From NCBI GenBank assembly GCA_002213445.1, contig NJIE01000008.1:248001-312000 (forward strand): a DNA stretch of 64,000 nucleotides, given 5' to 3'. Position numbers and translations under genes: made by a program. The notes beneath the pieces were generated by a model. It did not search any database. It was not told the DNA's origin and worked only from the letters and a program-made list of their open reading frames with translations. This document shows positions 1 through 64,000 of the stretch, piece by piece (positions within the stretch are counted from its first letter, which is position 1; each line of letters opens with the position of its first letter). Origin of the DNA: Xenophilus sp. AP218F (GTDB lineage: Bacteria > Pseudomonadota > Gammaproteobacteria > Burkholderiales > Chromobacteriaceae).

Positions 1-1
1 C

Positions 2-160
2 GCGGAGCCGGTGGCGATTTTGTGCATAGGCCATGTGCCGGCCTTTTATCCGCGGCCGATGCTGGAAGACATCGGCTGGGGACAGCGGCTGGGCATGGAC
101 GAAGTGCTGTTCGACAACGGCTGGCCGGCCGGCGATCGCAGCACGCCGACAGCGTACTGA
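2..160 (+). CDS. bluB: 5,6-dimethylbenzimidazole synthase BluB, C-terminal fragment
   Basis: Only the last 52 codons lie in the window; the gene enters from the left edge and ends at TGA 158-160. BluB is a flavin-destructase that converts reduced FMN to 5,6-dimethylbenzimidazole, the lower ligand of cobalamin, in the cytoplasm. The visible tail reads ILCIGHVPAFYPRPMLEDIGW and then a hydrophobic-acidic end (DEVLFDNGW), which matches the usual BluB C-terminus (GHV..FYP.PMLE..GW and a final EN/DN-W). The catalytic N-terminal part is outside the window, so activity cannot be judged. A hairpin at 199-224 separates it from the convergent PhoH gene. The family call is from recognition of the tail only. 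Confidence 0.72.
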   Translation, partial: AEPVAILCIGHVPAFYPRPMLEDIGWGQRLGMDEVLFDNGWPAGDRSTPTAY

Positions 161-198
161 GGCTGCGCGCCGACGGCGCGACGGCGGGGAAAGCGAAA

Positions 199-224
199 AT
201 GGCCGGCGCCTGCGCGCCGGCCAT
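199..224. terminator. Bidirectional hairpin terminator between bluB and PhoH gene
   Basis: A perfect 11-bp stem (199-209 with 214-224) closes a CTGC loop. It is flanked by GAAAA on the left and GAGTTT on the right. It sits between two convergent genes, so it probably terminates both. Confidence 0.6.
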
Positions 225-239
225 GAGTTTAAGTGTGGC

Positions 240-1643
240 TTACAGCACTTCGCCGGCGTGGTCGGCCAGCCGCGAGCGCTCGCCGCGCTGCAGCGTGATG
301 TGGGCCGAGTGATCCCAGCCCTTGAAGCGATCCACCACGTAGGTGAGGCCGGAGCTGCCTTCGGTCAGGTAAGGGGTGTCGATCTGGCTGATGTTGCCGA
401 GGCACACCACCTTGGTGCCCGGGCCGGCGCGGGTGATCAGCGTTTTCATCTGCTTGGGCGTCAGGTTCTGCGCCTCGTCGATGATCAGGTACTTGTTGAG
501 GAAGGTGCGGCCGCGCATGAAGTTGAGCGACTTGACCTTGATGCGGCTGCGGATCAGGTCGCGGGTGGCGGCGCGGCCCCAGTCGCCGCCGTCGTCGTCG
601 CTCTTGTTGAGCACGTCCAGGTTGTCTTCCAGCGCGCCCATCCACGGCGCCATCTTTTCCTCTTCGGTGCCGGGCAGAAAGCCGATGTCTTCGCCTACCG
701 GCACGGTGACGCGGGTCATGATGATTTCGCTGTAGATCTTCTGCTCCAGCGTCATGGCCAGGCCCGCCGCCAGCGTCAGCAGCGTCTTGCCGGTGCCGGC
801 CTGGCCCAGCAGGGTGACGAAGTCGACGTTGGGGTCCATCAGCATGTTCAGCGCGAAGTTCTGCTCGCGGTTGCGGGCGGTGATGCCCCAGACGTTGTTC
901 TTGCTGTGGCTGTAGTCCTTCAGGGTTTCCACCACCGCGGTCTTGCCTTCAACCTTGATCACCCGCGCCTGGAAGGGTTTCTCCCCTTCCTGCCACAACA
1001 GCTGATTGACGTAGAGGGCGCTGCAGTCCTGCCCGGCCAGCTGGTAATAGCTGCGGCCGTGGTCCTGCCACGACTTCATGTCCTTGCTATTGCGCTCCCA
1101 GAAGGTCTGATCGATTTCCCGGGTGCCGGTGTAGAGCAGGTCGGTGTCTTCCAGCACCTTGTCGTTGAAGTAGTCTTCGGCGTCGAGGCCCAGCGCGCGG
1201 GCCTTGATGCGCATATTGATGTCCTTGGACACCAGGATGACCGAGCGGCCTTCGTAGCAGTCCTTCAGCGCCATCACGATGCCGAGGATCTGGTTGTCGG
1301 CCTTGCCCACCGGCAAAGAGGGCGGCAACGTGCCGTGTATCGCCTGGGTTTGCAGGATCAGCTTGCCGGTGGCCGCGTCGCGGCTGGCGCTTTTGAGCGG
1401 AATGCCTTCGGCGATGGCGGATTCGTCGCCGCTGATGATGTCGTCAAGGAAGCGGCTGGCCTGGCGGGCGTTGCGCGCCACTTCGGACATGCCCTTCTTG
1501 TGGGTGTCCAGCTCTTCCAGCGTGATGATGGGGATGAAGACGTCGTGCTCTTCGAAACGGTACAAGCAGGTCGGATCGTGCAACAGCACGTTGGTGTCCA
1601 GCACGAACAGCTTGCGCGCTTTGGTTTTTTTGCGGCCGGCCAT
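240..1643 (-). CDS. PIN domain-PhoH family ATPase (YlaK-like)
   Basis: 467 aa. The N-terminal 150 or so residues form a PIN-type nuclease domain, opening with KLFVLDTNVLLHDP, whose Asp is the usual first metal ligand. The C-terminal half is a PhoH/P-loop ATPase with Walker A GQAGTGKT and Walker B LIIDEAQNL, followed by the sensor-like VVCLGN. Fusions of PIN and PhoH are known as toxin-derived RNA helicase/RNase proteins (PhoH2-type, YlaK in Bacillus), so an RNA-processing role is likely by family. The substrate is unknown. The ATG at 1643 is chosen because the protein then starts MAGRKK directly before the PIN domain, and the minus strand carries GGGGAC just upstream. The peroxiredoxin gene lies 54 bp upstream in the same direction, so they may be cotranscribed. 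Confidence 0.88.
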   Translation of the reverse strand: MAGRKKTKARKLFVLDTNVLLHDPTCLYRFEEHDVFIPIITLEELDTHKKGMSEVARNARQASRFLDDIISGDESAIAEGIPLKSASRDAATGKLILQTQAIHGTLPPSLPVGKADNQILGIVMALKDCYEGRSVILVSKDINMRIKARALGLDAEDYFNDKVLEDTDLLYTGTREIDQTFWERNSKDMKSWQDHGRSYYQLAGQDCSALYVNQLLWQEGEKPFQARVIKVEGKTAVVETLKDYSHSKNNVWGITARNREQNFALNMLMDPNVDFVTLLGQAGTGKTLLTLAAGLAMTLEQKIYSEIIMTRVTVPVGEDIGFLPGTEEEKMAPWMGALEDNLDVLNKSDDDGGDWGRAATRDLIRSRIKVKSLNFMRGRTFLNKYLIIDEAQNLTPKQMKTLITRAGPGTKVVCLGNISQIDTPYLTEGSSGLTYVVDRFKGWDHSAHITLQRGERSRLADHAGEVL

Positions 1644-1697
1644 GATAGTCCCCTTGTCATGTTATGCCGCCCGACCGGCTGGCCGGGCGCAACTGCC

Positions 1698-2150
1698 TTA
1701 CAGCGATTTGACGAACGCCAGCACCTCCTCGGCGTGTCCGGGCACTTTCACCTTGCGCCACTCGCGGGCGATGTTGCCCGCGGCGTCGATGACGAAAGTG
1801 CTGCGCTCGATTCCCCTTACCTGTTTGCCGTACATGTTTTTCATCTTGATGACATCAAACAGGCTGCAAACAGTTTCCTCCGAGTCGGACAACAATTCAA
1901 ACGGCAATTCCAGCTTGGCCTTGAAGTTTTCGTGCGACTTGAGGCTGTCGCGCGAGATGCCGACGATTTGCGCGCCCGCCGCCGAGAATTCGGCGTGGAG
2001 ATCGCGAAAATCCATGGTCTCGTTGGTGCAGCCGGGGGTGTTGTCCTTGGGATAGAAGTAGATGACCAGCGGCTTGGCGCTGGCGGAGAGTTGAAATACG
2101 GCGCCGGCGGTGCCGGGCAAAGTGAAGTCGGGGCAGGGTAAGCCTGACAT
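1698..2150 (-). CDS. bcp: Thioredoxin-dependent peroxiredoxin (Bcp/PrxQ family)
   Basis: 150 aa, the normal length for Bcp. It reduces hydroperoxides with a peroxidatic cysteine at residue 41 in the motif YPKDNTPGCTNE. The resolving Cys that many Bcp proteins carry five residues later (PGCTTEGC) is absent here (PGCTNETMDF). Another Cys at residue 95 (EETVCSLF) is placed like the resolving Cys of the other BCP subclass, so an atypical 2-Cys mechanism is the better guess. It lies upstream of the PIN-PhoH gene on the same strand, with the Smr gene 100 bp further upstream. Thioredoxin reductase, which would regenerate its reductant, is encoded nearby at 2888-3844. Confidence 0.92.
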   Translation of the reverse strand: MSGLPCPDFTLPGTAGAVFQLSASAKPLVIYFYPKDNTPGCTNETMDFRDLHAEFSAAGAQIVGISRDSLKSHENFKAKLELPFELLSDSEETVCSLFDVIKMKNMYGKQVRGIERSTFVIDAAGNIAREWRKVKVPGHAEEVLAFVKSL

Positions 2151-2250
2151 GCAAAACTCCTGTGAAAGATCAGGGGTGGGTGCATCATCCGCCTTGTTGT
2201 GAGCTTAGCGGATTATTCCATGGATTGACATGCTGCCAAGCGCGCGGATT

Positions 2251-2880
2251 TCAACTGTCGCCATCCCGGCGCGCGCCTCGCCGCAAGAGCACCAAGAGCG
2301 CGCCGTCGCCGCCCATCGCGTCGCAGGTCTCGCAAAAGGCCAGCACTTCCGGATGGTGCTGCAGCCAGCTGCGCACCATCTTTTTAAGCACAGGCTCTCC
2401 CTGGGAGCCGAAGCCCTTGCCGTGTATCACCCGCACGCACACGCCGTCGCGCTGGGCGCGGTGCAGAAACACCGCCAGCGCGTCTTGCGCCTGGTAGCGA
2501 TCCAGGCCATGCAGGTCCAGCTGGGCGCAGATCGGCCAATTGCCGGCGCGCAGCCGTTTGAGCGTGAGGCTGGGCATGCCCGGGCGGGCGAACTGGTGCA
2601 GGGTATGAGCGGGTTCGAACCAGCCGACCTGATGCTGCAGCAGGGCCTGTTCCACGTGGCCGGACAAGGCCGGGCCGCGGCTGGGCTTGCGCGGACGGGG
2701 GCTGGGCTTGGGAGGCTGCGGGTGGTGGCGGCTGTCGGGCTTGAGCGGCTTGACGTCGGCGAACAGCTGGCGAAAGTCGGGTTCCGGCTCGGCAGCGGGC
2801 TGCGGCCGCGCCGGCAAGGCCGGCGCGGCGGAACGCAGCGTTTTGCGTAGCCCCTTCAAAGAGTCCTTGAAGGTTTTCAC
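2251..2880 (-). CDS. Smr domain protein (endonuclease-like)
   Basis: 209 aa. The first 90 or so residues are low-complexity, basic and proline-rich (for example RPQPAAEPEPDF). The C-terminal half is an Smr domain with the two hallmark motifs: LDLHGL (residues near 122) and VIHGKG, then GGDGALLVLLRR at the end. Smr domains are found in MutS2 and in stand-alone bacterial proteins that nick DNA or cleave RNA near ribosomes; the role of this SmrA/B-like protein is not known. It starts 7 bp after the trxB stop, so the two are probably one transcript. Confidence 0.85.
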   Translation of the reverse strand: MKTFKDSLKGLRKTLRSAAPALPARPQPAAEPEPDFRQLFADVKPLKPDSRHHPQPPKPSPRPRKPSRGPALSGHVEQALLQHQVGWFEPAHTLHQFARPGMPSLTLKRLRAGNWPICAQLDLHGLDRYQAQDALAVFLHRAQRDGVCVRVIHGKGFGSQGEPVLKKMVRSWLQHHPEVLAFCETCDAMGGDGALLVLLRRGARRDGDS

Positions 2881-2887
2881 GCGAGGA

Positions 2888-3856
<969 letters not shown>

Positions 3857-3963
3857 TCATTGGAAGGAGGGAATGAGCGGTATTTTAGCAGTTTTGGCAT
3901 GACGGCAGGCCGCTTGAGGTTTACACTGCAAGAACACCACTCAACTTCGCAGGAGATTGGGAC

Positions 3964-4152
3964 ATGAATGCATTAAGTCAAGTCGCCGCGCAAGGCGTGA
4001 GCGGCGGAACTCAGGTTTACGCTCTCAAGAAGGCCATGCAGGCGGATGCCCAGACCACCATGACATTGCTGCAAGGCGCTGAGCAGTCCGCGGCGCAAAT
4101 CCAGGCGTCCAATCCCGGCCATCTGGGCCAGAACATCGACGTTCGCGCCTGA
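3964..4152 (+). CDS. Putative motility protein, YjfB family
   Basis: 62 aa. The pattern of a VYALKKAMQADAQTT helix, a LLQG...A helix and a C-terminal LGQNIDVRA matches the small YjfB-like putative motility proteins, which sit near flagellar genes or under flagellar control in many bacteria. No biochemical role is established. A good ribosome site (AGGAG, 7 bp upstream of ATG) supports the start. It is divergent from trxB and ends just before a terminator. The neighbouring Q/A-rich gene is convergent. Confidence 0.75.
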   Translation: MNALSQVAAQGVSGGTQVYALKKAMQADAQTTMTLLQGAEQSAAQIQASNPGHLGQNIDVRA

Positions 4153-4180
4153 GCGGCATGCCCGTTTGAGCAAAAAAAAA

Positions 4181-4204
4181 GCGACCCGCGCGGGTCGCTT
4201 TTTT
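4181..4204. terminator. Bidirectional intrinsic terminator
   Basis: A perfect 18-bp GC palindrome, GCGACCCGCGCGGGTCGC at 4181-4198, is flanked by a run of nine A on the left and a run of six T on the right. It can therefore end both the plus-strand YjfB transcript and the minus-strand transcript of 4224-4823. Confidence 0.9.
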
Positions 4205-4223
4205 CATGCCTGCCGCCTGTGCG

Positions 4224-4823
4224 TCAGGCGGAGGTGGCGATGCGTTGCGCGCTGACGCTGGGTTGCAGCAGCGCTTGAGTGGTCTGGTATTGAGCCACCG
4301 CGAGCTGGCCGCTGTTGTTTTGCTGCTGCGCGAGCGCGACGGCCTGGGCGGGCTGCTGCGGGGCCTGGTTGGCGTCCTGCGCGCGCGGGGCCGGTTGCGT
4401 TTCGGCGTTGGCGGCGGCGCGCGGCGCGGGGGGCGCAGCGTTGGCCGCGTTGCTTGCGGCAGGCGCGGCGGCTGGCGCCGGTTGGCGGTTGTCTGATGGC
4501 GCGGCTTGCGCGGCGGCCGGCTGCGAGGCCGGCGTCGCGCTCCGGCTCGGCTGGGTCTGCGGCTCCGGATTGGGAGCCTGCTCGCCGGCGGCCGGGGTGG
4601 CGCGCTGTTGTTGCGCCTGCTGTGCGATCAGCTGTTGTTGCAATTGCTGTTCGACGCGCGCGGTATCCGGGTTTTGCCGGATCGCGGTTTGCGTTTGCGG
4701 CTCGCTGGCGGCCCGCTGGGTGGCGGGCTGCGATCTTTCCAGAGACGACTGCACCTGCCGCGTGTCTTGCGTGGCATAAAGCGGTTGCAGCGCGTAGCTG
4801 CCGACGCTGGAGATGGTGGACAT
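4224..4823 (-). CDS. Q/A/P-rich protein of unknown function
   Basis: 199 aa, not recognised as a named family. The N-terminus (MSTISSVGSYALQPLY) has no signal peptide or membrane span. Residues 55-170 are extremely rich in Gln, Ala and Pro (RVEQQLQQQLIAQQAQQQ is a short helical stretch, then a long AP/AA-rich linker). The C-terminus has an SQALLQPS-like segment (TTQALLQPSVSAQRIATSA). This looks like a disordered, possibly secreted flagellar or surface-associated protein: flagellar rod, hook-length and chaperone proteins often have such composition, and the convergent neighbour is a motility-type gene. That link is inference. A shared terminator lies 20 bp downstream. Confidence 0.6.
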   Translation of the reverse strand: MSTISSVGSYALQPLYATQDTRQVQSSLERSQPATQRAASEPQTQTAIRQNPDTARVEQQLQQQLIAQQAQQQRATPAAGEQAPNPEPQTQPSRSATPASQPAAAQAAPSDNRQPAPAAAPAASNAANAAPPAPRAAANAETQPAPRAQDANQAPQQPAQAVALAQQQNNSGQLAVAQYQTTQALLQPSVSAQRIATSA

Positions 4824-4891
4824 GGTTGTGGTCTCGACTATCCTACATCGCTGATTTTAGTACGATTTTGCGGAAATGGATAGCGAGTTTC

Positions 4892-5488
4892 TCAAGCTTG
4901 GTCTATGAGCACCAGAGCCAGCATGCGTTGCGCCAGTTGATCCACGCTCAATTCGCCTTCGGCCTTGAACCATTGCACCGACCAATGCAGGCTGCCCAGC
5001 AGCGTGCGCCGCAGCAGGCGGGTGTCCGGTTTGACGAGGCCGGCGGCGGCGGCTTCGTCCAGCACTTGTTGCCAAATCGCCTCATAGCGATCGCGCAGCA
5101 CGATCAGTCCGGGCTTGGCCGCCTCCGATACGCTGCGCCACTCATACAGCATCACTTCCAGCGCGGCCTGGTTGTCGCCCAGCAGCGAATTGAGATGCAC
5201 CTGGAACAGGGCCGCCAGCCGGCCGCGAGCGTCAGCGGCTTGGGCGATGGCCTGGGCCAGCTGTTCGGTGGTGCTGGTGATGCCCAGCGCCATCACCGCG
5301 ACCAGAATTTCTTCCTTGGTGCGGAAGTGATAGAACAGGCTGCCGGACTGCAGTCCGACGGCGTTGCCCAGGTCGCGCACGGTAGTGCGTTCGTAACCCT
5401 GGTCGCGAAACAGGATGGCGGCCGCGCGGATCAGTTCCATGCGGCGGCCGTTTTCCTCGGTGGTTTTGGGCGTGTCTTTGGCGGTCAT
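4892..5488 (-). CDS. TetR/AcrR family transcriptional regulator
   Basis: 198 aa. The N-terminal helix-turn-helix reads TTVRDLGNAVGLQSGSLFYH (residues near 34-53), a classic TetR recognition helix. The C-terminal helical domain (tetracycline-repressor-like ligand pocket) includes a WFKAEGELS tail seen in TetR_C_33-type regulators. The ATG at 5488 overlaps the waaF stop in ATGA, so it is translationally coupled to waaF and not divergent from an obvious target. Ligand and targets cannot be read from the sequence. An upstream in-frame extension exists but runs antiparallel through waaF and is rejected. Confidence 0.88.
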   Translation of the reverse strand: MTAKDTPKTTEENGRRMELIRAAAILFRDQGYERTTVRDLGNAVGLQSGSLFYHFRTKEEILVAVMALGITSTTEQLAQAIAQAADARGRLAALFQVHLNSLLGDNQAALEVMLYEWRSVSEAAKPGLIVLRDRYEAIWQQVLDEAAAAGLVKPDTRLLRRTLLGSLHWSVQWFKAEGELSVDQLAQRMLALVLIDQA

Positions 5489-6522
5489 GATGCCTGCGGG
5501 GCGGAAAGAGTGGGCAGGAAGGCGAAGGCGGCTTGCCATACCTGCTCCGGCGGCAGTTTTTCCAGGCAGTCGGTGTGGCTGTACGGGCACTGGCGCTCGA
5601 AACAGGGGCTGCAGTCCAGATTGAGCGATACCACGGCGGCCTGTTCCGACAGCGGCGGGGTGAAGTCCGGGCTGGAGGAGCCGTATAGCGCCACCAGCGG
5701 CTTGCCCAACGCGGCGGCGACGTGCATCAGGCCGGAATCGTTGCAGACGGCCAGCTCGGCGAGGCCGATCAGGTCGATGGCTTCTTCCAGGCCGGTGGCG
5801 CCGCACAGGTTGACCGCCGCGCCGTCTGAAAGCCGGGCGATGTCGTCGCCGATTTCCTTGTCCTTGCCCGAGCCGAACAGCCAGACCGCGTAGCCTGCGG
5901 CGTGGAAGCGGCGCGCCAGTTCGGCGAAATGCCGCGCCGGCCAGCGCTTGGCCGGACCGTATTCGGCGCCGGGACAGAAGGCGACCGCGGGGCGGCCGGT
6001 GTCCAGCTTCAGCCGGGCGGCGACCGCTTGCTGGCTGGCCGGGTCGATGGCCAGGCGCGGGTGGGGGATGGGGCGGCGCACCGGCTGTTTGCGGTCTTCC
6101 GCCAGCGCGCAAAAGCGCTCCACCATCATCGGCAGGGCGTTTTCATCCAGTTCGCGGGCGTCGTTGAGCACCCAGTAGCGCGCTTCGCCCAGGAAACCGG
6201 TGCGCAGCGGGATGCCGGCGAACAGCGGAATCAGCGCCGATTTCAGCGAGTTGGGCAGGACGATGACCTGGTCGAATCTTTCCCGCGCCAGCCGGCGCGC
6301 CACTTTCCAGCGCTCGCCCAGGCGCAGCGCGCCGTGGCCGAAGGGATTGAGATGCGCCTTGGCCACTTCCGGCATGCGCGCGAGCAAGGGCAGAGTCCAG
6401 GCCGGAGCGAAGACGTGCAGCTCCAGACCCGGGTGGCGTTGATGCAGGCGGCGGTAGAGCGGCTGGGCCATGACGCTGTCGCCGACCCAAGAGGGGCCGA
6501 TGACCAGTATTTTCTTGTTCAT
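5485..6522 (-). CDS. waaF: Lipopolysaccharide heptosyltransferase II
   Basis: 345 aa, GT9 glycosyltransferase. It adds the second L-glycero-D-manno-heptose to the LPS inner core on the cytoplasmic face of the inner membrane. The N-terminus GPSWVGDSVMAQPLY and the later PGAEYGPAKRWP and CNDSGLMHVAAALGKPLVALYG are diagnostic for WaaF. A cysteine-rich C-terminal patch (DCSPCFERQCPYSHTDC) is also common in this subfamily. The ribosome site is weak: the nearest G-rich stretch is GGAAA about 10 bp upstream, and the sequence right before ATG is CCTCCTGA. Two strong hairpins (6540-6583 and 6604-6639) lie upstream and may affect its expression. Confidence 0.95.
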   Translation of the reverse strand: MNKKILVIGPSWVGDSVMAQPLYRRLHQRHPGLELHVFAPAWTLPLLARMPEVAKAHLNPFGHGALRLGERWKVARRLARERFDQVIVLPNSLKSALIPLFAGIPLRTGFLGEARYWVLNDARELDENALPMMVERFCALAEDRKQPVRRPIPHPRLAIDPASQQAVAARLKLDTGRPAVAFCPGAEYGPAKRWPARHFAELARRFHAAGYAVWLFGSGKDKEIGDDIARLSDGAAVNLCGATGLEEAIDLIGLAELAVCNDSGLMHVAAALGKPLVALYGSSSPDFTPPLSEQAAVVSLNLDCSPCFERQCPYSHTDCLEKLPPEQVWQAAFAFLPTLSAPQAS

Positions 6523-6539
6523 TCAGGAGGTTTCCGGTT

Positions 6540-6583
6540 CCAAATCCAAGCCGGCTCGACGAGGCGTGCCGGTTTGGATTTGG
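6540..6583 (-). repeat. Long inverted repeat upstream of waaF
   Basis: Arms 6540-6555 and 6568-6583 match over 16 bp with one G/T wobble, around a 12-nt loop. It lies 18 bp upstream of the waaF ATG, so it would be in the 5' leader of waaF if transcription starts further up. There is no T-tract, so an ordinary intrinsic terminator is not supported. Confidence 0.6.
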
Positions 6584-6603
6584 CGGCGGTTGCTAACGGG
6601 ACG

Positions 6604-6639
6604 CGCCGACGGCCGCGCGCGAGGTCGCGGCCGTCGGCG
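6604..6639. repeat. GC-rich 14-bp hairpin after the zinc-binding protein gene
   Basis: Perfect complementary arms lie at 6604-6617 and 6626-6639 with an 8-nt loop. It is 20 bp after the stop of the minus-strand gene at 6660. It has no T-run, so it may protect the 3' end or act with the second hairpin at 6540-6583. Confidence 0.55.
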
Positions 6640-6659
6640 ACAAGATCGCGAACAGGCGC

Positions 6660-6860
6660 TTAGTGATGATGGCCGGCGGGGCCGACCAGCTTGTACCGGG
6701 TGCCGCAGTAGGGGCAGAGCACTTCGCCGGTCTTGTGCACCGGCAGGAAGACGCGGGGATGCGAATTCCAGGCCAGCTGGTTCGGCATCGGGCAGTGCAG
6801 CGGCAGGTCGTGTTGGGTCACTTCGATATAGCGTTGGGTGTTTTCTTTCAGTTCAGCCAT
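6660..6860 (-). CDS. Zinc-binding CHCC-domain protein
   Basis: 66 aa. The probable metal ligands are Cys23 (LHCPMP), His34 (WNSHP), Cys49 and Cys52 (LCPYCGTRY), which is the zinc-finger CHCC pattern shared with the NDUFS6 accessory subunit of complex I and small proteobacterial proteins. The ATG at 6860 is preferred to the upstream in-frame codon because an AAGGAC ribosome site precedes it and the protein then has the usual family length. It sits directly downstream of ilvE, as is common in beta- and gammaproteobacteria. The molecular role is unknown. Confidence 0.85.
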   Translation of the reverse strand: MAELKENTQRYIEVTQHDLPLHCPMPNQLAWNSHPRVFLPVHKTGEVLCPYCGTRYKLVGPAGHHH

Positions 6861-6935
6861 GGTGTGTCCTTGATCGGCCGCCGGTTGGCGGCGGGTGTTG
6901 CAGCGGTGCCTCGGGGCGCTGCCGAAAACGACCAA

Positions 6936-6972
6936 GCCAGCAGGGTGCGGCGCGAAGCCGCGGCCTGCTGGC
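6936..6972 (-). terminator. Probable ilvE terminator
   Basis: Outer arms 6936-6944 and 6964-6972 (GCCAGCAGG/CCTGCTGGC) enclose an inner GCGGC/GCCGC stem. On the minus strand the hairpin is followed by TTGGTCGTTTTC, 23 bp after the ilvE stop. Confidence 0.55.
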
Positions 6973-6994
6973 GTGGAGGAGGTTCGGCGCGTCC

Positions 6995-7918
6995 TTATTT
7001 TACGTAAGTCAGCCAGTGCTCGTGTTCGGCATCCAGGCCCTTGACGATGTTGAAGTAGCGCTTCTGGATTTCCGCGGTGATCGGGCCGCGGCTGCCGCTG
7101 CCGATCGGGCGGCGGTCCAGTTCGCGGATCGGCGTCACTTCGGCGGCGGTGCCGGTGAAGAAGGCCTCGTCAGCGCTGTAAACCTCGTCGCGGGTAATGC
7201 GCTTTTCAACCAGTTGCAGGCCCATTTCGGCGGCGATCTGCACGATGGTGTCGCGGGTGATGCCTTCCAGCGCGCTGGTCAGGTCCGGAGTATATAGCTT
7301 GCCCTTGCGGATGATGAAGATGTTTTCGCCGGAGCCTTCTGCCACGAAACCGTCCACATCCAGAAGCAGGGCCTCGTCGTAGCCGTCGGCGGTGGCTTCG
7401 TTGTTGGCCAGGATGGAGTTCATGTAATTGCCGTTGGCCTTGGCCTTGCACATGGTGATGTTGACGTGGTGGCGGGTGAAGGAACTGGTCTTCACGCGGA
7501 TGCCTTTCTCCAGCCCGTCTTCGCCAAGGTAGGCGCCCCACGGCCAGGCGGCCACGATCACGCGCACGTCGTTCTTCATCGGCGCCACGCCCAGCTTGCC
7601 CGAACCGTAGAAGGCCATCGGGCGGAAGTAGCAGGATTTGAGGCCGTTGGCCTTGACCACGTCGAGGTGGGCCTGGTTGATCTGCTCCGGGGTGAACGGC
7701 AGATTCATGCCCAGAATCTTGGCCGAGCGGAACAGGCGCTCGGTGTGATCCTGCAGGCGGAAGATGGCCGGGCCTTTGGGGGTTTCGTAGGCGCGCACGC
7801 CTTCGAACACGCCCATGCCGTAGTGCAGGGTGTGGGTCAGGACGTGGGTGGTGGCGTTGCGCCAGTCAACCAGTTCGCCGTCATACCAGATGAAACCGTC
7901 ACGATCAGCCATCGACAT
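6995..7918 (-). CDS. ilvE: Branched-chain amino acid aminotransferase
   Basis: 307 aa, PLP fold-type IV. It transfers the amino group between glutamate and the keto acids of Leu, Ile and Val in the cytoplasm. The start [17 protein letters not shown] and the segment [19 protein letters not shown] are nearly invariant in proteobacterial IlvE. The PLP lysine lies in the [14 protein letters not shown] segment, and the later GITRDTI and [19 protein letters not shown] are also typical. A second in-frame ATG at codon 3 is an alternative start. The zinc-binding CHCC gene follows downstream after a hairpin. Confidence 0.96.
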
Positions 7919-7993
7919 CTTGCATTTCTCCGTTATGTGTTTGCTGTCCGACGATAATAAACGCCCGGATGGCGCTTGTGAACCGCCTGCGCG

Positions 7994-10675
7994 TTAAAAA
8001 TCGAGCGCTTGCTCGAATACCTGATTCCATAGCCGGACGCAGGCGCGGTAATGGCTTAGCAAGGCCTCGTCCACCTCGACCTGGGCGCTGGCGTTGAGAC
8101 GGGCGGCGTGTTGCAGCCGGCGGTAGTGGCGATAGGCGACGCGGGCGGCTTCGGCCAACTCGGGGTTTATCAGCCCGGCCTCCGCCGCCACCGCCAGCAG
8201 GGCGATGTTGCCGGTGTTGCCGGTGAACGCCGGCAGCGCGCCGGCATGGGCCAGGATCAGGTATTGAACGATAAACTCGATGTCTATGATGCCGCCACGC
8301 GCATTTTTCACATCCCAGGGATGGGGCGGGTGGCTGTCCAGCATGCGCTGGCGCATGGCCAGCACTTCGTCGCGCAGTTTGGCGGGATCCCGCTTGAGCG
8401 TGAGGATGCGGCGGCGCTCGGTTTCGAAGGCTGCGCCGATGGCCTCGTCGCCGGCGACGAAACGGGCGCGGGTCAGCGCCTGGTGCTCCCAGACCCAGGC
8501 CTGGTTTTCCTGGTAATGGCGGAAGGCGGAGAGCGAGCTGACCAAGAGGCCGCTGGCGCCGTTGGGGCGCAGTCGCAGGTCGATGTCGTAGAGCACGCCG
8601 GCGGCGGTGGCGCTGGTCAGCCAAGTGGAGAGCTTGCGCGCCAGCCGCGAGTACAGTTCGGACGCGTCCGGATGTTCGTCGTCGTAGAGGAAGATGATGT
8701 CGAGATCGGAGGCATAGCCCAGCTCCTTGCCGCCCAGCTTGCCGTAACCGATGACGGCGAAGCGCGGCGCGTCGGCGTGGCGGCTGGGGATGTCGAGCCA
8801 GGCGTGGCGGACGCTGGCGGCCAGCACCGCGTCGGCCAGCAGCGACAGCTGGTCGGACAGCGCCTCCAGCGTCCACATCCCGGCCAGATCCTGCGCCACC
8901 AGGCGGAAGGTTTGCGCGTGCTGGAAGTGGCGCAGCGCGTCCATCTTGGCCTCTACGTCGCCTTCGGCCTCGCAGAGCTGCGCCTCCAGCTGCGCCGCCA
9001 GCTGCGGCCAGTCCGGCGCGGCGTACAACACGCGCACGTCCAGCAACTCGTCCAGCAGGATGGGGTGGCGGGTCAGGTAGTTCGACACCCAGGCGCTGGA
9101 CGAGTACAGCGAGGCCAGTCTTTGCAGCGTCTGCGGGTACTCGGTGAGCAGGGCCAGGTAGGAAGCGCGGCGGCTGATCGCTTCCATCAGGCCGATGATG
9201 CGGTTGAGCGTGGCGTCCGGGTGGGCGTAGTGCGACGCCACCTCGATCAGCGGCGGCATCAGCGCGTCGAACTTCTTGCGGCCGCTGGCCGGCATCTGCT
9301 GGTAACGCTGGCTTTGCGCCAGGCCGCGCAGTTGGCGGGCCACGTCGTCCGGGTTTTCAAAGCCGAGCTTGGCCAGCGCCGGCGCGGCGTCCTGTTCCGC
9401 GATGTCCTGCCACAAGTCCGCCAGCGGGTGGCCGGGCGCGTCTTCGCTCGGCAGGATGAAGACTTGCTCGAAATGGCGGGTGACCTTGCGCCGCTGGCGG
9501 GTCAGCTCCTCGAAGAAATGCTCCCAGTCGGCGAAGCCCATGCTGGCGGCGATCTTGCCGCGGGCGTCGGCCTGTTGCGGCAGGGTTTGCGTTTGCTGGT
9601 CGTCCAGGTATTGCAGCCGGTGTTCCAGGTTGCGCAGGAAGGCGTAGGCCTGCTGCAACTGGGCCACCGCCTCCGGCTCCAGCAGCCGCAATTCTCCCAG
9701 CCGCGCCAGCGTGGCGCGCGTGCCGCGCAGTTGCAGGCTCTTGTCGCGGCCGCCGCGGATCAGCTGGAACACCTGGGCGATGAATTCCGCTTCGCGGATG
9801 CCGCCCGGCCCCAGCTTGATGTTGTCGGCCATGTCGCGGCGCGCCACTTCGCGGCGGATCTGGGCGTGCAGATCGCGCATCGCGCCGTAGGCGTTGTAGT
9901 CCAGGTATTTGCGATAGACGAAGGGGCGCACCAGGTCGTAGAGGCCGGCGGCGTCGCCGGTCAGCGCCTTGGCCTTGATCCAGGCGTAGCGCTCCCACTC
10001 GCGGCCCTGGGTCAGCAGGTAATTTTCCAGCGCGGCGAAGCTCATCGCCAGCGGGCCGGAGTCGCCGTAGGGGCGCAGGCGCATGTCGACGCGGAACACC
10101 TGGCCGTCGAAGGTGACGTCGTTGAGCAGGGCGATCAGCTTCTTGCCGACCTGGGTGAAGTACTCGTGATTGCTGATCTTGCGCGGGCCGTCGGTCTCGC
10201 CGCTTTCCGGATAGATGAAGATCAGGTCGATGTCCGAACTGGCGTTGAGTTCGCCGCCGCCAAGCTTGCCCATGCCGACCACGATCAACTGCTGCGGCTC
10301 GCCGCTGTCCTCGCCTATCGGCTGGCCGTATTGCGCCAGCGCGCGGCAGGCGCAGGGCAGGGCGGCGCGGATGGCGAACTCGGCCAGCTGGCTGACGGTG
10401 GCGACCACTTCGTCCAGATCGGCGAGGCCGTTCAGGTCGCGGCAGATCAATCTGGCCATCACCGACTGGCGCAGGCGGCGCAGGGCCGGCGCCAGCGCTT
10501 CCGGGGCGTCCAGCGCCTCCCAGTCGGCGTAGGCCTGCATTTGCGCCGCGGTGAAGGGCTGGCGGAGGCCGGCGGCCAGGCGCTCGCCTTCTTCCGGGCG
10601 GGCGCTCAACAGGCGGGACAGATAATGGGAAAACGCGCGGCTGCGGGCAATGGCAGCGGCCGTGTTTGCTGGCAT
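7994..10675 (-). CDS. glnE: Bifunctional glutamine synthetase adenylyltransferase/deadenylase
   Basis: 893 aa from the chosen ATG. The enzyme adenylylates and de-adenylylates glutamine synthetase in response to PII and glutamine. Two nucleotidyltransferase domains are visible: the first with VGMGKLGGGELNASSDIDLIF, the second with GYGKLGGKELGYASDLDIIFLY, each with the G-S/D-x-D-xD metal motif. The helical PII-binding domains lie after each. The ATG at 10675 is preferred because GGAG precedes it and it gives the normal N-terminus; an in-frame extension of 47 codons has no support. It is divergent from yhdP. Confidence 0.95.
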   Translation of the reverse strand: MPANTAAAIARSRAFSHYLSRLLSARPEEGERLAAGLRQPFTAAQMQAYADWEALDAPEALAPALRRLRQSVMARLICRDLNGLADLDEVVATVSQLAEFAIRAALPCACRALAQYGQPIGEDSGEPQQLIVVGMGKLGGGELNASSDIDLIFIYPESGETDGPRKISNHEYFTQVGKKLIALLNDVTFDGQVFRVDMRLRPYGDSGPLAMSFAALENYLLTQGREWERYAWIKAKALTGDAAGLYDLVRPFVYRKYLDYNAYGAMRDLHAQIRREVARRDMADNIKLGPGGIREAEFIAQVFQLIRGGRDKSLQLRGTRATLARLGELRLLEPEAVAQLQQAYAFLRNLEHRLQYLDDQQTQTLPQQADARGKIAASMGFADWEHFFEELTRQRRKVTRHFEQVFILPSEDAPGHPLADLWQDIAEQDAAPALAKLGFENPDDVARQLRGLAQSQRYQQMPASGRKKFDALMPPLIEVASHYAHPDATLNRIIGLMEAISRRASYLALLTEYPQTLQRLASLYSSSAWVSNYLTRHPILLDELLDVRVLYAAPDWPQLAAQLEAQLCEAEGDVEAKMDALRHFQHAQTFRLVAQDLAGMWTLEALSDQLSLLADAVLAASVRHAWLDIPSRHADAPRFAVIGYGKLGGKELGYASDLDIIFLYDDEHPDASELYSRLARKLSTWLTSATAAGVLYDIDLRLRPNGASGLLVSSLSAFRHYQENQAWVWEHQALTRARFVAGDEAIGAAFETERRRILTLKRDPAKLRDEVLAMRQRMLDSHPPHPWDVKNARGGIIDIEFIVQYLILAHAGALPAFTGNTGNIALLAVAAEAGLINPELAEAARVAYRHYRRLQHAARLNASAQVEVDEALLSHYRACVRLWNQVFEQALDF

Positions 10676-10791
10676 AATAGCTCCGTACGGCGTGGGGCGG
10701 GCCCGGCTTGCATGACATGCGATAGTCGTCGGCCGGCTGAGAGTCTGAATGGCGCGCGCAAGCCTGGAGTGCCGCGCGGCCGTTTTCCAAA

Positions 10792-13700
10792 TTGAATCAT
10801 TGTAACGGTTTGCCATCGTTGAAAAAGCCCTTGTCGCTGTTATCCCGCATTCGCGTGCTGCGCGCGCTCAAAGGCGCGCTGCTGGCCGCCGGGCTGCTGT
10901 TGGCCTTGACCCTGCTGCTGCTGATCGGCGGCTTTTGCTATTTCACCTTCTGGCTGTTGCCGCATCTGGATGACTTCCGCCCGGTGCTGGAGCGGCAGCT
11001 GAGCCAGTCGCTGGGCCGCAAGGTGCAGGTGAACGGCCTGTCCGGCCGCTGGTTGCAGGTGGCGCCGCAGTTCGACCTTCAAGGCATCTCCATCGCCAAT
11101 CCGCAGGACGGCCGGGCGCTGACGTTCCGCTCGGTGTCGGTGGTGCCGGCCTGGTCGTCGCTCCTGGCCTGGGAGCCCAGGCTGTCCAGCATCGTGATCA
11201 AGGGGCCGGAGGTGGAGCTGCGCCGCTCGCCGGCCAACATCATCTATCTCAACGGTTTCGATATTTCCAGCGGCCCCGCCGACAATTCCGCCGGCAACTG
11301 GCTGCTCCAGCAATCCTCGCTGCAGATCGACAACGCCAGGCTCAGTTGGCAAGACGAGCTGCTTGGCCTGCCGCGGCTGGATTTGCAACAAGGGCAGTTG
11401 AGCCTGGGGCGCGGCTTGCTGGGGCACAGGCTGAAGCTGTCCGGCGTGCCGGCCGCCACGCTGGGGCAGCGCTTCGAATTGAGCGCCAATTGGCGCGGCG
11501 ACGATATCGGCCAGTGGCAGGATTGGTCCGGTTCGGTCAAGGTGGCGCTCAACGGCGCGCGCGCCGGGGCGTGGTCGCGCTATATGCAGCAGCTGGGCTT
11601 TCTGCGCAGCGGCGAAGGCGACGGGGTCGTGGAGATGTCCTTCTCCGACGGCGCGGTGGATTCCCTGCTGGCCGACGTCAGCGTCCGCGACGCCGCCTAT
11701 ACCCCGCCCTCGGCCCAGGAACTGGAATTGCCGCGGCTGGAGGGCAAGCTGCAGCTGACGCGCCAGCGCGACGGCAGTTACCGCGTCAAGGCCGACCACC
11801 TGACCCTGGCCAGCGCCAGCGGCCTCGCCTTCGATCAGTCGTCGATTCAGGGCGAGTGGCAGCCGGGCGGCACCGGGCGCGGCGAACTGACGCTGGACAA
11901 CGTCAACGTCAATCACCTGTCGCCTTTCATTCACGCCCTGGGCGTGGACCGCAACCCGCTGTTCGCCCGTTTCTCGCCCAGCGGCGAGCTGCACGAGGTC
12001 ACCGTCGGCTGGGACGGCCCGCTGGAAGCGCCGCAGGCTTTTCACGTCCGCTCCCGTTTCAAGAATCTGGCCTGGCAGCCGTTTGACGGCCTGCCCGGCG
12101 TCTCCGGCGTGTCCGGCCGCATCGCCTTCAACCAGCAGGGCGGCCAGTTGCAGCTGGACAACGGCAAGTCCGGCGTGGTGTATCCGGCGGTGTTCGCCCA
12201 GCCGCTGGATTTCGACCGGCTGCAAGCCGCCGTGGACTGGAAGCGGAACAACGGCGCGCTCGATATCCAGCTCAAGGAGGTGAGCTTCGCCAACGCCGAC
12301 CTCAAGGGCCGCTTGCAGGGCAGTTACCGCCATGCCGGCAGCGGCTCGGGCAGCGTGAATCTGACCGCCAGCGTCGATCAGGTGGCGGCGCGGCGCGTGC
12401 CGGCCTATCTGCCGCACCAGGTGGGCGAGCAGACCATGGTCTGGCTGAAAGAAGCATTGCAGGATGGCATGGCAAGCAAGGTATCGATGGCATTGCGCGG
12501 CGAACTGGACGCCTTTCCCTTCGTCGGCGGCGAAGGCGGCGAATTCCTGGTGGAAGCCGACGTGTCCAAGGCCAGGCTGCTGTACCAGAAAGGCTGGCCG
12601 ACGATAGACGATATCGACGCCAGGCTGCGCTTCCACAATGAAAAGGTGGAAGTGATCGGGCGACAGGCCAGCACGCTCGGCGTGCCGCTCAAGGACGTCA
12701 GGGTGACGATAGACAACCTCGCCGCCGACGTGCCCTGGCTGCATATCGACGGCGGCGCCGACGATCAATTGCAAAAGATGCTGGCCTTCACCACCCGGAG
12801 CCCGGTGGACGGCTGGCTGGGCGGCTTCACCGGCGGCCTCAAGGGCGAAGGCAAGGCCGGCCTAAAGCTCAAGCTGGCCATTCCGCTGGCGGGAACGGAG
12901 GACGTCAAGGTGCGCGGGGACATCAAGCTGGCGGGCAACCGGCTGGCGTTCAGCCGCTTGCCCTTGCCGCCGCTGGAGGCGATACACGGCGCGCTGACCT
13001 TTACCGAGCGAGGCGTGGACAGCAAGGGGCTCAACTTGCGCGCCTTCGGCGGCCCGTTCCGACTGGAAGCCCACACCGGCGCGGACAAGCGCATGCGTTT
13101 TGTCGCAAGCGGCGAGGCCGACAGCCGCGAGGCCTTGCGGCAATACCTGCCGCCGCTCGCGCCGCTGCTGGAGGGGCGTTCCCGTTATCAGGCCAGCTTC
13201 GTGGTGCGCGACGGCCTGGAGAGCCTGCAGGTCGGTTCCGATCTGCAAGGCACGCGGCTGAACGCGCCGGCGCCGCTGGCCAAGGCGGCGGCCGACAAAC
13301 TGCCCTTGCAGCTGCAACTGCGGCCCGCGTCCGGACGCGGCGACAGCGCCGGCTTGCGGCTGGATTTCTCGCTGGACGGTCAATTGGCTGGTCGTTTGCG
13401 GCTGAGCGACGACGGCGGCCTGCAGGCCGGGGCGATCGGTCTGGGCCGCTCGCCGGGGGACGCGCCGCGCGCCGGCCTGGCGGTGCGCTTGCGCCAGCCC
13501 AGAATTGCGCTGGAAGAATGGCTGAGCGCGCTCTCCGGCTTGGGCGGGGCGGCCGACGCCGGCGGCGCGGACTTCCCCCTGCTGCTGGAGCTGGAAACGC
13601 CGCTCTTCAGCGCCTACGGCATGGAGCTGCATCAACTGAGCGCCAAAATCGGCAACCAGCCGCCTTCCACGCTGTGGGACATGACAGTGAGATCGCGCGA

Positions 13701-14682
13701 AATGAGCGGCGAGGCCAGCTATCAGACGGCCGGCCACGGCATGCTGCAGGCCAATCTCAGCCGTCTAGCCTTGAACTGGCCGCAGCGCAACGCGGCCGCC
13801 GGCGCGCCTCAAGCTGCCGCCGGCGCGGGCAGCAACAACCCGCAAAAGCTGCCGCCGCTCAAGGTGAAGATCGGCGAATTGCTGCTGCAGGGGCGGACCA
13901 TCGGCAAGGTGGAGATGGACGCGCGCCGCGAAGGGTCGCTCTGGACGCTGGACCCCTTGAGGTTGACCACGGCGGAAAGCAGCTTGCAGGCTTCGGTGCG
14001 GGTGGACGATCAGGGCGCGGGCAGCGTCGATACCCGCTTCACCCTGCAAACCGGCAACGCCGGACAACTGCTGGGCCGCTTTGGCCTGGACAAGGTGTTC
14101 AACAACGGCCAGGGCACGCTGTCCGGCCAGCTGGGCTGGCCTGGCGGGCTGGGCGATCTGGACGGCGCGAGGATGTCCGGCCAATTGGCGCTAGACTTCA
14201 AGAACGGCCGCTTCGCCCAGATCGATCCGGGCGTGGCGCGGCTGCTGGGCGTGCTCAGCCTGCAATCGCTGCCGCGCCGCATCCGGCTGGATTTCACCGA
14301 TGTATTCAGCCAGGGCTTCGCCTTTGATACCCTGAAGGGAGAAGCCGCGGCGCGCAACGGCGTGTTCGCCTCCCGCAAGGTGGAGATGAAAAGCCCGGCG
14401 GCGGAGGTGGCCATCAGCGGCGAGGTGAACCTGGCCAAGGAAACGCAGACGCTGGCCGTGCACGTCACGCCGCATCTGGCGGAGAGCGTGGCGCTGGCGG
14501 CCGGCGCGGCCTTGCTCAACCCGGTGGTGGGCATCGCCACGCTGGCCGCGCAAAAAGTATTGCAAGACCCGGTCGGCAAGATCCTGTCGGTGGATTACGC
14601 CGTCACCGGTTCCCTGAAAGACCCGCAAGTGGTGCGCACCAATATCGGGCCTCAGGTCAACCTCAAGGGGAGCAAACCGTGA
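10792..14682 (+). CDS. yhdP: YhdP family AsmA-like envelope protein
   Basis: 1296 aa. An N-terminal membrane anchor at about residues 28-55 (LLAAGLLLALTLLLLIGGF) is followed by a very long repeat-rich beta-strand region and a C-terminal AsmA2-like domain. The size, the anchor and the end (QVNLKG) fit the YhdP/TIGR02099 group. In Escherichia coli, YhdP bridges the periplasm and helps move phospholipid to the outer membrane. The start is uncertain: only TTG codons at 10792, 10810 and 10819 and a GTG at 10853 precede the anchor, and none has a clear ribosome site. The stop overlaps the nitrilase GTG start (GTGA), so the next gene is coupled. Confidence 0.85.
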   Translation: MNHCNGLPSLKKPLSLLSRIRVLRALKGALLAAGLLLALTLLLLIGGFCYFTFWLLPHLDDFRPVLERQLSQSLGRKVQVNGLSGRWLQVAPQFDLQGISIANPQDGRALTFRSVSVVPAWSSLLAWEPRLSSIVIKGPEVELRRSPANIIYLNGFDISSGPADNSAGNWLLQQSSLQIDNARLSWQDELLGLPRLDLQQGQLSLGRGLLGHRLKLSGVPAATLGQRFELSANWRGDDIGQWQDWSGSVKVALNGARAGAWSRYMQQLGFLRSGEGDGVVEMSFSDGAVDSLLADVSVRDAAYTPPSAQELELPRLEGKLQLTRQRDGSYRVKADHLTLASASGLAFDQSSIQGEWQPGGTGRGELTLDNVNVNHLSPFIHALGVDRNPLFARFSPSGELHEVTVGWDGPLEAPQAFHVRSRFKNLAWQPFDGLPGVSGVSGRIAFNQQGGQLQLDNGKSGVVYPAVFAQPLDFDRLQAAVDWKRNNGALDIQLKEVSFANADLKGRLQGSYRHAGSGSGSVNLTASVDQVAARRVPAYLPHQVGEQTMVWLKEALQDGMASKVSMALRGELDAFPFVGGEGGEFLVEADVSKARLLYQKGWPTIDDIDARLRFHNEKVEVIGRQASTLGVPLKDVRVTIDNLAADVPWLHIDGGADDQLQKMLAFTTRSPVDGWLGGFTGGLKGEGKAGLKLKLAIPLAGTEDVKVRGDIKLAGNRLAFSRLPLPPLEAIHGALTFTERGVDSKGLNLRAFGGPFRLEAHTGADKRMRFVASGEADSREALRQYLPPLAPLLEGRSRYQASFVVRDGLESLQVGSDLQGTRLNAPAPLAKAAADKLPLQLQLRPASGRGDSAGLRLDFSLDGQLAGRLRLSDDGGLQAGAIGLGRSPGDAPRAGLAVRLRQPRIALEEWLSALSGLGGAADAGGADFPLLLELETPLFSAYGMELHQLSAKIGNQPPSTLWDMTVRSREMSGEASYQTAGHGMLQANLSRLALNWPQRNAAAGAPQAAAGAGSNNPQKLPPLKVKIGELLLQGRTIGKVEMDARREGSLWTLDPLRLTTAESSLQASVRVDDQGAGSVDTRFTLQTGNAGQLLGRFGLDKVFNNGQGTLSGQLGWPGGLGDLDGARMSGQLALDFKNGRFAQIDPGVARLLGVLSLQSLPRRIRLDFTDVFSQGFAFDTLKGEAAARNGVFASRKVEMKSPAAEVAISGEVNLAKETQTLAVHVTPHLAESVALAAGAALLNPVVGIATLAAQKVLQDPVGKILSVDYAVTGSLKDPQVVRTNIGPQVNLKGSKP

Positions 14683-15488
14683 AGCAGACATTCCTGGCGG
14701 CGGCGGTGCAGATGGTGTCCGGCGTCGACGTCGCCGCCAATCTCGATCGCGCCGCCCAGCATGTGGCGGACGCCGCCGCGCGCGGCGCCAAACTGGTGGC
14801 GCTGCCCGAGTACTTCTGCCTGATGGGCGAGCGGGAAACCGACAAGGTGGCCCTGGCCGAGCCCTTCGGCGACGGCCCGCTGCAACGGCGGCTGGCGGAC
14901 ATGGCGCAGGAGCACGGCGTGTGGCTGCTGGCCGGCACCGTGCCGCTGCTAAGCCCGGAGCCCGGCAAGGTGTTGAACAGCAGCCTGTTGTTCGGCCCGG
15001 ATGGGCAGGTGGCGGCGCGCTACGACAAGATTCACCTGTTCGGCTTTAGCGGCGAAAACGAAAGCTATTGCGAATCCAACACCATCCACCCGGGGGCGAC
15101 GCCGACGAAGGCCGATCTTGGCTTTTCCGAACTGGCCTTCGGCATCTGCTACGATTTGCGCTTTCCCGAGTTGTTTCGCCAGTTGTCGCCGTTTGACCTG
15201 CTGATCCTGCCGGCCGCGTTCACCGCCACTACCGGCCAGGCGCACTGGGAGCCGCTGCTGCGGGCTCGCGCCATCGAAAACCAATGCTATGTGCTGGCGG
15301 CCGCCCAGGGCGGCCGGCACGAGAACGGCCGGCACACTCACGGCCACTCCTTGATCATCGACCCCTGGGGCCGAATCCTGGCGGAACTCGACCAGGGCGA
15401 GGGCGTGATCCTCGCCGCAATCGACCCCGATCTGATCCAATCGGTACGCAGCCGCCTGCCGGCGCTGGCGCATCGCGTACTCAGCTGA
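14679..15488 (+). CDS. Carbon-nitrogen hydrolase (Nit1/deaminated glutathione amidase-like)
   Basis: 269 aa nitrilase-superfamily amidase. The catalytic Glu44 (LPEYF), Lys117 (YDKIHLF) and Cys157 (GICYDLRFPEL) are all present. FPEL after the Cys and the FxFSGENESYCES loop fit the Nit1/NitFhit and YbeM branch, which hydrolyses deaminated glutathione as a repair reaction. The precise substrate is inferred from family only. The GTG start at 14679 overlaps the yhdP stop and has AAGGGGAG upstream. yhdP-nit-tldD order is common in betaproteobacteria, but a functional link is not known. Confidence 0.85.
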   Translation: MKQTFLAAAVQMVSGVDVAANLDRAAQHVADAAARGAKLVALPEYFCLMGERETDKVALAEPFGDGPLQRRLADMAQEHGVWLLAGTVPLLSPEPGKVLNSSLLFGPDGQVAARYDKIHLFGFSGENESYCESNTIHPGATPTKADLGFSELAFGICYDLRFPELFRQLSPFDLLILPAAFTATTGQAHWEPLLRARAIENQCYVLAAAQGGRHENGRHTHGHSLIIDPWGRILAELDQGEGVILAAIDPDLIQSVRSRLPALAHRVLS

Positions 15489-15499
15489 AAGAACAAGAC

Positions 15500-16942
15500 A
15501 TGCAAAATGCTTTTCCCGTCGCGCAAGACCTGTTGCTGACCCCGTACGGCCTGGACGAGGCGGCCATCGAGAAGACGCTGGCGCGCATGCGCCATCACGC
15601 TATCGATTACGCCGACCTTTACTTCCAGTACACCCGCAACGAGGGCTGGCATCTGGAAGAAGGCATCGTCAAATCCGGCAGCTTCAGCATCGACCAGGGC
15701 GTCGGCGTGCGCGCGGTGGCCGGCGACAAGACCGCCTTCGCCTACTCGGACGCCATCAGCCTGGAGGCGTTGACCCGCGCCGCCGACGCGGTGCGCGCCA
15801 TCGGCCAGACGGGCGGCGACGGCAGCGTCGGCCCGGCCCGGGTCAACAAGGCCAAGGTGCTGTACCCGGCCATCGACCCCTGCCACAGCATGGAGGCCGC
15901 CGCCAAGGTGGCGCTGCTGGAACGCATTGAAAAACTGGGCAAGGCGATGGACCCGCGCGTGATCCAGGTGATGGCTGGCATGTCCACCGAATACGACGTG
16001 GTTTACGTCGCCCGCCACGACGGCGTGCGCGCCGCCGACGTGCGCCCGCTGACGCGGGTGTCGGTGTCGGTGATCGCCGAGCAGAACGGCCGTCGCGAGC
16101 AGGGCGCGAGCGGCGGCGGCGGGCGTTTCGACCTGACCTACTTCAGCGACGAGATGGTGGAGCGTTACGTGCGCCAGGCGGTGGACCAGGCCCTGACCAA
16201 TCTGGAATCGCGACCGGCCCCGGCCGGGCAGATGACGGTGGTGCTGGGCTCGGGCTGGCCGGGCGTGCTGCTGCACGAAGCCATCGGCCACGGTCTGGAA
16301 GGCGACTTCAACCGCAAGGGCACTTCGGCCTTCTCCGGCAAGGTGGGCCAGCGTGTGGCGGCCAAGGGCGTCACCGTGGTGGACGACGGCGTGATGGACG
16401 GCCGCCGCGGCTCGCTGGCCATCGACGACGAGGGCAACCCCACCCAGCGCACCATGCTGATCGAAGACGGCATTCTCAAGGGCTATATGCAGGACGCGAT
16501 GAACGCCCGGCTGATGCAGGTGGCGCCCACCGGCAACGGCCGCCGCGAGTCCTACGCCAGCATCCCGATGCCGCGCATGACCAACACCTATATGCTGGCA
16601 GGCCGGCACGATCCGCAGGAAATCATCGCCTCGGTCAAGGACGGCCTGTACGCGGTGAATTTCGGCGGCGGCCAGGTGGACATCACCAGCGGCAAGTTCG
16701 TGTTCTCGGCGTCGGAAGCCTGGCGCATCGAAGACGGCAAGCTGACCTACCCGGTCAAGGGCGCGACGCTGATCGGCAACGGCCCGGACGTGCTGGGTTA
16801 CGTCTCCATGATCGGCAACGATCTGGCGCTGGATCAGGGCGTCGGCGTTTGCGGCAAGGAAGGCCAGAGCGTGCCGGTGGGCGTGGGCCAGCCGACCTTG
16901 CGCATCGACGGCGGCCTGACCGTGGGCGGCACCGGAGGCTGA
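15500..16942 (+). CDS. tldD: Metalloprotease TldD
   Basis: 480 aa, the usual length. TldD forms a heterodimer with TldE/PmbA and degrades unfolded or leader peptides, for example in microcin maturation and CcdA turnover. The zinc-binding motif HEAIGHGLEGD (HExxxH) lies in the middle of the protein, after the LGSGWPGVLLHEAIGHG loop. The partner gene pmbA is not in the window. The ATG at 15500 is chosen as the family start (MQNAFPVAQDLLL). An in-frame extension upstream overlaps the nitrilase gene and is rejected. A GC hairpin terminator follows at 16968-16996. Confidence 0.95.
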   Translation: MQNAFPVAQDLLLTPYGLDEAAIEKTLARMRHHAIDYADLYFQYTRNEGWHLEEGIVKSGSFSIDQGVGVRAVAGDKTAFAYSDAISLEALTRAADAVRAIGQTGGDGSVGPARVNKAKVLYPAIDPCHSMEAAAKVALLERIEKLGKAMDPRVIQVMAGMSTEYDVVYVARHDGVRAADVRPLTRVSVSVIAEQNGRREQGASGGGGRFDLTYFSDEMVERYVRQAVDQALTNLESRPAPAGQMTVVLGSGWPGVLLHEAIGHGLEGDFNRKGTSAFSGKVGQRVAAKGVTVVDDGVMDGRRGSLAIDDEGNPTQRTMLIEDGILKGYMQDAMNARLMQVAPTGNGRRESYASIPMPRMTNTYMLAGRHDPQEIIASVKDGLYAVNFGGGQVDITSGKFVFSASEAWRIEDGKLTYPVKGATLIGNGPDVLGYVSMIGNDLALDQGVGVCGKEGQSVPVGVGQPTLRIDGGLTVGGTGG

Positions 16943-16967
16943 TCGTCCGCGGGCGGGCAGGCATGTA

Positions 16968-16996
16968 GGGCCGCGTTGGGAAGCGCGGCCCTTTTT
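16968..16996 (+). terminator. tldD terminator
   Basis: Arms GGGCCGCG (16968-16975) and CGCGGCCC (16984-16991) enclose an 8-nt loop, followed by TTTTT at 16992-16996. The T-run ends right before the stop codon of the convergent HPP gene. Confidence 0.88.
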
Positions 16997-16997
16997 C

Positions 16998-18122
16998 CTA
17001 TGCGGCTGCCTGCCTGAACAAGGCGGCGATCAGATCGGATTGCGTGATCATGCCCTGCAGGCGGCCATCCTCGTTCACCACCGGCATGTGGTGCAGCCCG
17101 CCGTCTGAAAAGGCCAGGGCCAGCTCGGCGATGGATTGCTCCTGACGCAAGCTGCGCGCCGGATGGCTCATGATCTTTTCCACTTGCTCGTCCATGGCGC
17201 GCCTGGCGGGCCAGTCCTGGTCGCGCGGCAGAAAGAAGTCGTGCAGCGAAACCATGCCTTGCAACCGGCTCTCCGCATCCACCACCGGCAGCGCCTTGAT
17301 CTTGTGGTGGCGCAGCTTGTGCCAGGCCTCCTGCAGACTGGCGTCGGCGGCGATGGTCACGATATCGCGCGACATGATGTCGGCGCAGCGGATGGCGCCG
17401 AAGCGCCGCTTCTGCGCCTGCCGCTCCGCGGCGGCGAACAGCGCGGCCAGATCCTCCTCGTTGATGTCCAGCACCTCGCCATAATCGCTCAGCGCCTGGC
17501 GCAGGTCCTGCTGGTTGAAGGCGCGTCGCTCGCTGGGCATCGGGTCGGAGGTGTGGTGGCTGTTGGCCGTTTCGTGCGGCTGGTGCGGATAGCGCCGCCT
17601 GAGCGCGTTGTTGAACAGCAGGGCGCAGGCGAGCAGAAGCAGGGAGTTGCCGAGCACCGGCCACCAGACGAACTGGTAACCCAGGGCGCGGATGGCCGGG
17701 CCGCCCAGCGCCGCGGTGACGGCCACCGCGCCGCCCGGCGGGTGCAGGCAGCGCAGGGCGAACATGGCGGCGATGGCCAGCGAGCCGGCCAGCCCGGCGG
17801 CCAGGGCGGGGTCGGGGATCATCCTGGCGCAGCTCACCCCGATCAGGGCCGAGACCAGATTGCCGGCCAGGATCGACCAGGGCTGGGCGAGCGGGCTGGA
17901 CGGCACGGCGAACAGCAGCACGGCCGAAGCGCCCATGGGCGCGATCAGCCAAGGGCTGTTCTCGCCCAGCGCGGCGCGGCTGATCAGGGCGGTGAGCAGC
18001 AGGCCAAGCCCGGCGCCGAGCGCGCCCAGCGCCTGCTCGCGAGGCCCGGCCAGGAGGGGCATTGGCAGAAAACCGCGCAGCCAGGGAAGGCGGCGAGCGA
18101 GAAGAACGGGGAATGGCGTCAT
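16998..18122 (-). CDS. HPP family membrane protein with tandem CBS domains
   Basis: 374 aa. The N-terminal half has about four to five membrane spans of the HPP family, with the signature CLHPPGGAVAV. The C-terminal half has two CBS domains (around residues 245-300 and 315-370), ending with NEDGRLQGMITQSDLIAALF. HPP proteins are integral membrane proteins; some are nitrite transporters in plants, and CBS fusions suggest control by adenine nucleotides. The transported substrate is unknown. It converges on tldD. Confidence 0.88.
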   Translation of the reverse strand: MTPFPVLLARRLPWLRGFLPMPLLAGPREQALGALGAGLGLLLTALISRAALGENSPWLIAPMGASAVLLFAVPSSPLAQPWSILAGNLVSALIGVSCARMIPDPALAAGLAGSLAIAAMFALRCLHPPGGAVAVTAALGGPAIRALGYQFVWWPVLGNSLLLLACALLFNNALRRRYPHQPHETANSHHTSDPMPSERRAFNQQDLRQALSDYGEVLDINEEDLAALFAAAERQAQKRRFGAIRCADIMSRDIVTIAADASLQEAWHKLRHHKIKALPVVDAESRLQGMVSLHDFFLPRDQDWPARRAMDEQVEKIMSHPARSLRQEQSIAELALAFSDGGLHHMPVVNEDGRLQGMITQSDLIAALFRQAAA

Positions 18123-18133
18123 GATATCGGCGT

Positions 18134-18180
18134 AAAAATGGCGTTCGCCGATTGTATCGCATCGCGATACGGCGAACGCC
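18134..18180 (-). terminator. Terminator of the aminopeptidase P gene
   Basis: A long two-part hairpin has outer arms GGCGTTCGCCG (18140-18150) and CGGCGAACGCC (18170-18180), with inner arms GTATCGC/GCGATAC. On the minus strand it is followed by ATTTTTA. It lies 56 bp after the stop codon at 18237. Confidence 0.8.
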
Positions 18181-18236
18181 GCTTTCGCGCCGAAGAGCTC
18201 GCCCGGCTGCGCGCCCGCGTCGGCCGCGGGCGTCGT

Positions 18237-20024
18237 TTACAGCGCCGAAGTGGCGGCCAGCAGCCAGTCGCGCGCCGCGCCGTCCACCAGCGGCAACAGC
18301 CGCTCGCGCACCTCGGCGTGGTAGGCGTTGAGCCAGTCGATTTCCGGGCGGGTCATCAGGCTGAAGTCGATCGGGCGGGTGTCGATCGGGCACAGCGTCA
18401 GCGTTTCGAACTTGAGGAAGTCGCCGAATTCGTTGGCGGTGGCGTCCACGTTCAGCACCAGGTTCTCGATGCGCACGCCCCACTTGCCGGGGCGGTAGAT
18501 GCCCGGCTCGATGGAAGTGATCATGCCGGCCTGCATCGCCATGTGCGGCTCGGGGATGGCGCGCGAGATCGATTGCGGACCTTCGTGAACATTCAGGAAA
18601 TAGCCCACGCCGTGGCCGGTGCCATGGCCGAAGTCGATGTCGTGCCGCCACATCGGCGCGCGCGCCAGCGCGTCCAGCATCGGCGACAGGGTGCCGCGCG
18701 GGAAGTGCGCCATGCTCAGATTGATGGTGCCCTTGAGCACCAGCGTGTAATCGCGCTTTTGTTCGGCGCTGACTTCGCCCACCGCCACCACGCGGGTGAT
18801 GTCGGTGGTGCCGTTAAGATACTGGCCGCCGGAGTCGATCAGCAGCAGGCCGTTGCCCTTGATCTCGCTGTGCGCTTCCGGCGTGGCGCGGTAGTGCGGC
18901 AGCGCGCCGTTGCGATTGAAGCCGGCGATGGTGGGAAAACTGGGGGAAATAAAGCCCTCGCGCCGGGCGCGGGCGGCGGTGATTTCTTCGTCTATGGTCA
19001 GTTCGGTGATGCGGCTCTGGTTGACGCGGGCTTCGAACCAGGCGAAGAACTCGGCCAGCGCCGCGCCGTCCTGCTCCATCGCGCGGCGGACGTGGGCGGC
19101 CTCTTCGGCGGTTTTGCGCGATTTGAACAGGGTGCTGGGGTTGATCGCTTCTATGACTTTCACGCCTTCGCCCACCGCCTGGCGCAGGCCGAAGGTGACG
19201 CGGCGCGGGTCGAGCAGCAGGCTCTGGCCCGGCGGCAGGGCGGCCAGCGCCGGCTTGGCCACGCTGTAGTCGGCCACCAGCACGCCGTCGGCCTTGAGCC
19301 TGAGCGCCAGCGCGCCGTCGACCTTGCCCTGGCCGACGAACAGCGTGGCGTTGCCGCGGCCGATCAGCGCGTGGGCGATGAAGACCGGATTGTAGTTGAC
19401 GTCGCCGCCGCGCAGATTGAACAGCCAGGCGATGTCGTCCAGCGTTGAGATGAAGTGCCAGTCGGCGCCGGCCTTGGCCATCTCGGCGCGCGCGGCGGCC
19501 AGCTTGTCGGCCCGGCTTTGCGGCGCGAAGCGCGCGTCGTGTTCGTATACCGGTTCGGCAGGCAGCGCCGGGCGGTTCTCGTAGACGCCGTCCACCAGGT
19601 CGAGGTCGGCGCGCACCGTCACGCCGCGCGGGGCGAGCGCGGCTTGCAGGGCCTTGGCGGCGGCCAGGCCGATGACGTCGCCGTCCACGGCCAGCGTCTG
19701 GCCGCGCTGCAGCCGCTCGGCCAGCCATTCCAGGTGCGCGCTGCTGGCGGCGGTTTGAACCTTGATAAGCTGCACGCCGCTGCCGGCGAGTTCCGCTTCG
19801 GCCTGTTCCCAGTAGCGGCTGTCGGCCCATACGCCGGCAAAGTCGGCGGTTACGATCAGCGTGCCCATCGAGCCGGTGAAGCCCGACAGCCACTGCCGCG
19901 CCTGCCATCGTTCCGGCAGGTATTCGGACAGATGCGGGTCGGAGGAGGGGATCAGGCAGGCGTGCACGCCGGCTTGTCGCATGGCGCTGCGCAGGGTCTG
20001 GATGCGTTGCGGGATCGGGGACAT
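18237..20024 (-). CDS. Xaa-Pro aminopeptidase (long-form, APP1-like)
   Basis: 595 aa, longer than classic bacterial PepP (about 440 aa) and similar to the three-domain eukaryotic-type aminopeptidase P. It removes an N-terminal residue before proline. The dinuclear metal site is visible in order: LLIDSGGQYLNGTTDITR (two Asp), GHGTGHGVGYFLNVHEGP (His), SIEPGIY (Glu) and VRIENL (Glu). The N-terminal creatinase-like domain starts at IPQRIQTLRSAM. The ATG at 20024 follows AAGGAG. The much longer open frame upstream runs through the divergent dehydrogenase gene and is rejected. It lies head to head with the SDR gene, 129 bp apart. Confidence 0.92.
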   Translation of the reverse strand: MSPIPQRIQTLRSAMRQAGVHACLIPSSDPHLSEYLPERWQARQWLSGFTGSMGTLIVTADFAGVWADSRYWEQAEAELAGSGVQLIKVQTAASSAHLEWLAERLQRGQTLAVDGDVIGLAAAKALQAALAPRGVTVRADLDLVDGVYENRPALPAEPVYEHDARFAPQSRADKLAAARAEMAKAGADWHFISTLDDIAWLFNLRGGDVNYNPVFIAHALIGRGNATLFVGQGKVDGALALRLKADGVLVADYSVAKPALAALPPGQSLLLDPRRVTFGLRQAVGEGVKVIEAINPSTLFKSRKTAEEAAHVRRAMEQDGAALAEFFAWFEARVNQSRITELTIDEEITAARARREGFISPSFPTIAGFNRNGALPHYRATPEAHSEIKGNGLLLIDSGGQYLNGTTDITRVVAVGEVSAEQKRDYTLVLKGTINLSMAHFPRGTLSPMLDALARAPMWRHDIDFGHGTGHGVGYFLNVHEGPQSISRAIPEPHMAMQAGMITSIEPGIYRPGKWGVRIENLVLNVDATANEFGDFLKFETLTLCPIDTRPIDFSLMTRPEIDWLNAYHAEVRERLLPLVDGAARDWLLAATSAL

Positions 20025-20153
20025 GTCTTCTCCTTTGTAAGAATAATGTATCCATTCTGAAATCATTGATCGCCGGCCGCAAGAGGCCGGGCTGGCGGCC
20101 GACGGCCTTTGGCGGCATGATGCCGGCTTGTTCCGTTGATTGCGAGAGCGCAT

Positions 20154-20981
20154 ATGTCGCCAACCATTTTGATTACCGGCTGCTCCAGCGGCATCGGCTA
20201 TCACACCGCCCACCTCCTGAGCCGGCGCGGCTGGCGGGTATTCGCCAGCTGTCGCCAGACGGCTGACGTTGAAAGGCTGGAGGCCGAAGGCCTGCGCTGC
20301 CTGCTCTTGGACGTGGACGATAGCGCGTCCATCCAGTCCGCGCTGGCGCAGCTGCTGCAAGAAAGCGGCGGCCGGCTGGATGCCCTGTTCAACAACGCCG
20401 GTTTCGGCCAGCCCGGCGCGGTGGAGGATATCAGCCGCCAGGCGATGCGCGAGCAGTTCGAAACCAATCTGTTCGGCGCGTGGGAACTGACCTGCGCCGC
20501 GCTGAAGGTGATGCGTCGCCAAGGCCATGGCCGCATCGTGTTCAACAGCTCCATTCTCGGCTTCGCCGCCATGCGCTGGCGCGGCGCCTACAACGCCAGC
20601 AAGTTCGCGATGGAAGGCTTGTGCGATACCTTGCGCCAGGAACTGCATGGCAGCGGCATCCACGTATCGCTGGTGGAGCCGGGGCCGATCGAGAGCCGCT
20701 TTCGCCCCAACGCGCTGGCGCGTTTTCTCAAGCACGTCGATGTGGACGCCAGCGCGCATCGCGAGGCTTACCAGCAGCAACTGGCGCGCCTGAAGACGGA
20801 AGGCCGCGCCGCGCCGTTTACCCTGCCGGCCTCGGCGGTGGCCGAGGCGGTGTGGCAAGCCATTTCCAGCCCGCGGCCGAGGGCGCGTTACCGGGTGACC
20901 TTCCCGACCAGGCTGTTCTGGTATCTGAAGCGGCTGCTGCCCACCCGCTGGTTTGACGCCTGCCTGCGCAAGGCCGCGTGA
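20154..20981 (+). CDS. Short-chain dehydrogenase/reductase
   Basis: 275 aa, classical SDR fold. The nucleotide-binding motif is TGCSSGIG (residues 7-14), NNAG is present, and the catalytic Ser (NSSILGF) and YNASK Tyr-Lys pair follow in order. The substrate is not inferable. The C-terminus is long and basic (RYRVTFPTRLFWYLKRLLP), resembling SDRs in lipid-related clusters, but this is weak. The ATG at 20154 is preferred over a TTG 18 bp earlier because it starts MSPTILITG. A short hairpin with eight T follows the stop at 21008-21028. Confidence 0.9.
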   Translation: MSPTILITGCSSGIGYHTAHLLSRRGWRVFASCRQTADVERLEAEGLRCLLLDVDDSASIQSALAQLLQESGGRLDALFNNAGFGQPGAVEDISRQAMREQFETNLFGAWELTCAALKVMRRQGHGRIVFNSSILGFAAMRWRGAYNASKFAMEGLCDTLRQELHGSGIHVSLVEPGPIESRFRPNALARFLKHVDVDASAHREAYQQQLARLKTEGRAAPFTLPASAVAEAVWQAISSPRPRARYRVTFPTRLFWYLKRLLPTRWFDACLRKAA

Positions 20982-21007
20982 TGAGCGTCTGCATCTCCGA
21001 ATCCGCC

Positions 21008-21028
21008 GCCGCCAGGCGGCTTTTTTTT
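21008..21028 (+). terminator. SDR gene terminator
   Basis: A GCCGC/GCGGC stem around a CAG loop is followed directly by eight T (21021-21028), 26 bp after the SDR stop codon. The stem is short but the T-run is strong. Confidence 0.7.
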
Positions 21029-21271
21029 GGCCGCGCGGGACCCAGCTCCGACGCGGGCCGGATGACAGCGCATGATTGGTATGATTTTTACGAATGCTTC
21101 TTATGTTTTAACCGTATAAGGGCAGTATATATTTTTGTTGATTCAAATCGATTATTGACATTAAATATCCACGCCTTGCCTTTGGTATTTATGGCCGAGG
21201 CATGGCGCGGTAAAAATACAAAAACACATGCCCCTCCGAGGGTGACGCGTGCACAAAGGAAAATAGGCAGA

Positions 21272-23044
21272 ATGAAAACGCTGAAGCTGATCTCGCTGGC
21301 GTTGCTGGGCGCGGGCTTTGTCCTGCCCGCGGCGGCGGCGGATATGAACAAGGTGTTGCGGGTGGCGATTGAAGCGCCCGAAACCGGTTTCGACCCTGCC
21401 AAGGTGAGCGATGTGTACTCGCTCTACGTGGTGGAAAACATCTTCGACCCGCTGATCCGCTACGACTACCTGGCCCGGCCGGTGAAGCTGGTCCCCAACA
21501 CCATCGTCGCCATGCCGACGATTTCGCCGGATTTCAAGGTATTCACCTTCAAGATCAAACCCGGCATCTACTTCTCCGACGACAGCGTGTTCAAGGGCAA
21601 GAAGCGCGAGCTGACCGCCGAGGACTACGTCTACAGCCTCAAGCGTTTCGCCGATCCGCAAATCAACTCGCCGACCGGCACCGGCTTCACCGATTTCATT
21701 CTGGGCCTGGAGGAAGCGGGCAAGGCCAAGGGCAAGTTCGATTACAACGCCCCCGTCGCTGGCCTCAAGGCGCTGGACCGCTACACGCTGCAAATCACGC
21801 TGAAAAAGCCCGGCCCCAATTTCCTGTACACGCTGGCGTCCAAGCAGGCCGGCGCGGTGGCGCGCGAAGCCATCGAGGCCTACGCCAAGAACACCAACGC
21901 CCATCCGGTGGGCACCGGTCCCTTCGTGCTCAAGGAGTGGAAGCAGGGCAACAAGATCGTGCTGGAGGCCAACCCCGGTTTCCGCAAGGTGGTATTCGAC
22001 AGCGTGGCCGGCAAGGACGCGGTGGACGCCGGCATCGTCAAGGCCCTGAAGGGCAAGACCTTGCCCATCGTCGGCCGGGTGGAGGTCAGCGTCATCGAGG
22101 AAACCCAGCCGCGCTGGCTATCCTTTCTCAACAAGCAGCTTGACGTGCTGATGATGCCCAGCGACGCGGTGCCGGATTCGCTGACGCTCAATCCCAAAGA
22201 CCCCTACAAGGTGGGCCTGAAGCCGGCGCTCGCCGCCAAGGGCATCCAGCTGCAGCACATCCTGCGCTGGGAGAAGACCTACGATTTCTTCAATATGGCC
22301 GACCCGGTAGTCGGCGGCTACGGCAAGGACAAGATCGCATTGCGCCGCGCCATCGCCATGGCCTACCCGCGCGAAGAGGTCATCGCCACCTTGTTCCGCG
22401 GCCAGGGCGTGCCGCTGGGCAACCTGATCCCGTTGGGCATGGACGGCAACAATCCCAAGCTCAATTTCGGCGTCAAATACGACCCGGCCGCCGCCAACGC
22501 GCTGCTGGACAAGTTCGGCTACAAGATAGGCGCGGACGGGTATCGCGCCTTGCCGAACGGCAAGCCTTTGGTGGTGGAGCAGCTGACCCAGTCCAGCGGC
22601 CGCGACAAGATGTTCAACGAGGTATGGCAGAAAACCTTTGACAGCATCAAGGTGCGCATCAAGTTCAAGACCGCCAAATGGAACGAAAACCTGAAAGCGG
22701 CGCGCGGCGGCAACTTCCAGATGTGGGGCCTGGGCGGCTCCGCTTCCACGCCGGACGGCGACGATTTCGTCACCGGCCTGTGGTCCAAGGGCATAGGCGA
22801 ATTCAACTACGCCCAGTTCCGCAACGACGAGTACGACAAGGCCTACATCGCTTCCCAGGCGCTGCCGCACAGCCCGGAGCGCACCAGGCTTTACGATCAG
22901 CTCAACAAGATCGCCGCCGCCTACCAGCCCTACATCCTGGGCATGACGGCTTTCCGCAACTTCGTGAATCAATCCTACGTCAAGGGCTACAAGCCGCACC
23001 CGGTGGAAGGCACCACCTGGCGCTACCTCGACATCCAGAAATAA
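21272..23044 (+). CDS. Peptide-type ABC transporter substrate-binding protein (first of two paralogs)
   Basis: 590 aa, SBP family 5 (DppA/OppA-like). The N-terminal signal peptide (MKTLKLISLALLGAGFVLPAAAA) predicts a periplasmic protein. The core shows VENIFDPLIRYDYLARP, HPVGTGPFVLKEWKQGNKIV and the C-terminal QPYILGMTAFRN. It is a close paralog of the next gene but carries about 17 extra residues near residue 248 (VAGKDAVDAGIVKALKGK). The ATG at 21272 is chosen because the signal peptide begins there and AAGGAAAA lies upstream. An in-frame upstream stretch of about 98 codons crosses the AT-rich promoter region and is rejected. The 290-bp region before it is AT-rich and probably holds the operon promoter. 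Confidence 0.92.
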   Translation: MKTLKLISLALLGAGFVLPAAAADMNKVLRVAIEAPETGFDPAKVSDVYSLYVVENIFDPLIRYDYLARPVKLVPNTIVAMPTISPDFKVFTFKIKPGIYFSDDSVFKGKKRELTAEDYVYSLKRFADPQINSPTGTGFTDFILGLEEAGKAKGKFDYNAPVAGLKALDRYTLQITLKKPGPNFLYTLASKQAGAVAREAIEAYAKNTNAHPVGTGPFVLKEWKQGNKIVLEANPGFRKVVFDSVAGKDAVDAGIVKALKGKTLPIVGRVEVSVIEETQPRWLSFLNKQLDVLMMPSDAVPDSLTLNPKDPYKVGLKPALAAKGIQLQHILRWEKTYDFFNMADPVVGGYGKDKIALRRAIAMAYPREEVIATLFRGQGVPLGNLIPLGMDGNNPKLNFGVKYDPAAANALLDKFGYKIGADGYRALPNGKPLVVEQLTQSSGRDKMFNEVWQKTFDSIKVRIKFKTAKWNENLKAARGGNFQMWGLGGSASTPDGDDFVTGLWSKGIGEFNYAQFRNDEYDKAYIASQALPHSPERTRLYDQLNKIAAAYQPYILGMTAFRNFVNQSYVKGYKPHPVEGTTWRYLDIQK

Positions 23045-23064
23045 ATCCGCATATCCGCCGTCGC

Positions 23065-23082
23065 CGCCGGGCTTGCCCGGCG
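23065..23082 (+). repeat. Intergenic hairpin after first binding protein
   Basis: Arms CGCCGGGC (23065-23072) and GCCCGGCG (23075-23082) meet around a 2-nt loop. There is no T-tract, so it may stabilise the upstream message rather than stop transcription. Confidence 0.5.
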
Positions 23083-23186
23083 CGCGGCCGCGCGCGCTCG
23101 GCGGCGCCGGCAACTGGCAGCGCGTCGCCGCGGCGCGCGCATAACAACACAGGCATAGCCTGCATGATCGCAAAGGAGACGTTCCG

Positions 23187-24926
23187 ATGAACAAACTGAA
23201 AACGCTATCCCTGGCTCTGGCGCTTGCCGGCGCCGCGCTGCCGCTGCACGCGGCGGACATGAGCAAGGTGGTTCGCACCGCCTTCGAAGCGCCGGAGACC
23301 GGTTTCGATCCGGCCAAGGTGTCAGACACCTATTCCAGCGCCATCAACGAAAACATTTTCGACCCGCTGATCACCTACGATTACAACGCGCGGCCGCCCA
23401 AGCTGATCCCCAACACCATCGTCGCCATGCCCGCGGTTTCCGCCGACGGCAAGGTTTACACCTTCAAGATCAAACCCGGAATCTTCTTCGCCGACGATCC
23501 GGCCTTCAAGGGCAAGAAGCGCGAGCTGACCGCCGAAGATTACGCCTACTCGCTCAAGCGTTTCGCCGATCCGAAAGTCAACTCTCCCACCGGTTACCTG
23601 ATCAGCAGCAAGCTCGCCGGTCTCGAGGCGCTGGCCAAGGCGGCCAGCAAGAGCGGCAAGCTGGATTACAGCGCCGACGTGCCGGGCATCAAGGTGCTGG
23701 ACAAATACACGCTGCAACTGACGCTGTCCGACACCAACTTCAATCTCGCCTACGTGCTGGCCATGCCGCACTTCGGCGCTGTGGCGCGCGAGGTGATCGA
23801 AGCCAACGCCAGCAATACCGCCGCGCATCCGGTGGGCACCGGCCCGTACCGCCTCAAGGAATGGAAACCCGGCAACAAGATCGTGCTGGAGGCCAACCCC
23901 AATTACCGCAAGGTAGTGGTGAACGGCAAGACCGTGCCGCTGGCCGGCCGGGTAGAGGTGAGCATCATCGAGGAAGACCAGCCGCGCTGGCTGTCCTTCT
24001 CCAACAAGCAGCTGGACGTGCTGGACGTGACCCCGGTGCCGCAAACCGCGCTACCCGACTTCCTGAACATCGATCCGAAGAACCCGACCAAGGTGTCGAT
24101 GAAACCGGCCTTCGCCAAGACCGGCATCAAGCTGGAGCGCCAGCGCGAGCTGGAGGTGACCTACGCCTACTTCAATATGGAAGACCCGGTGGTGGGCGGC
24201 TACGGCAAGGACAAGATCGCGCTGCGCCGCGCCATCGCCATGGCTTTTCCGCGCAATGAAACCATCGCCAACATCCGCCGCGGCCAGGCGGTGCCGGTCA
24301 ACTATCTGATTCCGGCAGGCGTGGCTGGGCACAACGCCAACTTCAAGGGCGCGCCCGACTACAACCCGGCCGCCGCCAACGCGCTGCTGGACAAGTTCGG
24401 CTACAAGATCGGCGCCGACGGCTATCGCACCTTGCCGGACGGCAAGCCGCTGGCGATCGAAAAAGCCACCAGTCCGTCCGCCATCAACAAGCAGTGGGAT
24501 GAGTACTACCAGAAGGCCTTCGACAGCCTGAAGATCCGCTTCAAGCTGAAAACCGCCAAGTGGAACGAGCTGAACAAGGCCAGCCACGAGGGCAAGCTGC
24601 AGATGTGGAGCTTGGCGTGGAGCGCCGACTTCCCGGACGGCGAAAACTTCATGCAGCTGCTGTACGGCCCGAACAGCGGCGACGGCAACGCCGCCCGCTT
24701 CAAGAACGCCGAGTTCGACCGCCTGTACGCCGCCGCGCTCAAGCTGCCCCACGGCGCCGAGCGCAACAAGCTGTACGACCAGATGAACAAGGTGGCCGCG
24801 GCCTACCAGCCGTGGATGTATCTGGATACCCGCATCCGCAACTACGTGGCCCAGCCTTATGTCGGCAACTTCAAGAAGCATCCGGTGATGACCACCACCT
24901 GGCGCTATCTGGATCTGAAGAAATAA
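23187..24926 (+). CDS. Peptide-type ABC transporter substrate-binding protein (second paralog)
   Basis: 579 aa, SBP family 5. The signal peptide (MNKLKTLSLALALAGAALPLHA) predicts a periplasmic protein. It shares long stretches with the upstream protein, for example FEAPETGFDPAKVSD near the start, DPVVGGYGKDKIALRRAIAM in the middle and TTWRYLDLKK at the end. It lacks the insertion seen in the first paralog and has a different ligand-facing segment (MWSLAWSADFPDGENFMQLLY against MWGLGGSASTPDGDDFV). AAAGGAG precedes the ATG. The tandem pair suggests that one transporter uses two binding proteins of different specificity. Confidence 0.92.
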   Translation: MNKLKTLSLALALAGAALPLHAADMSKVVRTAFEAPETGFDPAKVSDTYSSAINENIFDPLITYDYNARPPKLIPNTIVAMPAVSADGKVYTFKIKPGIFFADDPAFKGKKRELTAEDYAYSLKRFADPKVNSPTGYLISSKLAGLEALAKAASKSGKLDYSADVPGIKVLDKYTLQLTLSDTNFNLAYVLAMPHFGAVAREVIEANASNTAAHPVGTGPYRLKEWKPGNKIVLEANPNYRKVVVNGKTVPLAGRVEVSIIEEDQPRWLSFSNKQLDVLDVTPVPQTALPDFLNIDPKNPTKVSMKPAFAKTGIKLERQRELEVTYAYFNMEDPVVGGYGKDKIALRRAIAMAFPRNETIANIRRGQAVPVNYLIPAGVAGHNANFKGAPDYNPAAANALLDKFGYKIGADGYRTLPDGKPLAIEKATSPSAINKQWDEYYQKAFDSLKIRFKLKTAKWNELNKASHEGKLQMWSLAWSADFPDGENFMQLLYGPNSGDGNAARFKNAEFDRLYAAALKLPHGAERNKLYDQMNKVAAAYQPWMYLDTRIRNYVAQPYVGNFKKHPVMTTTWRYLDLKK

Positions 24927-24937
24927 AAGCCTAGCCG

Positions 24938-24962
24938 CGGCCGGCTCCGACGGGGCCGGCCG
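24938..24962 (+). repeat. Hairpin between binding protein and permease genes
   Basis: CGGCCGGC (24938-24945) pairs with GCCGGCCG (24955-24962). There is no T-run. Such a structure commonly keeps binding-protein mRNA more abundant than permease mRNA; this role is inference. Confidence 0.5.
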
Positions 24963-24994
24963 GTCAACTGCATCTGTTTTGACGGAGGTTGTGG

Positions 24995-25936
24995 ATGCAC
25001 GCGTATCTGATTCGCCGCATTTGGCAGATGATTCCCACCATGCTGGGGGTGATGCTGCTGGTGTTCATCCTGTTCAACTGGGTAGGCGGCGATCCGTCCT
25101 ATATTCTGGCCGGCAAGCGGCTGACCCCGGAATTGCTGGCCAATATCCGCATTCAACTGGGGCTGGACAAGAGCTTGCCGGAACAATTCCTGCTGTTCGC
25201 GCAGCAGGTGCTGACCTTTGATTTCGGCGTGTCCTGGTCCACCCAGCAGCCGGTGTCCGGTATTCTGGCCGCCCGCATCGGGCCCTCGCTCACCCTGACA
25301 GGCTCGCTCCTGGTGCTGGAGCTGCTGACCGCCTTGCCCATCGCCATCGCCGTGGCCTATTTCCGCGGCACGCTGACCGACCGCATGGTGACCATGATCT
25401 GCACGGTGGCGATGTCGATCAGCTCGCTGGTCTACATCATCGTCGGCCAGTACTGGCTGGCGTTCAAGCTGTCCTGGTTTCCGGTGATGGGCTGGGACGA
25501 CGACAGCCTGTTGCACAGCCTGCTGGTCTATGTGCCGCTGCCGCTGATCCTGGGCATGCTGGTGTCGCTGGCGCCCAATGTGCGCTTTTACCGCAGCTTC
25601 GTGGTGGAAGAGCTCAATCACGACTACGTGCGCACCGCGCGCGCCAAGGGCTTGTCGGAAACCCAGGTGCTGTTCAAGCACGTGTTGCGCAACGCGCTGA
25701 TCCCGGTGGTGACCGCGGTGATGATGTCGCTGCCGTTCCTGATCCTGGGTTCCATGCTGCTGGAGCGCTTCTTCGGCATACCGGGCATGGGCAACGAGCT
25801 GCTCAACGCCGTGGACAAGAGCGATTTTCCGGTGATCAAGGCCATCACCATCAGCATCGCCGGCGCGGCCATGGTGTTCAACCTGCTGGCGGACGTGATC
25901 TACAAGTGGATCGACCCGCGCGTGCAGCTGAAGTAA
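24995..25936 (+). CDS. ABC transporter permease, DppB/OppB type
   Basis: 313 aa inner-membrane protein with about six membrane spans. The N-terminal signature AYLIRRIWQMIPTMLGVMLL and the permease EAA-type loop (ELNHDYVRTARAKGLSE) are characteristic of the first permease of peptide/nickel importers. The ATG at 24995 is chosen because GGAGG is placed 6 bp upstream; a TTG two codons earlier is less likely. It would pair with the 25956-27035 permease and the double ATPase. Confidence 0.94.
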   Translation: MHAYLIRRIWQMIPTMLGVMLLVFILFNWVGGDPSYILAGKRLTPELLANIRIQLGLDKSLPEQFLLFAQQVLTFDFGVSWSTQQPVSGILAARIGPSLTLTGSLLVLELLTALPIAIAVAYFRGTLTDRMVTMICTVAMSISSLVYIIVGQYWLAFKLSWFPVMGWDDDSLLHSLLVYVPLPLILGMLVSLAPNVRFYRSFVVEELNHDYVRTARAKGLSETQVLFKHVLRNALIPVVTAVMMSLPFLILGSMLLERFFGIPGMGNELLNAVDKSDFPVIKAITISIAGAAMVFNLLADVIYKWIDPRVQLK

Positions 25937-25955
25937 GGCGGGGGAGAAAAACGAC

Positions 25956-27035
25956 ATGACGACATTGCAACAAGCAGGCGGCGACGCGCCGCTGGCTGCC
26001 GCTTCCAAAAGCCTGTGGGCCTTGGGCTGGCAGCGACTGAAACGCGACCGGGTGGGCTTCGTCTCGCTGTGGATCGTGATCGCCTTCATGCTGCTGGCGG
26101 TGGGCGGCTGGTTCAACCTGGTGGGCGGCAACTGGAATCAGGAAGTGGGCAAGCCGTACGCGCCGCCCACCTGGTTCCAGGCCTGGGGGCCGGGCCACGT
26201 AGAGCTGACCGCCGACGATATCGCCAAGGCCAATGCCCATGCCGACGCCAGCGCCGGCGCGGCCGAAGGCCTGAGCGCGGCCGACGACCCGCTGGCCGCC
26301 GACATGGCCGACGTGGAGAAGAACGCCGCCAAATACCAGGTGGCCGACGTCGCGCGCGCCGACACCCTGGCTTTCGGCGCGGACCAACGCGGCCGCAGCG
26401 TGGTGGACAAGGTGCTCAAGGGCACGGCCACTTCGCTGTTCGTCGGCTTCTTCGGCGCGCTCTTGGCGGTGCTGATCGGCAGCACGCTGGGCGCCATCGC
26501 CGGCTATTTCGGCCGCAAGGTGGACGACTTCCTGATGTGGTTCTACAGTGTGTTCACCGCCGTGCCGGACATGCTGCTGCTGCTGGCCTTCGCCGCCGTT
26601 TCCGGCCGCGGCCTCGGCACCATCATCATGGTGATGTCCTTCACCACCTGGACCGGCACCTTCCGTCTGGTGCGCGCCGAATTCATGAAGAACCGCTCGC
26701 GCGAATACGTGCAGGCCGCCGACGCCATCGGCGCCAGCCACTGGCGGCGCATCTTCATCCACATCCTGCCCAATATCTCGCACCTGCTGCTGGTGCAGTT
26801 TTCCCTGCTGATGGTGGGATTGATCAAGTACGAGGTGATCCTGTCCTTCCTCGGCTTCGGCGTCGGCGTCACCCAGGTGAGCTGGGGTTCCATCCTGGCC
26901 GAAGTGCCGGCCGAACTGATGCAGGGCTACTGGTGGCAGCTGGCGGCCGTGGTGATGGCCATGTCGCTGCTGGTGACCGCCTTCAGCATGCTGACCGATT
27001 CCCTGCGCGACGCGCTGGACCCGAAAGTGAAGTGA
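25956..27035 (+). CDS. ABC transporter permease, DppC/OppC type with long periplasmic insert
   Basis: 359 aa. The first membrane span (VSLWIVIAFMLLAVGGWF) is followed by about 100 residues before the permease core, of which AHADASAGAAEGLSAADDPLAAD is an alanine-rich insert. The core starts at GTATSLFVGFFGALL and contains the EAA-type loop (EYVQAADAIGASHWRRIFIHI). OppC proteins normally have only a short loop here, so the insert is unusual. A ribosome site (GGGGGAG) precedes the ATG, 19 bp after the previous gene. Confidence 0.93.
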   Translation: MTTLQQAGGDAPLAAASKSLWALGWQRLKRDRVGFVSLWIVIAFMLLAVGGWFNLVGGNWNQEVGKPYAPPTWFQAWGPGHVELTADDIAKANAHADASAGAAEGLSAADDPLAADMADVEKNAAKYQVADVARADTLAFGADQRGRSVVDKVLKGTATSLFVGFFGALLAVLIGSTLGAIAGYFGRKVDDFLMWFYSVFTAVPDMLLLLAFAAVSGRGLGTIIMVMSFTTWTGTFRLVRAEFMKNRSREYVQAADAIGASHWRRIFIHILPNISHLLLVQFSLLMVGLIKYEVILSFLGFGVGVTQVSWGSILAEVPAELMQGYWWQLAAVVMAMSLLVTAFSMLTDSLRDALDPKVK

Positions 27036-27045
27036 GGAGAGGGTG

Positions 27046-28755
27046 ATGGATAATCAACAACAACAAACCCTGCTGTCCGTCCGCGATCTGCGGGTGCGTT
27101 TCCGCCAGGAAGACGGTGGCCGCTTCGAGGCGCTCAAGGGCGTCAGCTTCGACATCCCGGCCCACCGCACGGTGGCGCTGGTGGGCGAATCCGGCTCCGG
27201 CAAATCGGTGACGTCGATGGCGGTGATGCGGCTGTTGCCGGCGCAGGGCACCGAGATCGACCCCGGCTCGCAAATCGTGTTCGAAGGCCGCGACCTGCTG
27301 GCCATGGGCGCGGGCGAGCTGCGCCGGCTGCGCGGCAAGGACATCGCCATGATCTTCCAGGAGCCGATGAGCTCGCTCAATCCGGTGTACACGGTGGGCG
27401 AGCAGATCGTCGAGACGCTGACGCTGCATGCCGGCCTCTCGCGCCGCGCGGCGTGGCGGCGGGCGGTGGAGCTGCTCTCGGAAGTGGGCCTGCCCGAGCC
27501 GGAAAAACGCGTCAAGGCTTACCCGCACGAACTGTCCGGGGGCCAGCAGCAGCGGGTGATGATCGCCATCGCCATCGCCTGCGAACCCAAGCTTCTGATC
27601 GCCGACGAGCCGACCACGGCGCTGGACGTCACCATCCAGAAGCAGATCCTGCAGCTGATCGCCGATTTGCAGAAGAAGCACGGCATGTCGGTGCTGTTCA
27701 TCACCCACGACCTGGGCGTGGTGGGCGAATTCGCCGACGAAGTGATCGTGATGCGCCACGGCGAAATCCGCGAACAGGGCACGGTGCGGCAAATCTTCGA
27801 AAACCCGCAGGACGCCTATACCAAGGCGCTCTTGTCGTGCCGGCCGCACCTGGACCGCCGGCCTGAGCGGCTGGCGGTGATCGACGACTTCATGCAGCCG
27901 GGAGGCTACGCGGAGCCGCCCGAGCGGGCGCGCGGCTACGCGGCGGACGACGAAATCATTCTGGACGTGCAGGGCCTGTGCAAGAGCTTCGACATCCGCG
28001 AAGGGCTGTTCGGCAAGCGCCAGTTCCACGCGGTGAAGGACGTCTCGTTCAAGCTCGCCCGCGGCAAAACGCTGGGCATCGTCGGCGAATCGGGCTCGGG
28101 CAAGACCACGGTGGGGCTGACGCTGGTGCGGCTGCACCAGGCCACCGGCGGGCGGGCGCTGTTCCACGGCCAGGACCTGATCGGCATGAGCGCCAGGGAC
28201 TTCCACGCCTACAAGCGCCGCATCCAGATCATCTTCCAGAACCCGTACGCCTCGCTCAACCCGCGCTTCAACGTCGAACGCATCCTGACCGAGCCGATGC
28301 AGCTGCACGGCATCGGCGCCAACGGCGGCGAGCGCCGGCGGCTGGCGCAGGAACTGTTGGACAAGGTGGGGCTGCCGTCGACGGCGCTGGCCAAGTACCC
28401 GCACGAATTCTCAGGCGGGCAGCGGCAGCGCATCGCCATCGCGCGCTGCCTGACGCTGAAGCCGGAGGTGCTGATCTGCGACGAATCGGTCTCGGCGCTG
28501 GACGTGTCGGTGCAGGCGCAGGTGCTGAACCTGCTGCAGGACCTGCAGGACGAATTCAAGCTGTCGTATCTGTTCATTTCGCACGATCTGGCGGTGGTGA
28601 AGCACATCTCCGACCAGGTGATGGTGATGAACAAGGGCCAGGTGGTGGAGCAGGCGGACTCGGACGTGATTTACCGGGCGCCGCGGGACAGCTACACGCA
28701 GAAGCTGCTGGGTTCGATCCCGCAGGGCTGGAGCGCGGCGGCGATGCCGGCTTGA
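27046..28755 (+). CDS. Fused double ATP-binding protein of the peptide ABC transporter
   Basis: 569 aa with two complete ABC ATPase domains, equivalent to DppD-DppF or YejF/GsiA fusions. Domain 1: Walker A GESGSGKS, signature LSGGQQQR, Walker [13 protein letters not shown]. Domain 2: Walker [10 protein letters not shown], signature FSGGQRQR, Walker [13 protein letters not shown]. Both are intact, so both sites could hydrolyse ATP. The ATG at 27046 follows GGAGAGG at good spacing; GTG at 27043 is an alternative. It completes the transporter operon and is followed by a terminator at 28779-28803. Substrate (di- or oligopeptide, or another small molecule) is unproven. Confidence 0.94.
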
Positions 28756-28778
28756 GCCTGCGTCCGGCATGAAAACAG

Positions 28779-28803
28779 AAACTGGCCCTGCGCGGGCCAG
28801 TTT
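28779..28803. terminator. Bidirectional terminator between transporter operon and GST gene
   Basis: AAACTGGCCC (28779-28788) pairs with GGGCCAGTTT (28794-28803) around TGCGC. The plus strand continues with TCATTTTT, and the minus strand has a TTTC run. It separates convergent genes. Confidence 0.85.
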
Positions 28804-28820
28804 TCATTTTTGGGAGGGAC

Positions 28821-29435
28821 CTACGCCTGTTGCCAGCTTTCGGCCTGCGCCGTCGCGCGCGCCAGCGCCGGGCGGTCTTTCAGGGCGTTCCAGTACTTCA
28901 CCAGTTCCGGCCAGTTGCCCAGCTCGCCAAACTCGATCCCGTAGCCGACGCTGCGACCGACGTACACGTCCGCCGCGCTGAAGCGATCGCCGGCGATGTA
29001 GCGTTTGCCGGCCACGGCCTTGGCCAGAGTGTCGACGGTCAGTTCGAAGCTGCCGTAGCCGAACATGCGCTGCTGCTCCGGCGACGGCAGCCAGCCGGCG
29101 GCCTTGTCGGTCCAGGCCGCTTCGAGGCAGCTGGCCGCGAAGAACAGCCAGCGGTAGTAGTCGGCTCGGTCGGCAGGGGCGGGGGCGAGGCCGGCGTCGG
29201 GGAAAGCGTCGGCCAGATAGGCGCAAATGGCGGCGCCCTCGGTGACGATCCTGTCGCCGTGGCGAATGGCCGGCACCTTGCCCATCGGATTGATAGCCAG
29301 ATATTCCGGCGACTTCATCGCGTCGCCATAGGCCAGCACGACGGGGCGGTAAGGCACGCCCAGCTCTTCCAGCATCCAGTGCGCGATATTGCCGCGCGAT
29401 TGGGGGTTGGTATAAAACACCAGTTCCTGTTGCAT
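28821..29435 (-). CDS. Glutathione S-transferase family protein
   Basis: 204 aa, thioredoxin-like N-domain plus helical C-domain. The N-terminus MQQELVFYTNPQSRGNIAHW holds the likely catalytic Ser/Asn region (PQSRG). NPMGKVPAI and then TEGAAICAYLAD are the classical glutathione-binding segments. The ATG at 29435 is chosen because the fold begins there and a GGAG lies upstream; a start 30 bp earlier lacks support. It is 37 bp downstream of the LysR gene on the same strand and may be cotranscribed with it. The substrate is unknown. Confidence 0.9.
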   Translation of the reverse strand: MQQELVFYTNPQSRGNIAHWMLEELGVPYRPVVLAYGDAMKSPEYLAINPMGKVPAIRHGDRIVTEGAAICAYLADAFPDAGLAPAPADRADYYRWLFFAASCLEAAWTDKAAGWLPSPEQQRMFGYGSFELTVDTLAKAVAGKRYIAGDRFSAADVYVGRSVGYGIEFGELGNWPELVKYWNALKDRPALARATAQAESWQQA

Positions 29436-29472
29436 GCTCGTGCTCCGCGGGTAAGGAGCTGGCATTGTACTC

Positions 29473-30354
29473 CTACGGCATATCCTGCGGCGCGGCGCTT
29501 TGCGTCAGCTCGCGCAGCAGCCACGCGGCCGCCTGGCCCAGCGGCTTGCGATGCAGCCAGATCAGGTCGACCAGCACCGGGCGCGGCCAGCCGGTCATGT
29601 CCAGTTGCGTCAATTCGCCGCCGCCGAAGCTGCGCGCCTGCCAGCAGGGCAACTCCGCCCAGCCCGCGCCCATGCGCGCCATTTCCAGCAGCATCAGATA
29701 GCTGGGCGCCAGCCAGCGGCGCCGGCCTTGCGCGGGCGGGTGGGCGTTGACGTAGGTGTTGAGGCGCAGCTCGCGGTGGCGCGCCAGGTCTTCGGCGGTG
29801 GGTCTGGCCAGACTGGCCAGCGGGTGGCTGCGGGCGACGAACAGGGCGGTTTCGCTGGCCTCGCTGAGCGTGGCGTGGCCGATGTCCACCGGATAGTTGG
29901 CGCGGGCGGCGATGAAGCCCAGGTGGGCGCGGCCGGTCAGCACCAGTTCGCTGACGTCGTCGTGTTCGGCCACCAGGCACTCCAGCTCCAGCTCGGGGAA
30001 ACGCCGTTCCAGTTCCATGGTCACGGTCTGGAACTGGCTGGATTGGTAGGTATCGGACAAGGCCAGGGTCAGCCGCGGCTCCTGCCCGGCGGCGAGCAGG
30101 CTGGCCTGGCGGCGCATCGCGTCGCTGGCGTCCAGCACCTGGCGGGCGTGGCGCAGCAATTGCCGGCCGGCTTCGGTCAGCGTCGGCGTGTGGCCGCCGC
30201 GGTCGAACAGCGGGCTGCCCAGCTCGATTTCCAGGTTGGCGATGGCCTCGCTGATGGTGGATTGGCTCTTGCCCAAGCGCCGGGCGGTGGCGGAGAACGA
30301 ACCCAGTTCCGCGGCGCAGGAGAAGGCGGACAACATTTCAATGGAGAGCGACAT
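29473..30354 (-). CDS. LysR family transcriptional regulator
   Basis: 293 aa. The N-terminal winged helix-turn-helix has FSATARRLGKSQSTISEAIA and then LEIELGSPLFDRG, the typical LysR pattern. The rest is a periplasmic-binding-like effector domain. It is divergent from the PACE-SMR efflux genes, with 88 bp between the start codons, so it probably regulates them and itself. The effector is unknown. Starting at the ATG 30354 gives MSLSIEMLSAFSCA. Confidence 0.92.
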   Translation of the reverse strand: MSLSIEMLSAFSCAAELGSFSATARRLGKSQSTISEAIANLEIELGSPLFDRGGHTPTLTEAGRQLLRHARQVLDASDAMRRQASLLAAGQEPRLTLALSDTYQSSQFQTVTMELERRFPELELECLVAEHDDVSELVLTGRAHLGFIAARANYPVDIGHATLSEASETALFVARSHPLASLARPTAEDLARHRELRLNTYVNAHPPAQGRRRWLAPSYLMLLEMARMGAGWAELPCWQARSFGGGELTQLDMTGWPRPVLVDLIWLHRKPLGQAAAWLLRELTQSAAPQDMP

Positions 30355-30442
30355 ATCGGTGTAACCGATGGATATTATTTTTCAAGTATCCGAAAAACCA
30401 ATCACAATGCCAAGCATTCGACTTTGGCGATTGGAAAGCGGC

Positions 30443-30895
30443 ATGACGGACGGCAAGAAAACGATTTGGGAGCGCATCCTGCACGCGGTGTTGTACGAAC
30501 TGTGCGCGATGCTGATCCTGGCCCCGCTGGCGGCCCTGGCCATGGGGACCAGTCTGGGGCATATGGGCGCGCTGGCGCTGATGATGTCCACGGTGGCGAT
30601 GCTGTGGAATATGGTGTTCAATGCGCTGTTCGAGCGCGTCGAGCGGGCTTGCGCCTGGCGGCGGACGGTGGCGGTGCGCAGCCTGCACGCGCTGTTGTTC
30701 GAAGGCGGGCTGGTGGTGATGCTGGTGCCGCTGGCCGCCTGGTGGCTGGGCGTCAGCTACTGGCGCGCTTTCCTGCTGGACCTGGGCTTCTTCGCCTTTT
30801 TCCTGCCGTATACCTATGTATTCAACTGGCTGTACGACCATCTGCGCGCCCGGCTGTCTGCCCGGGGCAAGCTGGCGGCGGCTGCGGAGTCCTGA
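30443..30895 (+). CDS. PACE family biocide efflux transporter (AceI-like)
   Basis: 150 aa with four membrane spans in two repeated halves. The first half has RILHAVLYELCAMLI with the conserved acidic residue (E) at the end of the first motif, WNMVFNALFE follows, the second half has RSLHALLFEGGLVVML, and TYVFNWLYD closes it. This is the proteobacterial antimicrobial compound efflux (PACE) pattern, whose members export chlorhexidine and other biocides. The ATG at 30443 is chosen because GGAAAG lies 5 bp upstream and it gives the normal length; an in-frame upstream start at 30368 would extend into the LysR promoter. Confidence 0.9.
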   Translation: MTDGKKTIWERILHAVLYELCAMLILAPLAALAMGTSLGHMGALALMMSTVAMLWNMVFNALFERVERACAWRRTVAVRSLHALLFEGGLVVMLVPLAAWWLGVSYWRAFLLDLGFFAFFLPYTYVFNWLYDHLRARLSARGKLAAAAES

Positions 30896-31228
30896 ATGAA
30901 AATGTGGCTGTTTCTGGCGGTGGCCATCCTGTCCGAGGTGGTGGCCACTTCGGCGCTGAAGGCGTCGGACGGTTTTACCCGGCTGTGGCCGTCGCTGCTC
31001 ACCGCCGGCGGCTATCTGCTGGCCTTCTACATGCTGTCGCAAACGCTGCGCGCCATTCCGGTGGGCGTGGCCTACGCCATCTGGTCCGGGGTCGGCATCG
31101 TGCTGGTTTCGCTGATCGCCTGGCTGCTGTACGGCCAGAAGCTCGACCTAGCCGCCGTCATCGGCATGGGGCTGATCATCGCCGGCGTGGCGGTCATCAA
31201 TCTGTTCTCTTCCAGCGCCGCCCATTGA
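30896..31228 (+). CDS. Small multidrug resistance (SMR/EmrE-like) efflux protein
   Basis: 110 aa, four membrane helices, typical of EmrE homodimers. The essential Glu14 is present ([21 protein letters not shown]), and the second and third helices show [20 protein letters not shown]. It would exchange protons for cationic toxic compounds such as quaternary ammonium salts across the inner membrane. The ATG abuts the PACE stop codon, so they are translated from one message. SMR and PACE share broad biocide substrates, which fits a joint operon under the LysR gene. No clear terminator follows. Confidence 0.93.
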
Positions 31229-31740
31229 GCGCCAAGGCGCGGCGCTTGCCCGAGCGTCGCGTTCTGTCTTGTCTGCGCGTCGCTTTGACCTTGCCCGCGC
31301 CAGGAATCCGGCTGCGCTGAATTCCCCTTTCTTTCGTCAGATCAATGCTTGTCGATATGCCGAGTGCCAGACTGCTTGATTGAGGCGCGATGCATCCTGA
31401 TCTATTTTCCCAGCATGGCCGACAGGTTTTCCTCCCTGCCGGCGAAATGGTTTTGTGGTTGTTTTGTATGAATTGGTGCGCTCTTTGTAAATGAAGTATG
31501 TATTTCCAGCTGAAGAATCTTAATGTTTATTCGGGAAGCGATTCGCTTTGCTGAGGAGTGTGTCGCCAATCTGTAACAAAATCTGGCGATATCAATTATT
31601 GAGTTTAAAAATCATTATCAATTTAAAACAGTTGTTTGGATTCGCCGATTTTTGTGTAAAGTGCATAATTTATTTAAAATCGCGGCAAGGCAAAAGCCTG
31701 ATATGGCGGCGCTGCGCCTGTTCCTGATTGTTTTCGAGTT
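31229..31740 (+). promoter_or_regulatory. AT-rich 512-bp intergenic region upstream of the cellulose operon
   Basis: No gene or tRNA is visible. From about 31440 the base composition falls sharply and the DNA contains many A/T runs, which suggests the promoter of bcsR-Q-A-B-Z-C. A nine-base ATCATTATC at 31611-31619 is half of a Fur-box consensus but the left half is missing. GTGCATAAT just before 31670 resembles a -10 element with no good -35. No defined promoter is called. Confidence 0.5.
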
Positions 31741-31947
31741 ATGCATCCAGACACCACGATTCTCAGCGCGCACTTGCGGCGCGAAGATTTCCAATTTCAA
31801 GAGTTGAACCAGAACGAAGCGGTACGGGAAGCCTGCGCGCAGTGGGCCTTGTTCGACGATATTTTCACCGAGCCCGCGCAAGCGGCGGCGGACGACGGCG
31901 CTTCCGCCGCGGACGCGGCGTCCGCCGCCGCGCGCCGCCCCTATTGA
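31741..31947 (+). CDS. bcsR: Cellulose biosynthesis protein BcsR-like
   Basis: 68 aa. It is the first gene before bcsQ, the normal place of bcsR. The segment FQELNQNEAVREACAQWALFDDIF resembles the BcsR core (YxDxSxxEAxxxAxxRWPLL), followed by an Ala-rich, disordered tail. In Escherichia coli, BcsR binds BcsQ and supports assembly of the synthase complex at the inner membrane. The ATG gives MHPDTTILSAHLRRED. The bcsQ start is 8 bp after the stop, so it is tightly coupled. Assignment relies on position plus a weak motif match. Confidence 0.65.
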   Translation: MHPDTTILSAHLRREDFQFQELNQNEAVREACAQWALFDDIFTEPAQAAADDGASAADAASAAARRPY

Positions 31948-31955
31948 GGAGCCGC

Positions 31956-32705
31956 ATGACAACCCTGGCGATTTGCGGAGTGAAAGGCGGATGCGGCGCT
32001 ACCGCGCTGACCGCCGCGCTGGCTTGGCGGCGCGAAGAGCTGGGCCGGCCGGTTCTGGCGATGGACCTGTGCGAGCAAAACCTGCTGCGCCTGCACTTCG
32101 GCATGCCCTGGCGCGAGACCGACGGCTGGCGCGCCAGGCAACTGGCCGGGGGCGACTGGACCGCCGCCGCCTGGCGGGCGGGCGATAACCTGACGCTGGT
32201 GCCGCATGGCCTGGCGGACGAGGCCGGCGCGGCGCTGCCGGCGAACTGGCTGCGCGACGAGCTCGCTTGTCTGGATCGTCCCGAGCGCGAGCCTGTCTTG
32301 CTGGACACGCCAAGCGCCTCGTCCACGGGGCGCGATCTGGCGCTGGCCGCGGCCAGCCATGTGCTGGCGGTGCTGCCCGCCGAGCCGGCCAGCTGCGCGC
32401 TGGTGGACAGCCTGCGAGAGGAGCTGGACAGGCGCGGCATCCCGGATCGCCGCGTGTGGTTCGCGCTCAATCAGTTCGACCCCGCGCGCCGCCTGGACCG
32501 CGACGTGGAGCTGCTGCTGCGCAAGCGCCTGGGCGACAGGCTGGCGCCCTTGCCGGTGATGCGCGACGAGGCGATGCGGGAAGCGTTCGCCGCCGGCCGG
32601 CCGCTGGCCGTTTACGCGCCGGAAAGCCAGGCCGCCGACGACATCCGCCAGCTCGCCCTGTGGCTGACGGTGCGTTTGCAAGACGGCAAGGAGGCCGCGG
32701 CATGA
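31956..32705 (+). CDS. bcsQ: Cellulose synthase-associated ParA-type ATPase BcsQ
   Basis: 249 aa MinD/ParA-like protein. The P-loop reads GVKGGCGATALTAALA: the signature Lys of the deviant Walker A is kept, but the second (GKT) lysine is replaced by Ala. MDLCEQNLLRLHFG and VLLDTPSA follow as in BcsQ. Escherichia coli BcsQ, which also lacks a normal P-loop, works with BcsR to localise the cellulose synthase at a cell pole. GAGGA precedes the ATG at 31956. The stop overlaps the bcsA start (ATGA). BcsQ is cytoplasmic and membrane-associated. Confidence 0.9.
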   Translation: MTTLAICGVKGGCGATALTAALAWRREELGRPVLAMDLCEQNLLRLHFGMPWRETDGWRARQLAGGDWTAAAWRAGDNLTLVPHGLADEAGAALPANWLRDELACLDRPEREPVLLDTPSASSTGRDLALAAASHVLAVLPAEPASCALVDSLREELDRRGIPDRRVWFALNQFDPARRLDRDVELLLRKRLGDRLAPLPVMRDEAMREAFAAGRPLAVYAPESQAADDIRQLALWLTVRLQDGKEAAA

Positions 32706-35293
32706 GCGGCGGACGGCCGGACTGGCGCGCGCTGGGCTTGCGGCTGCGCTTGTCGCACCCGGCGGACCCGCCGAGCCTCGGCCTCGCCTTGCTGTCGCTG
32801 TTCCTGGTCGCGCCGCCGCAAGGCTGGCTTGCCTGGGGGCGGGAGGCGAGCCGTTATTTTCCTCATGTCGATTTCGCCCGCCTGCGGTTGGCCGATCTGA
32901 TCCGCATCCCCTTGCAATTGCTGTGGCTGGCGCTGGTGCGCCTGCCGGAGGCGGGACCGCGCGCGCTTCGCTCGCCGTCCGGTTCCGGGCGGCTCGCGCG
33001 CGCCGCCGGACGGTTCGGCGCGGCGGCGGCGGCGGGGCGCGCAGCCTGTCGCGGCTGGCTTCAGCGCCAATTCCCGGCCTGGTTCGATCCCGAGCGCTTG
33101 CGACGCGCGGTGGAGGGGGCGGCCGAACACCAGTGGTGGCAAAACCCGCTCCTGCGCGGCGGCTGCTACGCCCTGGCCGCCTTGCTGGGGGCGGTGTGCG
33201 TCACCACGCCGTTCGACGAAGCGTCGCAGGCGGTGTTCACCATCGTGCTGCTGCTGATCGCGCTGTGGGTGCGGCGCATTCCCGGGCCGGTTTCCACCTT
33301 GATCCTGATGGTGTTTTCGATTGCGGTGTCCACCCGTTACATCTGGTGGCGAACCACCAGCACAATCAACGACGACAGCTGGCCTAACCTGGTTTCCGGC
33401 CTGATCCTGCTGGGCGCGGAGCTGTACGCCTGGCTGGTGCTGCTGCTGGGTTTTCTGCAATCGTCGTGGATGCTCAAGCGCAAGGCGACGCCCCTGCCGG
33501 CTGATACGAGCCTGTGGCCGACGGTGGATGTGTTCATCCCGATTTACAGCGAGCCGCTGCGCGTGCTGAAGCCGACGGTGTTCGCCGCCATGACCATGGA
33601 CTGGCCGCGCGACAAGCTGCGCGTGCATATCCTGGACGACGGCGACAGCGAGGAAATCCGCCGCTTCGCCGCCGAGGCCGGCGCAGGCTACATCACCCGC
33701 GCCCGGCACGATCACGCCAAGGCCGGCAACATCAACCACGCGCTGGGGCTCACCGGAGGCGAGTTCGTGGCCATCTTCGATTGCGACCACATTCCGACCC
33801 GCTCCTTCCTGCAGGTGACGATGGGCGGTTTCCTGCGCGACGCCAAACTGGCGCTGGTGCAGACCCCGCATCACTTCTTCTCCGCCGACCCCTTCGAGCG
33901 CAACCTGGACACCCATCACAAGATTCCCAACGAAAACGAGCTGTTCTACGGGCGGGTGCAGGACGGCAACGATTTGTGGAACGCCACCTTCTTTTGCGGC
34001 TCCTGCGCGGTGCTGCGGCGCGCGCCCTTGCTGGAGGTGGGCGGCATCGCGGTGGAAACCGTGACCGAGGACGCCCACACCTCGCTCAAGCTGCACCGGC
34101 TGGGTTACCGCTCGTCCTACCTGAACACGATACAGGCGGCCGGCCTCGCCACCGAAAGCCTGTCGGCCCACGTCGGCCAGCGCATCCGCTGGGCCCGCGG
34201 CATGGCGCAGATCTTTCGCAGCGACAATCCGCTGTTCGGCAAGGGCCTGACGCTGGGACAGCGTTTTTGCTATCTCAACGCGATGATGCACTTCCTGTAC
34301 GGCATCCCGCGGCTGGTTTTCCTGACCGCGCCGCTGGCCTTCCTGCTGTTCCACGCCTATACGATCTACGCGCCGGCCCTGGGGCTGGTGCTGTACGTGG
34401 TGCCGCACATGGTGTTCGCGGTGATGTCCAACTCCAGGATGCACGGCCAGTTCCGCCGCTCGTTCTGGGGCGAAATCTACGAAACGGTGCTGGCCTGGTA
34501 CATCACCTTGCCTACCACGGTGGCCTTGCTGTTTCCGGGACTGGGCAAGTTCAACGTCACCGCCAAGGGCGGGGTGGTGGAAGAGAATTACGTGGACTGG
34601 GACATCTCCAAGCCCTATCTGGCCCTGCTGGGACTCAATCTTCTGGGCGTGGGCTTCGGCGCGTACCGCCTGTGGCAAGGCCCGGCCAATGAAATGGGCA
34701 CGGTGGTGGTGAACCTGCTGTGGGTGGGCTACAACACGCTGCTGCTGTCGGTGGCGCTGGCCGTGGCGCGCGAGCTGCGCCAGGTGAGGGTGGCCCACCG
34801 CGTCAACGCCGCGCTGCCGGTCACGCTGCATTTGCCGGACGGCAAGGCGTATCGCTGCCATACGCTGGATTATTCGGAAGGCGGCATGGCCCTGCGGTTG
34901 CCCGCAGGCCTGTCCCTGCGGCGCTACAGGGACGAGGATCTGACCGTTTCGCTGCGCCGCGGCCAGCGCAGTTTCGCCTTTCCCTGCCGCATGGTGTTCG
35001 CCCGCGACGGCCGGCTGAGCGTGCGCTTCTCCGACCTGAGCATGGAGCAGGAACGCGAGCTGGTGCAATGCACCTTCGCGCGCGCCGACGCCTGGCTGGA
35101 GGCCGATGCCCGCGCCCATGAAGGCAGCCCGCTGCACGGCGCGGGCGATGTCTGGCGCATGGGCAGCAGCAGCTTGCGGCAACTGCTGGCCGGCGCGCTG
35201 CTGCCGGCGTCCTTGCGCGGCGCGCGCTGGTTTTCCATCTTGCGTGGCCTGGGCAGCCTGCTGCCCAGACAGCCGCAACTGATTCGGGATTGA
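32702..35293 (+). CDS. bcsA: Cellulose synthase catalytic subunit (UDP-forming)
   Basis: 863 aa, GT2 membrane glycosyltransferase that polymerises UDP-glucose to beta-1,4-glucan while passing the chain across the inner membrane. All catalytic motifs are visible: ILDDGDSEE, DCDHIPTRSF, TEDAHTSLKLHRLGYRS and QRIRWARG (QxxRW). After the last membrane spans, a PilZ domain binds c-di-GMP: the RxxxR motif is RVAHR and the second is DYSEGG (D/NxSxxG). The N-terminus carries about 200 residues with several hydrophobic segments. The ATG at 32702 is chosen by overlap with bcsQ; the much longer in-frame extension upstream is rejected. Confidence 0.98.
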   Translation: MSGGRPDWRALGLRLRLSHPADPPSLGLALLSLFLVAPPQGWLAWGREASRYFPHVDFARLRLADLIRIPLQLLWLALVRLPEAGPRALRSPSGSGRLARAAGRFGAAAAAGRAACRGWLQRQFPAWFDPERLRRAVEGAAEHQWWQNPLLRGGCYALAALLGAVCVTTPFDEASQAVFTIVLLLIALWVRRIPGPVSTLILMVFSIAVSTRYIWWRTTSTINDDSWPNLVSGLILLGAELYAWLVLLLGFLQSSWMLKRKATPLPADTSLWPTVDVFIPIYSEPLRVLKPTVFAAMTMDWPRDKLRVHILDDGDSEEIRRFAAEAGAGYITRARHDHAKAGNINHALGLTGGEFVAIFDCDHIPTRSFLQVTMGGFLRDAKLALVQTPHHFFSADPFERNLDTHHKIPNENELFYGRVQDGNDLWNATFFCGSCAVLRRAPLLEVGGIAVETVTEDAHTSLKLHRLGYRSSYLNTIQAAGLATESLSAHVGQRIRWARGMAQIFRSDNPLFGKGLTLGQRFCYLNAMMHFLYGIPRLVFLTAPLAFLLFHAYTIYAPALGLVLYVVPHMVFAVMSNSRMHGQFRRSFWGEIYETVLAWYITLPTTVALLFPGLGKFNVTAKGGVVEENYVDWDISKPYLALLGLNLLGVGFGAYRLWQGPANEMGTVVVNLLWVGYNTLLLSVALAVARELRQVRVAHRVNAALPVTLHLPDGKAYRCHTLDYSEGGMALRLPAGLSLRRYRDEDLTVSLRRGQRSFAFPCRMVFARDGRLSVRFSDLSMEQERELVQCTFARADAWLEADARAHEGSPLHGAGDVWRMGSSSLRQLLAGALLPASLRGARWFSILRGLGSLLPRQPQLIRD

Positions 35294-37569
35294 TGACGAT
35301 GAAAATGACCATAAAAAAACAATGCCTGGCCTTGGCGCTGGCGATGGGCGCGGCGCTGCCGCCGTCCTGGGGCGCGCCAGCGCCGGACGCCAGCGCGCCG
35401 CGCGCCGAGCAGGCCGCCGTCTCGCCGTTGCTTGCCAGCCGGACGCTCAGCTTCAAGCAGATGGGCGCGAGCTACCCTTTGAAAATGCGCGGCGACAACA
35501 GCATGGCCGGCGTCAGCTTCGGCAGCCGCCGCGATGAAGTCATCACCTCGCTGACGCTGCAGCTGCGCTACAGCTTCTCGCCGGCGATGCTGGCCGATCT
35601 GTCGCACATCCAGGTGCTGCTCAACGACGAAGTGGTGACGGTGCTGGCGCTGCCCAAGGAGCAGGGCGGCAAGCCGCAGCAAGCGACGCTGACGCTGGAC
35701 CCGAGGCTGCTCGCCAACTTCAACCAGCTGAAATTCCGCCTGGTGGGCCACTACACCGACCGTTGCGAAAACGAAGCGCACAGCAGCATCTGGGCTGAGA
35801 TCAGCAACGGCAGCGAACTGAAAATGACGGTGCAGGCGCTGCCTATCGTCAACGATCTGAGCTATTTTCCGGAGCCATTCTTCGACCGGCGCGACTTCTC
35901 CATGCTCAAGCTGCCCATGGTGTTCGCCGCCCAGCCCTCGCCAGGCGCGCTGCGCGCCGCGGGCGAGCTGGCGTCCTGGTTCGGCGCGCAGGCCGGCTGG
36001 CGCGGCGCGCGCTTCGAGGCGCTGCTGGACGTCTTGCCGCCGCCGCGGCACGCGGTGGCGTTCGCCACCAACGCCCAGCGCCCGGCCTTCCTCGCCAAGC
36101 TGCCGCCGGTCAAGGGGCCGACGATTTCCATCATCCCGCATCCGCAGCGCGCCGAGCGCAAGCTGCTGCTGATCCAGGGACGAGACGACAAGGACTTGCA
36201 ACTGGCCGCGCATGCGTTGGTGCTGGGCCAGGCCGGCATGACCGGCGGCGCGGTGGCGGTGCGCCAGGTGAAGCTGGACGCGCCGCGCAAACCGTACGAC
36301 GCGCCCAGCTGGGTGCGCTCCGACCGTCCCACGCGGGTGGGCGAACTGGTGTCGCGGCCGGAAGAGCTGCAGGTTTCCGGCCAGCAGCTGGCCCCGATCC
36401 GCGTTTCCTTCCGCGTGCCGGCCGATTTGTTCACCTGGGGCAGTCGCGGCATTCCGCTGGACCTGAAGTTCCGCTACACCGGCACCCAGCAGGCCAGCGG
36501 CTCGCGCCTCAACATCGGCATCAACGAGCTGTTCGTGCAGAGCCTCAACCTCAACCCCAGCGGCGTGGGCAGCGCCCAGACCGACCTGCGCCTGCCGGTG
36601 CTGGAGAACGGCCTGTTGAGCAATGTGGACCGGGTGCTGCTGCCGCCGTTCCGGGTGGGCAGCCGCAACGAGCTGCAATTCCAGTACTCCTTCGCCCATG
36701 AAAAACAGGGCGAGTGCAATAGCGGCCTGGCCGACAACTATCGCGCCGAGATCGACCCGGATTCCACCATCGATTTCAGCCAGTACCCGCATTACGCGGC
36801 GATGCCCAATCTGGCGCTGTTCGCCAGCTCCGGCTTTCCCTTCACCCGCATGGCCGATTTGTCCGAAACCGCGGTGGTGCTGCCGGTCAGGCCCCAGGCG
36901 CAGGACATCGCCGCCTTCCTCACCGTGATGGGCCGGATGGGCGAATCCACCGGCTACCCGGCGCTGCGCTACCGGCTGGTGGACGAATCGCAACTGGCGG
37001 GGGTCAAGGACGCCGATTTGCTGGTGATCGGCAATTCGCGGCAGCTCAAGCTGTTGCAAACCTGGCAGCAATACCTGCCCACCCGTTTGTCCGGCGACGC
37101 CCGGCAGGTGGCCGACGGCATCAACAGCCCGCCGCTGGCGTGGCTAAGCCGCCGCCCGGTGGGTCGCGAAGGCAACCCGGTGGGCGGGCAGGCCGATTTC
37201 GTCGCCCAGGGCCGGGTGGCCGCGCTATTGGGCCTGGAATCGCCGCTGAACGCCGGGCGCAGCGCCGTGATCGTCACCGCCAACGAGGCCGACGGCATGA
37301 GCCTCGCCGCCAACGCCCTGACCGATGACGCCAAGCTCGACCAGATCAGCGGCAGCGCCGCGCTGCTGCGCGGCGACAATATAGACAGCCAGCAGTTGGG
37401 CCCGGTTTACCATGTCGGCAGCCTGCCCTTGTGGACCTGGGTGTGGTTGTATCTGTCCGCCCATCCGCTGTTGCTGGCGTGCCTGTCCGCGCTGGCGGTG
37501 CTGATCGGCGCCTTCGCCATCCTGCGGCTGTTCAAGGCGTTGGCGGCGCGTCGTCTGAAGGATTCCTGA
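35293..37569 (+). CDS. bcsB: Cellulose synthase periplasmic regulatory subunit BcsB
   Basis: 758 aa. A signal peptide (CLALALAMGAALPPSWG) leads to a long periplasmic part of carbohydrate-binding and flavodoxin-like domains (for example VVTVLALPKEQGG and FKFRYTGTQQASGS-type strands). A single C-terminal membrane helix (LWTWVWLYLSAHPLLLACLSALAVLIG) anchors it next to BcsA. It guides the glucan through the periplasm and is required for BcsA activity. Its ATG overlaps the last base of the bcsA stop (TGATG), so the two are coupled. An ATG two codons later (MKMTIKK) is possible. Size and topology match the BcsB family. Confidence 0.95.
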   Translation: MTMKMTIKKQCLALALAMGAALPPSWGAPAPDASAPRAEQAAVSPLLASRTLSFKQMGASYPLKMRGDNSMAGVSFGSRRDEVITSLTLQLRYSFSPAMLADLSHIQVLLNDEVVTVLALPKEQGGKPQQATLTLDPRLLANFNQLKFRLVGHYTDRCENEAHSSIWAEISNGSELKMTVQALPIVNDLSYFPEPFFDRRDFSMLKLPMVFAAQPSPGALRAAGELASWFGAQAGWRGARFEALLDVLPPPRHAVAFATNAQRPAFLAKLPPVKGPTISIIPHPQRAERKLLLIQGRDDKDLQLAAHALVLGQAGMTGGAVAVRQVKLDAPRKPYDAPSWVRSDRPTRVGELVSRPEELQVSGQQLAPIRVSFRVPADLFTWGSRGIPLDLKFRYTGTQQASGSRLNIGINELFVQSLNLNPSGVGSAQTDLRLPVLENGLLSNVDRVLLPPFRVGSRNELQFQYSFAHEKQGECNSGLADNYRAEIDPDSTIDFSQYPHYAAMPNLALFASSGFPFTRMADLSETAVVLPVRPQAQDIAAFLTVMGRMGESTGYPALRYRLVDESQLAGVKDADLLVIGNSRQLKLLQTWQQYLPTRLSGDARQVADGINSPPLAWLSRRPVGREGNPVGGQADFVAQGRVAALLGLESPLNAGRSAVIVTANEADGMSLAANALTDDAKLDQISGSAALLRGDNIDSQQLGPVYHVGSLPLWTWVWLYLSAHPLLLACLSALAVLIGAFAILRLFKALAARRLKDS

Positions 37570-37570
37570 C

Positions 37571-38728
37571 ATGAGGAGCCTTGCGATACGCGGCGCGGCG
37601 CTGGCGGCCTTGTGCCTGTCCGCCGCAGCCTGGGCCGCGCCCGCCGCCTGCGACGGCTGGCCGGCCTGGCAAACCTTCCGCCAGCGCTTCGTTTCCGGCG
37701 ACGGGCGGGTGATAGACCTGGGCGGCGATGGTTCGTCCACCACGTCGGAAGGGCAGAGCTACGCCTTGTTCTTCGCGCTGGTGGCCAACGACAGGCCAAG
37801 CTTTGACCGGCTCTTGGGCTGGACGCGCGACAATCTGGCGGCCGGCGATCTGGCCGGCAGGCTGCCGGCCTGGCACTGGGGCAAGCGGGCGGACGGCAGC
37901 TGGGGCGTGCTGGACGAGAACAGCGCCTCCGATTCCGACCTGTGGATCGCCTACAGCCTGCTGGAGGCCGGCCGCTTGTGGCGGGAGCCGCTCTACGTCG
38001 CGCAGGGCAAGTTGCTGGCGCTGCGCGCGTTGCGCGAAGAAACCGCCGATCTGCCCGGCCTGGGGCCGACGCTGCTGCCGGGCAAGCAGGGATTTGTCGG
38101 CGCTTCTGGCTTGGTGAAACTTAATCCCAGCTATTCTCCGCCGCAGCTGATCGCGCGTCTGGCGCGCGCGCTGCCCGACAGCGACTGGCCCAAGCTGCGG
38201 CAGAGCACCGAACGGGTGCTGCTCGACACCGCGCCGGCGGGCTTCGCCCCCGACTGGGCGGCCTACCTGCCCGGCAAGGGCTGGCAGCCGGATGCCGACA
38301 GCGGGGCCATCGGCAGCTACAACGCCATCCGCGTCTATCTGTGGGCCGGCATATTGTCGCCGCAGACGCCGCTGCGGGCGCAACTGTTGCGCGCCTACCA
38401 GCCCATGGCCGAATGGGTGGCGCAGCAGGGGTTGCCGCCGGAGAAGGTGGATGTCCGCAGCGGCAAGGGCGAAGGCAAGGGGCCGGCGGGTTTCTCCGCC
38501 GCCTTGCTGCCTTTCCTCAAGGCCTCGGGGCAGCGCCAGGCGCTGCAAAGCCAGCAGTTGCGGCTGCAAGCTTCGCCCGGCAGCGAGCGGCCCGACGCCT
38601 ATTACGAGCACGTGCTGACGCTGTTCGGCCAGGGCTGGATGGACGGCCGCTATCAATTCCAACGCAACGGCGAAGTCAAACCCGCCTGGGAGGGCGCATG
38701 TCCCGTATCGCAAGCGGCGTCGCGCTGA
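37571..38728 (+). CDS. bcsZ: Endo-1,4-beta-glucanase, GH8 (BcsZ)
   Basis: 385 aa periplasmic enzyme with a signal peptide (MRSLAIRGAALAALCLSAAAWA). Members of glycoside hydrolase family 8 cut beta-1,4-glucan with inversion. The general acid Glu lies in TSEGQSYALFFALVAND and the aspartate motif in DENSASDSDLWIAYSLLEAGRLW. In cellulose producers BcsZ trims or relieves stalled cellulose in the periplasm. The start is 1 bp after the bcsB stop. The last 31 bp overlap the start of bcsC in another frame. Confidence 0.96.
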   Translation: MRSLAIRGAALAALCLSAAAWAAPAACDGWPAWQTFRQRFVSGDGRVIDLGGDGSSTTSEGQSYALFFALVANDRPSFDRLLGWTRDNLAAGDLAGRLPAWHWGKRADGSWGVLDENSASDSDLWIAYSLLEAGRLWREPLYVAQGKLLALRALREETADLPGLGPTLLPGKQGFVGASGLVKLNPSYSPPQLIARLARALPDSDWPKLRQSTERVLLDTAPAGFAPDWAAYLPGKGWQPDADSGAIGSYNAIRVYLWAGILSPQTPLRAQLLRAYQPMAEWVAQQGLPPEKVDVRSGKGEGKGPAGFSAALLPFLKASGQRQALQSQQLRLQASPGSERPDAYYEHVLTLFGQGWMDGRYQFQRNGEVKPAWEGACPVSQAASR

Positions 38729-41700
38729 GCCTGCTGGCCGCGCCTGCGATGGCGGCGCAGGCGGTGGACCCGGTTCAGGCCTTGCTGGAGCAGGTTCGGC
38801 TGTGGCAATCGCTGGGACGGCCGCTGGAAGCGCAACAGGCGCTGGAAAAGCTGTACCGCATCGCGCCGGGGCATTCCGCCGTCAACGCCGAGGCCCTGAC
38901 GCTGCAGGCGCTGGGCGAAATCCAGCAAAAGCAGGACAAGCAGGCGTTGGCCACGCTGGCCCGCTTGCGCCAGCTGTATCCCGGCTACGCCGGCATCGCC
39001 CGGGTAGAGCAGATGCGGCGGCTGACGGGACCGGACCGCGGCAAGCTGCTGACGGCGCGTTCCCTGTTCAACGCCGGCCGCATCCAGGAGGCCTACGCCG
39101 CTTTCAATGCCTTGTACCAGGGCAAGCCGCCGGAAGGGGAGCTGGCGCTGGAATACTGGCAGCTGGTGGCGCGCTTGCCCAATGGCGGCTGGGCGCGCGC
39201 CAAGGGCGAGCTGGAAAAGCTGATCCGCCACAGTCCGTCCAATCACCGCAACCGGCTGGCGTTGGCCAGCATTTATCTTTTGCATCCGCCGGTGCCGCAA
39301 TCGGTGCTGAACGATCTGAAGCAGCTGAGCCAGTTCAACGACAGCCGCAGCGAAGCGCTGGGCCTGTGGCGGCGCGCGCTGCTGCAAACCGACGACGCGA
39401 TGCCCCTGGCCAGCTATCAGGCGTATTTGCGGCTGGCGCCGGACGACGAAACCATCAGCACCAAGATGGCGGCGCTGGGCCAGCGCCGCGCCAAGCAGCG
39501 CGCCTTGCTCGCCGATCCGGGCTACCGCGCCTTGCTGGCGGCGGACAGGCAGCTCAAGGCCGGCGATCTGGGCGCGGCCGAGCGCAGCTTGCAGGCGGCC
39601 CAGCCGGGCTATGGCGGACAGCCGCAGTACTGGCAGACGCTTGGCCGCCTGCGGGAGCGGCAAGGCCGCTACGCCGACGCCGTGGCCAGCTATCAGCGCG
39701 GCCTGAAGCAGGGCGACGATGCCGCGGCCTGGCGGCGGCGCATCGTCGACGCGCAACTGGAGGACGCCTTGGCGCAAGCGCGCAAGGCGATGGACGGCAA
39801 GGACTGGCCGGCGGCGCGCGCGCTGCTGGACAAGGCCGCCGCGCTGCGGCCGGGCGCGCCGGACACGCTGCTGGCCGAGGCCGACTGGCTGGCCGGGCAG
39901 GGGCGGCTGGACGCCGCCCGCGACGCTTACGCCCGGGCGTTGCGCAGCCAGCCTGACAGCGGCCCGGCGCTGGCCGGCATCATCAAGCTGTATCTGGATC
40001 AGGGCCGCTTCGACGAAGCGAGCCGCTGGCTGCGGGCCTTGCCGGCCGGGCAGCGGCGCGCGTTGGGCAAGGCGTATCCGGCGGCGCTGGCCGAGGTGGA
40101 ACGCGCGGCCGGCGACGCGCTGATGGCGGAAGGCAAGCCCGAGGAAGCCTTGGCCCGCTTGCGGGAGGCGACGCGCTTGCAGCCGGACAACGTCTGGAAC
40201 CGCTACGCGCTGGCCAACGCCTTGCTGGCGAACGGCCAGGCCGAAGCCGGCAGCGCCCTGCTGCGGGAGCTGGCCGACGCCAGGGCCGCCGATCCGGACG
40301 CCTTGTACGCCTACGCGCTGTTCCAGGCCAAGCGCGACGACAGTCTGTCGGCGCTCGCCGTTCTGGAGCGGGTGCCGCCGGCGGCTCGCAGCGATGGCTT
40401 GACGGCGCTGCAACGCCGGGTCTGGCTGCGCGAAACCATTCGTCTGGCCGATGCGGAGCTGGCGCGCGGGGACGGCGAACGGGCTCGCGGCCGGCTGGGC
40501 CGGGCGGAACGCCTGATGCGCGGCGACAGCCCCAGAATGGCAGAGCTGGCGCAAGCCTGGCTGCGCGCCGGCGAGACCGCGCGCGCGCGCGGCCTGCTGG
40601 AAAAGCAGTATCTGGAACAGCCCAGCGCCGACAACGAACTGGCTTACGCCGACCTGTTGCTGGATCTGGGCGAGCCGGAAACGGCCGCGCCCTTGCTGGA
40701 CGCCTCCGCCCGCAATCGGGAGGCCTTGAGCCAGGCGCAGCGGCAAACGCTGGCGGATTTGCAAGCCTCGCTGGCGGTGGCGCAGGCCGACGCGGCGCGC
40801 GCGGCGGGGCAGGACGGACAAGCCGAAGCCATCCTGCTGCGGGCGCAAGGCCGGTCGCCGGACAATCCGCGGCTGTTGCGCAATCTGGCGGGCTACGATA
40901 TTCGCGCCGGCCGCTGGGAAGCGGCGCGCGCGCGTCTGGCGCGGGCGCTTGCCGCGCAGCCGGACGACGACGAGGCGCGGCTGCTGTTGCTGGACGCGGA
41001 TATCGGCAGCGGCGATTTGGTCGCCGCGCGCGCCGGGGTGGACCCGCTGTTGGCCGCCAAGCCCGGGCGCGGCATGGACTTCCGGCTGCGGGCGCTGGAT
41101 CGCCTGCAGCAACTGGGCGACGAGGAGCGGGTAGACGCCGAAATCGCCGCGCTGCTGGCCGAGGCCAACGCCGCGCCGGGCGCGTATCTGCGCGCCGCGC
41201 GCCGGGCCGAGGCGCGGGACCAGCCGCGGCAGGCGCAGGCCCTGTACCGCGCCGGCATGGCCAGCCCGACGCCGGCCGTCGCCGCCGACAAGGAGCCTTT
41301 GCACGAAGGCTACGCCGAATGGCTGGATCGGCAGGGCGTCAGGATCTGGCAGGGGCTGGACCTCAATTACCGCGGAGGCGGCGACGGCTCGCCCGGCACC
41401 TCGCGGATGAGCATGTGGCAAGCGCCGCTGCTGGTGGAGCTGCCCGCGCCCAGGGCCGGGCGCTACTTCCTGCGCGCCGACGGGGTGCGCATGGACGCCG
41501 GCGAGCTGGACCTGTCGAGCGATTACGCGCTGGAGCACTTCGGCAGCGTGCTGGCCTGCTCGAAGCAAACCGGCGCCAGCCTGCAAAGCTGCGCCGCGCC
41601 GTATGGCAGGCAAACGGCGCAGGGCGTGACGCTGGGCGTGGGCTATCAGAACGAAAACTGGCGGCTGGACATCGGCCGCACGCCAAGCAGCTTCCCGGTG

Positions 41701-42483
41701 TCCAATGCGATCGGCGGCATTCGCTATTCGGACAGCTATTCGCTGCTCAATTACAAGCTGGAACTGTCGCGCCGGCCGGTGACCAGCTCGCTGCTCAGCT
41801 ACGCGGGGGTGCGCGACCCCTACAGCGGCCAGAGCTGGGGCGGGGTGACGGCCAGCGGCGCGGGCGGCAGCCTGGGTTACGATCAGGGCGGCCGCTTCGG
41901 GGTCTGGTCCAACTTCTCCTGGCAGCGGCTGAGCGGCGAAAACGTGGACAGCAACCGCAAGCTCACCGCGATGGGCGGCGTGTATTGGCGGCTGTTCAAG
42001 GAACCGACCCGGCAGCTGACCGCGGGCGTCAACAGCATCAATTTCTGGCATCAGAAGAATCTGGGCGACTACACCTTCGGCCAGGGCGGTTATTACAGCC
42101 CCAAGCGCTACAACTCTCTGTCGCTGCCCCTGACCTACGCCGCGCGCAACGAACGCTGGAGCTACACGCTGCGCGGCTCGGTGTCGGTATCCAGCGCCGA
42201 CGAGAGCGGCGCGCCGTTCTATCCGACGCGGCCGGACTGGCAAGCCCAGGCCGGCAATCCGATGGTAAGCGAGGGCGGCGGCCCGGGCTGGGGGGCGTCG
42301 CTGGCTGGCGCGTTCGAGTACCAGCTGACGCCGCGGGTGGCTCTGGGCGGGATGCTGGACCTGCAACATTCGCAGTACTATCAACCCAGCCGGGTGCTGT
42401 TCTATCTGCGCTATCAGCCGGGCGGCGCGTCGCTGACGCTGCCTTACCCGGTCGAACCCTTGCAACCGTATTCCAGTTTCTGA
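38698..42483 (+). CDS. bcsC: Cellulose export outer membrane protein BcsC
   Basis: 1261 aa, somewhat longer than Escherichia coli BcsC. A signal peptide (MSRIASGVALSLLAAPAMA) is followed by about 900 residues of TPR repeats (for example ALEKLYRIAPGHSAVNAEAL), which bind the periplasmic scaffold. The last 350 or so residues form the beta-barrel (GVGYQNENWRLDIGRTPSSF and FGVWSNFSWQRLSGEN), ending in a strand before the stop. It exports the glucan across the outer membrane. The ATG at 38698 starts the signal peptide and overlaps bcsZ by 31 bp; an in-frame upstream extension through bcsZ is not used. Confidence 0.95.
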   Translation: MSRIASGVALSLLAAPAMAAQAVDPVQALLEQVRLWQSLGRPLEAQQALEKLYRIAPGHSAVNAEALTLQALGEIQQKQDKQALATLARLRQLYPGYAGIARVEQMRRLTGPDRGKLLTARSLFNAGRIQEAYAAFNALYQGKPPEGELALEYWQLVARLPNGGWARAKGELEKLIRHSPSNHRNRLALASIYLLHPPVPQSVLNDLKQLSQFNDSRSEALGLWRRALLQTDDAMPLASYQAYLRLAPDDETISTKMAALGQRRAKQRALLADPGYRALLAADRQLKAGDLGAAERSLQAAQPGYGGQPQYWQTLGRLRERQGRYADAVASYQRGLKQGDDAAAWRRRIVDAQLEDALAQARKAMDGKDWPAARALLDKAAALRPGAPDTLLAEADWLAGQGRLDAARDAYARALRSQPDSGPALAGIIKLYLDQGRFDEASRWLRALPAGQRRALGKAYPAALAEVERAAGDALMAEGKPEEALARLREATRLQPDNVWNRYALANALLANGQAEAGSALLRELADARAADPDALYAYALFQAKRDDSLSALAVLERVPPAARSDGLTALQRRVWLRETIRLADAELARGDGERARGRLGRAERLMRGDSPRMAELAQAWLRAGETARARGLLEKQYLEQPSADNELAYADLLLDLGEPETAAPLLDASARNREALSQAQRQTLADLQASLAVAQADAARAAGQDGQAEAILLRAQGRSPDNPRLLRNLAGYDIRAGRWEAARARLARALAAQPDDDEARLLLLDADIGSGDLVAARAGVDPLLAAKPGRGMDFRLRALDRLQQLGDEERVDAEIAALLAEANAAPGAYLRAARRAEARDQPRQAQALYRAGMASPTPAVAADKEPLHEGYAEWLDRQGVRIWQGLDLNYRGGGDGSPGTSRMSMWQAPLLVELPAPRAGRYFLRADGVRMDAGELDLSSDYALEHFGSVLACSKQTGASLQSCAAPYGRQTAQGVTLGVGYQNENWRLDIGRTPSSFPVSNAIGGIRYSDSYSLLNYKLELSRRPVTSSLLSYAGVRDPYSGQSWGGVTASGAGGSLGYDQGGRFGVWSNFSWQRLSGENVDSNRKLTAMGGVYWRLFKEPTRQLTAGVNSINFWHQKNLGDYTFGQGGYYSPKRYNSLSLPLTYAARNERWSYTLRGSVSVSSADESGAPFYPTRPDWQAQAGNPMVSEGGGPGWGASLAGAFEYQLTPRVALGGMLDLQHSQYYQPSRVLFYLRYQPGGASLTLPYPVEPLQPYSSF

Positions 42484-42485
42484 GG

Positions 42486-42896
42486 ATGATGAACGTGCCG
42501 AACGCGAGAGTGTGCATGGCCGGCGTTATCGCCTGCCTGGCGGCGCTGGCCCAGGCGGAACCCGCGCCTTCCCGCGACGCGCTGGCCGAAGCGCGCGCCC
42601 ACTATTGGCAGCATCCCTACCAGCCCGAAGCGATCAGCCGGCTGGCCGAGCAATTGGCCGCCGCCGGCGACAGCGACGCCGCCGAACTGTTGCTGGCGCG
42701 GGCCTTGCTCATCGCGCCGGATAGGGACGATATCCGCGCCAGCCTGGACAAACTGCGCGGCGCGGCCCCGCTTGCGCCGTCGGCGAACGAGGAAAACCCG
42801 CCAGAGCGGCCCGCCGCTCCCCCGGCCGACGCGGCGGACAAGCCGGCCGGGCCGCTGCCCGAGCCCTGGCCCTTGCCGGCCAAACCCGGCTGGTAA
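42486..42896 (+). CDS. Small exported TPR-like protein, last gene of the bcs operon
   Basis: 136 aa, not recognised as a named Bcs protein. It starts 2 bp after the bcsC stop (ATG ATG AAC), so it is in the same transcript. A signal peptide (CMAGVIACLAALAQAEP) predicts export. Residues 30-85 look like one or two TPR-type helix pairs (QPEAISRLAEQLAAAGDSDA and ELLLARALLIAPDRD). The C-terminal 45 residues are Pro/Ala/Glu-rich and probably unstructured, ending PLPEPWPLPAKPGW. A role in assembling or stabilising the BcsC channel is plausible from position and the TPR-like core. It could be a lineage-specific accessory factor. Confidence 0.75.
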   Translation: MMNVPNARVCMAGVIACLAALAQAEPAPSRDALAEARAHYWQHPYQPEAISRLAEQLAAAGDSDAAELLLARALLIAPDRDDIRASLDKLRGAAPLAPSANEENPPERPAAPPADAADKPAGPLPEPWPLPAKPGW

Positions 42897-42931
42897 GCGG
42901 GCGGCTTGCCGGCGCGGGCGGGAAGGATGCG

Positions 42932-42959
42932 AAAAGGGGCTGCCGCGGCAGCCCCTTTT
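42932..42959. terminator. Perfect palindromic bidirectional terminator of the cellulose locus
   Basis: The 28-bp perfect palindrome reads AAAAGGGGCTGCC then its complement, with A4 and T4 ends. It lies between the plus-strand bcs operon end (42896) and the minus-strand bcsG stop (43005), and can stop both. Confidence 0.9.
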
Positions 42960-43004
42960 GATTGTCCGGCGCGGCCCGGCCTTGGCCTGGCCGCGCCCGG
43001 AGGC

Positions 43005-44606
43005 TCAAAGCGGGTAAGGGTTCCAGTCGCCGCCTTCCTGTTGCAGCAAGAAGCGCTGGCCGCTTTGCATCAGCACCGAGCTGGAGCTTTCCGATACGTA
43101 AGGTGTGATCGGCAGGTCCTGGGCGTAAGCGCCGGGCTGATAGTCGCCGCCGAAGGGGCTTTTGCTCATCATCCGCGACAGGATGGTGGAGATCGCGGTG
43201 TAGCTCACCGGCTGGTCGATGCGCAGTTGGGCGGGGCGGCCCTGTCCGCCGATCACCTTGATGGCCGCCGGCACGAGGGTGATGCGCGGGGTGGGAATCT
43301 CGCGCAGCCCGCTGAATTGCTGCTTGTCGCCGCGCAGGGCCGCGCCGTGCTCCGGCACCAGCAGCAGGATCAGCTTGCGGTCGCTTTTTTCCAGCTGGTC
43401 GATGAACTGGCCCAGGTCGCTGAACAGGCGGCCGGCGCGGCGCTTGTAGCTGTCGTTGGCGTTCAGGCCGGGCGCGTCGGGGATGCGGTTGCCGTCGTGC
43501 AGGCTGATGGAGTTGTAGTAAGCGGCCACGTGCGGGCTGCCGTCCTGCAGGCGCGCGCGCCACCAGCGGTCCAGCACCGCGTAGTCGCTGTAGATCGGGC
43601 TGTTGTCGAAGGAGCGCAGCCCCACCGGCAGGCCTTGTTGCGAGGCGAGCGGCAGGTTGAGGCGGCCTTCGACGCGCAGCTGCTTGAGGAAGTTGTCGAA
43701 GCTGCCGTCGTGGTTCATGGTCAGCTCGGTCTTGAAGCCCAGCTTGGCCAGGTTCTCGAACAGATAGCAGCCGTCCGGCGCGCTTTCGTACAAGGCGCTG
43801 TGTCTGGGTTGGCCGCAGCTGGCGCGCAGCACGCGCAGCGCCGCCGGGCCGCTGTATGACGTGGCGGTGTTGAAGCGGCTGAAGACGAAGTCGAAGCGCG
43901 ACAGCAGGGCGTCGTGGTCCATCCCCACCGCGTTCAGGTCGTCCCAGGACAGCGAGCAGACGTGCAGCAGCAGCACGTCGAAGCCCGGATCGGCCAGCGG
44001 GCCGTCGAACTTCACCATGCGCTGGCCTTCCTTGCGGAAGAAGTCGCCCAGCTGCTGGTCCGGGGTCTGGGCGCTGGCGGCGACGGCGTTGGCCGCGGGC
44101 GGATTGGCCGCCGCGGCCTGGCCGGCGGCGTGGTCCTGCCACAGCTGGCGGCCGTTCAGGCCCAGCAGCGCGATCATCACCCACGCGCCCAGCCGCAAAT
44201 AGCGCGACAACAGCCAGTAGCCGCTCAGCAGCACCACCATGCCGGCGAGCACGGGCAAGGACAGCACGCGCCCGGCCAGCTCCATCAGATACGCCAGACT
44301 GAAGCCCTGCAAGGCGGACAACTGTTTGAGCGCGATATCCGGCGGCGGCAGCCAGCTGTCGTGGTAGAGCAAGGCGAGGGCGGCGGCCCAAGCCAGCAGG
44401 CCGCGCAGCCGCAAGCGCCCCTGGCCGCTGACCGGAATCAGCAGCAGCATGGCGAAGGCGAGGTTGGGCAAGGGGTGCAGGTTGAGCGTGCCTTGCCAGG
44501 CCAGCAGCAGCTTGGCGATGAAGTACACGCTCCAGCCGCCCATGCCCAGGGATTGGGGTGCGGCGGGCCGGGCGTCGGGGGCGCGGGAGTCGGATGGAAT
44601 GTTCAT
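43005..44606 (-). CDS. bcsG: Cellulose phosphoethanolamine transferase BcsG
   Basis: 533 aa. The N-terminal part has about five membrane helices (for example LLLAWQGTLNLHPLPNLAFA and AYLMELAGRVLSLPVLAGMV). The periplasmic catalytic domain has the alkaline-phosphatase-like zinc site: the LLLHVCSLSWDDLN segment, TSYSGPAALRVLRASCGQ with the likely nucleophilic Ser, ISLHDGNR with His, and VPEHGAALRG with Glu-His. It transfers phosphoethanolamine from phosphatidylethanolamine to cellulose. The ATG at 44606 overlaps the bcsF stop (ATGA). Confidence 0.94.
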   Translation of the reverse strand: MNIPSDSRAPDARPAAPQSLGMGGWSVYFIAKLLLAWQGTLNLHPLPNLAFAMLLLIPVSGQGRLRLRGLLAWAAALALLYHDSWLPPPDIALKQLSALQGFSLAYLMELAGRVLSLPVLAGMVVLLSGYWLLSRYLRLGAWVMIALLGLNGRQLWQDHAAGQAAAANPPAANAVAASAQTPDQQLGDFFRKEGQRMVKFDGPLADPGFDVLLLHVCSLSWDDLNAVGMDHDALLSRFDFVFSRFNTATSYSGPAALRVLRASCGQPRHSALYESAPDGCYLFENLAKLGFKTELTMNHDGSFDNFLKQLRVEGRLNLPLASQQGLPVGLRSFDNSPIYSDYAVLDRWWRARLQDGSPHVAAYYNSISLHDGNRIPDAPGLNANDSYKRRAGRLFSDLGQFIDQLEKSDRKLILLLVPEHGAALRGDKQQFSGLREIPTPRITLVPAAIKVIGGQGRPAQLRIDQPVSYTAISTILSRMMSKSPFGGDYQPGAYAQDLPITPYVSESSSSVLMQSGQRFLLQQEGGDWNPYPL

Positions 44607-44812
44607 GCGGCGTCGGAAGGGTTGTCGGCGGAGGGCTGGCGCGCTTGGCCGCCCGGGCGGTAAGGGTGCGGCTGGAAATAGCGCAGGCGGCGTCGGCGCA
44701 GCCGCGCGATCCTGGGCAGCAGCCAGGAGCGCAGCAGATAGCCGCCGATGGCGGCGGCCAGCGCGGTGGCCAGCAGCAGGAATTGCAGTTCGCTCAATTC
44801 GGGGTTGAACAT
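44603..44812 (-). CDS. bcsF: Cellulose biosynthesis membrane protein BcsF
   Basis: 69 aa. One membrane helix (LQFLLLATALAAAIGGYLL) is followed by a basic cytoplasmic tail (RIARLRRRRLRYFQPHPY). BcsF recruits BcsE and connects it with BcsG in type II cellulose systems. It overlaps bcsG by 4 bp and lies 12 bp after bcsE, so the three genes form one operon. Identification rests on length, topology and place. Confidence 0.88.
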   Translation of the reverse strand: MFNPELSELQFLLLATALAAAIGGYLLRSWLLPRIARLRRRRLRYFQPHPYRPGGQARQPSADNPSDAA

Positions 44813-44824
44813 GGCGGGGTGTCC

Positions 44825-46399
44825 TCAGGCGTCGCGGCGTCGCAGCGGCGCGCGGCGCAGCGGGATGCGGGCGGGCGCGGCCGGCGAGGCGGGCGGCGCG
44901 TGCTCCGCCTCGGACAGCGCCGGGCTGTAGTCCGGCAGGTCGGCGCGCTCCGCCAACCGGGAGAGCGTCAGCAAAATGCCGTCGGCGTCGCTGTCGCGCA
45001 GCTCGCTTTCGGCCAGATCGGCCACCGGCAGCCGGAACAGATGGCGCAGCGCGGCGTTGACGCCGGCGGCGTTGCAAGCGAACAAAAACAGGTAAACCTG
45101 CTCGTTGTCGGCGGTGCACAAGTCTCCGGCGCGCTGGAAGCGGCCTTGCTCCAGCACCTCGCGCGGGCTGATGCCTTGCGCCGGTTGCAGGGTGACCAGG
45201 GTGTTGAGGATGCCGATGGCGCGGCTGCGCTCCACGGTTTCGCGCACCGCGGCGGCAAAGCGGCGCGGCGACAGGTATCCTCGGTCGTCCAGCGGCTGGC
45301 TGGCGGCGTGCAGCTGCGGCGCGGTTTGGGCCGGGTGCAGGGGAAACACCGCCGGCTGCAGGGCCTGGATCAGGTTGATCACGCTGGAGAGGCGCAGCTC
45401 GGCCGGCAGGACGATGTTGGCCCCCAGGCGCAGCAGCAGCTGTTCTTCGTTCTGGCGCAGGCGGCGGTTGCCGACTTCGCGCACCGCGATCTTCAAGCGC
45501 CGGCCGCATTGCTGGCGCAAGGCCGCGACGGCCTCGGCCAGGGCGCGCGGCTGCTTGCCGGCGGTGTCCAGCAGCACGCTGGCGGCCACCGCGCCGCGCG
45601 CCGCGTCCATCAGCTGCGGCAAGTCATCGTGCAGCTGCCATAGCGGGGAGGGCGCGCCGCCGCCGCTCAGGCTGGCGCGGGTGGCCAGCACCTGCAGGTT
45701 GTCGTTGGCCGGCCGCAAGGACAGATCGTCGTCGTCGCGGCGCGCTTCCAGCGCGCCGTCGGCGTTGCGCTCCAGCGCGTAGGCCAGCGCCGGCTCCGGC
45801 GCGCCGTCGCCCAGCCAATGGCTGATTTGCCAGCTGAACGCGTCGTCGCCGGCGCGCTGGGCGTGGGCGAGCCCGGCGCAGTCGCGCGCCTCCTGATGCA
45901 ACAGCGCCAGGGTGGCGGCGTTCAGCTTGCGGCTGTCGGCCAGAAGCAGCACGCGGTGGCCGTGGCTGGCCGCCCATTGGCGCGCCGTCTGCAATTGATG
46001 GCGCAGCGCCTGCGGTTTGGCCAGCGGCAAATAGTTTTCAGCGTGGTCCAGCACCAGCAGCAGGTTGTCCTGCGCGCCGCGCAGCTGGTCGCGGCAGCGG
46101 CTCAGTTCGTCCAGACACTCGGGCAGGGCGGGGCGGCTGCGCCCGGCCGGCTTGGGCGCGAGCAGCAGCAGGCGGCCGCTTGCCAGGCAGCGATCCAGCC
46201 AGCCGGTGTTGACGGGAGGGGCGGGCAGGCGCTCGCTGCTGCAAATCATCGCGCCGTGATTGGCGGCCGGCAGGTTGGCGAACAGCAGCGCTTCCATCAA
46301 TTGCGGGCTGCTGCCGGCCACCAGATACACGCCGCCGGCTATCAGCGCCGATGCCGACGCCGGCAAGCCGCCTATGCCCAGGCTTGGGAGTTTATCCAT
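44825..46399 (-). CDS. bcsE: c-di-GMP-binding cellulose regulator BcsE
   Basis: 524 aa, the same length as Escherichia coli BcsE. The N-terminal third is a degenerate NTPase/REC-like domain. The C-terminal GIL (GGDEF I-site-like) domain contains FQRAGDLCTADNEQVYLFLF: its RxGD motif matches the c-di-GMP-binding I-site form. BcsE binds c-di-GMP in the cytoplasm and stimulates cellulose production together with BcsF. It is the first gene of the minus-strand arm; the start is 257 bp from valS, which is divergent. An inverted repeat is present in the spacer (46460-46482). Confidence 0.9.
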   Translation of the reverse strand: MDKLPSLGIGGLPASASALIAGGVYLVAGSSPQLMEALLFANLPAANHGAMICSSERLPAPPVNTGWLDRCLASGRLLLLAPKPAGRSRPALPECLDELSRCRDQLRGAQDNLLLVLDHAENYLPLAKPQALRHQLQTARQWAASHGHRVLLLADSRKLNAATLALLHQEARDCAGLAHAQRAGDDAFSWQISHWLGDGAPEPALAYALERNADGALEARRDDDDLSLRPANDNLQVLATRASLSGGGAPSPLWQLHDDLPQLMDAARGAVAASVLLDTAGKQPRALAEAVAALRQQCGRRLKIAVREVGNRRLRQNEEQLLLRLGANIVLPAELRLSSVINLIQALQPAVFPLHPAQTAPQLHAASQPLDDRGYLSPRRFAAAVRETVERSRAIGILNTLVTLQPAQGISPREVLEQGRFQRAGDLCTADNEQVYLFLFACNAAGVNAALRHLFRLPVADLAESELRDSDADGILLTLSRLAERADLPDYSPALSEAEHAPPASPAAPARIPLRRAPLRRRDA

Positions 46400-46459
46400 G
46401 AATCCGATTTGGTTGAATTTGTGTAAATAGTAACATTCAAACGCTTATTAACCCAATTT

Positions 46460-46482
46460 GCGCGGCGCGAACGGCGCCGCGC
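46460..46482. repeat. GC hairpin in the bcsE/valS divergent spacer
   Basis: Nine-bp perfect arms GCGCGGCGC (46460-46468) and GCGCCGCGC (46474-46482) flank a 5-nt loop. It lies upstream of both genes and has no T-run, so it may be a regulatory or leader element rather than a terminator. Confidence 0.4.
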
Positions 46483-46587
46483 CCGCTTGTCCGCCGCTGC
46501 CGCTATCGTACGCCACTTGGCAGGCGGATGGGATAGCCGCGGCGGCCCGGCGCGCGCCACTGGCGGCGCGATCCGGGCAATTTACAG

Positions 46588-46617
46588 TTCAGGAAAGGCC
46601 GGGAATCCGGTTATAAT
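46588..46617 (+). promoter_or_regulatory. Likely valS promoter
   Basis: A perfect TATAAT at 46612-46617 lies 40 bp before the valS ATG. A weak -35 (TTCAGG, 46588-46593) is 18 bp upstream. The first base of transcripts would be near 46624, leaving a short leader. Confidence 0.6.
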
Positions 46618-46656
46618 CGACTCATTTTTCCATTCAGAAAACCAAGATTCAGCACT

Positions 46657-49473
46657 ATGGAACTTGCCAAGAGCTTTGAACCGGGCGACATCGAGCGCCG
46701 CTGGTACGACCAATGGGAACAAGCCGGCTACTTCAAGCCGAGCATGGACACTTCCAAACCGTCTTTCGCCATCCAACTGCCGCCGCCCAACGTGACCGGC
46801 ACGCTGCACATGGGCCACGCCTTCAACCAGACCATCATGGACGGCCTGACCCGCTACTACCGGATGAAGGGCGACAACACGGTGTGGATTCCGGGCACCG
46901 ACCACGCCGGCATCGCCACCCAGATCGTCGTCGAGCGCCAGCTGGCCGAGCAGGGCCTCAATCGCCACGACATGGGGCGCGAGGCGTTCACGTCCAAGAT
47001 CTGGGAGTGGAAGGAAAAATCCGGCGGCACCATCACCAGCCAGATGCGCCGCGTCGGCTGCTCGGTGGATTGGGACCGCGAATACTTCACCATGGACGAC
47101 GTGCGCGCCGACGTGGTGACCGAAGTCTTCGTCCGCCTGTTCGAGCAAGGCCTGATCTACCGCGGCAAGCGCCTGTCCAACTGGGACGCCAAGCTCGGCA
47201 CCGCCATCTCCGACCTGGAAGTGATTTCCGAGGAAGAAGACGGCCACATGTGGCACATCAAGTATCCGGTAGCGGGCAGCGATGAATACGTCACCGTCGC
47301 CACCACCCGTCCGGAAACCCTGCTGGGCGACGTGGCCGTGGCCATCGCTCCGGACGACGAGCGCTACCAGCACCTGCTGGGCAAGCAGCTGGAACTGCCG
47401 CTCACCGGCCGCCAGATTCCGGTGATCGCCGACGAGTACGTGGACAAGGAATTCGGCACCGGCTTCGTCAAGATCACCCCGGCGCACGACTTCAACGACT
47501 ACCAGGTGGGCAAGCGCCACAACACCCAGCTGATCAACGTGATGAGCCTGGAAGCCAAAATCCTCGCCAAGGCGCAGATTTTCGGCTTCGACGGCAGCGC
47601 CCAGGGCGTCATCGACCTGCCCGCCGCCTATGCCGGCCTCAGCACCCAGGACGCGCGCAAGGCCATGCTGGCCGACCTGCAAGCGCAAGGCCTGCTGCTG
47701 GACGCCAAGCCGCACAAGCTGATGGTGCCGCGCGGCGACCGCACCGGCACCGTGATCGAACCGCTCTTGACCGACCAATGGTTCGTGGCCATGGACAAGG
47801 TAGGCAAGGACGACCCCACCGGCCAGTCCATCGCCGCCAAGGCCATCGACGCCGTCGCCAGCGGCGAAGTGCGCTTCATTCCGGAAAACTGGGTCAACAC
47901 CTACAACCAGTGGATGAACAACATCCAGGACTGGTGCATTTCCCGCCAGCTGTGGTGGGGCCACCAGATTCCTGCCTGGTACGACGAAGACGGCAACATC
48001 TACGTCGCCCGCAACGAAGCCGACGCCCAGGCGCAAGCGCCGGGCAAGACGCTGCGCCGCGAACAGGACGTGCTGGACACCTGGTTCTCCTCCGCGCTGG
48101 TGCCGTTCTCCACCCTGGGCTGGCCGAACGAAACGCCGGAACTGAAAGCCTTCCTCACCTCCAACGTGCTGGTGACCGGCTACGAAATCATCTTCTTCTG
48201 GGTGGCCCGGATGATCATGATGACCAAGCACTTCACCGGCAAGGTGCCGTTCAAGGACGTCTACATCCACGGCATGGTGCGCGACCATGAAGGCAAGAAG
48301 ATGTCCAAGTCCGAGGGCAACGTGATCGACCCGGTGGACCTGATCGACGGCATCGCGCTGGCGCCGCTGGTGGAAAAACGCACCACCGGCCTGCGCCGCC
48401 CGGAAAAGGCCCCGGCCATCGCCAAGGCCACGGAAAAATTGTTCCCGGACGGCATCCCGGCTTACGGCACCGACGCGCTGCGCTTCACCATGGCCAGCTA
48501 CGCCACGCTGGGCCGCTCGGTCAACTTCGACTTCAAGCGCTGCGAAGGCTACCGCAACTTCTGCAACAAGCTGTGGAACGCCACCCGCTTCGTGATGATG
48601 AACGTGGAAGGCAAGGACTGCGGCCAGATTGAGACCCTGCCGCTGGAATACAGCTTTGTCGACCAATGGATCATCGGCCGCTTGCAACAGGCCGAGATCG
48701 ACGTCACCAACGCGCTGGAAACCTACCGCTTCGACATCGCCGCGCAAACCATCTACGAGTTCATCTGGAACGAGTACTGCGACTGGTACGTGGAACTGGC
48801 CAAGGTGCAGCTGCAAACCGGCAACGAAGCCCAGCAGCGCGCCACCCGCCGCACCATCGTGCGCGTGCTGGAAGTGGCGCTGCGCCTCACCCACCCGCTG
48901 ATGCCCTTCATCACCGAAGAGCTGTGGCAGACGGTGGCCCCGCTGGCCAACGCTAAGCGCAGCGACTCGATCATGCTGGCGCAATGGCCGGTGGCCGAGG
49001 CCGGCAAGATCAATGCCGCCGCCAACGCCCGCATGGACGCCTTCAAGGACATGGTCAACGCGGTGCGCAACCTGCGCGGCGAAATGGGCATCGGCCCGGC
49101 CGTGAAAGCGCCGCTGTTCATCGAAACCAGCGACGCATCGGTCGCCGAGTTCATTCCTTACCTGAAGCTGCTGGCCCGCCTGACCGAAGGCAGCATCGTT
49201 TCGGCCCTGCCGGAAGACGACGCCCCGGTGGCCATCTCCGGCGAAGCGCGCCTGATGCTGAAGGTGGAAGTGGACAAAGCCGCGGAAACCGCGCGCCTGA
49301 CCAAGGAGCAAGGCAAGGTGGAAGCCGAGCTGGCCAAACTCACCGCCAAGCTGGAAAAGCCGGGTTATGTCGACAAGGCGCCGGCGCATCTGGTGGAGCG
49401 CGACAAGGCGCAGCTGGCCGAGCTGAATGACAAGCTGGAGAAGGTTAGGGCTCAGTTAGTCAAATTGGGTTGA
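46657..49473 (+). CDS. valS: Valine-tRNA ligase
   Basis: 938 aa, class I aminoacyl-tRNA synthetase. It charges tRNA-Val and edits mischarged threonine. The HIGH motif is HMGH ([12 protein letters not shown]) and the KMSKS motif is KKMSKSEGN. The CP1 editing domain lies between them, and the C-terminal coiled coil is evident in the last 70 residues ([20 protein letters not shown]). The start [20 protein letters not shown] is normal. A strong terminator follows, inside which the next gene begins. Confidence 0.98.
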
Positions 49474-49495
49474 TAGCCAAGCGTCATTTGTGATA

Positions 49496-49535
49496 AAACC
49501 CTTGCCATCTAAAATAGATGGCAAGGGTTTTTTTT
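49496..49535 (+). terminator. valS terminator overlapping the next gene's ribosome site
   Basis: AAACCCTTGCCATCTA (49496-49511) pairs perfectly over 16 bp with TAGATGGCAAGGGTTT (49515-49530), with an AAA loop. The T-run 49528-49535 follows. The right arm holds AAGGG, the only ribosome-site-like sequence of the next gene, and its ATG (49536) directly follows the T-run. Confidence 0.9.
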
Positions 49536-51230
49536 ATGAAAATTGAAGCTTCTGATAAAGAAATCCAAGATATTTTGAAGCTTGGTTATTTTAAGATTCC
49601 GAGATTTCAAAGGCCGTATTCATGGGGGAAAGAGGAGGTTGTCAGATTTTGGGATGATATTGTTGGTGATGAGAATGATAATTATTTTATAGGGTCGATG
49701 GTTGTTTATCAGGAGCGTCGACCTTATTTTGGAATCGTCGATGGGCAGCAAAGACTTACTACAATAACTATTGTTTTGGCAGTAATAAGAGATTTTTTTA
49801 AAAAGCTTGGCGAAGATGATCTTGCTATTGGAGTGCAGAATTTTATAGAGCGGGCTAATGTTGATAATAGGAAGGAATATATAGTCGATTCCGAAACCTC
49901 ATTTCCATTCTTTCAGGGGGTGATACAAAGTTTTTCGCGCGGAATTGGGTTTGATGTTGTTGGCGTAGAAGAGAAAAATTTAGAAGATGCATATAATTGC
50001 ATTCGAGATTGTTTGTCAAGAAGGGTGTCGCTGGATACGCTAACGGAGCAGTTTGGTCTTTTTAACTCCATTGATGGAATTGAGGAGGTTAAGAGAATTA
50101 GAGATAAGTTTCTTAGTTTAAAACTTGTATTTATTCAATTGGAAAGCGAGGAAGATGCGTATTTAATATTTGAAACGCTGAATGCCCGTGGGCGTGATTT
50201 GACAACGCCAGATTTGATCAAAAATCTTCTTCTGAAAATTTTAAAACCTGATAATGTTAGATTAGATCGTGCGAAAGAGAGTTGGAATTTAATTGCTACG
50301 AAGTTTCCCTCTGTGGAGGGGCGTGATCTTTTGGGTAATTTTATTTACCATTTCTGGCTTTCTTCCAGGAAGTATATTACGGAAAAGCAGATATTTTCTG
50401 AGGTCAAAGGTAGTGTGAAAAGTGTTGGGGATGCAAATGAGCTAATTCAATCTCTTTCTGCTGATTCTGACTTGTACATAAAAATCATTGAGCCGGATTC
50501 TGTTGATTGGTCTAGGGAGGAGAGCGATTTGTATGATTCAATTTCTTCCTTAAAACTTTTCAATGTCAAGCAACATTTCAGTATGTTGATATCTGTTTTG
50601 CGTGCGAAAGACCGAGGGTTAATATCTCTCCGTTATTTAAAGAAGGTGATTCGTGATATCGAAAACTTCCATTTTGTTTTTAATGCGGTTACATCTCAAA
50701 GATCTTCGGGATCTATAGCAACTCATTATTCAAAATATGCAATTGAGCTGAGTAATGCTGTTGACTCTGGAGCTGCTAATTCTATAATTGAGTCAATGCT
50801 GGTGGGTTTGAGGGAGAAAATACCGAGTTTTGAGGAGTTTTATGTTAATCTAAAGGGGTTTAATTATCATTCGAAAGCGACAAAAGATAAGGCGGTCATT
50901 AGGTACTGCCTATCAAAAGCTTTGGGTGGTGTTGTAAATGGATGTGCTGTTGATTTTTCTGGCATGACGATAGAGCATATTTTGCCGGAGAGCAGAAAAG
51001 GTTCTGGTGTTTCGGAGAAGATATATGGGAATATTGGTAATTTGATTCTGATTGATGCAAAAACAAATTCCGATGAATTAAAAGATTATGATTTTTCAAG
51101 GAAGATTGAAATATTGCGTGAAAAAAATTACCCTCTTGATGATGTGATTGAAAATGCAACATCTTGGGGCGAGGGTGAAATTGAAAGGCGCTGTAAATAT
51201 TTGGCAGAAAAAATTTATCCCAAAATATAA
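49536..51230 (+). CDS. DUF262-DUF1524 protein, GmrSD-like type IV restriction candidate
   Basis: 564 aa. The N-terminal DUF262/ParB-like domain has IPRFQRPYSW (residues 21-30) and DGQQRLTT (69-76), the nucleotide-hydrolysis motif of GmrS. The C-terminal DUF1524 (GmrD) His-Me-finger-type nuclease has IEHILPE (near 479-485), then GNIGNLILID and TNSDELKDYDFSRK. The fused GmrS-GmrD architecture occurs in type IV enzymes that cut DNA with modified cytosines, so phage defence is likely by family. The gene is visibly AT-rich against the GC-rich neighbours, which indicates horizontal acquisition. The start ATG 49536 is preferred over 49518, since 49518 lies inside the valS terminator. No partner gene follows. 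Confidence 0.85.
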   Translation: MKIEASDKEIQDILKLGYFKIPRFQRPYSWGKEEVVRFWDDIVGDENDNYFIGSMVVYQERRPYFGIVDGQQRLTTITIVLAVIRDFFKKLGEDDLAIGVQNFIERANVDNRKEYIVDSETSFPFFQGVIQSFSRGIGFDVVGVEEKNLEDAYNCIRDCLSRRVSLDTLTEQFGLFNSIDGIEEVKRIRDKFLSLKLVFIQLESEEDAYLIFETLNARGRDLTTPDLIKNLLLKILKPDNVRLDRAKESWNLIATKFPSVEGRDLLGNFIYHFWLSSRKYITEKQIFSEVKGSVKSVGDANELIQSLSADSDLYIKIIEPDSVDWSREESDLYDSISSLKLFNVKQHFSMLISVLRAKDRGLISLRYLKKVIRDIENFHFVFNAVTSQRSSGSIATHYSKYAIELSNAVDSGAANSIIESMLVGLREKIPSFEEFYVNLKGFNYHSKATKDKAVIRYCLSKALGGVVNGCAVDFSGMTIEHILPESRKGSGVSEKIYGNIGNLILIDAKTNSDELKDYDFSRKIEILREKNYPLDDVIENATSWGEGEIERRCKYLAEKIYPKI

Positions 51231-51290
51231 TATTTTAATGCAAATTTCGTCACGCACTCCCAATATGCCCCTGTTAATTGATGTGTGTTG

Positions 51291-51328
51291 TGTATGCGAT
51301 TCGTTTGCCGCATTGAGGTGGAATGCCC
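51291..51328 (+). repeat. Imperfect direct repeat, copy 1 (REP-like region)
   Basis: A 38-bp unit starts TGTATGCGAT and ends GGTGGAATGCCC. It recurs at 51365-51401 with a few changes (TGTATGCGATGCGTGGCCGC...GGTGGAACGCCC). Both lie between the DUF262 gene and the RAYT remnant. Confidence 0.55.
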
Positions 51329-51364
51329 GCTTTGCCGCATACCTCGAATAATGGATTGATATTT

Positions 51365-51401
51365 TGTATGCGATGCGTGGCCGCATCGCGGTGGAACGCC
51401 C
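51365..51401 (+). repeat. Imperfect direct repeat, copy 2 (REP-like region)
   Basis: A 37-bp copy of the unit at 51291-51328. Its end, GGAACGCCC, forms a hairpin with GGGGCTTCC at 51410-51418. Confidence 0.55.
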
Positions 51402-51480
51402 TAAAATCGGGGCTTCCAGGGCTACGCGTGCTGGCATTTTGGTGCCACGTATGCGCCATCCGCGACGTAATAGTGTTGGG

Positions 51481-51600
51481 GTAGGGCGGAGGCCCCAGCC
51501 TTATCGGGGCGTTCCGCCGGCGATCACGTCACTAAACCGCTTTCGCCATTTACCGCTCACGCCGGAGCATGGGATTGATGTTTGGGGGCTTCCGCCCTAC
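51481..51600. repeat. REP-like palindrome pair upstream of the RAYT gene
   Basis: Left unit 51481-51518 forms its own hairpin (GGCGGA...GGCCCC with GGGGC...TCCGCC). GTAGGGCGGAGGCCCC (51481-51496) is an inverted match, 15 of 16, to GGGGCTTCCGCCCTAC at 51585-51600. This head-to-head layout is that of a REP doublet (BIME) beside a RAYT gene. Confidence 0.65.
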
Positions 51601-51756
51601 AGTGCTGGCGTTGATGACCTTTTTGTATCGCACATCTTGATAATGGAGTGATTGCGTCCCGGGGCGGCACCGCCAAATGCGTGCCCGAAATACCGGGGCA
51701 TCCGTTCAATGCGGCGCATTATGCTTTTGGCCTCGTCGTTGAGTCGGGATTCAACC

Positions 51757-52259
51757 ATGCCAAATTATCGGCGCATGCGTGTGGCGGGCGGGACGTATTT
51801 TTTTACCGTCACGCTGCTGGAACGCGGATCGTGGCTGCTGGTGGAGCATATCGACGCCTTGCGCGAGGCGGCGCGTCAAACGCTGCGCGAGCGGCCCTTT
51901 CATATCGATGGCTGGGGGTGTTGCCGGATCACTTTCATTGCCTGATTACACTCCCGCCAGGCGATTCTGATTTTTCCAACCGCATCAAGGCCATCAAGGT
52001 CCGCTTTGTCCGTCGGCTCGCAGCCAGCGAATTTCGCAATGCCGCCCGCGCGAAAAAAGGCGAGCAGGGAGTCTGGCCGCGGCGCTTCTGGGAACACTTC
52101 ATTCGCGACGACGCCGATTTTGCTCGCCATCTGGATGACATTCATCGCAATCCGCTCAAGCACGGGTTGGTTGCGGATGTGGCGGGAATGTACCCCGCCG
52201 CTTGGCGCGGCCAGGCTGAAAGCCTGCCGCAGGCGATGGCATGTCGATCAAGCTCCTGA
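51757..52259 (+). pseudogene. REP-associated tyrosine transposase (RAYT), frameshifted
   Basis: Two frames together give one Y1-transposase-like protein. Frame 1 from ATG 51757 reads MPNYRRMRVAGGTYFFTVTL, typical of RAYT. A one-base loss in the G-run at 51913-51919 (GCTGGGGGTG where GGCTGGGTGGTG is expected) moves the reading into the next frame, which continues LPDHFHCLITLP and ends at 52259. The HFH metal motif is intact. In the HLDDIHRNPLKHGLV segment the catalytic Tyr of the family (usual DYIH.NPVKHG) is Asp, so the protein is probably inactive even if the shift is corrected. REP-like palindromes lie just upstream, as expected for RAYT loci. A sequencing error could explain the frameshift but not the Tyr change. 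Confidence 0.85.
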
Positions 52260-52408
52260 AAAAGTAAGCCAGGTGCGCTTGCAGGCTGCCACGGCAGACT
52301 GCGGTCTCTTGCCGCTGTGGGCCTCTTTGCCAGATACGGAAGCAGGAGGCTCCATTGCCATGATAATGGCGCCGGAATCTGGATCGGCTTGTTTTCGATC
52401 GCCAAATG

Positions 52409-52443
52409 AAAAAGGAGGCTGAAATTGATTCAGCTTCCTTTTT
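52409..52443. terminator. Bidirectional terminator of the triple-RidA gene
   Basis: AAAAAGGAGGCTGAA (52409-52423) pairs with TTCAGCTTCCTTTTT (52429-52443), with one G-T wobble, around ATTGA. It lies 69 bp past the stop of the minus-strand gene at 52513, and would also stop plus-strand reading. Confidence 0.85.
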
Positions 52444-52512
52444 GATTGCCGGAAGCGGCTGCGCCTTTCCGTCAATATCGGCAAGCCAGTACGGCTTGCC
52501 GGTTACGGCGTT

Positions 52513-53784
52513 TTACGCCTTGCGCGGGGTGCCTTCCGCGTGGGAAACCACGGCGTCGATTTGAATCAGGGCGTCGCCGGGCAAAGCGGATACGCCTACG
52601 ATTCTGCGCGCCGGCTGGTAGCTGGGGAAGAATGCGGCGAAAACTTCGTCCACGGCGGCGATGTCATCGATGTTTTTCAGGAAGACATTCACCTTGACCA
52701 CATCGTTCATCGCGTGATTGATGCTTTCCACGATGGACTGGATGTGCTTCAGGCACTGGCCGGCTTGCTCTTTCACGCCGCCAGCCACGATCTGGCCGGT
52801 TTTGACGTCCAGCGGCAATTGGGCGGAAAGGTGGTTGTAGTGGGAGAAGGCAACCGTCTGCGTGGAGAGCGGGTTTTGCGGCGCGCGGTCGGTGTTGTTG
52901 GCCTTGATGACGATGCCGTGGCGGTCTTCAACGGCTTGCGGCGGCGTGCCGTCGCCATGGGAAACCACGGCTTCGATTTGCACCAGCGCGCCAAGCGGCA
53001 GGCCGGCGGCGGCGATCACCGTGCGGGCCGGGAAGTAAGCGACGGCGCGGGCGATGGCCGAATCGGGGAAGAAGGTGGTGTACACCTCGTTTACCGCTTC
53101 CGCGTCCGCGAAATTCTTGAGGAAGATGTTGATTTTGACGATGTCGTCAAAAGGAACGTCGATGCTCTCCAGAATGGCCTTGATGTTTTTCAGGCACTGC
53201 CTGGCCTGTTCTTTCACGCCGCCGGCCACCAGTTTGCCGGATGCCGGGTCGATGGGCAGCTGGGCGGAGAGGTTGTTGTAGTGGGAGAAGGCCACGGTCT
53301 GGGTGGACAGCGGGCTGGTGGGCGCGTTCTTGGTGTCCTTTGCGATCTTGATCAGATCGCCGGCTTGCGGTGCGTTGGGGATGGTGCCTTCGCCGTTGGA
53401 GATCAGGGCTTCCACTTGCACCAGCGCGTTCATCGGCAAGGCGGCCACGGCGACGGTGGTCAGCGCGGGCACGTAGCCGCGGAAGAAGCTGGCGTATACC
53501 TGATTGACGGCGTCGATGTCGGCGATGTCTTTGAGGAAGATGGTGATGCGGACCACGTCGTCCATGACGTGGTTGATGCTTTCAATCACGGCCTTGATGT
53601 TTTTGAAGCACTGTTCCGCTTGCTCTTTTACGCCGCCGGCGACCAGTTTCCCGGATTTAGGATCAACCGGCAATTGCGCCGAAAGATTATTGTAATGCGA
53701 GAAAGCCACGGTTTGTGAATAAGGGCCGATGCCTTGCGGGGCATTTTCCGTATTTCTTGCCAATACTGCGTTGTAGCCACTCAT
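52513..53784 (-). CDS. Triple RidA/YjgF-domain protein (single-chain trimer)
   Basis: 423 aa made of three RidA domains in tandem: residues 1-135, 142-280 and 288-423. RidA proteins usually are about 130-residue homotrimers that deaminate reactive enamine/imine intermediates. The repeats share TQTVAFSHYN, LSAQLP and KLVAGGVKEQA. The active-site residues differ: domain 1 keeps Tyr22 (GPYSQ) and Glu125 but has Leu108 where RidA has Arg; domain 2 has Arg254 (FPARTV) and Glu271 but lacks the Tyr; domain 3 has Arg393 (PARRIV) and Asp410. The ATG at 53784 follows AAGGTGAG. No signal peptide is seen, so it is cytoplasmic. Neighbours give no pathway link. Confidence 0.92.
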   Translation of the reverse strand: MSGYNAVLARNTENAPQGIGPYSQTVAFSHYNNLSAQLPVDPKSGKLVAGGVKEQAEQCFKNIKAVIESINHVMDDVVRITIFLKDIADIDAVNQVYASFFRGYVPALTTVAVAALPMNALVQVEALISNGEGTIPNAPQAGDLIKIAKDTKNAPTSPLSTQTVAFSHYNNLSAQLPIDPASGKLVAGGVKEQARQCLKNIKAILESIDVPFDDIVKINIFLKNFADAEAVNEVYTTFFPDSAIARAVAYFPARTVIAAAGLPLGALVQIEAVVSHGDGTPPQAVEDRHGIVIKANNTDRAPQNPLSTQTVAFSHYNHLSAQLPLDVKTGQIVAGGVKEQAGQCLKHIQSIVESINHAMNDVVKVNVFLKNIDDIAAVDEVFAAFFPSYQPARRIVGVSALPGDALIQIDAVVSHAEGTPRKA

Positions 53785-54382
53785 AATAATCTCACCTTTA
53801 TCTGTTGGGATTGCGGTTTGCGCGCACGGCAAATCCGCGATTGACAGTTTTAACGGTTCTCGAGGCGCGAGCGTTGATTTCGTGCCGGAACAGGCATGGT
53901 AAATGTCTGACGGAAGGCTACTGCATGGCTCAGACGCAAGTCAATATAACGAATCACCAGAAAATCCGGCTTTTTGCAGGAATATGATTCAAGTCAATAG
54001 CGGGAGGTTTTCGGTTTTTTTGACCTGGTGATATGACAAAAATATATCCGCTGACTGCAAGATTTTACCGGGCTTTTTGAGGATAAACGGCAGCCTGAAA
54101 ATATCAAGTTATTAAAATGCGCCGTTTTCAAGATACTCATTTTTCATGAGCGGCGCGGCGAAACTCAATAATATCAATAGCGAGATATTCTATTTCGAAC
54201 CCCAGGCCGACTTGCCAATGGTATTAACTTTGCGGCTAAGGAAGCGGCGGCCTGGAATGGCCGTTGCGGCGGCGGAAGAGGGCATGCCATTAACAAGGCG
54301 GGAGGGCGGTTCTGACCGACATAAATGCCGTGTGGCGGGCATGCGGGCCAGGGGCGGCGTTTGAGCCGCCCCGGCCTGCGCG
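53785..54382. other. Intergenic region without a clear gene
   Basis: 598 bp with AT-rich patches (53990-54200). The only candidate is a 20-codon open frame at 53925-53987 with GGAAGG seven bases upstream, too short to call. An in-frame open region 54146-54364 lacks a ribosome site and family resemblance. A GC stem (54351-54372) lies at the end, 11 bp before the stop of the minus-strand gene. Confidence 0.6.
54351..54372 (-). terminator. GC stem-loop after the exported unknown
   Basis: GGGGCGGC (54351-54358) pairs with GCCGCCCC (54365-54372) around a 6-nt loop. There is no T-tract on the minus strand, so terminator function is only possible. Confidence 0.35.
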
Positions 54383-54814
54383 TCAAGGATGCCGGTGCGG
54401 CGGCAGCGCGGGCAGCATGTGCATGGGAATGGCCTGCTGTTGCCCGGTTTGGCGGTCGCGCATCCAGTTTGGCGCCAGCGGCGACGCGGGCATGCCGGCT
54501 TTGGGGATGTAGGGCGTTTGCGGCGACAGCGGCAGCGTGGCGCCGATGCCTATGTTGTCCGGCTGGGCGGGGCTGCCGATAGAGCCGTTGGCGCGATAGG
54601 CGCGTATGGCGTTTTCCCAGGGGGGATCCAGATCGCCCAGTTCAACCTTGGGCGGCACCTTTAGCGGCTGGCGCTGCTCCGGGGGCTGAAATGGTTGAGG
54701 CGGCCGTATTGGCGCGCGTTCGGGTTTCAACGCGAAATCGTAGGAAGGGAGCGGGGCGGATGCCCAGGACGCGGAAGCAAGCGCCAAGGGCAGAGAGAAG
54801 ATAAGTGCGCGCAT
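54383..54814 (-). CDS. Small exported proline-rich protein of unknown function
   Basis: 143 aa. An N-terminal signal peptide (MRALIFSLPLALASASWASA) predicts export. The mature part is Pro-rich (PIRPPQPFQPPEQRQPLKV) and then DPPWENAIRAYRANGSIG, ending MLPALPPHRHP. It has no cysteine for lipidation and no membrane helix after the signal. No family is recognised. The upstream region carries a 16-bp inverted repeat (54926-54941) in the position of an operator. Confidence 0.65.
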   Translation of the reverse strand: MRALIFSLPLALASASWASAPLPSYDFALKPERAPIRPPQPFQPPEQRQPLKVPPKVELGDLDPPWENAIRAYRANGSIGSPAQPDNIGIGATLPLSPQTPYIPKAGMPASPLAPNWMRDRQTGQQQAIPMHMLPALPPHRHP

Positions 54815-54925
54815 GATGATTCCTGCCAGAATCGGCTCGTGTGGCCTGGTGTTGCGGAAAAAGCGTGGCTGGCGCGTCCTGTTGTCGGACGCGTGGCTGG
54901 CGATAAGGCGCGATGGCCTTCGAAT

Positions 54926-54941
54926 GTTAGAGTATTCTAAC
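54926..54941 (-). promoter_or_regulatory. Possible operator upstream of the exported unknown
   Basis: GTTAGAGTATTCTAAC is a perfect 6-bp inverted repeat with a 4-bp spacer. It lies 112 bp before the start of the minus-strand gene at 54814. The size and AT character fit a dimeric repressor site. No regulator is identified. Confidence 0.4.
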
Positions 54942-54963
54942 TAACATCGCCTGGCAGGGCAAT

Positions 54964-55005
54964 GCGCGGCCGCTCCGCCGGAGCGCTCCGGCGGAGCGGC
55001 CGCGC
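54964..55005. repeat. Perfect 42-bp palindrome
   Basis: Every base from 54964 to 55005 is self-complementary around 54984/54985 (centre AGCGCT). It lies 3 bp after the stop codon of the gene at 55009. No T-run follows on either strand. It may act as a very stable 3' end structure or a cruciform site. Confidence 0.85.
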
Positions 55006-55008
55006 GGC

Positions 55009-56148
55009 TTATCTGGCAAGCGGGCCGTATTGCTTTTCCAGCGCGCTCCGCTCCGCGTCGCTTTCCCGCAGCAACGCGTCCCAGCCGCCCAGCCGCAGGA
55101 GCTGCTGCATGGATACGATGCCTTCCACGCTCAGCACGTTGTGCCCCGCCATGGCGACGATGGGGCTGCCTTCTTTGGCGGCTTCTTCCAGCTGCGCTTT
55201 GTCCAGACGGACGGCCATCAGCGCGGCGAACAGAACGCGCAGTCTGTCCTGGGTGGCGGCTTCCTGTTTGTCCATGGCGTCGAAGGCGCGATTCTGGATC
55301 TCGGCGAGGGCCTGCCAGAACGCTTCCGGCTTGCGCCCGCCCGCCGCTTCGTCTTTCTTGCGCAGCGCGTCTACGGATTTTTGCGCCGCCGCGCGCCTGG
55401 CGTCGGCGTTCTCCCAGAGCGGCGGCAGGGCGTAGCGCTGCATGATGGCCTGGGCCAGCTCGCGCTTGGCGGCGATGTAGGCCGGGTCGGATTCCGCGCG
55501 CTGCTGGTCGGGGCGGATGCCTTCCAGCACGCTGGGGTTCACGCTGCCTTGCAGCGAGCACAGCAAGGTGGATTCATCCGGCTGGCCTTCGCGAGCTTCC
55601 AGGAGCAGCAGGCGCTCCGCCGTGCCGTTTTTGGGCGCCTGGCCCGAGGGCGTGGCGGAGCCGGCCTGCCAGCCCGGTTTGCCGATGTCGCGCCATTCGC
55701 CGCGCGCGTACAGCGCGCCGTCAGGCTTCAGTTGTCCGGCGATGGAGGCGGGCAGCGCCTGGCGAACGGCGTCGGGCTTGCCGGCCAGAACAAAGCCCCA
55801 GTAGTAGTAGCGGCCGTCCTGGCCCAGATTGCTGTAGCTGTCCTGAAAGCCCAGCAGGCTGAGTTTTCCGACCGGCAGCGGGTTGGCGAAGCGCAGGGTG
55901 TTGGCGCTGTCCGCGCCCAACCTGTCCGCCACCTTGAAGTTGAGAAAATCGGCTTGCTGGTAGGTGGGGCCCAGTTGGCCGGCGGCTTGGGCATGCCGGC
56001 TCAGATAGCTGAAGAAAGAGGCGTCGCAGCGGGAAAACGCTTCCAGCATGGCCTTGCCGTCCAATGTTTCCGCGCTGGCTTGGGCGCCAAACGCGATCAG
56101 GCCGGCGGCCAGCGTCATGCGCAGCGCTTTGTCGATCATGCTTTTCAT
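55009..56148 (-). CDS. Exported protein of unknown function
   Basis: 379 aa. The N-terminal signal peptide (MTLAAGLIAFGAQASAETLDG, after a short MKSMIDKALR head) predicts a periplasmic protein. The mature part begins with MLEAFSRCDASFFSYLSRHA and includes a tryptophan- and tyrosine-rich segment (GQDGRYYYWGFVLAGK). The C-terminal 150 residues are mostly helical with charge-rich stretches. No known domain is recognised. ATG 56148 is chosen because GAGG lies 6 bp upstream; an in-frame ATG at 56160 is an alternative. The 42-bp palindrome follows the stop. Confidence 0.7.
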   Translation of the reverse strand: MKSMIDKALRMTLAAGLIAFGAQASAETLDGKAMLEAFSRCDASFFSYLSRHAQAAGQLGPTYQQADFLNFKVADRLGADSANTLRFANPLPVGKLSLLGFQDSYSNLGQDGRYYYWGFVLAGKPDAVRQALPASIAGQLKPDGALYARGEWRDIGKPGWQAGSATPSGQAPKNGTAERLLLLEAREGQPDESTLLCSLQGSVNPSVLEGIRPDQQRAESDPAYIAAKRELAQAIMQRYALPPLWENADARRAAAQKSVDALRKKDEAAGGRKPEAFWQALAEIQNRAFDAMDKQEAATQDRLRVLFAALMAVRLDKAQLEEAAKEGSPIVAMAGHNVLSVEGIVSMQQLLRLGGWDALLRESDAERSALEKQYGPLAR

Positions 56149-56213
56149 GATGGACCTCATGTTAAATGGACATTGTCAGGCGCGGGCCGGCGACGGGCAA
56201 GCGCCGGCAAAGC

Positions 56214-57272
56214 TCACTCTTGACCTTGAGCGGTGCTGGCGCGCCGCCGCAGACGGCTGAGATCGATCTGCTCGGCCGCTCTCGCGCGCAATTGGCCGCA
56301 GCCGCCGTCTATGTCCTGGCCGGCGGAGTCGCGCACCTTGGTCAGCACGCCGCGGTCGTGCAAATAGCGCTTGATGGCTTCGATGCGCTCGGGCGAGGGG
56401 CGCTGGTAACGATCCCCTTCCACGCTGTTGTACGGAATGACGTTGAGCAGGGCGAACTTGCCCTTGAGCAAGTACGCGGCGGCGTCCATTTCTTCCTGGC
56501 TGTCGTTGACGCCGGCCAGCAGCGTCCACTGGTACTGGATGGGATAGCCCACGCGGCGGGCGTAATCTTCGCCCAGCGCCACCAGCTCGGCCGGCGCGAT
56601 GCGCGGCGCGCGCGGCAGCAGTTGCGCGCGCAGCTCGTCGCGGGTGGTGTGCAGCGACAGCGCCAGCGCCGGCCGGACCGGCTGTTGCGGCAGGCGTTCG
56701 AATACCCGCGGGTCGCCCACGGTGGACAGCACCAGGTTCTTGTGGCCGATATTGCCGTCGCGGCCCAGCAGGTTGATGGTTTCCAGCACATTGTCCAGAT
56801 TGTGCGCCGGCTCGCCCATGCCCATGAATACCACCTTCTTCACCGGTCGCAGCTGTCGCGCCAGCGCCACTTGCGCTGCCATCTCTCCGCTGGTGAGCTG
56901 GCGCAGCAAACCGCTCTTGCCGGTCATGCAGAACGTGCATCCCACCGCGCAGCCCACCTGGCTGGAGATGCACAGGCCATCGCGCGGCAACAGCACGCTC
57001 TCCACCATCTGGCCATCGCCCAGCTCCACCAGCAGTCGCAAGGAGCCGTCCGCCGCGGGGTGTCGCGAGCGGATGCGGGCCAGCCCCTCCAGCCGGCCGG
57101 CAATGGCGGGCAAGCCGCGCCGCACCGACAGCGGAAAGTAATCCTCGCTTTTCTGGTGGCGGGTGCCGGCGTCCAGCGCCTGGCCCTTGAGCCAGGCGCG
57201 GGTGATGCGGCCGATATGGCAGGGGCGGGCGCCGATGTCGGCGAGGGCGTGGTGAAGTTCCTGGATGCGCAT
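56214..57272 (-). CDS. RlmN-like radical SAM rRNA methyltransferase
   Basis: 352 aa, RlmN/Cfr family. The radical SAM cluster is C108-AVG-C112-TF-C115 in SSQVGCAVGCTFCMTGK, and the C-terminal catalytic Cys is in DIDGGCGQL. RlmN methylates C2 of A2503 in 23S rRNA and A37 in some tRNAs. The N-terminal RNA-binding part (TRAWLKGQ...SVRRGLP) is present. The context lacks the usual neighbours of canonical rlmN (ndk, pilF), so this is likely a second, paralogous copy. Target position is not proven. Confidence 0.85.
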   Translation of the reverse strand: MRIQELHHALADIGARPCHIGRITRAWLKGQALDAGTRHQKSEDYFPLSVRRGLPAIAGRLEGLARIRSRHPAADGSLRLLVELGDGQMVESVLLPRDGLCISSQVGCAVGCTFCMTGKSGLLRQLTSGEMAAQVALARQLRPVKKVVFMGMGEPAHNLDNVLETINLLGRDGNIGHKNLVLSTVGDPRVFERLPQQPVRPALALSLHTTRDELRAQLLPRAPRIAPAELVALGEDYARRVGYPIQYQWTLLAGVNDSQEEMDAAAYLLKGKFALLNVIPYNSVEGDRYQRPSPERIEAIKRYLHDRGVLTKVRDSAGQDIDGGCGQLRARAAEQIDLSRLRRRASTAQGQE

Positions 57273-57378
57273 GCGGTGTGTTCAAGGCGGTTGCGGGTTG
57301 CGGGGGCGTAGAGTACCGCAAGGCGGCCGGATGCGGGAAGCGCCGGCGGTGGTGGACCTTGCGCGGAGGACGGCGCGG

Positions 57379-58917
57379 TCAGTGTTTGCTCAGGCCGAAA
57401 AAGCGGCGGATTCTTTCCACCAGCTCCGCGCTTTGCGGCATGTCGTTTTCGTCGAGCAGCTCTTCGGGCAGGCGATGGCGGCGTTCGGCCAGGCGCTCGG
57501 CCAGGATGGAGGAGATGGTTTCCGCCAACTCCTTGCGCGAGGCCAGGATGCTCTGGAAGGCCTCCTTGTCCAGTCGCAGGCATTCCACATTGGAGCGGGC
57601 GATGACGGTGCCGGAGCGCGCCTCGCCGGTCATCAACCCCATCTCGCCGAAGAAGCTGCCGGCCTTGAGCACGTCGGCCAGCTTGCGGTTGCCGTCGGGG
57701 AGGGTGATCCACACTTCCACCTCCCCGGACAGCATGATGTACAGCCAGTGCGCCACCGAACCCTGGTGCATGATGATGTCGCCGGTGACGAAAGGCGTGA
57801 ACTTGAGCTGGTCGGCCAAGACGATCATCTCTTCGTCGTTCAGGCCTGACAGCAGCTCCACCTTGCGCAGCGCGTGCACCCGTTCCTCCAGGTGCTTCTT
57901 CATCCGCGCTTCCATGTATTTCTCGTTTTCCTTGATGGTCAGCACATTGTAGAAAGCCGAGGCCATGCGCAGGTTGTGGCGGCGCAGGGCGGCGTCGATA
58001 TGAGTGCGCACCACCGAGTCGGTGTAGTCGTCGGCGGCGAGGTCGGTCAGCCAGTAGCGGACGGCGTAGTGGTTGCAGCCGTTTTCCGCCCCCATCAGGA
58101 TGCAGTTGGGCTCCGGCGACAGCGCCACGCCCGGCAGCTGCGCTTCCCGCAGCGACTTCTCGACGATGTTGATGATCTGGGTGGGCAGGGTTTCCCAGTT
58201 GATGTTGAACCAGATCCAGCGGCGGGTTTGCGGCTGATTGCCTTGCCGCTTGCCCACGATGAGAAAGTAGTTCTTCATCAGCACGCTGTTGGGAATGACG
58301 ATGGTTTCCCAGTTGCGCGTCTCCACCGTGGTGGCGCGCCAGTTGATTTCCACCACCCGGCCCGACAGATCGCCCACCTTGATCCAGTCGCCGATGGACA
58401 CCGAGTTGTCGAACTGCAGCGACAGGCCCGCCAGGATGTTGCCGAGCGTGTCCTGCATGGCGAAGGCGACAATGGCGGTGATCACGGCCGAGGTGGTGAC
58501 CAGATGGCTTAGATCCAGTCCGGCCAGCCGCAACAGGATCATGCTCCAGGCCACATAGCCCAGCGTGGCGAAGATGTCTTCCAAGATGCGCGGCGGATGC
58601 AGGCGCAGGATGGGCAGGAACAAGCGGAACAGCAAGGCCACCCACAGCCGGATCAGCGCCAGCCCCAGCGCGATGACCGCGATCTGGTTGGCGACCTGAT
58701 TGGCGTAGGGGCTGCCCAGGCTCAGGTGATCGTTGATGATGCTCAGGGCCAGGATGATGGGCAGGGCGGTCAGCGCGATGCGCGGGCGAACCTCGGGCCG
58801 CAGCAGGTACAGCAACAATGCCAGGGCGGCGGTGACGGCCACGAAGCCGGTGAGGGTGTCATGCCAGGCCTGCGGCACCAGCTTCTCCAGCCAGCTGACG
58901 GTGGTGGTGGAATCCAT
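57379..58917 (-). CDS. MscS-type mechanosensitive channel with cyclic nucleotide-binding domain
   Basis: 512 aa. The N-terminal membrane part has at least four hydrophobic segments. The MscS core then reads VTTSAVITAIVAFAMQDTLG, SIGDWIKVGDLSGRVVEI and IPNSVLMKNY. The C-terminal 140 residues are a CNB domain (GSVAHWLYIMLSGEVEVW, AGSFFGEMGLMTGEARSGT). MscS-CNB channels in bacteria open under cyclic nucleotide rather than mainly by membrane tension. It is an inner-membrane channel. A structured leader (59001-59134) sits just upstream. Confidence 0.92.
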   Translation of the reverse strand: MDSTTTVSWLEKLVPQAWHDTLTGFVAVTAALALLLYLLRPEVRPRIALTALPIILALSIINDHLSLGSPYANQVANQIAVIALGLALIRLWVALLFRLFLPILRLHPPRILEDIFATLGYVAWSMILLRLAGLDLSHLVTTSAVITAIVAFAMQDTLGNILAGLSLQFDNSVSIGDWIKVGDLSGRVVEINWRATTVETRNWETIVIPNSVLMKNYFLIVGKRQGNQPQTRRWIWFNINWETLPTQIINIVEKSLREAQLPGVALSPEPNCILMGAENGCNHYAVRYWLTDLAADDYTDSVVRTHIDAALRRHNLRMASAFYNVLTIKENEKYMEARMKKHLEERVHALRKVELLSGLNDEEMIVLADQLKFTPFVTGDIIMHQGSVAHWLYIMLSGEVEVWITLPDGNRKLADVLKAGSFFGEMGLMTGEARSGTVIARSNVECLRLDKEAFQSILASRKELAETISSILAERLAERRHRLPEELLDENDMPQSAELVERIRRFFGLSKH

Positions 58918-59000
58918 GCGTTCTCCGCCATGTCTTTTAGCTTATTCATAGCTTATCCAGGAGACGGATGGCGTTTGCGGCGGGCAGGCTGGCGGCGAGC

Positions 59001-59134
59001 AAAAAAAATCCCTCCCGGGAGCGGGAGGGCGCAAGGTATCGGGGAAGTGCAAAAGCCCCGGCTGATCGGCCGGGAGCGATTGCAGCGCCGCGCTTATACC
59101 GAAGCGCGACGCAAGGGCATCCTAGCAACCGGCC
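59001..59134 (-). ncRNA. Candidate structured RNA or leader upstream of the MscS-CNB gene
   Basis: On the minus strand three stem-loops follow in order: GCGCTT/AAGCGC (59091-59108), CCGGC/GCCGG (near 59060-59074) and CCCTCCCG/CGGGAGGG (59010-59029), then ATTTTTTTT. The last is a standard intrinsic terminator. It lies 84 bp before the MscS-CNB ATG and is separated from the parvulin gene by another terminator (59222-59252). A possible extended -10 (TGATATTAA, 59142-59150) precedes it, giving an RNA of about 134 nt. It may be an sRNA or an attenuator leader. Confidence 0.35.
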
Positions 59135-59141
59135 TGACAAG

Positions 59142-59150
59142 TTAATATCA
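59142..59150 (-). promoter_or_regulatory. Possible extended -10 element for the 59001-59134 RNA
   Basis: The minus strand reads TGATATTAA, with TG upstream of a 4-of-6 match to TATAAT. No convincing -35 is visible at 17 bp, so the call is weak. Confidence 0.25.
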
Positions 59151-59165
59151 GTAAATCCACTTAGT

Positions 59166-59193
59166 TGGCATTTTTCATGGCTGAAAAATGCCA
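59166..59193. repeat. AT-rich 12-bp perfect inverted repeat
   Basis: TGGCATTTTTCA (59166-59177) and TGAAAAATGCCA (59182-59193) flank TGGC. It lies between the parvulin terminator and the candidate RNA. It could be a regulator site or a cruciform; nothing decides. Confidence 0.6.
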
Positions 59194-59221
59194 TATTCGT
59201 CATGTTGACAATCTTCGGACG

Positions 59222-59252
59222 AATAAAAGCCCCGAGGCGAAGCCGTCGGGGC
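59222..59252 (-). terminator. Terminator of the cytoplasmic parvulin gene
   Basis: GCCCCGA (59229-59235) pairs with TCGGGGC (59246-59252), with an inner GGC/GCC stem. On the minus strand it is followed by TTTTATTC. It lies 24 bp after the stop codon at 59277. Confidence 0.85.
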
Positions 59253-59276
59253 GCTGCGCTGGACGCAAGGTCCGGC

Positions 59277-60005
59277 TTACATGCCGGGCATGCTGTAGCC
59301 GTCGATCTTGGCGGCGGCCACCAGCGAGGACAGGTACTCGTGCATGGCCTGGTTCAGAGCGAGATCGGTCAGGTATTGCTGCAGGCGATCCTTGATCTCG
59401 TCAAAGCCGATGGTGCTGCCGGCCTGGCGGTCGTTTACCTGGATGATGTGGTAGCCGAACTGGGTTTCCACCAGGTGCGGCGTGATTTGGCCGGCGTCGG
59501 TGCTGAAAACGGCTTGTTCGAATTCCGGAACCATCTGGCCGCGGCCGAACTGGCCCAGGCTGCCGCCTTGCTGGCCGGACGGGCAGGTGGAGTGCTCGCG
59601 CGCCAGATCGGAGAAACGGGACGGGTTGGCCTGGACTTCGGCCAGCACGCCTTCGGCCTTGGCCTTGATCAGGCCGGCTTCCAGGCCTTCGCCCTTGGGC
59701 AGCAGGATGTGGCTGGCCACGGCGCTGTCGCCGCTGACGAAACGGTCCGGGTATTGTTCGTAGAACTCGCGGCAGGCGGCTTCGTCCACGGCCGGCGCTT
59801 GCAGTTTCTGGTCCAGCAGGGCCTGGATGGCCTGCTGTTGATCGGCGGTGTCGATGCCTTCGGCCTTGGCTTGCTGCACCAGCAGTTCGTGCAGGATCAG
59901 CTGCTGCACGGCGGTTTCGCGCGGGTTGGGGGTGTCGCCGTAGTGTTCGAGTTGCGATTCGATGGCGGTTTCGCTGATTTCGATGCCGTTGACGGTGATG
60001 GCCAT
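59277..60005 (-). CDS. Cytoplasmic parvulin-type peptidyl-prolyl cis-trans isomerase
   Basis: 242 aa, NifM/PpiC-like. It starts MAITVNGIEISETAIES with no signal peptide, so it is cytoplasmic, unlike the next two parvulins. An N-terminal helical chaperone part is followed by the PpiC core: ASHILLPKGEG, then GGSLGQFGRGQMVPEFEQAV, then ETQFGYHIIQVND. It may assist folding of unidentified clients. It is in the same direction as the two periplasmic parvulins but separated by a 262-bp gap with a terminator. Confidence 0.9.
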   Translation of the reverse strand: MAITVNGIEISETAIESQLEHYGDTPNPRETAVQQLILHELLVQQAKAEGIDTADQQQAIQALLDQKLQAPAVDEAACREFYEQYPDRFVSGDSAVASHILLPKGEGLEAGLIKAKAEGVLAEVQANPSRFSDLAREHSTCPSGQQGGSLGQFGRGQMVPEFEQAVFSTDAGQITPHLVETQFGYHIIQVNDRQAGSTIGFDEIKDRLQQYLTDLALNQAMHEYLSSLVAAAKIDGYSMPGM

Positions 60006-60222
60006 GGAAAGGTCCTGTGTGAGTGATGGAGGCTTGCTACCGCGCTGCGAGTCGCGAAACTCGCGCGTTCGGCGTCCTGGCCATGCTGCGGAGAACCGGG
60101 CAGGGGCGACGGGATAACAAACGGGGTGTCGAGATGCCGCCGGCAGCTGGCCGGCGGCGTTTCAGAATGCTGGCGAGACTAAGGGCAGCTTGGCGGCCTG
60201 TCAAGCCCGAGCGGCGGCAATG

Positions 60223-60245
60223 AAAAAGGGGCGACCCGGCGCCCC
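60223..60245 (-). terminator. Terminator of the parvulin-bolA operon
   Basis: GGGGCG (60228-60233) pairs with CGCCCC (60240-60245), with AAAAA at 60223-60227 that reads as TTTTT on the minus strand. It lies 22 bp after the stop codon at 60268. Confidence 0.85.
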
Positions 60246-60267
60246 TCTTGCTTTTGCGCGGCTGCGC

Positions 60268-61050
60268 TTATTGCTGGATCTGCGCCTTGGCTTTCAGATC
60301 GGCGACCAGCTTCTCGATGCGGCCGCTCATGATGCGCTGCGTCAGCTGCGGACGGATCTCGCCCAGCGCCGGCACGTTGCGCTGGGTGCGCACGTCGTCC
60401 AGCTTGATCACATGCCAGCCGAACTCGGTTTTCACCGGCTTGGCGGTGACCTCGCCCTTGGAGAGCTTGCTCATCGCTTCGGAGAACGGCGCGACGAAAG
60501 TGGCGGCTTCTTGCCAGCCCAGATCGCCGCCGCTGGCCTTGCTGCCCGGGTCTTGCGATTTTTCCTTGGCCAGCTTGTCGAAAGCCTTGCCCTTCTTCAG
60601 CGCGTCGATGACCGCCACGGCCTCCTTCTCGCTCTTCACCAGGATGTGGCGAGCGTGGAACTGCTTGGTTTCCGGCACGGAGGCCACCAGACGGTCGTAT
60701 TCCGCCTTCAGGTCGGCGTCGCTCACCGGGTTGGCCTTTTCAAAGTCCTTGATCAGGCGATTAGCCAGGGCCATGGCTTGCATATTGGCGAGTTCGGCGG
60801 CGAATTCCGGCGATTTGTCCAGACCCTTCTTCACGGCTTCCTGACGCAGCACTTCGGCGGTGATCAGCTGATCTTTGACTTGGTCGCGGGCTTGCGGGTT
60901 GGCCGGTTGGCCCTGGGCTTCCATCATCTTGACCACGGCGTCGATGCGCGCGTCGGAAATGGCCTGGCCGTTGACGGTCGGGCCGGCGATGGCGATGGCG
61001 CTGCCGGCGAGGGCGGCGATGACTGCGCTGGTCAGCAGGATTTTACGCAT
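60268..61050 (-). CDS. Periplasmic parvulin-type peptidyl-prolyl isomerase (second of tandem pair)
   Basis: 260 aa. The signal peptide (MRKILLTSAVIAALAGSAIAIA) predicts a periplasmic protein. The N-terminal SurA-like helical part is followed by a PpiC domain: FHARHILVKSEKEA, SKASGGDLGWQEAATFVAPF and TEFGWHVIKLDDVR. It probably helps outer-membrane or exported proteins fold. It lies 29 bp after the similar 61080 gene, so the pair came from a duplication. Confidence 0.92.
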   Translation of the reverse strand: MRKILLTSAVIAALAGSAIAIAGPTVNGQAISDARIDAVVKMMEAQGQPANPQARDQVKDQLITAEVLRQEAVKKGLDKSPEFAAELANMQAMALANRLIKDFEKANPVSDADLKAEYDRLVASVPETKQFHARHILVKSEKEAVAVIDALKKGKAFDKLAKEKSQDPGSKASGGDLGWQEAATFVAPFSEAMSKLSKGEVTAKPVKTEFGWHVIKLDDVRTQRNVPALGEIRPQLTQRIMSGRIEKLVADLKAKAQIQQ

Positions 61051-61079
61051 TGTCTTGTATTCCTGTATCAGGGTGGGAG

Positions 61080-61868
61080 TTACTGGATCTTGGCTTTGGC
61101 GCGCAGTTCTTCCACCGCCTTGGCGACGGTTTCTTCCTGCAGCTGGCGTCCGATCTGGGCCTTGACTTCGTCCAGCGGCGGCAGCTTGGCGTCGCGGATT
61201 TCTTCAACCTTGAAAACGTGCCAGCCAAGCGGCGACTGGAACGGCTTGGCGCTGACCTGGCCCTTGCCCAGCGCTTTCAGGGCTTCCGCCAGCTTGGGTT
61301 CCATGCGCGACAGATTGCCCCAGCCCATGTCGCCGCCGGTCTGTTTGGCGTTCGGGTCGATGGAGCGGGCTTTCACCAGCTCGTCGAACTTGCCGCCCTT
61401 CTTGAGCTGGGCGATGACCTTCTCGGCGTCCGCCTGGCTGGCCAGGGTGATCTGGCGAGCGTGGACTTCCTTGGTGCCGGCCAGCTTGGCGGCGGATTGG
61501 TCGTAGAAGGCCTTGATCTGGGCGTCGGTGACCGGCGTCTGCTTGACCATGTCGGCGAACAGCGAATCGCGCAGCAGCTCGGCGCGGAATTCGTCCAGGC
61601 GCTGGGTGAACTGCGGCTGCTTGTCCAGGCCGCGGCGGGCCGCTTCCTGCAAGATGACGGCGCGGGTGATCAGCGAGTTTTTCAGCTGTTCGCGCAGTTG
61701 CGGCGAGTCCTGCATCTTGCCGCCGCTGCTTTGCACCACGTTGGCGACCGCGTTGTCCAGCTCGGTCTTGTCGATGGCGGCGCCGTTGACGACGGCGATG
61801 GATTCGGCCATGGCGGGCATGGCGATGGAAGCTGCCAGCAGCAGCGCGGCAATACGGGAATGCTTCAT
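61080..61868 (-). CDS. Periplasmic parvulin-type peptidyl-prolyl isomerase (first of tandem pair)
   Basis: 262 aa, similar in layout to the downstream paralog. The signal peptide is MKHSRIAALLLAASIAMPAMA. The PpiC core has VHARQITLASQADAE, TGGDMGWGNLSRMEPKLAEA and SPLGWHVFKVEEIRD. In each of the two, the His residues of parvulin (HxxH-type start and GWHV) are present. It lies 21 bp after bolA, so it is in the bolA operon. Substrates are likely exported proteins. Confidence 0.92.
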   Translation of the reverse strand: MKHSRIAALLLAASIAMPAMAESIAVVNGAAIDKTELDNAVANVVQSSGGKMQDSPQLREQLKNSLITRAVILQEAARRGLDKQPQFTQRLDEFRAELLRDSLFADMVKQTPVTDAQIKAFYDQSAAKLAGTKEVHARQITLASQADAEKVIAQLKKGGKFDELVKARSIDPNAKQTGGDMGWGNLSRMEPKLAEALKALGKGQVSAKPFQSPLGWHVFKVEEIRDAKLPPLDEVKAQIGRQLQEETVAKAVEELRAKAKIQ

Positions 61869-61889
61869 GCTAACCCCTTTGTGGAAATT

Positions 61890-62156
61890 TCAGATTTCTT
61901 CAGGCGCGAGGGCGCGTATCGCCAGGGCGTGAACCCGGCTTTGCATCAGGTCGCCCAGCGTTTCGTAGATCAGCCGGTGGCGTTGCACCCGGCCGAGGCC
62001 TTGGAAACGGGAACTGACGATGGTGAGGGTATAGTGCCCGCCACCGCTCTTGGCGCCGGCGTGGCCGGCATGTTGCGCGCTGTCGTCCTGGATGGAAACG
62101 TGTTCCGGTTCCAGCGCCTGCAGCGCGGCAGTCAGAAGCTCTACGGTGCCGCTCAT
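61890..62156 (-). CDS. BolA family protein
   Basis: 88 aa. The BolA fold pattern is visible: HAGHAG then [17 protein letters not shown] (the helix-turn-helix-like core) and [16 protein letters not shown]. BolA proteins partner with monothiol glutaredoxins and affect iron-sulfur and stress control. The start overlaps the yciI stop by 4 bp (ATGA). It is in the middle of the yciB-yciI-bolA-parvulin run. Confidence 0.9.
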
Positions 62157-62455
62157 GCCGGGAAAACCTTGCGGAAAGGGCGAACGTCCACCTTGGCGTA
62201 GACGCCGGCGGCGCAGTACGGGTCGGCGTCGGCCCAGGCGCGGGCAGCTTCCAGCGACTCGAATTCGGCGACGATCAGGCTGCCGGAAAAGCCGGCGGGG
62301 CCGGGGTCGACGCTGTCTATGGCGGGGAAGGGCCCGGCCAGAACCAGGCGTCCGGCGTCTTGCAGGGCTTTCAGCCGCTCAAGGTGGGCCGGCCGGGAGG
62401 CCAGCCGTTTTTCCAGCGAGTCCGGGTGGTCTTCGCCGCGAATGGCGTACAGCAT
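62153..62455 (-). CDS. YciI family protein
   Basis: 100 aa. It starts [20 protein letters not shown], then [24 protein letters not shown], the conserved YciI pattern with a His and an Asp as likely active residues. GGYGVYAK-type end is seen as [17 protein letters not shown]. The enzymatic role is not settled. Its start overlaps the yciB stop by one base (TAATG), so the three genes are tightly coupled. Confidence 0.9.
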
Positions 62456-62988
62456 TATTTCTTTTCCTCAATGTATTTGGCGAGGAACAGGCTCTGGGCG
62501 ATCACGAACAGCAACATCAGCCCCAGGCCGCCGAACAGCTTGAAGTTGACCCAGATGTCTTCGCTGAAAGTGAAGGCGACGAAGAGGTTGAGCCCGCCCA
62601 TGAAGGCGAAGAAGGCGCACCAGGCCCAGGTGAGCTTGCGCCAGACCTGCGCCGGCAGTTCCAGTTGCTGGCCCATCATCAGCTTGAGTCCGTTCTTGCC
62701 GGACAAGTCGCTGATCAGGAGGCCCGCGCCCATCAGCCAGTACAACACAGTGGGCTTCCACATGATGAAATGCTTGTCGTGCAGCAGCAGGGTGGCGCCG
62801 CCCAGGATCACGATCAGGCCCAGGCTGACCCACTGCATGGTATCGACCTTGCGGTGCCGGTACCAGGCGAGGCCGACCATCACCACGGTGGCGGCGATGG
62901 CCACGCCGGTGGCGACGAACATGTCGCGGGTAAACCAATAGGCGCCGAAGAACAGCAGGACGGGGAATAGGTCGGTGAAAAATTTCAT
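62455..62988 (-). CDS. yciB: Inner-membrane septation protein A (YciB/IspZ family)
   Basis: 177 aa, about five to six membrane spans. [20 protein letters not shown] and [19 protein letters not shown] and [20 protein letters not shown] are family hallmarks. It is an inner-membrane protein involved in septation and envelope integrity. The ATG at 62988 is chosen from the family start; a longer start 48 bp upstream lacks a ribosome site. It heads the operon yciB-yciI-bolA-parvulins. Confidence 0.93.
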
Positions 62989-63088
62989 GCGGGTGATTAT
63001 GGGGGCAGGCCGGCGCTTATTCAAGCCGGGCGGCATGCGGAAATCTCACGCCGCCCGCGGGATGGGCAACAGGCAAACGCGCCTGGGG

Positions 63089-64000
63089 TTACGGGCGCTG
63101 GGCCTGTTTCACCACGCTCATGGCGGTGGCGACCAGGCCGCCGACGTCGGCGACGTTGGCCGGCAGGATGATGGTGTTGTTTTCCTTGGCCAGCTTGCCG
63201 AAGGCGGCGACGTATTGTTCGGCCACCTTGAGGTTGACGGCCTCGATGCCGCCGTCCGACTTGATGGCTGCGGCCACGCGGTTGATGGCGTCGGCGGTGG
63301 CGTCGGCCACCAGGCGCAAGGCCTCGGCTTCGCCCTTGGCCTTGTTGATCGCCGCCTGCTTGTCGCCCTCGGAATTGTTGATGGTGGCCTGCATTTCGCC
63401 CTGCGACTTCTGGATGGCCGCTTCGCGCGCGCCGTTGGCCAGGTTGATCTGCTCCATCTGCACGCCTTCGGACTGGGCGATGCGGGCGCGCTTCTCGCGC
63501 TCGGCGGTGATCTGCGCCTGCATGGCGTGCAGGATGTCCTGCGGCGGCACCAGGTCCTTGATCTCGTAGCGCAGCACCTTCACGCCCCAGTTGACCGCCG
63601 CTTCGTCCAGCGAGGCGACCACGGTGCGGTTGATGTCGTCGCGCTCCTCGAAGGTCTTGTCCAGCTCCAGCTTGCCGATCACCGAACGCAAGGTGGTTTG
63701 CGACAGCTGGGTGATGGCGACGATGTAGTTGCTGGTGCCGTAGGAGGCGAGCTTGGCGTCGGTGACCTGGAAGTAGAGGATGCCGTCCACCTTGAGCTGG
63801 GTGTTGTCGCGGGTGATGCAGATCTGGCTGGGCACGTCCAGCGGGATTTCCTTCAGGCTGTGCTTGTAGGCGATGCGGTCGATGAAGGGCACGATGATGT
63901 TGAGGCCGGGCAGCAAGGTGGCGTGATAGCGACCCAGCCGTTCCAGGATGTAAGCGTGCTGTTGCGGGACGATGGTCAGCGATTTGAAGATGAAGACAAC
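63089..64000 (-). CDS. SPFH/band-7 membrane protein (paraslipin/QmcA-like), 5' part cut off
   Basis: The frame is open to the right edge, so the start is missing; 303 codons are visible. It begins VVFIFKSLTIVPQQHAYILE, a band-7 opening close to the membrane anchor, then RLGRYHATLLPGLNIIVPFIDR and DNTQLKVDGILYFQVTD. The C-terminal half is a coiled coil (EREKRARIAQSEGVQMEQ and EGDKQAAINKAKGEAEALRL). SPFH proteins form oligomers at the membrane and are linked with protease control or membrane microdomains. A membrane-protease partner (NfeD-like) would be expected just outside the window. Confidence 0.9.
   Translation of the reverse strand, partial: VVFIFKSLTIVPQQHAYILERLGRYHATLLPGLNIIVPFIDRIAYKHSLKEIPLDVPSQICITRDNTQLKVDGILYFQVTDAKLASYGTSNYIVAITQLSQTTLRSVIGKLELDKTFEERDDINRTVVASLDEAAVNWGVKVLRYEIKDLVPPQDILHAMQAQITAEREKRARIAQSEGVQMEQINLANGAREAAIQKSQGEMQATINNSEGDKQAAINKAKGEAEALRLVADATADAINRVAAAIKSDGGIEAVNLKVAEQYVAAFGKLAKENNTIILPANVADVGGLVATAMSVVKQAQRP

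Follow-up and report, generated by a model that had tools for sequence, protein, structure and literature searches.

RidA, TdcF and YabJ are homotrimers (TIGR00004, PF01042) whose ligand clefts are composite, with Arg105 contributed by one subunit and Glu120 by its neighbour (PMC1884159, PMC4960622). Seven residues have been described in the pocket of TdcF, namely Tyr17, Gly31, Asn56, Asn88, Arg105, Pro114 and Glu120, and the authors of that study argued that any side chain at the Gly31 position would clash with Glu120 (PMC1884159). In AtRidA, the Glu120 equivalent (E180) comes from the subunit neighbouring that of R165 (Arg105), and the backbone of the neighbour's S162 and R165 is bonded by S92 (Ser30) and by S80, which adjoins the Tyr17 equivalent (PMC4960622). 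Because E180, S80 and S92 pair with residues of the neighbour, we infer that the Arg and the Glu/Ser/Tyr face of a cleft belong to different subunits, Gly31 and Tyr17 being placed by adjacency. The RidA C-terminus, IEIEA, holds two glutamates: the first is the ligand-contacting Glu120, and the second, Glu122, forms an intersubunit salt bridge (E182 in AtRidA, PMC4960622; Glu118 in S. aureus YabJ, PMC6435465). According to the literature, the Arg is nearly essential (AtRidA R165A retains 2.2%) while Glu and Tyr are less so; residue roles are further treated in PMC5979572 and PMC7311433 for RidA and in PMC8113886 for RutC.

A fused form was named 3x-RidA and proposed to be a covalently linked trimer, with EF_0115 of Enterococcus faecalis V583 as the example (Niehaus et al. 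2015, PMC4433059). In the open-licence literature, this two-sentence entry is the only place where we found '3x-RidA' by name, and the sections of that paper devoted to the fused form contain no site analysis. 3x-RidA is a real, widespread and already named family, and the protein described here is a further member. What is new here is the presence of Gln in place of Glu120 and, in nearly all domains, of Ala in place of Gly31, together with the Ser-His-Tyr-Asn and Gly-Thr signatures, the states of the Arg, a proposed single triplication and the lone-gene setting.

The locus encodes three RidA domains in a single chain

The window, that is, the whole stretch of 64,000 nt analysed, carries on its minus strand an open reading frame of 423 codons that a sequence-only reading had described as three fused RidA domains. 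The ORF listing located it at exactly the positions given in that reading, and the domains were recovered as three stretches by PF01042 (258.5 bits, E 9.4e-78) and also by TIGR00004 (Table 1). Three RidA domains in a chain of about 420 residues constitute the 3x-RidA architecture. An alternative TTG start, further upstream of the ATG, would give a protein of 439 aa. In the 3.98-Mb genome, the gene lies at G000:C20:300516-301784.

Table 1. Features of the 3x-RidA locus, in window coordinates, with residue counts among 106 homologs
Feature	Position	Strand	Basis or conservation
3x-RidA coding sequence, 423 aa + stop	52513..53784	minus	ATG at 53784; ORF call, PF01042, TIGR00004
RidA domain 1, residues 7-132 as cut here	53389..53766	minus	PF01042 stretches; tree cut
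RidA domain 2, residues 145-278 as cut here	52951..53352	minus	PF01042 stretches; tree cut
RidA domain 3, residues 291-417 as cut here	52534..52914	minus	PF01042 stretches; tree cut
Likely ribosome binding site, AAAGGTGAG	53791..53799	minus	sequence
Upstream region of ~0.6 kb, no gene assigned; contains leader	53785..54382	minus	
Tyr22 (RidA Tyr17)	53719..53721	minus	Tyr in domain 1, 86/106
Leu108 (RidA Arg105)	53461..53463	minus	Arg 65, Leu 38, Lys 3 among 106
Arg254 (RidA Arg105)	53023..53025	minus	Arg 99/106
Arg393 (RidA Arg105)	52606..52608	minus	Arg 105/106
Gln123 (RidA Glu120)	53416..53418	minus	Gln 106/106
Gln269 (RidA Glu120)	52978..52980	minus	Gln 106/106
Gln408 (RidA Glu120)	52561..52563	minus	Gln 106/106
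Ser-His-Tyr-Asn, domain 1, residues 29-32	53689..53700	minus	106/106
Ser-His-Tyr-Asn, domain 2, residues 167-170	53275..53286	minus	106/106
Ser-His-Tyr-Asn, domain 3, residues 314-317	52834..52845	minus	106/106
Glu-Gly-Thr past last strand, domain 1, 132-134	53383..53391	minus	Glu 103/106; Gly, Thr 106/106
Asp-Gly-Thr past last strand, domain 2, 278-280	52945..52953	minus	106/106
Glu-Gly-Thr past last strand, domain 3, 417-419	52528..52536	minus	106/106
8-residue insertion, domain 2 only, residues 242-249, before Arg254 strand	53038..53061	minus	alignment

A restriction gene and a further frame of the window lie nearby on the plus strand. A GmrSD-type restriction gene (49518-51230; PF03235 and PF07510) was probably acquired, because it sits in an AT-rich island with a GC content of ~0.37, against ~0.63 in the preceding valS. 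Between it and 3x-RidA lies a frame at 51648-52259, for which the reading tested matched nothing in Pfam at 1e-5; it resembles a REP-associated transposase relative.

Predicted models support trimer-like packing

The idea that a trimer is encoded in one chain, already proposed in print in 2015, was supported by predicted models, and a failure of the domains to pack as a trimer, named beforehand as the outcome contrary to it, was not seen in them. For the window protein, five AlphaFold models had pLDDT values between 68.5 and 35.3, the Ser-His-Tyr-Asn stretches being of low pLDDT. Two AlphaFold models, with pTM of 0.71 and 0.78, gave whole-chain matches to single-chain chorismatases. These models support the packing of 3x-RidA as a single-chain pseudo-trimer; a sequence search of a PDB copy found no solved 3x-RidA structure.

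FBXO22 and cyanuric acid hydrolase appeared among the listed matches of the second AlphaFold model only, the hydrolase being absent among the 50 matches listed for the window protein's own model. In the viral fold library (BFVD), six matches were obtained at E 0.001 or better, corresponding to four Pandoravirus proteins and one Cedratvirus protein of YjgF/L-PSP type and to one unnamed protein. The Pandoravirus YjgF-family proteins measure 183-387 aa, and the one of 387 aa could be matched along the whole triple model, though poorly (TM-score 0.29). A monomer search found no relative in viral contigs.

Correspondence of active-site residues

The six residues singled out by the sequence-only reading (Tyr22, Leu108, Glu125, Arg254, Arg393 and Asp410) are all at the positions that it gave, and Tyr is missing from domains 2 and 3 as it had said. 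Its view of the glutamates had to be corrected. Glu125 had been taken as a retained active-site Glu and Asp410 as its replacement in domain 3; the alignment register puts both at Glu122, the residue of the salt bridge, and we rejected them as catalytic glutamates. The domains of the window protein end in VQVEA, VQIEA and IQIDA, and the alignments to 2dyy and to 49 monomers place Glu120 at Gln123, Gln269 and Gln408, the true equivalent being Gln in all three domains. The tally of losses made domain by domain is not supported either: because the clefts are composite, counting a full residue set per domain is the wrong bookkeeping.

Since RidA clefts span two subunits, Leu108 and Tyr22 cannot occupy one cleft. 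In either ring direction, the cleft of Leu108, the domain 1 equivalent of Arg105, faces domain 2 or 3, both without Tyr, and the cleft of Tyr22 meets Arg254 or Arg393, the two Arg105 equivalents that are present. One cleft with Tyr and Arg, one with Arg only and one, that of Leu108, with neither would be expected. Going by the active-site residues of chorismatases, Arg393 rather than Arg254 may be the partner of Tyr22. In this corrected form, alignment supports the proposal that the three sites differ. The outcome named beforehand as contrary to it, homologs whose domains each carry a complete site, was found by half: Arg is present in all three domains in 57 of 106 homologs, but Glu occupies the Glu120 position in none of the 106 in any domain. 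Compared with the canonical RidA pocket, the window protein has Gly31 replaced by Ala and Glu120 by Gln in every domain, and it has the Tyr in domain 1 only. Because Gly31, Glu120 and most Tyr17 equivalents are replaced, we refer to it as RidA-derived and not as a canonical RidA.

Conserved residues across 106 homologs

Conservation was evaluated in 106 distinct triples, identical proteins being counted once. Since the best 80 of 560 related stretches were kept in the GTDB scan, this set leans to close relatives. Loci L078 and L086 were dropped because they had no frame meeting the length and motif filter. Of 63 candidate loci, 49 had a frame matching domain 1 at E 1e-8 and supplied the monomers used for comparison.

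The Glu120 position, invariably Gln in the triples (Table 1), is Glu in 45 and Ala in 4 of the 49 monomers. The Gly31 position is Ala in 106, 106 and 103 of the 106 triples (domains 1, 2 and 3) versus Gly in 49/49 monomers, and because of this invariance and of the clash with Glu120 argued for TdcF, the Ala/Gln pair may mean a chemistry different from that of RidA. Both Ser-His-Tyr-Asn and the Gly-Thr tail are invariant in all three domains and missing from the 49 monomers. The Tyr17 equivalent, frequent in domain 1, was found in 0/106 homologs in domain 2 (at 159/160) and in 11/106 in domain 3 (at either candidate position, 306/307).

The Arg105 positions were more variable. Their joint states in domains 1, 2 and 3 were RRR in 57 homologs (a Desulfosporosinus protein has three Arg), LRR in 38, RLR in 4 and KRR in 3, with RVR, RMR, RQR and RRC once each, and all 106 homologs carried Arg at no fewer than two of the three positions. 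The replacement of the key Arg of domain 1 by Leu, on which the sequence-only reading had relied, is not general and was discarded as a family feature, given that only 38/106 homologs have Leu, 65 having Arg and 3 Lys. In a 99-row tree built with a quick method, LRR required two changes and comprised 34 rows, all of them assigned to Pseudomonadota through their names or their kinship with the window genome; in the same tree, loss of the domain 2 Arg required six changes, three of them forced by starred branches. As read from these alignments, Leu108 is a derived state, and 3x-RidA is more conserved at residues missing from plain RidA than at the catalytic Arg. The clefts appear unequal throughout the sampled family and not in the window lineage alone, because domain 2 has its own insertion, with Arg246 in 104/106 homologs (2 gaps) and Tyr250 in 106/106, and because His72 (domain 1) and His357 (domain 3), each 106/106, are matched by Val210 in domain 2 (104/106).

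This pattern may be read as a relocation of function, in which the clefts became partly vestigial after the loss of symmetry and a polar set near the barrel pole, made of the Ser-His-Tyr-Asn of one domain and the Ser-x-x-Glu/Asp-Gly-Thr tail of the adjacent domain, does the conserved work. The Ser, His, Tyr, Asn, Gln and Gly-Thr residues are present in 106/106 homologs in all three domains, unlike in monomers, and the Arg105 equivalents vary. A contact between adjacent subunits has been described for Lys122 and Asn23 of S. aureus YabJ (PMC6435465), which by alignment are positions 129 and 29 here, and there is a precedent in AtzD, likely made of concatenated YjgF-type units, whose central barrel was repurposed (PMC3758960). 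However, every homolog keeps Arg at two or more of the three sites, the invariant polar residues lie at domain junctions and may merely hold the linkers, and the pLDDT of the Ser-His-Tyr-Asn stretches is low. We consider relocation somewhat unlikely; it is the rival deserving most attention, because selection fixes residues outside RidA's own pocket.

The same residues would instead act as a structural latch if Ser-His-Tyr-Asn and Glu-Gly-Thr locked neighbouring domains together while the clefts kept plain RidA activity, the fusion being a stabler RidA. The motif recurs in every domain, even in the last one of the chain, as expected for a ring-closing contact, and the salt-bridge residues are kept. 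A plain RidA, however, would retain Gly31 and Glu120, which are Ala and Gln here, and since an ordinary RidA is encoded in the same genomes, the duplicate needs another reason to exist; this makes a latch improbable.

Distribution and origin of the family

Among the best 80 of 560 GTDB stretches, 3x-RidA was found in Pseudomonadota, Bacillota and Bacteroidota and in one Actinomycetota MAG; family members are 61-84% identical to the window protein. Full-length 3x-RidA is encoded by 28 of 61 genomes of the taxonomic family, including the window genome, the other 27 proteins being 65-84% identical, and this occurrence is far beyond chance. At the level of the phylum, 7 of 398 genomes encode it, own genome included. 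In Bacillota, the single-domain profile (E 1e-35) detected triples in 9 of 299 genomes, the chosen centre genome included, in each case as three matches inside one long frame (~230-264 bits), and single matches of 130 and 124 bits, in frames of 129-130 aa, in 2 further genomes. Within the reach of this search of 299 genomes, a single-domain ancestor with the motif was rejected. When plasmids were searched at E 1e-20, 13 records matched, 12 of them with at least 80% coverage, and 10 of the 13 were from Vibrio. The ~80% identity between phyla and the patchy occurrence suggest horizontal transfer.

In a tree built from 25 triples (75 domains) and 26 monomers, the triple domains were separated from all monomers on one branch (100/100). 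Domains grouped by position rather than by species, with the third domains on one side of a branch (100/93), the first domains likewise (86/30, a weak SH-aLRT support) and the second domains unresolved as a group. From this tree we propose that one RidA domain was triplicated once, before the family spread; the bootstrap was unsettled, the columns are few, and the triple branch is joined by long branches of monomers, a join that may be false. A plasmid record of E. faecalis holds a homolog with 67% identity across 99% of the query. This homolog and the grouping of domains by position indicate orthology to proteins of the EF_0115 type, as opposed to a fusion that arose independently. A stand-alone RidA-type gene was present in 12 of 12 tested 3x-RidA genomes; the window genome encodes a stand-alone RidA (contig C3), 48% identical to 3x-RidA residues 12-128, and one more RidA-type domain (contig C28).

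Gene neighbourhood and leader sequence

According to a simple frame caller, 3x-RidA is mostly a lone gene. In the 74 loci with both neighbours, the median gap was 452 bp upstream and 242 bp downstream, and a same-strand gene at 100 bp or less was found upstream in 1 and downstream in 3. Deducing a pathway from genetic context was unsuccessful: besides the cluster of the gene itself (81 loci), the largest neighbour cluster comprised 10 loci, at varying positions, and the next, groEL-type, 9. Among 96 neighbour proteins, hand-picked from 126 listed and tallied by Pfam family, the commonest family had 5 matches.

Some individual settings were observed. In the V. parahaemolyticus plasmid pHLC (L039), a diverged 3x-RidA (61% identical) directly follows permease, agmatine deiminase and ornithine carbamoyltransferase genes, with carbamate kinase nearby; it is a single case, with which the reported link of RidA genes to carbamoyl-phosphate (PMC4433059) is consistent. 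Also as a single case, genes for a PLP enzyme and an ornithine cyclodeaminase lie close to 3x-RidA in the E. faecalis record. A divergent MerR-like neighbour is common to five loci; in L061:6974-7792, L067:6942-7760, L085:6964-7779 and L091:6893-7726 it is the -1 gene, on the minus strand, of ~273 aa. Upstream of L053, L061, L065, L085 and L091 we found TTGACAT/TTGACTT...AGTC(C/A)AAGGTTTAT, which resembles a MerR-type promoter. That 3x-RidA is a non-catalytic carboxylate sensor or a chaperone-like protein is very unlikely in our view. Such roles have been reported for some Rid proteins (PMC4284807), a MerR-type-looking regulator gene is the divergent neighbour in 5 loci, and MerR and GyrI-like families each account for 4 of the 96 neighbour proteins, but family-specific support was lacking and at least two catalytic-type Arg are kept.

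A leader was noticed in Pseudomonadota homologs ~45-100 nt before the ATG; it contains a conserved core flanked by the two arms of an inverted repeat, GTGGCAA ... TTGCCAC. Copies are located at 53785-53919 of the window (degenerate), L069:4827-4961, L118:7866-8000, L041:7866-8000 and others. This inverted repeat could be an RNA stem or an operator, pair counts being no more than suggestive: the named stem was 76.4% paired, a value reached by 62 of 500 shuffles, and RNAalifold gave no structure for the leader. A known regulatory RNA was discarded, with no Rfam match at 52200-54960 and one L21 leader only in 8 other loci. Also discarded as a regulatory element was an 8-mer with enrichment in upstream regions (24 of 86 loci), since it corresponds for the most part to the ribosome binding site of the members from Bacillota.

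A proposed mechanism

Taking conservation and models together, 3x-RidA, with its unequal clefts, would most likely act as an imine/enamine hydrolase that depends on Arg or as a binder of carboxylates. The explanation that we hold best, with confidence evenly balanced, is a single-chain pseudo-trimer in which two Arg clefts speed the hydrolysis of a small acid (imino, enamino or keto), the third cleft having been lost. Three ligand clefts would lie between neighbouring domains as in RidA trimers, each formed by a carboxylate-binding Arg from one domain and a Tyr17/Ser30/Gly31/Glu120 face from the next, and in the window protein all three would contain Gln for Glu120 and Ala for Gly31. The two Arg clefts would bind the carboxylate of the acid, and hydrolysis would be sped by solvent water, as in RidA variants without Tyr or Glu but with Arg. 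The Leu108 cleft would be idle, having dropped out in the window lineage. As an ordinary RidA is also encoded, the substrate is probably other than 2-aminoacrylate. Against this mechanism, the strongest conservation in the alignments appears at Ser-His-Tyr-Asn and not at the Arg, and the gene neighbourhoods point to no pathway.

It is also conceivable, if unlikely, that 3x-RidA is a neofunctionalised enzyme. Fusion would have broken the symmetry, one lineage-variable cleft would be in the course of being discarded, and three new polar sites, each with Ser-His-Tyr-Asn facing the next Gly-Thr tail and with the Gln/Ala pair, would do the conserved chemistry. If so, chorismatase and cyanuric acid hydrolase would be joined by a further function derived from concatenated YjgF-type units.

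Should the clefts really differ, each could be mutated singly in one chain, which is impossible in a homotrimer, and the roles of Tyr17, Gly31 and Glu120 in RidA would therefore be directly testable.

Comparison with known systems

The whole-chain fold match of the 3x-RidA models is to chorismatases (4bps, 5ag3 and 5a3k, the last two of which we take to be Hyg5), at 12-15% identity; a PDB search with a sequence profile at E 0.01 did not recover them. Glu334 of Hyg5 appears to fall on Gln408 of 3x-RidA, judging from the ends of the aligned ranges only and assuming that the last strand is gap-free and that 5a3k and 5ag3 are Hyg5. Hyg5 requires Glu334, and when the corresponding residue of Nat-hyg5 was changed from Glu to Gln, no product was formed any longer (PMC7170507).

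Cyanuric acid hydrolase and barbiturase (Toblerone fold, PMC3758960; 6buo, 6dhj, 6bup) differ from the 3x-RidA model by ~5 Å rmsd, with 10% identity. Cyanuric acid hydrolase, whose active site was shifted to the central barrel, is the analogue for a relocated function; it is composed of four-stranded units, and its barrel holds three Ser-Lys dyads and a metal site (PMC3758960).

With the RidA, TdcF and YabJ homotrimers, 3x-RidA shares the fold and keeps, for the most part, Arg105, Ser30, Pro114 and Asn56. It differs from them in being one chain, in having Ala for Gly31, Gln for Glu120 and often Asp for Asn88, in bearing Tyr17 mainly in domain 1, and in its extra tail motif and domain 2 insertion.
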